DNA of 21,617 nucleotides from a virus. Position 1 is the first letter of the stretch. Each line of letters starts with the position of its first letter. Positions 1 through 21,617 of this stretch are shown here, one piece after another. A program made the translations under genes and the position numbers. The stretch lies in the IMG/VR virus record IMGVR_UViG_3300000117_000328, positions 1-21,617 of that record. One strand, 5' to 3'. The notes under the pieces were generated by a model, which saw nothing but the letters and a program-made list of their open reading frames with translations, searched no databases and was not told the DNA's origin.

Positions 1-303
1 TGGAGCATCGGTTACAGCTGTTTTAATCAACCCATCACTGTCAACATACGTCCCACTACTGGCACGGCTGAAGGTGATTAGATTGTTGCCACTGACGTCA
101 TCCACCAGGCTAAGGTTCTCGGCGAAATTCAGATCAAGACTGGCATCCAAGAACAGCCCCCCGCCACCACCAAGCCCAGGAACCAGCGTCTCCCCAAGGA
201 CAAAGTCCCCATCATAGATATGGTAAAACTGTTGGTTCCCTGCAGGCACAAGATGCTCGCTGAGCACGAAACGCCCAGTCACATAGTCTAGATGGGTTGT
301 CAT
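1..303 (-). CDS. Tail fibre / spike-type virion protein, N-terminal part (runs off window)
   Basis: The reading frame opens with ATG at 303 and stays open to the window edge, giving the first 101 residues. Two short similar stretches, FVLSEHLVPAG and FVLGETLVPG, occur near residues 12 and 34, followed by a glycine run (about 44-50). Then comes NLITFSRASSGTYVDSDGLI (about 75-95). This 'ITFSRAS-TYVDSDG-IKTA' signature is common in phage spike and fibre proteins, often ahead of a concanavalin/LamG-like fold. The role in host binding or particle decoration is inferred from that family resemblance. It is the last gene of the block and starts 5 nt after the preceding small gene ends. The C-terminus, which would define the fold, is outside the window. 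Confidence 0.75.
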   Translation of the reverse strand, partial: MTTHLDYVTGRFVLSEHLVPAGNQQFYHIYDGDFVLGETLVPGLGGGGGLFLDASLDLNFAENLSLVDDVSGNNLITFSRASSGTYVDSDGLIKTAVTDAP

Positions 304-308
304 TTATC

Positions 309-491
309 TCAGCTCCGTACGATTGAAGTGCAGTTGCCGTCGCCATCGTACGTGAAAGTCAGAGTCGCAACAGTGTCAGCGCCTCTCTTGTAAGTAATTG
401 TTGCAGGGTTACCATTGGCATCATGACCAGCTGGTTCGATCGTGTCATGAGCGGGAAGATTGATTCCCCTAGTTGCGAGAGTAGTACCCAT
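309..491 (-). CDS. Small virion-associated protein, 60 aa, unknown function
   Basis: ATG at 491 is preceded by a good Shine-Dalgarno (GGAGG about 7 nt upstream), one of the few clear ones here. The product is 60 residues, beta-rich by eye, with ITYKRGADTVATLTFTYDG in its second half, which resembles small phage proteins that accompany spike genes. No catalytic motif, signal peptide or membrane segment is seen. It is followed after 5 nt by the spike-type gene and preceded by a terminator and a copy of the conserved leader element. It was therefore probably the first gene of a unit, separated from the capsid gene until the HNH gene was inserted. The function is not recognised. Confidence 0.7.
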   Translation of the reverse strand: MGTTLATRGINLPAHDTIEPAGHDANGNPATITYKRGADTVATLTFTYDGDGNCTSIVRS

Positions 492-522
492 AGCGCCCTC
501 CTTCGGCGTGGTTAAGTTGCAC

Positions 523-531
523 TAGGTTTCC
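523..531 (-). promoter_or_regulatory. Conserved leader element copy (GGAAACCTAG)
   Basis: Read on the minus strand this is GGAAACCTAG, matching the window-wide GGNANNCTA pattern. It lies 32 nt before the ATG at 491 and 18 nt beyond the end of the terminator at 549-570, so it sits where a new transcript would begin. A CGCC/GGCG hairpin could hold the downstream Shine-Dalgarno in its loop. Confidence 0.6.
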
Positions 532-543
532 TATCATGGCAAG

Positions 544-580
544 GCATTAAAAAAGGACCCCGAAGGGTCCCAAGAAGTCA
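544..580. repeat. 37-bp direct repeat, copy 1 (contains terminator)
   Basis: Identical over 37 bp to 1164-1200. The repeat contains the whole terminator, and in this copy its last three bases are the HNH gene's stop codon. Flanking bases differ on both sides. The two copies bracket the HNH gene. Confidence 0.95.
549..570 (-). terminator. Rho-independent terminator after HNH gene (copy 1)
   Basis: On the minus strand a six-base-pair stem GGACCC/GGGTCC encloses a TTCG loop and is followed by six Ts. The RNA loop is C(UUCG)G, an exceptionally stable tetraloop. It begins 8 nt after the HNH stop codon and is an exact copy of the terminator after the capsid gene. Confidence 0.9.
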
Positions 581-1117
581 TTTGGTGCCGCCTGGGGCGT
601 ACTCGTACCGCATGCCTATTTCTCGCTTGTAGGCTACAGCAGCGACGGCGCCAATGTAGGGGTTTGCGTGGTAGCCGAGACACTTAGTGACAGGCTTGCC
701 TTCGACCCTCCTACGAACTTGAGCCGTCCACGGAGAAAGGGCCCTCCCGGGTCTTTTATCAAGAGTGACATTCCTGTACCCACTGTTTGATTTAACCTCA
801 CGGTTACTTTGTTGGTCGCCTCTGGTGGCAAGAGCTAAATTGCTACCAGCGTTGTTGTCCTTGTTGCGATCAATGTGATCGATTTCGTAGAGCCCAGGAC
901 ATTCGCCGCTATTGTATAGCTTGTAGACAATTCGACTCGTCTTGTAGAGGACCTTGTCAAGCCTGACCTCCCAGTACCCGTTTTTGTGCTTTCGCCCTGC
1001 GGGGTCTCCTATGACCGTGTTTCTGGCGGTTTTAGCCTTCCAGCGTAGGCCGTTTGGGATGCTTGGGTCAAGCTCAAACACCTCCTGAAGGCGGCTGATG
1101 TGAGGAAGTTGAAGCAT
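578..1117 (-). CDS. HNH homing endonuclease with AP2-like DNA-binding domain
   Basis: A 179-residue free-standing HNH nuclease. YEIDHIDRNKDNN (about residues 76-88) holds the catalytic Asp-His pair. NLALATRGDQQSNR (about 93-106) supplies the later Asn residues of the HNH_3-type fold. The C-terminal third (about 112-175: SGYRNVT, PWTAQV, KCLGYHANPYIGAVAAVAYK) looks like the AP2-type DNA-binding domain that often follows phage HNH domains. Such enzymes cut an unoccupied allele so that their own gene is copied in. ATG at 1117 has no obvious Shine-Dalgarno and no copy of the conserved leader element, unlike its neighbours. The gene sits between the major capsid gene and the next unit and is bracketed by a 37-bp duplication, consistent with being an insert. 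Confidence 0.88.
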   Translation of the reverse strand: MLQLPHISRLQEVFELDPSIPNGLRWKAKTARNTVIGDPAGRKHKNGYWEVRLDKVLYKTSRIVYKLYNSGECPGLYEIDHIDRNKDNNAGSNLALATRGDQQSNREVKSNSGYRNVTLDKRPGRALSPWTAQVRRRVEGKPVTKCLGYHANPYIGAVAAVAYKREIGMRYEYAPGGTK

Positions 1118-1163
1118 GCTAAGACTGGTATCGCTACACTCAGTTTACCATGCACTCGTGCTT

Positions 1164-1200
1164 GCATTAAAAAAGGACCCCGAAGGGTCCCAAGAAGTCA
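1164..1200. repeat. 37-bp direct repeat, copy 2 (contains terminator)
   Basis: Exact copy of 544-580, lying between the capsid gene stop (1213) and the HNH start (1117). It is probably the original location, since a terminator is expected after a major capsid gene. The other copy was then carried in or created together with the HNH gene. Confidence 0.95.
1169..1190 (-). terminator. Rho-independent terminator after major capsid gene
   Basis: GGACCC/GGGTCC stem with a C(UUCG)G tetraloop and six Ts on the minus strand, 22 nt after the capsid stop codon. It would end the abundant capsid mRNA and reduce reading into the HNH gene. Confidence 0.9.
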
Positions 1201-1212
1201 GTGGTAGACTGA

Positions 1213-2103
1213 TCAGACAGATGCAGTTGCGTCGACACCTGCAAGCCTTGCGGCCGCACGGCCATTGATCAACGCTAACCCTACGTACCATTCCACGCGA
1301 GTGATGAGCTGAGGCTGGCTGAAGGATTCACCCAACTCACGGACGGAAACGCCGCCGTTCTGGATTCCGGTCAGAAGGTCCTGGCCGAAGGAAACCACGT
1401 AGATGTCCTGTGCGGAAGGGGTGCTGTCAAGGATAGCAACGTTCTTGTGGTCACGATCCAGTTCAAGGACGCGAACACCGCCGTAGGAGAGCTGCTGATA
1501 GCCGAACTCGTTGCGTGAGATCTCGATCTGGCCGTTAGCGCGAGCGTGCTTGCTCAGGTGACGACGTGCAGACTTCGACATGACCAGATACTTGCTACCG
1601 CCGTTAGCGTCGCAGGAGTCGATGGCCTCGTCAAGCTTGCCCAGGTCAAGAGCACCACCGCCGTTAGCGAAGTACTGTGAGGAACCGTTCTGGATACGAG
1701 CAGCCAAGCCGTCGAACTCAGAAGGGGACTGGTTGGAGTCGCCATTAATGAACAGAGCTTCCCAAGCCAAACGCATAGCGCGAACGCGGCTCTGGACCTG
1801 GTAAGCCTTAGCAGATGAGCCCTCCATGTCGATGATGGCACGGTCAACCTTGATGTCGCCACCAAAGAGCTTAAGGCTTTCGGACTGCTGGCTTACTTCA
1901 GCATAGCTCTCAGCAAGAGAACCATTGTAGTTACGGAAGCCCACATCAGGAAGGCTCTCTTCGCGCTTCCAGAAAAGACCGTTGCCTTCGATGTTGCGGA
2001 AAGGGAGTGCAGACAGGAGAGGACCAGCAGCAAGTTCGGTTACAACTGCCAGCTCCTGAGGGGTGGAAGCGTGCTTTTGAGCTTCCAGAAGTGTCAATGC
2101 CAT
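1213..2103 (-). CDS. Major capsid protein (HK97-fold type)
   Basis: A 296-residue protein starting MALTLLEAQKHA from the ATG at 2103. The frame is open to a TTG at 2127, but that start adds eight atypical residues. The size and features fit small HK97-fold coat proteins: an N-terminal helix, the ALPFRNIEGNGLFWKREESLPDVGFR stretch broken around residues 40-65 (E-loop-like region), a middle LAWEALFINGD segment (about 118-128) and the closing VEWYVGLALINGRAAARLAG (about 268-287). It would form the capsid shell. The scaffolding gene directly upstream and a strong terminator downstream support a very highly expressed structural gene. No Shine-Dalgarno is visible. The family assignment rests on motif resemblance and context, not on an alignment. 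Confidence 0.85.
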   Translation of the reverse strand: MALTLLEAQKHASTPQELAVVTELAAGPLLSALPFRNIEGNGLFWKREESLPDVGFRNYNGSLAESYAEVSQQSESLKLFGGDIKVDRAIIDMEGSSAKAYQVQSRVRAMRLAWEALFINGDSNQSPSEFDGLAARIQNGSSQYFANGGGALDLGKLDEAIDSCDANGGSKYLVMSKSARRHLSKHARANGQIEISRNEFGYQQLSYGGVRVLELDRDHKNVAILDSTPSAQDIYVVSFGQDLLTGIQNGGVSVRELGESFSQPQLITRVEWYVGLALINGRAAARLAGVDATASV

Positions 2104-2253
2104 GGTAAAATAAGATTGAATGAACAAAGATTGGGTGTTAGCGCTTCAGATACCGTCACGATAGCTTTAGCAATCGCACCCTCCAGTCCACTCCATCTCA
2201 GAGTTTCCCTTCTGGGTTGCTATCCATATTATTCCGAAACGCTTATTCCAAAG
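2104..2253 (-). promoter_or_regulatory. Long leader of the capsid gene, possible promoter region
   Basis: About 150 nt between the terminator at 2254-2278 and the capsid start, with no reading frame worth calling. Unlike most gapped genes here it has no good GGNANNCTA copy. Read on the minus strand, GGAATAATATGG near 2225-2236 offers a weak -10-like TAATAT, but I find no well-spaced -35. A small hairpin TATCG-TGA-CGGTA (2151-2163) resembles the CG-TGA-CG hairpin in the scaffold leader. Its own promoter after the terminator is likely by logic, not proven by sequence. Confidence 0.3.
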
Positions 2254-2278
2254 AAAAAGACCCAAGAAGGGCCTTTTT
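2254..2278 (-). terminator. Terminator between scaffold and capsid genes
   Basis: AAAAAGACCC and GGGCCTTTTT are near-perfect inverted repeats (one mismatch) around a five-base loop, with T-runs on both strands. On the minus strand it lies 23 nt after the scaffold stop codon. It may work in both directions, or only partly, to set the scaffold to coat ratio. Confidence 0.7.
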
Positions 2279-2301
2279 ACTAACAAGTTGACAAGATTTA
2301 T

Positions 2302-3021
2302 TTACTTGAATGCATTTTGGAACATTTCGTCGGTAGTAAGAGACGAAAAGTCCTGACTCACGACGCCGTTGGCATCGGTTCCACCGTAACCAATTCCAGC
2401 ACCTGCTCCCTTGGCTCCCTTAAAGAAGGTGCCATAGATGGGGTGAGACTTGTACTTCGAGATGTAGTCATCTACGGAAATACGCTTGCCGGACTCTTTG
2501 TCAAGAACAGGGTCACCGCCTGCGTCAACGACAGTCAAGGAACCATCAGGCTCTTGGCGGAAGTTGCCACCGATCTGCTGCGCCATCATGTCAAAGAACG
2601 ACACGCCGTCAGCTGCGTCAGTACGACCACCAGCTGCGTAGAACACTTTTTCCAAAGCATACTTCTTCTGGTAGTCCTGCAGGGCAGCCTTGGCGGCTGC
2701 GGCTTCTTGAGCAGCGGCTTCAGCCTGCTTGCTATACTTCAGTTCGATAGCCTCTTTGGCTTCACCGAATTGAGCCTGTGTACGAGCAGCTTCTGCAGCT
2801 TCAGCCTGCAGCTTAGTATACTCCTCAGGGTTGATCTCAGAGAAGCGCTCCAGTTGACCCTTTGTTTCCTTAAGGTCACGCTCGTACTGCTTCCGTGCTT
2901 CCCGTTCAGCCTTAAGAGCCTTCAGGAGATTCTCCGCTTCAGAACGAGGCATCATGTCGTCGCCTGTTAAAACGGGTGAGGCATTAACTTCCGTCTCGGG
3001 AGCCATGTTCTCTTCAGTCAT
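2302..3021 (-). CDS. Capsid scaffolding protein
   Basis: A 239-residue, highly charged protein. Residues about 25-125 form a long Ala/Glu/Lys/Gln-rich coiled coil (from PRSEAENLLKALKAERE through repeated QAEAAEAA-type heptads to DYQKKYALEKVFYAAGG). The C-terminal part is shorter, glycine-rich and ends DEMFQNAFK. This architecture, and a position immediately before the major capsid gene, is typical of phage scaffolding proteins, which guide coat assembly through their C-terminus and leave or are cleaved before DNA packaging. No protease motif is visible, so scaffold removal must rely on another gene or on exit. ATG at 3021 follows a perfect leader hairpin. Confidence 0.85.
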   Translation of the reverse strand: MTEENMAPETEVNASPVLTGDDMMPRSEAENLLKALKAEREARKQYERDLKETKGQLERFSEINPEEYTKLQAEAAEAARTQAQFGEAKEAIELKYSKQAEAAAQEAAAAKAALQDYQKKYALEKVFYAAGGRTDAADGVSFFDMMAQQIGGNFRQEPDGSLTVVDAGGDPVLDKESGKRISVDDYISKYKSHPIYGTFFKGAKGAGAGIGYGGTDANGVVSQDFSSLTTDEMFQNAFK

Positions 3022-3028
3022 GTTAAAT

Positions 3029-3043
3029 CAGGCGTCACGCCTG
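3029..3043 (-). promoter_or_regulatory. Perfect hairpin in the scaffold leader
   Basis: CAGGCG and CGCCTG pair perfectly over a TGA loop (minus strand), ending 7 nt before the scaffold ATG. There is no T-run, so it is not a terminator. It lies between the conserved element and the start codon and could control translation or mRNA stability. Confidence 0.5.
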
Positions 3044-3059
3044 TTTGAATGTTACGCGG

Positions 3060-3068
3060 TAGTATGCC
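3060..3068 (-). promoter_or_regulatory. Conserved leader element copy (GGCATACTAC)
   Basis: GGCATACTAC on the minus strand, 39 nt before the scaffold ATG at 3021. The extra distance compared with the usual 20-22 nt is taken up by the hairpin at 3029-3043. Confidence 0.6.
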
Positions 3069-3076
3069 AATCAGTC

Positions 3077-3778
3077 TTAAGGGCCAGGATAGTCAGGGGT
3101 AGGATCGTCAAGAACAGCTGTTCGCCAGAAGGCATTGACGACGACGTCGTAGTAGTCACTGATTTGCCCAGGACCGATGAACGAAAAGCTAAAGGTCTGA
3201 GTAGCTGGATTATTACCGGCGCAGTCCGCTAGTATGGTTTGGGGTCCCATGGAGTAACCAAACTGACCCAGTCTTGTTCCGTTATAAACGCGCCTAAGGC
3301 TGACGGCTCCAGAACCAGTACCACCATAATAAACCGGGTTCTGGTCGCAGACGCTGGCCTTAACGCTAACAGTCCTGTCTACGACGGTTGGCCAGTATGC
3401 ACAAGTCAACCCGTCAAAGCTACAGAGAGGACCAGTGCCAGCACCTATAGGGACAACATTCTCAATAGCGACGTCGGGGTTGAGTGGCTCAGGGTCCCGA
3501 TACTGGGTGACCTGTGTTGTCACGACATCGCCGTCTTCGTTAATGTACGGCTCCAATATCTCATAAGCGATATAAATTACGCCTGATACATTTGCACGCC
3601 CAACAGTATTGATCGTAGCTACCCAGACCCCAACGTCGATACAGTCGCAAATCGATGCATTAAACACCCCTTGCCCACAGCAGGGATCTTTAGGGTTGTA
3701 GGCCTTGCCCTCATTAGGGCCGAACAAGCACTTTGACTTAGGCTTGCACTCGTTCATATCGGCGGGACAGATAGCCAT
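3077..3778 (-). CDS. Unknown virion-type protein with Cys-rich N-terminus, 233 aa
   Basis: ATG at 3778 immediately follows the TAG of the upstream gene, so translation is probably coupled. The first 50 residues are cysteine-rich (ICPADMNECKPKSKC, then PCC, ICDC), and further cysteines bring the total to about eleven. The rest looks beta-rich (VATINTVGRANVSGVIYIAY, TQTFSFSFIGPG). There is no signal peptide, membrane helix or enzyme motif. Its position just before the scaffold and next to a zinc-ribbon-like gene suggests a structural or assembly role, but I do not recognise the family. The cysteines might bind a metal or form disulphides in the finished particle. Confidence 0.6.
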   Translation of the reverse strand: MAICPADMNECKPKSKCLFGPNEGKAYNPKDPCCGQGVFNASICDCIDVGVWVATINTVGRANVSGVIYIAYEILEPYINEDGDVVTTQVTQYRDPEPLNPDVAIENVVPIGAGTGPLCSFDGLTCAYWPTVVDRTVSVKASVCDQNPVYYGGTGSGAVSLRRVYNGTRLGQFGYSMGPQTILADCAGNNPATQTFSFSFIGPGQISDYYDVVVNAFWRTAVLDDPTPDYPGP

Positions 3779-4132
3779 CTAGCGACTCCACTTCTTCTGA
3801 GGGCACAGCATGTTGGGGTCACCTCCAACCCACGTCTTCGCTTCCATAAAGCAACCACAATCGGAACAGCGCTTGCTCTCTGCACTGAAGAAGGGGCACT
3901 CTTTACATGTGTTATACCTTTCTTCTCTGATCTCCGACGACACCTTCCCGTGCCTAACAGCTTGCATCCCTGTTTTCACTAAGCCGCTAGCCATCTTACC
4001 TATCCCGGCCTTGACCTCCTTGGGCTTGCTGCTATGTTTGGCTATAATCTCATCGTGACGCTCCTTGGGCCAAGCAGAGACAGGACCAGTAGGAGCGACC
4101 CCATCGCAACTGAGTTCTTCTATGATGCTCAT
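3779..4132 (-). CDS. Small zinc-ribbon-type phage protein, 117 aa
   Basis: The C-terminal half carries CKECPFFSAESKRCSDCGCF followed by MLCPQKKW. The spacing C-x2-C, C-x2-C-x-C and a final Cys before KW is typical of a small phage/bacterial zinc-ribbon family of unknown role. The N-terminal half is basic and probably helical. ATG at 4132 is preferred to the in-frame TTG at 4141 because it places the conserved leader element at the standard 20 nt. The gene runs directly into the next one (TAG then ATG). Zinc binding is inferred from the cysteine pattern. The partner could be nucleic acid or protein. Confidence 0.7.
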   Translation of the reverse strand: MSIIEELSCDGVAPTGPVSAWPKERHDEIIAKHSSKPKEVKAGIGKMASGLVKTGMQAVRHGKVSSEIREERYNTCKECPFFSAESKRCSDCGCFMEAKTWVGGDPNMLCPQKKWSR

Positions 4133-4151
4133 CCTAACCAATTAGCTGGGC

Positions 4152-4160
4152 TAGTATGCC
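4152..4160 (-). promoter_or_regulatory. Conserved leader element copy (GGCATACTAG)
   Basis: GGCATACTAGCC on the minus strand, 20 nt before the ATG at 4132 and starting directly after the tandem TGA-TAG that ends the upstream fibre gene. CTAGCC can pair with GGTTAG (hairpin 4134-4154, one G-U pair), ending just before the ATG. Confidence 0.65.
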
Positions 4161-4162
4161 TA

Positions 4163-5398
4163 TCAGGACTTGAGGCGATAATCGCTGGAAGTCGTATTGT
4201 AGTACATAGCCCCAGAAGCTACTCCACCGGTTCCAGCGGCTGCGTCGTCGACATATTCGCCAATGCCAAGAAGGGCTCTAGTCGCAGCTGAGGTGGTGGT
4301 TTGATTTCCATAGGCTACGATTGTCACTTCTGAGTTGACATCAGCCCCTGCTTGATCCCTGACAGCAGCATAGATGGCTTCCGTAACAGAAGTATCATTA
4401 TTGAAATACGTGGTACCTGGAGTAGCCAGGACAGTAGTACCCGCTGTAATGTAGAACTCGGCTAAGACTCCTGAGCCTGAAGCGGGGTCAGTATTGTAAG
4501 CCCTGCCGTTGTCAGCCGTTCTGCTGGCTGCAGAGTCGTACAGAACAATCCAGGCGTCCAGGGAAGAAGTGACTTCTACGAGGGTGCCAGAGTGCCCAAT
4601 CCCCGCAAAGGTAGCGACTCCGCTAGCTGCAGTCTGAGCTTCAGTTAGCTTGGCAGCAGAGGAACCACCGCCACTTTGGACCGCCGGAACCCAGTTAGTA
4701 CCATTCCACGCCAAGACCTGATCATTCGTCGGAGGCGTCGTAGTCGTGTCAACGTCCTGCAGCGCGTCGATACTTGTGGTACTCAGGTCGGCAACCACGT
4801 CGCCAGGGACCCACTCGGTGTTGACGTTGTCCCACACAAGAGCCTGCCCGTCTGTGGGAGCCGCGGTCGTTGTGTCAACATCAGTCAGATCGTTGATCGA
4901 GCCTACGGTACTAGGAGTCGTCCATGACATAACCCCAGCGCCATCAGTAGTCAGAGCCTGGCCACTTGTGCCTGTATCATTCGGGAAGACGAGAGTATAG
5001 CTAGCGGCTGCGCTATGAGGAGGTGACTTGAGCTTAATGCCATGCGTATTTGTTTCGCAGTTCAGCTGAATAGCTGCATCGTTGCCCGTGTTCCCCATCA
5101 CCTCTAAGACCCCAGTAGTGTCTGGAGCTATCTGGATATTTCCTGCCGCAGTACTTATGATTTGGAAGCTATTGGTGTCTAGATCCCCTCCAAGCTGAGG
5201 GGTTGTATCATTTACGATTTCAATGTTGGTTGGGTCAGAGCTAGCAGGCGTCAGGACCCCACCCTCTATGACATAAAGAGCATTCTCGTCGGTCGCATAA
5301 CAAAGCTCCCCTTCTTGTAGGTCAGCAAGGCCAGCATCCAGCGCAGCCTTAGTACCGCGAGCTACTCGGACTGGTACGCGGTAAGAGGGGACTGGCAT
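4163..5398 (-). CDS. Tail fibre protein with tandem repeats, 411 aa
   Basis: The N-terminal segment (about 1-50, VPVRVARGTKAALDAGLADL and CYATDENALYVIEGG) resembles the 'reduced-parameter list' start of many phage fibres. In the middle (about 165-245) two copies of a repeat follow one another: INDLTDVDTTTAAPTDGQAL and IDALQDVDTTTTPPTNDQVL, each followed by a W-x(n)-WVP tail. The C-terminus IGEYVDDAAAGTGG-ASGAMYYNTTSSDYRLKS is a form I associate with cyanophage fibres. It is rich in Thr, Ala, Gly and Asp with no cysteine-dense region. The expected role is a trimeric fibre contributing to host recognition. ATG at 5398 lies 20 nt after a conserved leader element. Confidence 0.8.
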   Translation of the reverse strand: MPVPSYRVPVRVARGTKAALDAGLADLQEGELCYATDENALYVIEGGVLTPASSDPTNIEIVNDTTPQLGGDLDTNSFQIISTAAGNIQIAPDTTGVLEVMGNTGNDAAIQLNCETNTHGIKLKSPPHSAAASYTLVFPNDTGTSGQALTTDGAGVMSWTTPSTVGSINDLTDVDTTTAAPTDGQALVWDNVNTEWVPGDVVADLSTTSIDALQDVDTTTTPPTNDQVLAWNGTNWVPAVQSGGGSSAAKLTEAQTAASGVATFAGIGHSGTLVEVTSSLDAWIVLYDSAASRTADNGRAYNTDPASGSGVLAEFYITAGTTVLATPGTTYFNNDTSVTEAIYAAVRDQAGADVNSEVTIVAYGNQTTTSAATRALLGIGEYVDDAAAGTGGVASGAMYYNTTSSDYRLKS

Positions 5399-5404
5399 AA
5401 CACG

Positions 5405-5426
5405 ATTCTGTCTGGACTAGAATGCC
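5405..5426 (-). promoter_or_regulatory. Conserved leader element copy (GGCATTCTAG) with possible hairpin
   Basis: Core GGCATTCTA at 5426-5418 on the minus strand, continuing GTCCAG, exactly 20 nt before the ATG at 5398. ATTCT of the element can pair with AGAAT closer to the start (5405-5423, nine-base loop). Confidence 0.65.
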
Positions 5427-5431
5427 GAAGG

Positions 5432-5728
5432 CTATACTGTGAACTCTCCACCGTCAGGGGCTTCTCCGTCTGAAGTGCCAGTAGTGAAATCCCCTCCGCC
5501 CCAGAAGACCAGACCACCGCTACCACCGCTACCACCACCAGAGCCGCTGATGGTAACGATCGCGCCTAGAGCGTCTTTGGTAAATAGTGCCGCAGCGCCA
5601 TCAGACAGTCCTAGGACAATCTCCCCCTGAGTGATAGCGCTGACTCCACCAGTTTCGATCTCGGCAATAATGGTAGCCTCGTCGTCGGTTGAGTTTTTAA
5701 GGACTATGCGATCAGGGAAGACGGCCAC
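5432..5728 (-). CDS. Small tail-associated virion protein, 98 aa
   Basis: The start is GTG at 5728, 20 nt after a conserved leader element. The product begins MAVFPDRIVLKNSTDDEATI, followed by QGEIVLGLSDGAAALFTKDA, a phrase seen in phage tail proteins that precede fibres. It then has a Gly/Ser linker (about 65-76) and a short polar tail. It is probably a small structural protein of the tail tip or fibre assembly. It lies between the Cys-rich protein and the repeat fibre, with a leader in front and a short gap after. The family is not firmly recognised. Confidence 0.65.
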   Translation of the reverse strand: MAVFPDRIVLKNSTDDEATIIAEIETGGVSAITQGEIVLGLSDGAAALFTKDALGAIVTISGSGGGSGGSGGLVFWGGGDFTTGTSDGEAPDGGEFTV

Positions 5729-5731
5729 GAC

Positions 5732-5756
5732 GGAACCAAAGCTAGGTTAGGGTTCC
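5732..5756 (-). promoter_or_regulatory. Conserved leader element copy (GGAACCCTAA) forming a hairpin
   Basis: Core GGAACCCTA at 5756-5748 on the minus strand, 20 nt before the GTG at 5728. GGAACC of the element is perfectly complementary to GGTTCC just before the start codon, giving a six-pair stem with a 13-nt loop. Confidence 0.6.
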
Positions 5757-5780
5757 TAGCTACAGCTATGAGTTTTTTTT

Positions 5781-6854
5781 TTACCCGAGCCCGAAACCAC
5801 TTTCACACAGCGGGTCTGGCTCGCATTCTCCTGATGAACTACAAATCTCACAGCTTGAGCAATCGTTGTCGCAATGGCAAGCGCATTCATGGCATTCATC
5901 AGGCACGCTACTCTTATCACAATCCGTCCTAATGTTACAAGTTCTTCCTCCTGCCTCGATAAATCCATTGTAAGTACAGGAAGTGCCATCAGGACACGGG
6001 GGCTCTGGCTGGTCATCGCACCAAGTCACCCCTACGCAGTTGCCAACGCATGGATCCTCTTCGGTCGCGTCAGGGCAACCCTGATCGCAGGCATATCGTA
6101 GACTCTGCTCGCATCTGTCCTGTTGCTCTTGAGTCGGTTTCCCAGGAAAGCAGCACCTACCTCTCTGGCTGCAAGGGAAGCACCCTACTACCATATCGTA
6201 ACATGTCGTACAGTTCTCCCAGTCATCCTCCCACAATCCGATATCTCCGCACTTCTTGCATTCTCCTGGAGGCTCTGCGTCAGTGTCACAGTAGCAAGGG
6301 CCTCCTCCGAATTCATTGATGACTTTTGGAATACAAGAGGGAATAGGAGAGCCAAAACAGGTGTTGCATTCGTCGCACATATCGACAGCTCCACAGTTCG
6401 GGAATTGTCTCCCATTCGCTTTCATGAAGCCGTCGCAAAATTGTATGCAAGAAGTAGGTGGCGGCTCACACTCTCCGCAGGTGCATCTGACGAAGCCATT
6501 AGAGTCTCGCCTGCAGCACTGCGTCCCGCAGCAGTTCTCCCCACCACTGTTGCCTGAGTCCCCACAAGTGGACTTTGTGCAGTCTCCATCCCCAAGGCCG
6601 GCGCAAGCGCCATCCCCATCCTCTTCTCCACAACTGCCTCCAGCCTGCGCTGCGGACTGGGCACACATGCCATCAATACAGCTCCACCCACTGGCACAAT
6701 TCTGTGCATCGTAACACCTTATAATATTCTGGCCCGTATTCCAATCCGTACCATTGTGCCGCGTAGTAATACTGCCATTGGTCATGTTCCAGGACTGGAT
6801 ATCTTGACCGCCTGATTTACCGGTGTAGTTCCGATTTATAGCGCTCATGCTCAT
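5781..6854 (-). CDS. Extremely cysteine-rich virion-type protein, 357 aa
   Basis: I count about 51 cysteines in 357 residues (roughly 14%). They begin near residue 47 and continue to the end in patterns such as NCCGTQCC, CTCGECEPPP, CDECNTC, GRCC, CHCDNDC and CSSCEIC. The first 45 residues lack cysteine (NYTGKSGGQDIQSWNMTNG) and may be the attachment domain. There is no signal peptide and no periodic CxxCH haem pattern. The dense pairs suggest disulphide-knotted (EGF/TIL-like) or metal-binding modules, which is unusual for a protein made in a reducing cytoplasm. Its place among tail and fibre genes suggests an external tail component. A second ATG at 6848 is equally possible. After the TAA comes an A9 run in the transcript. 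The family is not recognised. Confidence 0.75.
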   Translation of the reverse strand: MSMSAINRNYTGKSGGQDIQSWNMTNGSITTRHNGTDWNTGQNIIRCYDAQNCASGWSCIDGMCAQSAAQAGGSCGEEDGDGACAGLGDGDCTKSTCGDSGNSGGENCCGTQCCRRDSNGFVRCTCGECEPPPTSCIQFCDGFMKANGRQFPNCGAVDMCDECNTCFGSPIPSCIPKVINEFGGGPCYCDTDAEPPGECKKCGDIGLWEDDWENCTTCYDMVVGCFPCSQRGRCCFPGKPTQEQQDRCEQSLRYACDQGCPDATEEDPCVGNCVGVTWCDDQPEPPCPDGTSCTYNGFIEAGGRTCNIRTDCDKSSVPDECHECACHCDNDCSSCEICSSSGECEPDPLCESGFGLG

Positions 6855-6875
6855 CGCAAATCAACAGCAGTGGGT

Positions 6876-6884
6876 TAGGCTGCC
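6876..6884 (-). promoter_or_regulatory. Conserved leader element copy (GGCAGCCTAA)
   Basis: GGCAGCCTAACC on the minus strand, 22 nt before the ATG at 6854 (28 nt to 6848). GCAG of the element can pair with CTGC at 6867-6870, a weak four-pair stem. Confidence 0.6.
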
Positions 6885-6889
6885 AATCC

Positions 6890-7216
6890 CTAGTAAAAGT
6901 CGCTGAAAGGATCTTTCTTCCTGTCCGTTTCTTTGTCTGTGACAACATATCTAAGAGTAACGCCCTTCCATTGTAAGCGGCCATCCTGCTCCACCGCTAC
7001 ATATATTCGCCCGTACTCTAAATTAGGGTCATTCTTTACAATCATCTGCCCATGCCATTGAGGAGGGTAAGTTAGGAAGGTCGCGGCTCCATCAATCACC
7101 TCAACATGGGAGAAAGGTGGGGGCTGGTCTGTGTTCAAGACCTTGCACACTGTGGTCGCGGTATCAGTCTTTTGAATGCTGGGACCGGCTGCGATGACGG
7201 GATCGTTGATTGGCAT
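6890..7216 (-). CDS. Small tail-region protein, 108 aa, unknown function
   Basis: ATG at 7216 overlaps the TAA of the upstream gene (TAATG), so it is translationally coupled, and no leader element is present. The product has no cysteine-rich, membrane or signal segment. It contains FSHVEVIDGAATFLTYPPQW and GRIYVAVEQDGRLQWKGVTL, suggesting a beta-structured domain, and a charged tail (DKETDRKKDPFSDFY). It is the last of four head-to-tail genes that begin with the 246-aa virion protein. A small tail or baseplate component is likely from position only. Confidence 0.6.
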   Translation of the reverse strand: MPINDPVIAAGPSIQKTDTATTVCKVLNTDQPPPFSHVEVIDGAATFLTYPPQWHGQMIVKNDPNLEYGRIYVAVEQDGRLQWKGVTLRYVVTDKETDRKKDPFSDFY

Positions 7217-7428
7217 TAGAATTGTATAAAGCGAAGTCCGGATAAATCTATGACATAGAGTGTCATGGTGTCGTCAGCTGCGTTGTAATATGCGTACAGT
7301 TTTCCTGGTGGCAGCGGGGTTTCCAGAGCGACATCCCGATTGGGCGGTCTTGTGACTAGGACCTCTACCGTAGCGTCGGTGTTCTCGGTGACGGACTTGG
7401 CCCCGAGGGACGATCTATTAATGGCCAT
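7216..7428 (-). CDS. Small tail-region protein, 70 aa, unknown function
   Basis: ATG at 7428 lies 2 nt after the TAG of the upstream gene, and its TAA overlaps the next ATG. The 70-residue product contains VEVLVTRPPNRDVALETPLP and LYAYYNAADDTMTLYVIDLS, a beta-hairpin-like composition seen in small phage tail accessory proteins. No enzymatic motif is seen. The tight coupling on both sides argues that it is a real gene, translated in fixed ratio with its neighbours. Confidence 0.6.
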   Translation of the reverse strand: MAINRSSLGAKSVTENTDATVEVLVTRPPNRDVALETPLPPGKLYAYYNAADDTMTLYVIDLSGLRFIQF

Positions 7429-7430
7429 GA

Positions 7431-7694
7431 CTAGAAGTTACTGTAATAAACGCCGTTAGCAAAACTTAGCTCGACTTCTGTTCCGGCTGGAATGGAGGCA
7501 CGACCAAGAGGTTTTGTCACGTATCTCTTGTTGTTGTAAGTGACGATTCCTTCTCCTGATTCCCCAAGGCCAACCCAACTGCCGGTCACATTTCCAGCGA
7601 AGTCTCCAGGAATACTGACACCGGAGGCTCTAATCTCAAGCTCCACAAGCCTATTTGCGTCACTTAGCGCCTTCAACTCATCCTGTATATTCAT
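7431..7694 (-). CDS. Small tail-region protein, 87 aa, unknown function
   Basis: ATG at 7694 lies 2 nt after the TAA of the 246-aa virion gene. The first 25 residues look helical (MNIQDELKALSDANRLVELE). The rest is beta-rich (GSWVGLGESGEGIVTYNNKR, then GTEVELSFANGVYYSNF). No family is recognised. It has no leader element of its own, as for every tightly abutting gene here, so it is expected to be translated by coupling. Confidence 0.6.
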   Translation of the reverse strand: MNIQDELKALSDANRLVELEIRASGVSIPGDFAGNVTGSWVGLGESGEGIVTYNNKRYVTKPLGRASIPAGTEVELSFANGVYYSNF

Positions 7695-7696
7695 GG

Positions 7697-8437
7697 TTAC
7701 CCCTCAGTGAAGAATCCGAACTGCTTAAGATTCCAATAGAATACAGCCTCGTTACCAGCAGTAAGGATTACATCCGAGGTTGTCGCCCCCACACATAGGA
7801 CCTGGCCCGCATTTGAAGGATTGTTAGTCGTCGCTGCAGTAGTGCCTAGTCCACCAGCTCCTCCGGCAACCGCCCCTATCCCAGCAAGGACTCCTTCTGA
7901 AATCCCTAAAAGGTCTCCATCGGCATAACCGTAACCAGCTCTTGCAATAGTAAGAGCATAATCAGAAGAAGATGCCCCTGAATTAGTAATAGTCAGATTA
8001 AAAGTCATTCCGACCCCCGTACCACTAGTCACGTCGACAGGGATGTTCGTGTAAGTGCCATCAACTCCTGACGTGGGATGGCTGTCTAAGCCTCCCAGTG
8101 TCAAAACATTTCCACCACTCCAGACAAGTACTGCATGTGAAAATGAAATATCAGCACCGACCCCATCGTGAGCAAAAATAGTAGCTTTCGAGGCCAGGCC
8201 GACCCCACTGTCTGCATACGTGGTAACATCACCAGGAGCGTAACTAATCGTTTGGCGCTGGTAGCCCCCTGTCCCCAAGGGGACTTCAAAGCTTAGGAAA
8301 CTCGCGTCAACAGTAAAGCCAGGTTCGTAGATAGTCCCAGGCGCGTTGATCAATCTACCCTCGAAGTACTGATTGACAAAACGATTAGTGACCTGAGCGG
8401 TCACTTCATCGCTCGATATTTGGGCGGTGATTGCCAT
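7697..8437 (-). CDS. Virion protein with glycine/tyrosine repeat module, 246 aa
   Basis: The N-terminus MAITAQISSDEVTAQVTNRF starts a beta-rich head domain. Around residues 130-175 is GVDGTYTNIPVDVTSGTGVG ... GYGYADGDLLGI. This 'GTYTNV-SGTGxG-GxGYxxGD' repeat is frequent in cyanophage and other phage tail proteins. A second Gly/Ala-rich part (about 180-200) and a final IL-AGNEAVFYWNLKQFGFF complete it. The likely role is a tail tip or fibre-linked structural protein. The same type of module occurs in the orphan reading frame after the tail tube gene. ATG at 8437 has a conserved leader element 22 nt upstream and leads a four-gene coupled unit. Confidence 0.7.
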   Translation of the reverse strand: MAITAQISSDEVTAQVTNRFVNQYFEGRLINAPGTIYEPGFTVDASFLSFEVPLGTGGYQRQTISYAPGDVTTYADSGVGLASKATIFAHDGVGADISFSHAVLVWSGGNVLTLGGLDSHPTSGVDGTYTNIPVDVTSGTGVGMTFNLTITNSGASSSDYALTIARAGYGYADGDLLGISEGVLAGIGAVAGGAGGLGTTAATTNNPSNAGQVLCVGATTSDVILTAGNEAVFYWNLKQFGFFTEG

Positions 8438-8449
8438 TGTGGTTTCTCA

Positions 8450-8467
8450 GAATCCCCGTAGGATTCC
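8450..8467 (-). promoter_or_regulatory. Conserved leader element copy (GGAATCCTAC) forming a hairpin
   Basis: Core GGAATCCTA at 8467-8459 on the minus strand, 22 nt before the ATG at 8437. GAATCC pairs perfectly with GGATTC (8450-8455) over a five-base loop. Confidence 0.6.
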
Positions 8468-8475
8468 TATCAGCT

Positions 8476-10758
8476 CTAACCGAACAGGTTATCGTTGATC
8501 ACGTTCGCACCACTGATGACAAGATTCCCCCCAGCTTCCAGTGGGACCGTCCCGTTGCTCTCTGTCTCCAATAGATCCCCAGGCCCGACAAGAGCTCCGC
8601 TTATATATATACCCGTCATGGTCTGAGGGGTCTCTATGTATGAGTCAGGCAATATAGTAATAACGCCATCGTTGCCAAAAGTTTGAATCGAGCTACTCGT
8701 TCCAAACTGAACGCTAACAAACCAGACAAAACTTCCGCTGTCCACACTGGTTTCGTCATCGGTGGAGGGAGGGACTTCAGGCGAAGCTGGCCCTCCTCCT
8801 TGCCCCATATCGGGCCGAGAGTCTCCTTGGAGGTTCTGAGGTAGCGTGACAGTCCCGTTGGAGTCACCGATCCAGATGCCATTAGTGGTAAGGGCACTTT
8901 CGTCTGTTCCGACACCCCAGGAGGTTGCATCCATCCTCATTGCCATCAGCTTGCCTTTAGCGGGATCATAGTATCGGAAAGGCATCCCAGGTCTCCAGTT
9001 AGCGGCAATGTCTGTCCTTAGTGCTTCAGAGATTTGCAGGCCGAGTGCATCCCCTTTGACGAACCGCTCGATATAGTTGCTGTAAACAGCAACGGCAGAA
9101 TCGATTTCCGCGTCTTCATCAAAAAGCAGAGGCACTGGCACTTGCTCCTCAAGAATATAAGGCCCTGCTTCCGGTGGTAGAGACTCGTGCCTTCCGGTAA
9201 AAACAGGGAGCGCGGTGCTCAGTTCTTCCGTCGAAGTGGAGGGGGTATTGATTCTATCCGGAGCTTCTTCTACGATATTCGTACTTGACCTTCTGATCTG
9301 CACGGTCTTAATACCATTAAGAGCATCCATGGAACCACTTATGCCAGAACCTCTTGCTGTAGCCAGGCTTTCGTAGGTAACATCCTTCTGCACGTTTATC
9401 GAGCCTTCTTGGTAGTACGTCGTATCAGTCCTTGTCGCCCTGTACATTGAAGTGTTGTTGGCAAGACTTTGATCAAAGTTCTGTGGAACGCCTTTATTGA
9501 CACCGGACCGCCAGTTCTCTGGCTGAGCAGCAGACATTACCGTATAATATGTATCCGTAACAGTCCTCACTAGTTCGTTCGCCGCGCCATAATAGTTGAT
9601 AGTAGTAGCGTAACTAAGGCGAATCATGTGCATCCCCTCAATAGGGCAGTCTCCATCAGGCAGGCACTTCACTGCGTTTAGGGATCGGCAATAAGCATAC
9701 TTGTCTGCCCAGTACTGACCGTTAGCTTCAATAGCTGGCCCCCTTAGTTCTTGGTATGTCCTTGAAACTTGAGCGCCTGGGGCGTTGTACTCTGTAACGC
9801 TTTTGGACACGCTGAAGGCTGGGACGTATAAGACCTCCTGGACTGTCTCCCAATTTTCTAGACATGCTAACTTCCAGTAGCCTTGGTCTTGACTGCTAGG
9901 TGGTGGTGGGTCGTTACCGCAACCGCTAGACCCGCTAGGCGACGGCGTAAGGCCGGTTACGCGAACGAAAACAGGTGTCTTGTAGGTAATGTCTGTAGAT
10001 TGTCCGTTCCTTGTGATTCTGTACCCTTTTCTAGAGAACCTCATTGCAGGGTATCTTGTGAAATAGTACGATTCGGTTTCGGTTGTATCGATTTGACCTG
10101 TATTGTCCTCACTTAGGCCGTCAGCGGGGACTTGGTAGGAAAGGTTGATTATGTCTGGGATCGCGCCAGAGCCCTGAAGAGGGTTTACTGACGTCGCCGT
10201 CAGGCCTAGGACTGAAAGCCACTGGCCTCCAGCAACTCCGTTATACCCGTCGCCATCAAAGAATGTTCCGGTAACAAGTGCTCCGGTGTTATCTTGATAC
10301 ACGTATTGCCCCAGAGACGCAAAGGCCGCAGAACAGTTCTGGTAGGTACTCTGAACGACGTCCAAGGCTATGGGCGTGATGCTCATTAGGCTGTCTATCT
10401 CTTCGGTTAGCGCCATCAAGACTAACCGACACCCGAGCTCCACCTCTAGTTGTTCGGCCTCGACATTATAAGACGTAGAAATGACATACAAATAACCCCT
10501 GGGGTGCCTGTACGCCCCTCCGTTGGGATCTACGACGTTCAAGATCACAGGCGTACCTCGACGAAAGTCGTCCCTCTCGTAATCTTCTACAGGAAAGCCG
10601 CCCGGAAGAGACCCTAGGGTCATAGATCCAGAGGTCTGAATTGTACCATTCTTCATGGCAGACTGGTCAGAAACAACCCATTTGACCAGGGAGGAGGTAT
10701 AGTTTACATTGCCGACATAAAGGGAAGAGAGCCTAGACTTGTTGGATAAATAAGCCAC
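8476..10758 (-). CDS. Large minor tail / baseplate hub-type protein, 760 aa
   Basis: GTG at 10758 begins MAYLSNKSRLSSLYVGNVNY. An out-of-frame ATG at 10760 gives only a short frame. Residues about 1-130 (GSMTLGSLPGGFPVEDYERD, FRRGTPVILNVVDPNGG, YLYVISTSYNVEAEQLEVEL) look like the N-terminal domain of phage tail hub or tail-associated proteins. A proline-rich linker GCGNDPPPPSS lies near residue 285, and a low-complexity Asp/Ser/Pro linker lies near 645-665. The C-terminus (from about 670) is a separate beta domain. The size, the place after the tape measure and the small distal-tail-like gene support a hub, tip or central fibre protein. Its start abuts the upstream stop (1 nt between), implying coupling. 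No hydrolase motif is seen. Confidence 0.72.
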   Translation of the reverse strand: MAYLSNKSRLSSLYVGNVNYTSSLVKWVVSDQSAMKNGTIQTSGSMTLGSLPGGFPVEDYERDDFRRGTPVILNVVDPNGGAYRHPRGYLYVISTSYNVEAEQLEVELGCRLVLMALTEEIDSLMSITPIALDVVQSTYQNCSAAFASLGQYVYQDNTGALVTGTFFDGDGYNGVAGGQWLSVLGLTATSVNPLQGSGAIPDIINLSYQVPADGLSEDNTGQIDTTETESYYFTRYPAMRFSRKGYRITRNGQSTDITYKTPVFVRVTGLTPSPSGSSGCGNDPPPPSSQDQGYWKLACLENWETVQEVLYVPAFSVSKSVTEYNAPGAQVSRTYQELRGPAIEANGQYWADKYAYCRSLNAVKCLPDGDCPIEGMHMIRLSYATTINYYGAANELVRTVTDTYYTVMSAAQPENWRSGVNKGVPQNFDQSLANNTSMYRATRTDTTYYQEGSINVQKDVTYESLATARGSGISGSMDALNGIKTVQIRRSSTNIVEEAPDRINTPSTSTEELSTALPVFTGRHESLPPEAGPYILEEQVPVPLLFDEDAEIDSAVAVYSNYIERFVKGDALGLQISEALRTDIAANWRPGMPFRYYDPAKGKLMAMRMDATSWGVGTDESALTTNGIWIGDSNGTVTLPQNLQGDSRPDMGQGGGPASPEVPPSTDDETSVDSGSFVWFVSVQFGTSSSIQTFGNDGVITILPDSYIETPQTMTGIYISGALVGPGDLLETESNGTVPLEAGGNLVISGANVINDNLFG

Positions 10759-10759
10759 A

Positions 10760-11161
10760 TCAAACCTCTATTAAAGAAAAAGCTACTAACATAAGTCTCG
10801 GACCCATTCTGCTGTAGGTTGGAGGAGTCGAGATAATGGCACTGGTCGAAACGGATGGGCCAAAGGTTTGATCGGTAACACCTACAGCGGCAGGGAGGCC
10901 AGTGCTTCTGTCCGTGTCCCAAGCCTGAAACATTTCGTCGAACAAGGCCGCTTTCTCTTTGGGTACGATAGACGCAATAGCCCAGATGTATTTTTGCCTA
11001 AACGCTGGGCCCGCAATAATAGACGCGCCGTTCGCGGACTGAGTAAAAGAGGCACTGCCCTGGTAAGAGCGAGGCAAGGCGTTGTCGCCAAAATTGTCGA
11101 ACACGAAATTGTAAACAGGTGAGCCACCTGAAGGCGTGTATGATACTCCGATCTGGGACAT
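10760..11161 (-). CDS. Minor tail protein, distal-tail-like, 133 aa
   Basis: ATG at 11161 has a conserved leader element 21 nt upstream. The product starts MSQIGVSYTPSGGSPVYNFV, continues SYQGSASFTQSANG and KEKAALFDEMFQAWDTDRST, and ends RLMLVAFSLIEV. This pattern of an early beta region, a central short helix and a final strand is common in small minor tail proteins made just after the tape measure. No enzymatic residues are evident. It is coupled to the 760-aa hub-type protein, so the two probably assemble together at the tail tip. The call rests on context more than sequence. Confidence 0.6.
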   Translation of the reverse strand: MSQIGVSYTPSGGSPVYNFVFDNFGDNALPRSYQGSASFTQSANGASIIAGPAFRQKYIWAIASIVPKEKAALFDEMFQAWDTDRSTGLPAAVGVTDQTFGPSVSTSAIISTPPTYSRMGPRLMLVAFSLIEV

Positions 11162-11169
11162 CTCAGGGG

Positions 11170-11190
11170 CCTAGCTGGTGCTAGGATTCC
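11170..11190 (-). promoter_or_regulatory. Conserved leader element copy (GGAATCCTAG) forming a hairpin
   Basis: Core GGAATCCTA at 11190-11182 on the minus strand, 21 nt before the ATG at 11161. CCTAG of the element pairs with CTAGG at 11170-11174 over a six-base loop. It begins 2 nt after the end of the codon preceding the upstream stop, so it overlaps the end of the upstream gene. Confidence 0.6.
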
Positions 11191-11537
11191 GAATCGATAA
11201 GCCCAGCTAGTTTATGGTACTTCAAAACTGACTCCTCTGTCAGCCCCGTGACTATTTGATGCCTATTAGATCTCACCGCCTCCTTGAAATCCTCTGAAGA
11301 TGCAGCAAGATGTTCAAACATCTCGTCATATTGCTCTAACAGTAGTTCGACAACTTCTTTACTGCTATTGCTTGCGATAGCCGTTGTGACCGCAACGTAC
11401 ATGTACGCAAAAGCTTTTTCGAGGTCCTCTAGATTCATCTCTTCCCAGTGAATATCAGGCAGCCCTGGGCCGCTTGCTCTCAGTACTGAAAAGGAGATCA
11501 AGTCTGCAGTGTCTTCTGGCTTCCCGAACTCAAACAT
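11181..11537 (-). CDS. Tail-region protein after tape measure, about 118 aa
   Basis: The start is uncertain. ATG at 11537 gives MFEFGKPEDTADLISFSVLR (118 aa). A TTG at 11558 overlaps the tape measure's TGA and would add seven basic residues. The product is acidic and helical (LEDLEKAFAYMYVAVTTAIA, ELLLEQYDEMFEHLAASSED). It has no cysteine pattern or membrane segment. No leader element precedes it, as expected for a gene coupled to its upstream neighbour. Its position after the tape measure could suit a small tail-tip assembly factor, but no family is recognised. Confidence 0.6.
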   Translation of the reverse strand: MFEFGKPEDTADLISFSVLRASGPGLPDIHWEEMNLEDLEKAFAYMYVAVTTAIASNSSKEVVELLLEQYDEMFEHLAASSEDFKEAVRSNRHQIVTGLTEESVLKYHKLAGLIDSES

Positions 11538-11554
11538 GGCCTTGATTCGTCTAA

Positions 11555-14500
11555 TCAATTGTACCGAAGGCGCTTGAGCTTAGCAAGCTGAACCATTACG
11601 TCACTAGCGGCCTGCGTGGGATTAATCGCTTGAATGGTTACAGAGTTTTGGACGTGATCGCCTGTGCTGTTATTGATCGTGCTAATAGCGCGAGCGACTG
11701 CATTCTCAGGACTGACGTTACGAGGCATACTGATCTCAGTGTTTTGGCTTGCTTTAATACCCTTCCAGACATGAGCAGGAATAACGCTACCGCTGGAAGG
11801 AGCCCTCCAGGACCCGAACGCAGGCGCTTTGATCTCTGACATTTTGCCGGAAGCGCTCAAGAACCCCTCTGTCCCCAGCTCGTTGACGGTATAAGTAGAA
11901 CCACCAGAAACAGGGCCGCCAGCAAAGCGAGCGCCGTCTGCACCTCCAGTGCCCATACTCGCCATCTCCCGCTTAATTCTAAGGACTTTTTGCAATTGGC
12001 GCTCCAAGGCGCCATTGGTGACATTATCAACAGCTTTACCAACTTCCCCCTGTGTGCCGATTTGCTTACTCATCTCCCATTCGATGTCTTCGACTTTTTG
12101 ACGCTCTTTTTCATGAGCCTTTACCAGACTATCGATTTGCGACTTTGCCTTTTCGGTTGCTTCTTCACGTGCCTCTTTTTCGTCGCTGATCATTTGGTCC
12201 ACCGCGTTGTGCGCCGCTTCCTTCTCATCCTGGAGCGCTTGGACGTCATCTTTTTCTTGTTGCGAGATGTCTTTCTTTTTACCAGCAAGAGATTCAACTG
12301 CCTCTTGGATCTTTTGGAGAGCCTCTGTCTGAGACTCCTGTATCTCCTTGAGGCGCTCTTTCTCTTCCTGGTCTAGCCTTTTCTTTTCCTCCGCTTGCTC
12401 TTTCTCTAACTGCTTTTTCTCCTCTAAGGCTTTCTCCATCTCGGCTGCCTGCTGCTTCTCCAGCTGTGCCCTCTGCTCTGACAGCTGCATGCTCTCAAGC
12501 TCAGCCTTTAGCTCTTGCTTCTTAAATTGATCTGTTTCAGACGCAATATCTTGTTTCAACTTCCGCACTTCCATCAGGCGAAGCTTCTCGTTCTGAGGCC
12601 CGGTATCAAGGTTCCCCATCGCGGCGCCTTGGGTTTTTTTCAAGCTGGCTATCCTTTCGTCCATCTGCGCCATCTCTTTGTTATGCGCCGCTTCCATCTC
12701 GGACTTCAGCTTGGAGTAATGCTCTTTGACGAGCTCTGTTTGCTCCGAGTAATACGCTTTGACTGAATTTTTCTGGCTGTTCAAAGCTTCGATTTGATCT
12801 TGAATAGCGCGTTTTTCAGCTTCAGCAGCTCGATTAATATATTCGATTTTCCCATCATATACCTTGCTGATAGCGGCTTTCTGACCTTCGAGGGCTTCAA
12901 TTGATTGATCGATAGCGCTAATTTCCGCATCCTTGGCTGCATTGATACTATCGATCTTGCGGCCCATTAACTGCTCGTCGCGATCAAGCTGCGCCTCCCT
13001 GGCTTCTATCATTTTATTCATTTTATCCTGTTCGATAGCCAGCTCTTTCTCAGCATTCTTCCTCACGGCTTCGGCCTGTCTTGCTAGGATCTCTTCTCTT
13101 TTCTTGGCGTATTGTTCTTGCGTTATCTCTCCCTTCTTGAATTGAGCGTCTAAGTTGTCTAGCTCATCAGTATATTTCGCTAGCTCAGCCGTAGCTCCAA
13201 TCGTTTCATCGCTTAGTTTACTCATGCCGTCAATACCTGAGTCAAAGTTGGCGTTCAACTTTTTGGCCATCTCTTCCAGGCCGTCCAACATGGCTCCAAT
13301 GCCAGGTATATTTTTCAGTGCATCATACAGAAACATAATACCCCTCACAAGTTGGTCGATAGCTTCCATCAACGCCCCAAACAGGTAGAGTACTGTATTA
13401 AGAGCAACCTTAAGAACAACGCCGATAACATGACCCAGTCCCTGGAAAAGTGCCTGAACTCCAGGCATCTCCGTAGCGACCTTTGTGAACACTTGAACGA
13501 AGGCCGCGTAGATCTTCATCAACTCTTTACCAAGAGGGGCCAGTGCTTTGCCTACCGATTCCAGGCCAATAGACGTCAGCGTCTGCAGTTTAGCGTTCAA
13601 CTGGTTCAGCGTCATTCCACCTTTTTCGCCCATCTCCTCGATAGCTTTCTGAGTATCACCAATAGAACGCAAGAACTTTACACGAATTTCTTCGTTAATC
13701 GCTTCAAATGCTTCCAGGAAGATACCAGAGGTGATCTCACCCCTCTTCATGGCACCTTCAAAGTCGGTGATACCCTTGTTTGCGGCAAGCCAGTTCTTTA
13801 GTTGACCCCGTAAACCACCGTCAAGTTCAGAGAACTGCTGGTTAAGTTCTTCTGACTGCAGTTTCCCTTTACCCATGACCTGGGCAAAAGCTTCAATGTA
13901 TCGACCAGCTTGCTCGGTATTCAAGCCAAGCATGGTAGTTCTAGCTGAGATCGACTTGATCGCGCCTTCTGTGTCCTTTAAGCTGCCACCGGACTCAAGG
14001 ATAGCAGGACCCAGGCGGCGGAAAGCTCCTTCAACCTTGCGGAGAGAGACGCCATAACTTAGCGCAATATTTCTGGCGGATCCCAGGATGGCGTTTTGAG
14101 CTTCAACGCTCTGCCCTAGGCCATCAAAGGTTAGCTTAAGCGCTTGGATATCTTTGACACGGCCAGTAAGCATGCCGATAGAACCAGCCAGCGCCGTTAT
14201 CCCTGCAATGATGGCAGTGACTGCACCAAAAGCACCCTGCATAGCTTGCCCCAAGCCCTTAATCTTAGACCCGAATCCCTTTGTGGCATTTCCTGCAGTA
14301 GCGACTTGCTGACTTAGCCCTGCAACAACGCCTTTTTGCGCCACCCATTCCTGGTTGACAACTGCAACCATCTTCCCTTGTTTGTCCAGCTCCATGTTGT
14401 ACTGGCTCATCATGGAGAGCCTCTGGCTTTCATCACGCAGCTGGCCTTTAAGGGAGGACAGGGTGCTTACTCTTGCTAGAACGCCTTCAAGCCTTTTCGC

Positions 14501-14962
14501 CTCGTCCGTATGACCTTTCTGGAGTTGTATATTCTTCTTGTAACTTGCTGAGTTCTTTGTGAGAAGCAGTTGTTGCTGTTTAAGACTATTGATCTTATCT
14601 TTGTGAATAGCCAGCTCTTTCTTAATGGCCAAGGCGGACTGGCCTTGAATGTTAACCATTTTATTATAGTCGCCGATCATCCCCTTCAAGGCACCATCAG
14701 CCGCCTTTTTTACTTCCTTGAAGCCACCGGAAGCACTGCTCGTCTCGTAAGTAACCTTAACATCAACGTCTTTATTGGCCTTCTTCAGCTCAGCGTCCAT
14801 CTTCTTGCTGAGGGTGTTGAAGAGGGCGGTGTTGCCTTCCTTGACAGCCTTCGCCCCCTGCTTAACAAGACTCTCAATAGCAGCCTCTGCTTGAGTCGCA
14901 GACTGGCGATCAACGGTAGGGACTATGACAAAATTGGAGCCCCTGATAACATCACCAGCCAT
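11555..14962 (-). CDS. Tape measure protein, 1135 aa
   Basis: The longest gene in the window. Residues about 285-410 carry the tape-measure N-terminal type region (YGVSLRKVEGAFRRLGPAIL, TTMLGLNTEQAGRYIEAFAQ, LQSEELNQQFSELDGGLRGQ). Two hydrophobic stretches lie near 242-267 (FGAVTAIIAGITALAGSIGM) and 505-560 (HVIGVVLKVALNTVLYLFGA). These are typical of segments that reach the host membrane at DNA entry. Residues about 605-985 form a very long Glu/Lys/Gln coiled coil. By the usual rule of about 0.15 nm per residue, the tail would be near 170 nm, supporting a siphovirus-like tail. ATG at 14962 is preceded by a conserved element directly after a terminator. Confidence 0.93.
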   Translation of the reverse strand: MAGDVIRGSNFVIVPTVDRQSATQAEAAIESLVKQGAKAVKEGNTALFNTLSKKMDAELKKANKDVDVKVTYETSSASGGFKEVKKAADGALKGMIGDYNKMVNIQGQSALAIKKELAIHKDKINSLKQQQLLLTKNSASYKKNIQLQKGHTDEAKRLEGVLARVSTLSSLKGQLRDESQRLSMMSQYNMELDKQGKMVAVVNQEWVAQKGVVAGLSQQVATAGNATKGFGSKIKGLGQAMQGAFGAVTAIIAGITALAGSIGMLTGRVKDIQALKLTFDGLGQSVEAQNAILGSARNIALSYGVSLRKVEGAFRRLGPAILESGGSLKDTEGAIKSISARTTMLGLNTEQAGRYIEAFAQVMGKGKLQSEELNQQFSELDGGLRGQLKNWLAANKGITDFEGAMKRGEITSGIFLEAFEAINEEIRVKFLRSIGDTQKAIEEMGEKGGMTLNQLNAKLQTLTSIGLESVGKALAPLGKELMKIYAAFVQVFTKVATEMPGVQALFQGLGHVIGVVLKVALNTVLYLFGALMEAIDQLVRGIMFLYDALKNIPGIGAMLDGLEEMAKKLNANFDSGIDGMSKLSDETIGATAELAKYTDELDNLDAQFKKGEITQEQYAKKREEILARQAEAVRKNAEKELAIEQDKMNKMIEAREAQLDRDEQLMGRKIDSINAAKDAEISAIDQSIEALEGQKAAISKVYDGKIEYINRAAEAEKRAIQDQIEALNSQKNSVKAYYSEQTELVKEHYSKLKSEMEAAHNKEMAQMDERIASLKKTQGAAMGNLDTGPQNEKLRLMEVRKLKQDIASETDQFKKQELKAELESMQLSEQRAQLEKQQAAEMEKALEEKKQLEKEQAEEKKRLDQEEKERLKEIQESQTEALQKIQEAVESLAGKKKDISQQEKDDVQALQDEKEAAHNAVDQMISDEKEAREEATEKAKSQIDSLVKAHEKERQKVEDIEWEMSKQIGTQGEVGKAVDNVTNGALERQLQKVLRIKREMASMGTGGADGARFAGGPVSGGSTYTVNELGTEGFLSASGKMSEIKAPAFGSWRAPSSGSVIPAHVWKGIKASQNTEISMPRNVSPENAVARAISTINNSTGDHVQNSVTIQAINPTQAASDVMVQLAKLKRLRYN

Positions 14963-14986
14963 TTTGTTAAGTATCCTCGCTGGCTT

Positions 14987-14995
14987 TAGCTTTCC
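14987..14995 (-). promoter_or_regulatory. Conserved leader element copy (GGAAAGCTAA) right after a terminator
   Basis: GGAAAGCTAAAGCCAG on the minus strand, 25 nt before the tape measure ATG and only 2 nt past the T-run of the terminator at 14998-15021. This placement is the best single argument that the element marks the start of a new transcript. Confidence 0.65.
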
Positions 14996-14997
14996 AT

Positions 14998-15021
14998 AAA
15001 AAAAGGGCTTGTAAGGCCCTT
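14998..15021 (-). terminator. Rho-independent terminator after the tail tube unit
   Basis: AAGGGC pairs with GCCCTT over a seven-base loop and is followed by a run of Ts on the minus strand. It separates the highly expressed tail tube transcript from the tape measure gene. Confidence 0.88.
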
Positions 15022-15058
15022 GAGTGGTTTTTTGCCGTAAGCATCGCGGTTACGGGGT

Positions 15059-15304
15059 TTATACGATAGTAAGAACCGTGAAATGACCGATTCCTTGTCC
15101 TCCATCTTCAGTGACCTCGACGATATCGCCAACAGCGAAACCAGAACCAGGACTGATGATTTGAACTCCGTCGAGCAGGCCTGCGTCTGATGTGACGGTA
15201 GCCGTAGCGCCCAAGCCAGTACTGTCGTTACCTGGATTGAGCGTTACTGCGATTCCTGCTCCACGACCATCAAATGGGTTATCCGTGTTAAATGGATTAA
15301 CCGT
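15059..15304 (-). CDS. Orphan frame after tail tube gene: ACG-start protein or readthrough domain
   Basis: Downstream of the tail tube TAG (15325-15323) the same frame stays open for 87 codons to TAA at 15061-15059. The translation looks genuine: VNPFNTDNPFDGRGAGIAVT ... ATATVTSDAGLLDGVQIISP-GSGFAVGDIVEV. It shares the 'GxGxxxGD' beta module of phage tail proteins. There is no ATG, GTG or TTG in the first part. A perfect AAAGGAGGT Shine-Dalgarno lies just after the TAG, and the codon at ideal spacing is ACG (15304), giving 81 aa. Either ACG is a rare or mutated start (or a base error), or ribosomes read through UAG to make a 276-residue long tail tube protein. Extra C-terminal domains on tail tube subunits are known in other phages. 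The module itself I am fairly sure of; the start is open. Confidence 0.6.
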   Translation of the reverse strand, partial: TVNPFNTDNPFDGRGAGIAVTLNPGNDSTGLGATATVTSDAGLLDGVQIISPGSGFAVGDIVEVTEDGGQGIGHFTVLTIV

Positions 15305-15310
15305 GCCGAT

Positions 15311-15319
15311 ACCTCCTTT
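15311..15319 (-). promoter_or_regulatory. Perfect Shine-Dalgarno without a canonical start codon
   Basis: AAAGGAGGT on the minus strand is the best ribosome binding site in the window. ACG follows at about 7 nt, with no ATG, GTG or TTG in range in any frame. It lies directly after the tail tube TAG. Confidence 0.7.
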
Positions 15320-15322
15320 CAG

Positions 15323-15889
15323 CTAAGCAGCCAAGGTCAGGTGGTAAGGACCGTATCCGGTAAGTGTACACTCCCAGGACACGATGCTCGTAACTTCGTT
15401 GGACTCGGTATAGCCGGTCAAGGTGCCGTAGCCTTCAACAGTCTCGGTGGTGCCAGTAGGACCAACACGCTTGAAAGCAACACGCAGGCCATCAGCCACG
15501 GTGTTCTGCTCAGTCAGGCGAAGGACCTTGTAAGCGGCGTCGTTGAAGTCAGCAATACCGGAAAGAGAGATGCTAAAGCTCTTGGTGGTTGCTACAGCCT
15601 GGGAGTAGCCCTTGGTCTCGTCGTCGTAGGTGTAGATCTCTTCAGAACCAGTGTCAGTCTCAAGAGCAGCGTTCGTCAAGCTAGCCAGACGGATGCCAGG
15701 GTCAGTGCCGTCCATCGCGTAAGCAGTGGAAGCTACAGTGAAGATGCCGTTGCTGTAGGAAACGGTAGCATCAGAAGCTGGAGGGGTGGTACTGTCCAGT
15801 GCTGGGTTGGTCGCAAAATCGGTGATCAGCGAGTTCTGAACAGGGACAATGTAAAAGTCGTAGCCGAATGCGGCTGAAAAGTTTGCCAT
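15323..15889 (-). CDS. Major tail (tail tube) protein, 188 aa
   Basis: Starts MANFSAAFGYDFYIVPVQNS from the ATG at 15889. The C-terminal half has the marks of siphovirus tube subunits: KSFSISLSGIADFNDAAYKV (about 108-127), a loop with VAFKRVGPTGTTETVEGYGT (about 140-160) and the closing strand SIVSWECTLTGYGPYHLTLA. This beta-sandwich protein would polymerise into the tail tube around the tape measure. It sits between the tail terminator candidate and the tape measure, with a long leader containing two hairpins and a terminator downstream, as expected for an abundant product. The TAG stop is followed in frame by a further 87 codons, so a longer minor form is possible. Confidence 0.85.
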   Translation of the reverse strand: MANFSAAFGYDFYIVPVQNSLITDFATNPALDSTTPPASDATVSYSNGIFTVASTAYAMDGTDPGIRLASLTNAALETDTGSEEIYTYDDETKGYSQAVATTKSFSISLSGIADFNDAAYKVLRLTEQNTVADGLRVAFKRVGPTGTTETVEGYGTLTGYTESNEVTSIVSWECTLTGYGPYHLTLAA

Positions 15890-15897
15890 AGGAGAAA

Positions 15898-15941
15898 CGG
15901 GCGAAAACCCGCATGAAGGTACCTCAGACCCTCATGGGGTC
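15898..15941 (-). promoter_or_regulatory. Two small hairpins in the tail tube leader
   Basis: CGGG/CCCG (15898-15911, six-base loop) and GACCC/GGGTC (15927-15941, five-base loop) lie one after the other between the conserved element and the tail tube ATG. Neither has a T-run. They may stabilise the abundant mRNA or tune translation. Confidence 0.4.
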
Positions 15942-15948
15942 GTTGCCT

Positions 15949-15957
15949 TAGATTGCC
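15949..15957 (-). promoter_or_regulatory. Conserved leader element copy (GGCAATCTAA)
   Basis: GGCAATCTAAGGC on the minus strand, 60 nt before the tail tube ATG, the longest spacing in the set. The added length is occupied by two hairpins. Confidence 0.55.
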
Positions 15958-15965
15958 AAACCTCT

Positions 15966-16400
15966 TTATTCTGCCAAGATTGGCATATCCCCTTTGATCA
16001 CCAGCATTGTCTGAACCTGTGCCCCAATACCGTCAGCCACTGCAACGGTTTCAAAGCTCAAAGAACCAGCAAAACGTTGCATAGCACGAGCGACTGCAGC
16101 TGTCAATTGCAAGCCAGTAGAAGGCTCCCAGCAGATGAAGAAGACCTTCCAGTCGATGTATATGTCAGATCCTGACGTCAGGTAATCGCGACGTTTTACA
16201 TCTGCAGCATCATGAATGACGACCTCAACACCGCTGATCGACTTAATGGCAGGCAAGTCTTGGCCTGGAGTGACGATTGACATGGCAGGGCCTGTTTGAC
16301 CAGCCCTGAAGGTATACTCGCCAATCAAAAGAGGGAAGCTAGAATCAGCGGCCAAGGTGTCGTAAATAACCTGTGCTGAAGTAGGAAATTGCTGTGCCAC
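15966..16400 (-). CDS. Probable tail terminator protein, 144 aa
   Basis: GTG at 16400 lies 20 nt after a conserved leader element and begins MAQQFPTSAQVIYDTLAADS. The size, a single alpha/beta domain with SGVEVVIHDAADVKRRDYLT, YIDWKVFFICWEPSTGLQLT and the helix AVARAMQRFAG, and the position immediately before the tail tube gene fit the tail terminator (gpU-like) group. Those proteins cap the tube at its full length and join it to the head. The assignment is mostly by architecture and context. A different small minor tail protein is possible. It is transcribed away from the plus-strand HNH gene. Confidence 0.6.
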   Translation of the reverse strand: MAQQFPTSAQVIYDTLAADSSFPLLIGEYTFRAGQTGPAMSIVTPGQDLPAIKSISGVEVVIHDAADVKRRDYLTSGSDIYIDWKVFFICWEPSTGLQLTAAVARAMQRFAGSLSFETVAVADGIGAQVQTMLVIKGDMPILAE

Positions 16401-16419
16401 AGGCTTGAAAACGCTATTC

Positions 16420-16428
16420 TAGTGTACC
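16420..16428 (-). promoter_or_regulatory. Conserved leader element copy (GGTACACTAG)
   Basis: GGTACACTAGAATAG on the minus strand, exactly 20 nt before the GTG at 16400. The plus-strand HNH gene begins just beyond it, about 96 nt to the right. Confidence 0.6.
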
Positions 16429-16523
16429 TTCGTTGGTAGACTTAGGTCAAGACATACCACCCGGAGGCCAAGCGCTGATGAAAGAACACTTCTCCAGTGG
16501 TGCCGTCTTTACTGATATCTGAG

Positions 16524-16976
16524 ATGCACCGATCCCAGGATTACCTCCCCGTTTACGAGAGGATTTCAGATTATTTGTATAACATGTCAGCCCTGACACG
16601 CCGAGAGGCTCGCCATCAATGGCGTACTGCTATTAAGGAATGCTGGAACAATCGCTGCGCCTACTGTGGTGCCACGCCTATTGTTGACGAATCCCTTACA
16701 GACTTAACGATCGACCATGTAAGGCCCAAAAGCAACGGGGGAGAAGACAGAACTACTAACTGTATTCCCGCTTGCCAGAAATGCAACCAAGACAAATCCA
16801 GCCAAGAGTGGCTGGCCTGGTTTCGGATGCAGTCTTTTCACACTATCGAAGCCGAGTGGCGTATCCAGCAATGGCTGAAAGGCGGGATCAATGGCTTTGG
16901 TCCTTACTCCGAAGAAGATGTCAAGATTGTTGAAGAGTATGCTAACAAGATAATAGGAGAGTGGCCTTCTAGCTGA
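16524..16976 (+). CDS. HNH endonuclease (Cys4 zinc type), plus strand
   Basis: ATG at 16524 gives a 150-residue protein beginning MHRSQDYLPVYERISDYLYN. A GTG at 16497 would add nine residues. CAYCG (about 44-48) and CIPACQKCNQDKSS (about 77-90) provide two Cys pairs for a structural zinc, and LTIDHVRPKSNGGEDR (about 60-75) contains the catalytic Asp-His. This is the McrA-like HNH form with a helical N-terminal region, a type I recall from cyanophages, where it behaves as a free-standing homing nuclease. It is one of only two plus-strand genes. Its last codons overlap the end of the chaperone T frame by 8 bp, tail to tail. It carries no leader element of the minus-strand type. Confidence 0.87.
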   Translation: MHRSQDYLPVYERISDYLYNMSALTRREARHQWRTAIKECWNNRCAYCGATPIVDESLTDLTIDHVRPKSNGGEDRTTNCIPACQKCNQDKSSQEWLAWFRMQSFHTIEAEWRIQQWLKGGINGFGPYSEEDVKIVEEYANKIIGEWPSS

Positions 16977-17583
16977 GGGTCACATCTTCCTCGGCAATAA
17001 CCTTTGTCGGGATCAGAGGTAGTGTCAGGTCGTAGAAGTTGCCATTAGGGTCCGAGAAGGTTCGGACCTCTCCTGACGCTGACTCTTGAGCAATAAGGAA
17101 GCCCTTGTACCCCGCCTCTGTCTTGCGCGGACCAATAAGGATAGCGTCGTGTGCAAAGAATGCATACTGAGCTCCTGCGCGACCGCGAGCAGAAGGGGCG
17201 ACCGCTTTATAACAGAACAAAGCCCAATTCGGCAGTTCTTGTTTTGCGACCAAGTGAAGATAACAAGCCGCGTAGTATCCTGAAGGACCCTCGCCCTGTA
17301 ATGGCTTGAAAAACGCAAAGTCCATTGGACCGACAGGCTTTTTACTGCTTTTAGGATCTCTCTGGCTATTCGCGTAAACTGCTGTATTAAGAGCTACTGG
17401 CAGCTCAAGCTCATGCAATTCTGCACGACGCAATTCGACCATCTTGTAATAACCCTTCAAGACATAATCATAGGGGAGCTGGTAAAAGCGATCCCAGGAG
17501 TACTCAGGGTCTCCTGGAAATGCCTTTTTCATCTTCCAGTAAATGTCTTCCCAGTCGGGCTCGACACTTTCACCAGCGTCTAC
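16969..17583 (-). CDS. Tail assembly chaperone, T part (made by -1 frameshift)
   Basis: A reading frame of 204 codons from 17583, read as GTA-GAC-GCT after a -1 slip at the end of the upstream gene. An ATG at 17532 could start a 187-aa form, but no Shine-Dalgarno or leader element precedes it. The 17 residues before it (VDAGESVEPDWEDIYWK) look like normal coding sequence. Later features include SWDRFYQLPYDYVLKGYYKM, ELHELELPVALNTAVYANSQ and PMDFAFFKPLQGEGPSGYYA. The GT fusion of 390 residues would correspond to lambda gpGT, which binds tube and tape measure proteins during tail assembly. The pair stands before the tail terminator and tube genes instead of between tube and tape measure, an uncommon order. 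Confidence 0.75.
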   Translation of the reverse strand, partial: VDAGESVEPDWEDIYWKMKKAFPGDPEYSWDRFYQLPYDYVLKGYYKMVELRRAELHELELPVALNTAVYANSQRDPKSSKKPVGPMDFAFFKPLQGEGPSGYYAACYLHLVAKQELPNWALFCYKAVAPSARGRAGAQYAFFAHDAILIGPRKTEAGYKGFLIAQESASGEVRTFSDPNGNFYDLTLPLIPTKVIAEEDVTLS

Positions 17584-17589
17584 TTTTTT
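17563..17589 (-). other. Programmed -1 ribosomal frameshift site
   Basis: On the minus strand the upstream gene ends ATC GAA AAA AAG TAG. This contains A AAA AAG (17589-17583) in the correct phase for a canonical -1 slippery heptamer, followed immediately by the zero-frame stop. A -1 slip enters the open frame of the next gene without interruption. A six-pair hairpin GACGCT/AGTGTC (one G-U pair, 17563-17580) starts only about 2 nt downstream. That is closer than usual, so any stimulator is uncertain. Confidence 0.8.
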
Positions 17590-18140
17590 TCGATTTCGCC
17601 AAGATCGCCGTCATCAGGACCTTCTTCTTCTTCTTCTTCTTCTTTTTTATCAACAAGGCGTTCAATGCTTTTCGCTTCCTCGTCCATAAAGAGCTGCACA
17701 AGAGCTTCTATAAGGTCTTCGTGAAGGCCGATGATATCATCCATCGTAATATCACTATTGACGCGATAGAGGAGCATACAGAAGGCCATCATGAGCTGTT
17801 TCTTTTGCTCCATGGACATCATCAATGACGCAAGCTCTGCAATCTCGTCTCCAAACTCATCGTAAACGGGATGAGAGCATTTTTCAGGCTCGGTGACGGC
17901 AAATACAACCTGCTGATAAGCGTCCTGCTGACCCAGCTTGTAATGAGTAGAAACAGAGCGAGACAGCTTCATTACCGACTGCAACACAGTATCCTGGCTG
18001 TTAACATTAGCCATGAACGACTTTTCGCCTACAGTCAAAAATCCTTTACGCTCAACTTCAATCTTGCCGCTGATCTCGCTGCCTAGTGTCTCGATGCGAG
18101 AGTTAACCTTAGGGGCGACCACGAAAGGAAGTTTACTCAT
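17580..18140 (-). CDS. Tail assembly chaperone, G part, 186 aa
   Basis: ATG at 18140 begins MSKLPFVVAPKVNSRIETLG. The sequence has an early beta region (SGKIEVERKGFLTVGEKSFM), a helical body (SQDTVLQSVMKLSRSVSTHY, EQKKQLMMAFCMLLYRVNSD) and a very acidic tail with a run of seven Glu, then GPDDGDLGEIEKK. Helical body, acidic tail, ending at a slippery A AAA AAG directly before the stop, and a second open frame in the -1 phase together match phage G/GT chaperone pairs. The Glu run is coded by nearly pure GAA/GAG repeats. A conserved leader element and a hairpin precede the start. Confidence 0.82.
   Translation of the reverse strand: MSKLPFVVAPKVNSRIETLGSEISGKIEVERKGFLTVGEKSFMANVNSQDTVLQSVMKLSRSVSTHYKLGQQDAYQQVVFAVTEPEKCSHPVYDEFGDEIAELASLMMSMEQKKQLMMAFCMLLYRVNSDITMDDIIGLHEDLIEALVQLFMDEEAKSIERLVDKKEEEEEEEGPDDGDLGEIEKK
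17621..17643. repeat. CTT trinucleotide microsatellite inside chaperone G
   Basis: About seven and a half tandem CTT units on the given strand (GAA/AAG on the coding strand) code for the poly-Glu segment of the chaperone. They lie 30 nt upstream of the frameshift heptamer. Such runs can change length by replication slippage in whole codons. Confidence 0.85.
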
Positions 18141-18148
18141 CGATGCTA

Positions 18149-18174
18149 CCAGTTAAAAACTGGACTAGAATACC
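18149..18174 (-). promoter_or_regulatory. Conserved leader element copy (GGTATTCTAG) plus perfect hairpin
   Basis: Core GGTATTCTA at 18174-18166 on the minus strand, directly following the upstream stop (TA-G shared) and 26 nt before the ATG at 18140. CCAGTT pairs perfectly with AACTGG over a TTT loop (18149-18163), and CTA/TAG outside it can extend the stem past a two-base bulge. Confidence 0.65.
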
Positions 18175-18692
18175 TATGGGAGATTGGCTTTCATAAAGCC
18201 GTCAAAATCAAACTGTGGATAGGGCCCTTCACCATACAGGACAGAAGATACCCATGGCCTTGCAGGCATGTAAACAGGCCTTGCATTTGGATTTCCGTAG
18301 GGCTGTATGTAGCCGCCATTGTGAACGATATTTGCGTAGGGAGCACTGTAGGTCACCTGGATCCCATTGCCATTGGCTACTACTTTCCCAGAGCGTGATA
18401 AAGCCCCTGTGTCGTAAATATCTCTACTCCCGCTCGTCCAAGACCAAGACGCTTTCAAAGCCTCATCAAGAGCTTTTGCAATCTCTGCAGCTAACTTAGG
18501 CATAAGTGGCTCAAGCACTTCCAGGTATTGCTTCTGTATGTCTGCTGTATCAATCTCAACTTTCTCGGTCCTGGCTTCAAATCCAAGGGGGATACCCATC
18601 ATAAGGCCAATAACAGGCACTTTAATCGTGCCTACCTCTTGCTTAGAGATAGCAGGAAACTTGCCTATGTCCCTAGATGTTGTAACCTTCAT
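18174..18692 (-). CDS. HK97-gp10-like tail completion / head-tail joining protein, 172 aa
   Basis: The pattern YDTGALSRSGKVVANGNGIQ-TYSAPYANIVHNGGY ... PARPWV (about residues 98-155) is the characteristic core of the HK97 gp10-like family, which sits at the head-tail interface or tail end. The N-terminal part has a helix with EKVEIDTADIQKQYLEVLEP followed by LAAEIAKALDEALKASW. The usual length in the family is 110-170 residues, so this one is complete. ATG at 18692 follows the upstream stop by 9 nt and has no leader element, suggesting coupling with the neck gene. The neighbours, neck protein before and chaperones after, fit this role. Confidence 0.82.
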   Translation of the reverse strand: MKVTTSRDIGKFPAISKQEVGTIKVPVIGLMMGIPLGFEARTEKVEIDTADIQKQYLEVLEPLMPKLAAEIAKALDEALKASWSWTSGSRDIYDTGALSRSGKVVANGNGIQVTYSAPYANIVHNGGYIQPYGNPNARPVYMPARPWVSSVLYGEGPYPQFDFDGFMKANLP

Positions 18693-18701
18693 CAGTTTAG
18701 G

Positions 18702-19217
18702 TCAATTTTGCAATTCCGTACCAGTGAGTTGAATCTCAACACCACCAATCTCTTTGTAAATGATTTCGTCAATCCCTTGACCGCCATACCGGCCACTGGA
18801 GCGTTGAATCTTAGCTGCTGGCATGATTGGGTCCTGACCAAACCGGAACCTGCATTCAGCGCCGGTAGCAAGCCACTCATACTGTGTTGTTACCTGGGTC
18901 CAAGTAAAACCAGTCTCATCACCAGCTAACAGGTCATAATCAGCCGGAACAGTTGTAAAATCTAAAGCGTAACCGCGATAATAGAACTGATCACCGCTTG
19001 CGCCAGGCATCATTTGCCCATCAAGCTGACTAGCCAAGGGAATCGGTTTAGAACCGGAAGAGACGCCGTTGTACTGGCTCCTGTTGATGAAAAGGCGCAC
19101 AAGGTAAGAATCCCCCGCAGCTTCCACCCAACGGCCACTGACGAGGCCCACAGCGCCCAATGAGGGCACTAGCAGCCTTCCGTTCTGATACGGCAATAGC
19201 GGGGAAGTGCTGGCCAC
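18702..19217 (-). CDS. Neck / head closure-type protein, 171 aa
   Basis: GTG at 19217 has a Shine-Dalgarno (AGGAG) and a conserved leader element 20 nt upstream. The product begins MASTSPLLPYQNGRLLVPSL and is beta-rich (SYLVRLFINRSQYNGVSSGS, YYRGYALDFTTVPADYDLLA, TQYEWLATGAECRFRFGQDP). It ends GGVEIQLTGTELQN. Its size and place just before the gp10-like gene match the stopper or head closure position in siphovirus neck clusters. No strong family signature is visible, so the assignment depends on gene order. Confidence 0.55.
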   Translation of the reverse strand: MASTSPLLPYQNGRLLVPSLGAVGLVSGRWVEAAGDSYLVRLFINRSQYNGVSSGSKPIPLASQLDGQMMPGASGDQFYYRGYALDFTTVPADYDLLAGDETGFTWTQVTTQYEWLATGAECRFRFGQDPIMPAAKIQRSSGRYGGQGIDEIIYKEIGGVEIQLTGTELQN

Positions 19218-19236
19218 GGGACTCCTTCGATCCCTC

Positions 19237-19245
19237 TAGTCTTCC
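19237..19245 (-). promoter_or_regulatory. Conserved leader element copy (GGAAGACTAG)
   Basis: GGAAGACTAGAGGG on the minus strand, exactly 20 nt before the GTG at 19217, with an AGGAG Shine-Dalgarno between the two. Having both signals suggests that the element is not simply a ribosome binding site. Confidence 0.6.
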
Positions 19246-19297
19246 AGTCAATCCCCGCGCCCATTTTTTTTACAGCTTAACTCGGACTTCGTCCTCG

Positions 19298-19492
19298 CTA
19301 CGCTTCTAAATTAATTTCAAGGATCATTCTAAATAATGTATCCTTCATATCAAATAACTTTTCCTGTTCATCTGCAGGTCTTTGCGGTGAGCCAGGCCAT
19401 TTTTCAAGTGCCATCGTCACTGCATAGTACAATGTACGGACATCTTCATCAGTAAGATCGACCTGAAAGCCTTTTATTTCATCTTCATTCAT
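19298..19492 (-). CDS. Small acidic protein, 64 aa, unknown function
   Basis: ATG at 19492 overlaps the TGA of the upstream gene (ATGA), the usual coupled arrangement, and is preferred to the in-frame GTG at 19501. The product is acidic and helical: MNEDEIKGFQVDLTDEDVRT, then LYYAVTMALEKW and a last helix ending FRMILEINLEA. It has no cysteines or membrane segment. It is paired with the zinc-ribbon-like gene just upstream, so the two may act together. The family is not recognised. Confidence 0.65.
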   Translation of the reverse strand: MNEDEIKGFQVDLTDEDVRTLYYAVTMALEKWPGSPQRPADEQEKLFDMKDTLFRMILEINLEA

Positions 19493-19662
19493 TTGCGACA
19501 CTTAGCACAGGCCTCAATCTCACCTTTTAGGTACTTAGCATAAGCTGCATTCATTGGCCTGAAGGCCTCACAATCCTTACACCATACCTCAACGACTTCT
19601 GCTTTCCCCAAAGCTGCTATCATTTCATTGACTTCTGGTGAATTCTCAGGATGGCCAGACAT
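19489..19662 (-). CDS. Small zinc-knuckle-type protein, 57 aa
   Basis: ATG at 19662 begins MSGHPENSPEVNEMIAALGK. The frame runs back to a TTG at 19674 that is less likely. WCKDCEAF (about 28-35) and CAKC (about 52-55) supply two CxxC pairs that could hold one zinc ion. Such miniature zinc ribbons are common in phages and may bind nucleic acid or another protein. A near-match to the conserved leader element lies upstream within the end of the preceding gene. It overlaps the 64-aa gene by 4 bp. Metal binding is inferred from the cysteine pairs only. Confidence 0.65.
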   Translation of the reverse strand: MSGHPENSPEVNEMIAALGKAEVVEVWCKDCEAFRPMNAAYAKYLKGEIEACAKCRK

Positions 19663-19695
19663 GATAACTTGCAATAAAGTTGCCCTATTGTACCA

Positions 19696-20109
19696 TTAGG
19701 ACCGAAACAGGCTAGAATGTCCTGCATAACTACCAGTTCCACCAGGTAAAGAACCAGCTAAACAGGAGCAGAATGCAAAATAACGTGCAATTTCAGCCCT
19801 GATGTTGGCCTTCTCTTGCGTAGTACCTGTAATTCCATTGCCAGTGACCTCCCACTCCAATACATCAGCCTTAACCAGTACCTTACCCTCGGTATCCCCT
19901 AAATTTTGATTACTTTCTGCCTGATCAGCTGCTTCATACTCATCCAATAACGCCCGAACACGCAAAACAGCAGGATCACTCATTACCTGCAACTGATTGC
20001 AACAGTTCTGAGTGCAATCAAGGACATATTCCCCAAACGGCAACAACAAACATTCAATAATCCTTAGATCATCGCCTGCTACCCATGAGCCACTTGTGTC
20101 TAAAGCCAT
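19696..20109 (-). CDS. Possible head-tail connector protein, 137 aa
   Basis: Start ATG at 20109 (MALDTSGSWVAGDDLRIIEC). A GTG at 20118 lies inside a predicted leader stem and is less likely. The sequence is mainly helical (SDPAVLRVRALLDEYEAADQ, QEKANIRAEIARYFAFCSCL), with a beta stretch in the middle (EGKVLVKADVLEWEVTGNGI). The 'RIxxLLDEYEAAD ... VLVKADVLEW' order resembles small head-completion or adaptor proteins coded before neck genes, and the location agrees. It has five Cys. I cannot confirm the family by eye. Confidence 0.55.
   Translation of the reverse strand: MALDTSGSWVAGDDLRIIECLLLPFGEYVLDCTQNCCNQLQVMSDPAVLRVRALLDEYEAADQAESNQNLGDTEGKVLVKADVLEWEVTGNGITGTTQEKANIRAEIARYFAFCSCLAGSLPGGTGSYAGHSSLFRS
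19713..19722 (-). promoter_or_regulatory. Near-copy of the conserved leader element (GGACATTCTAG)
   Basis: GGACATTCTAGCC on the minus strand has one extra base between GG and the rest compared with the other copies. It overlaps the last codons of the upstream gene and lies about 51 nt before the ATG at 19662. This is a weaker candidate than the others. Confidence 0.35.
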
Positions 20110-20113
20110 GATT

Positions 20114-20143
20114 GGCACTCTATACGGTCATTTCTAGTGTGCC
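20114..20143 (-). promoter_or_regulatory. Conserved leader element copy (GGCACACTAG) with long-range hairpin
   Basis: Core GGCACACTA at 20143-20135 on the minus strand, 26 nt before the ATG at 20109. GGCAC of the element pairs with GTGCC at 20118-20114. The plus-strand gene begins 12 nt to the right of the element. Confidence 0.6.
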
Positions 20144-20154
20144 GACCAGGTATA

Positions 20155-20358
20155 ATGAAGGACTTAACGAAGCGTCATATGGTACTCAACTCCTTAGCTC
20201 TCCTCTTAGCAGTTCGCTGCCAGTCAGAAGATGGTGTTCGCCAACTTCTTGCCCGCTTTTACCACGAAATGTCAGAGAAAGAAGCTAAAACCTTCATGAA
20301 TCGTACAATAATGCTCCTGGAACCCCGTGAACGCGATTGGATGAAAAACCTTATCTAA
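20155..20358 (+). CDS. Small plus-strand helical protein, 67 aa, unknown function
   Basis: ATG at 20155 gives MKDLTKRHMVLNSLALLLAV and then SEDGVRQLLARFYHEMSEKE, a compact basic helical protein ending DWMKNLI. A GTG at 20137 is possible but would start inside the opposite strand's leader element. No better frame exists on the minus strand across 20119-20354, so I take it as real. Its stop overlaps the end of the convergent 81-aa gene by 4 bp. Like the plus-strand HNH gene, it is inserted between the end of one minus-strand gene and the leader element of the next. The role is not recognised; a moron-type accessory gene is possible. Confidence 0.62.
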   Translation: MKDLTKRHMVLNSLALLLAVRCQSEDGVRQLLARFYHEMSEKEAKTFMNRTIMLLEPRERDWMKNLI

Positions 20359-20600
20359 CCCTGTCCCCTAGGATAAAGGAACCCACTAGAGGGCCTTGTA
20401 GACCCACCACCACCGCTCTCATCGATGATCTGTTGCCTATAAATTGGATTGAATACTTGGGTTTGAATAGGTACGACATAATTAAACGGAACAAAAATAT
20501 CCGCAATGTTTGCGCCCTCAACCCCTTTTAAGTCGTACCCCAGATCACTGCCAATAGCATTAATTGGTGCATTGGCACCCGATAGATCGATCCAAGCCAT
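20355..20600 (-). CDS. Small virion-region protein, 81 aa, unknown function
   Basis: ATG at 20600 overlaps the TAA of the upstream gene (TAATG), with no leader element. The product MAWIDLSGANAPINAIGSDL ... NYVVPIQTQVFNPIYRQQII has a Gly/Ser-rich C-terminus (ESGGGGSTRPSSGFLYPRGQ). It has no membrane, signal or metal-binding pattern. It is coupled to the 271-aa virion-type gene and probably made in similar amount. It could be a linker or small decoration protein, but this is only a guess from composition. Confidence 0.6.
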   Translation of the reverse strand: MAWIDLSGANAPINAIGSDLGYDLKGVEGANIADIFVPFNYVVPIQTQVFNPIYRQQIIDESGGGGSTRPSSGFLYPRGQG

Positions 20601-21415
20601 TACTTAGTCCTCACCCAGAAACCGGTTTGACTAGTCGTATACAATAAATAATCATCTGTAGCAGCATCAACAGTAACCCAATCCCCAAAGACCTTATAAA
20701 GTCCAGACCAAAGGTTGCCCGACTTGAATAACATTATATCCTTGGTTGTACCACTCCCCGCAAGACCACTCGTATTCTGCATAAAAATACCCGGAATAGG
20801 AATGCTTGCCGTGTCAGAATTCCTCCCAGACCTGGTAAACTTCATGTATCCGTCACTTGTTGTAGATACCCCAGAAAAATTAGAGTTACCATCAGTCTGA
20901 CCAGCTGCCCAAGTACCCTCTGTAGTCTTTCCTATTATAAACGCATCACCATAAGTAACTGAATCCGGCATCCAAGCTACTATAAACCACTCCTCCCCAT
21001 CTACCGTATTATACGCAACTAATACCTTCTGGTCATATCCACTCGTCCTGAACTGCACACTACCATCCCCATAAGAATACCCCGTAGTACTCCCATACCC
21101 CCCATTAGACGTGTCATCCGTATACGAGTCAGCCGCATACCCCCTGATATTACCCGTACTGGTAGTATGTAACTTCGCATAAAAATCCCTCCCGTCAGGA
21201 TTCTTCATCCGAACTGCCATCCCGTAATAATTCGCACTCACACTACTCGTCTCGTCCCTTATTACACTACTCGCTTGACCACTCTGACCTGGATTCGCAT
21301 TCACTAACGCAACCCATGCCTTTAATTCATCCGCTATGTCCTTCACTGGACCAGTCGCACTTAACCAGTTATAACTCGCCGCTGGATACAACTGATACTT
21401 CGCAACAACAGCCAT
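20600..21415 (-). CDS. Virion-type beta-rich protein, 271 aa
   Basis: ATG at 21415 has a conserved leader element exactly 20 nt upstream. The protein begins MAVVAKYQLYPAASYNWLSA and has a short helix (VKDIADELKAWVALVNANPG). It continues as a Gly/Ser/Thr/Tyr-rich beta domain (NGGYGSTTGYSYGDGSVQFR, FSGVSTTSDGYMKFTRSGRN, FGDWVTVDAATDDYLLYTTS). Composition and length fit a phage decoration, fibre or tail-surface protein. There is no signal peptide, hydrolase motif or cysteine. As the first gene after a probable unit boundary it may be abundant. The family is not firmly identified. Confidence 0.6.
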   Translation of the reverse strand: MAVVAKYQLYPAASYNWLSATGPVKDIADELKAWVALVNANPGQSGQASSVIRDETSSVSANYYGMAVRMKNPDGRDFYAKLHTTSTGNIRGYAADSYTDDTSNGGYGSTTGYSYGDGSVQFRTSGYDQKVLVAYNTVDGEEWFIVAWMPDSVTYGDAFIIGKTTEGTWAAGQTDGNSNFSGVSTTSDGYMKFTRSGRNSDTASIPIPGIFMQNTSGLAGSGTTKDIMLFKSGNLWSGLYKVFGDWVTVDAATDDYLLYTTSQTGFWVRTK

Positions 21416-21434
21416 TTGATCCCTTAAACTAGAC

Positions 21435-21443
21435 TAGAATGCC
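21435..21443 (-). promoter_or_regulatory. Conserved leader element copy (GGCATTCTAG)
   Basis: GGCATTCTAGTCTAG on the minus strand, exactly 20 nt before the ATG at 21415. It is nearly identical to the copy at 5418-5426 (GGCATTCTAGTCCAG), 16 kb away. Confidence 0.65.
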
Positions 21444-21487
21444 AAACTCGTTTCAAAAAAATTCACGGATTTCTAAAGGGGACAGCC

Positions 21488-21616
21488 TTAGCCCCCGACT
21501 GTGGTAAACGGGGGTGGGGGGTTGACTATTTCTTGATACGTCGCCCGCCTTCTCCGTTTCGCGCTCTGTTTGAGCTTCCCTCTGCGTCTAAGGTAGCATG
21601 CCTCATCCCATCGTGA
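21488..21616 (-). CDS. C-terminal end of an upstream gene (runs off window)
   Basis: One frame is open from the window edge to TAA at 21490-21488, giving 42 residues that begin SRWDEACYLRRRGKLKQSAK, run through a basic RRRRATYQEI stretch, and end NPPPPFTTVGG. The basic, proline-tailed ending looks like a genuine protein end. Too little is present to name it. A packaging or portal-type protein would fit the place but cannot be shown. Confidence 0.5.
   Translation of the reverse strand, partial: SRWDEACYLRRRGKLKQSAKRRRRATYQEIVNPPPPFTTVGG
21491..21513 (-). terminator. Weak terminator candidate
   Basis: CCCCCG/CGGGGG could pair on the minus strand over an 11-base loop. However, the T-run (21455-21461) is about 30 nt further on, and the stem overlaps the last codons of the upstream gene. 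It may be only a structured gene end. Confidence 0.3.
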
Positions 21617-21617
21617 T

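Follow-up and report, generated by a model that had tools for sequence, protein, structure and literature searches.

In SPP1, +1 frameshifting at CCCUAA gives the tail tube protein an 87-aa FN3 extension, and gp17.1 and the extended gp17.1* are found in tails at a ratio of about 3:1 (PMC6316719). The Listeria phages A118, A500 and PSA also recode a tail protein via +1 frameshifting, as reviewed in PMC5009743. According to a further review, which makes no mention of readthrough, the C-terminal domains of major tail proteins face outward and perhaps touch carbohydrates (PMC8718954). In lambda gpV, a tube domain is followed by a C-terminal Ig-like domain with no intervening stop codon, and the domain is present on every subunit.

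Eukaryotic viruses are well known to use programmed UAG readthrough, and in the RNA phage Q-beta a leaky UGA gives rise to the minor coat protein A1. To our knowledge, programmed UAG readthrough is scarcely documented in bacteria, and a search of the open-access literature found no report of stop-codon readthrough for a tail protein of a dsDNA phage. UAG readthrough with a 3' pseudoknot yields MuLV Gag-Pol (mentioned in PMC5009743). The paper on the structural proteome of P-SS2 mentions neither frameshift, readthrough nor tail tube (PMC2784084).

Here we describe a viral tail tube gene that we read, with a probability of about 0.87, as carrying a programmed leaky amber codon which would yield a minority form of 276 aa. 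As in SPP1, recoding where the tube gene ends would provide a siphovirus tube with a C-terminal beta-domain extension, and even the length of the extension, 87 aa, is the same. However, this extension follows a UAG in frame 0, the sequence 3' of that stop is conserved, and no proline-codon +1 slip is involved; hence the system would work like that of SPP1 without sharing its mechanism. The Listeria phages likewise differ in using frameshifting rather than stop-codon readthrough. With lambda gpV the predicted protein shares the two-domain layout, although gpV has no stop codon between the domains and displays the second one on all subunits. As for Q-beta A1, a phage structural protein would be lengthened in frame by stop-codon readthrough, but that case concerns the capsid of an RNA phage and a UGA, and proteins and context are unrelated. 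The proposed UAG readthrough and the predicted RNA structure 3' of the stop recall MuLV Gag-Pol, which however relies on eukaryotic ribosomes, is a different system and shows no homology.

The tail tube gene is followed by an open extension in the same frame

The gene is located in a 21,617-nt stretch of viral DNA (IMG/VR record IMGVR_UViG_3300000117_000328, positions 1 to 21,617), here called the window. The tube ORF occupies 15889-15323 of the minus strand, TAG included, and encodes 188 aa (Table 1). In PHROG, its product matched the tail protein family 38654 (E 9e-60) and the major tail protein family 1407 (E 3.5e-10), and Pfam gave a sub-threshold tail-tube match only. Residues 6-188 of an AlphaFold model resembled tail tube proteins of solved structure, with VIA Z scores up to 12.5. 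The 1135-aa gene after the tube is the probable tape measure gene, its position being that of S-CBS2 gp021 and S-CRES1 gp77.

Behind the TAG the tube frame stays open for 87 codons and closes at a TAA (15059-15061, minus strand), as an earlier note on this DNA had described. Decoding of the TAG as one residue gives 188 + 1 + 87 = 276 aa, which bears out the length proposed there for a readthrough product. The same note had observed that no normal start lies near the beginning of the extension, and this holds: the frame offers no ATG, GTG or TTG before the TTG at 15214, which lies 36 codons into the extension. Also present, with the spacing it had claimed, are AAAGGAGGT at 15319-15311 and an ACG at 15304-15302 (minus strand). 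An open frame of 87 codons arises by chance with a probability of about 1-2% [(61/64)^87], which is only mildly improbable. The window alone thus proves little, and the case was therefore built on relatives.

Table 1. Features of the tail tube locus in the window
Feature	Position	Strand	Basis
Major tail tube protein, short form, 188 aa	15326..15889	-	PHROG and fold matches
Putative leaky UAG (amber) stop codon	15323..15325	-	Co-occurrence of TAG and extension, at least 7 independent co-switches
Putative recoding context T-TAG-CTG-AAA-GGA-GG	15312..15326	-	Synonymous constraint, motif scans
Predicted readthrough extension, 87 codons, beta-rich C-terminal domain	15062..15322	-	Family dN/dS, predicted beta domain
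Candidate 3' stem-loop just downstream of the stop	15265..15316	-	Family-wide folding peak
Intrinsic-terminator-like hairpin 3' of the extension TAA	14997..15020	-	Read directly: AAGGGCCTTACAAGCCCTTTTTTT
Next gene, 1135 aa, probable tape measure protein	11555..14962	-	Long ORF directly after the tube

The stop codon and the extension switch together among relatives

The tube protein retrieved 80 loci from IMG/VR, and the stop codon and the sequence downstream of it were inspected in each. Among these loci, tubes with an extension ended in TAG followed by CTGACTGGAGG or a near variant, and no other stop occurred in this group. The extensions were 81-95 codons long (or about 187), started with LTGG, LIGG or similar, and continued the frame of the tube in every member. 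Tubes without an extension ended in TGA or TAA, and a terminator-like hairpin followed directly after the stop. More distant tubes, down to about 44% identity, were then added and duplicates removed. The resulting set, which was not selected by motif, comprised 61 tube genes with extension and TAG and 30 with TGA or TAA and no extension. One locus (L266) with a TGA and 62 open codons behind it was considered as an exception and rejected, since its frame exits the contig end and the module is not resembled.

On a tree of 80 tubes the extension state changes nine times, at least seven of them on well-supported branches, and the stop codon switches along with the extension in all seven independent pairs. 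Cultured phages fall on both sides: S-CBS2 carries the exact motif, and the tubes of S-CRES1 and P-SS2 end in TGA without an extension. An ATG within the first 30 extension codons was found in a single sequence out of 63, and about half had no ATG, GTG or TTG there at all. The TAG and its surroundings are conserved in this family of marine cyanobacterial viruses, and on this account constitute a real, testable signal and not a sequencing error. Readthrough, one of the options raised in the earlier note, is strongly supported by the conservation of extension, TAG and flanking bases in relatives, and the likeness drawn there to long and short tail tube forms made by frameshifting (SPP1, Listeria phages) is apt.

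A distant relative of the tube (L268, match at 2501-3103) is fused to the beta module with no stop between them, a natural constitutive version of the presumed readthrough product. In the GenBank entry of S-CBS2 (GU936714.1, 12118-12354; gp020) the extension appears as a 'structural protein' of its own that starts at a GTG. This separate gene is probably a gene-calling artefact that hides the readthrough form. About one gene upstream of the tube, S-CBS2 and the S-CRES phages carry an HNH endonuclease gene on the opposite strand; the coordinates of the gene are L081 1277-1741, L082 1020-1442 and L083 671-1138.

The junction is constrained at the nucleotide level

The consensus of the family at the junction is T-TAG-YTG-AYT-GGA-GG. 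At extension codon 2, where ACT or ATT is usual, the window has AAA, which occurs in 1 of 63 extension-bearing sequences and makes AAAGGAGGT peculiar to the window. In 50 non-redundant sequences, codon homozygosity reached z values of 11.9 at codon -1, 14.1 at +1, 10.9 at +2 and 16.6 at +3. Between +4 and +7 the synonymous constraint was weaker, and it had reached background at codon +8 and beyond. A moderate excess (z 3-5) was also seen at some codons before -1 and may be due to common ancestry of the tubes.

A T precedes the TAG in 65 of 65 genes with extension, versus 7 of 32 without. The codon it belongs to varies (GCT, AAT, AGT, ACT and others); stop-hopping was rejected on account of this variability and of the missing matching landing codon. 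Codon +1 is always YTG (59 CTG and 4 TTG in 63 sequences); elsewhere in the extensions CTG and TTG make up 20% and 11% of the leucine codons.

Viral contigs were also scanned for the motif itself. Exact TAGCTGACTGGAGG was found in 85 stretches, and where at least 60 codons were open both before and after it, the locus belonged to the tube family, with one unrelated exception (L153). The scan with the ATT variant gave 16 long-frame cases out of 78, all 16 of them tubes and each with a T at -1. A control scan of viral contigs with the TGA version of the motif returned 115 stretches, none of them a tube. An alignment-based viral scan recovered mostly the same loci, and one more came from a scan of cellular genomes.

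Predicted RNA structure is enriched 3' of the amber codon

RNAalifold, applied to 12 mixed extensions, found neither a consensus structure nor a shared register. Energies were therefore evaluated for each sequence separately, by comparing the folding of 60-nt windows with controls in which the protein was kept and synonymous codons were resampled. An excess of folding was observed just 3' of the TAG, with mean Z of -1.6 and -1.7 (s.e. about 0.2) for windows starting at +7 and +19. Elsewhere Z was typically -0.3, and fixing the junction codons did not abolish the 3' peak. The GGAGG of S-CBS2 opens a long stem that reaches about 60 nt (z -3.3). Many other members pair GGAGG with CCTCC. Where codons 6-7 encode Ala-Ser, they read GCC TCC in 16 of 19 cases, against an expected 8%, and GCC TCC pairs with GGAGG.

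The stem of the window itself is weak (z +0.62 against dinucleotide shuffles). Five close relatives show two compensatory pairs in it, a number equalled or exceeded in 68 of 500 shuffles and hence not significant. A 3' structure is thus supported at the level of the family, judging from predicted folding, with the window's own stem being weak.

The extension is a selected and exchangeable beta domain

Over 102 pairs the median dN/dS of the extension was 0.16, and by this measure the extensions are under purifying selection. A single-sequence AlphaFold model of the fusion had a pLDDT of 31.6 and was discarded, and a model based on an alignment of 47 sequences reached a mean of 86.6. It shows the tube fold, a short linker at the position of the stop and, at residues 197-272, an independent beta domain with a pLDDT of about 90-95. 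Foldseek placed lambda gpV, C-terminal domain included, as the top match of the whole modelled fusion. Matches in the PDB were mainly over the tube domain and did not identify the fold of the extension, which is no evidence of novelty. Pfam contained no family matching the extension, and PHROG gave weak matches to various structural proteins.

The window's tube and that of L174 are 96% identical over the last 170 residues, and their extensions 37%; the comparison of L011 with L127 gives the reverse case, with 64% for the tubes and 88% for the extensions. From these comparisons, extension modules have clearly been swapped between tubes. Used by itself as a query, one extension was recovered either behind TTAG-CTGA in tube genes or inside larger ORFs, and no stand-alone gene with a start of its own turned up.

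Five loci (L029, L047, L055, L160 and L085) have double-length extensions of 185-188 codons, and the first four resemble the FNTDNPF module of the window in their second half. An almost unchanged 187-codon extension is shared by tubes that differ widely in their identity to that of the window. The same beta module was also seen within a different ORF of 331 aa (L472:1081-2073). Other distant matches to the module lie in very long ORFs, and the type represented by L483 and L493 recalls tail sheath proteins.

Alternative explanations

The extension could instead be a small protein of its own, made by ribosomes that stop at the UAG and, guided by GGAGG, restart at the adjacent CUG or UUG or a few codons on. 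Codon +1, being always YTG, could serve as a start, GGAGG looks like a Shine-Dalgarno sequence, and S-CBS2 gp020 is annotated as a protein with its own GTG start. However, GGAGG lies downstream of the YTG, some members have GGAAG or AGAAG in its place, and in the predicted hairpin it is often base-paired. The stronger starts ATG and GTG are absent at codon +1, and start codons are not enriched 7-10 nt after GGAGG. Such restarting does not require UAG, yet no extension follows TGA or TAA, and under it neither the T at -1 nor the codons ACT GGA would have a role. We regard it as unlikely. The earlier note had also considered initiation at the ACG behind AAAGGAGGT, giving a separate 81-aa protein, for which the spacing in the window is good. 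Its proposal to check this codon in related genomes gave a clear answer: relatives carry TCC, GGT, GGG, CAG, ACT and others at this position, so that neither ACG nor any other start is conserved and start codons are not enriched, and an ACG start is hardly credible. The same verdict applies to its third option, a sequencing or assembly error that hides a normal start, and to a decayed fusion gene. A single base would convert ACG to ATG, but dozens of independent contigs share the TAG and the missing start, and cultured S-CBS2 shows the TAG layout as well; this recurrence already refutes an error, and purifying selection on the extension speaks against decay.

Phages with reassigned stop codons are known, and if a suppressor tRNA or a reassigned code made amber decoding efficient, the long form would be the main product. 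In the window, TAG ends 11 other ORFs taken as genes (among 28 minus-strand ORFs). The earlier note had put this number at about twelve, and its conclusion that TAG is not generally reassigned follows from these genes. In S-CBS2, 18 of 89 plus-strand genes end in TAG. A search for tRNA genes returned none in the window or in ten other loci, the complete S-CBS2 genome and five other large contigs lack any tRNA, and a CUA anticodon was not found, tRNA-Met being the sole clear phage tRNA. Moreover, a fully decoded codon needs no conserved context, and we consider this explanation very unlikely. Even less probable is that the conserved junction DNA is a recombination seam for module swapping, with the TAG incidental. 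Modules are clearly exchanged between tubes, but a seam needs no in-frame stop, does not explain why TAG is lost together with the extension or why third codon positions are constrained, and the extension must still be translated.

Programmed readthrough as the preferred reading

Programmed leakiness of the amber codon is the reading that we favor, on the strength of the in-frame extension, the obligatory TAG, the junction, the folding signal, the purifying selection and the module swapping found by comparing sequences. That ribosomes do read through, at some level and by inserting some residue, that the long form is built into virions and that it serves in binding are inferences from these. 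The majority of ribosomes would terminate at the UAG, so that the 188-aa tube protein is released. In a minority of cases a near-cognate host tRNA would decode the UAG, and translation would proceed without a change of frame to give the 276-aa form, i.e., the tube plus a C-terminal beta domain of 87 aa. The level of readthrough would be set by U-UAG-YUG-AYU-GGA-GG, aided by the 3' RNA structure. Short and long subunits would co-assemble and, as in SPP1 with gp17.1*, place the extra domain on a fraction of the tail surface, where it may perhaps bind weakly to the cell surface. We further lean towards the view that the amber-readthrough element of these cyanosiphoviruses may act as a modular display switch, in which swappable adhesion-like domains behind a fixed leaky stop are shown on a set minority of subunits.

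The outcome for the tail tube would be the same as in the frameshifting phages, but recoding would work differently, through a bacterial readthrough signal that is compact and conserved. Besides in-frame fusion and frameshifting, this would be a third genetic route to a tail tube of two forms, and one in which extension domains are exchanged behind a fixed, putatively leaky stop. The conserved element of about 15 nt and its natural TGA counterparts offer a comparative system for UAG readthrough in bacteria.

Gene callers split or drop extensions of this kind, as the separate gene in the S-CBS2 entry illustrates. At 3778-3781 of the window, a further TAG ends the ORF at 3779-4141 (minus strand), and the next gene begins with an ATG immediately behind it, without a change of frame; unlike the tube junction, this is an ordinary stop-start junction.
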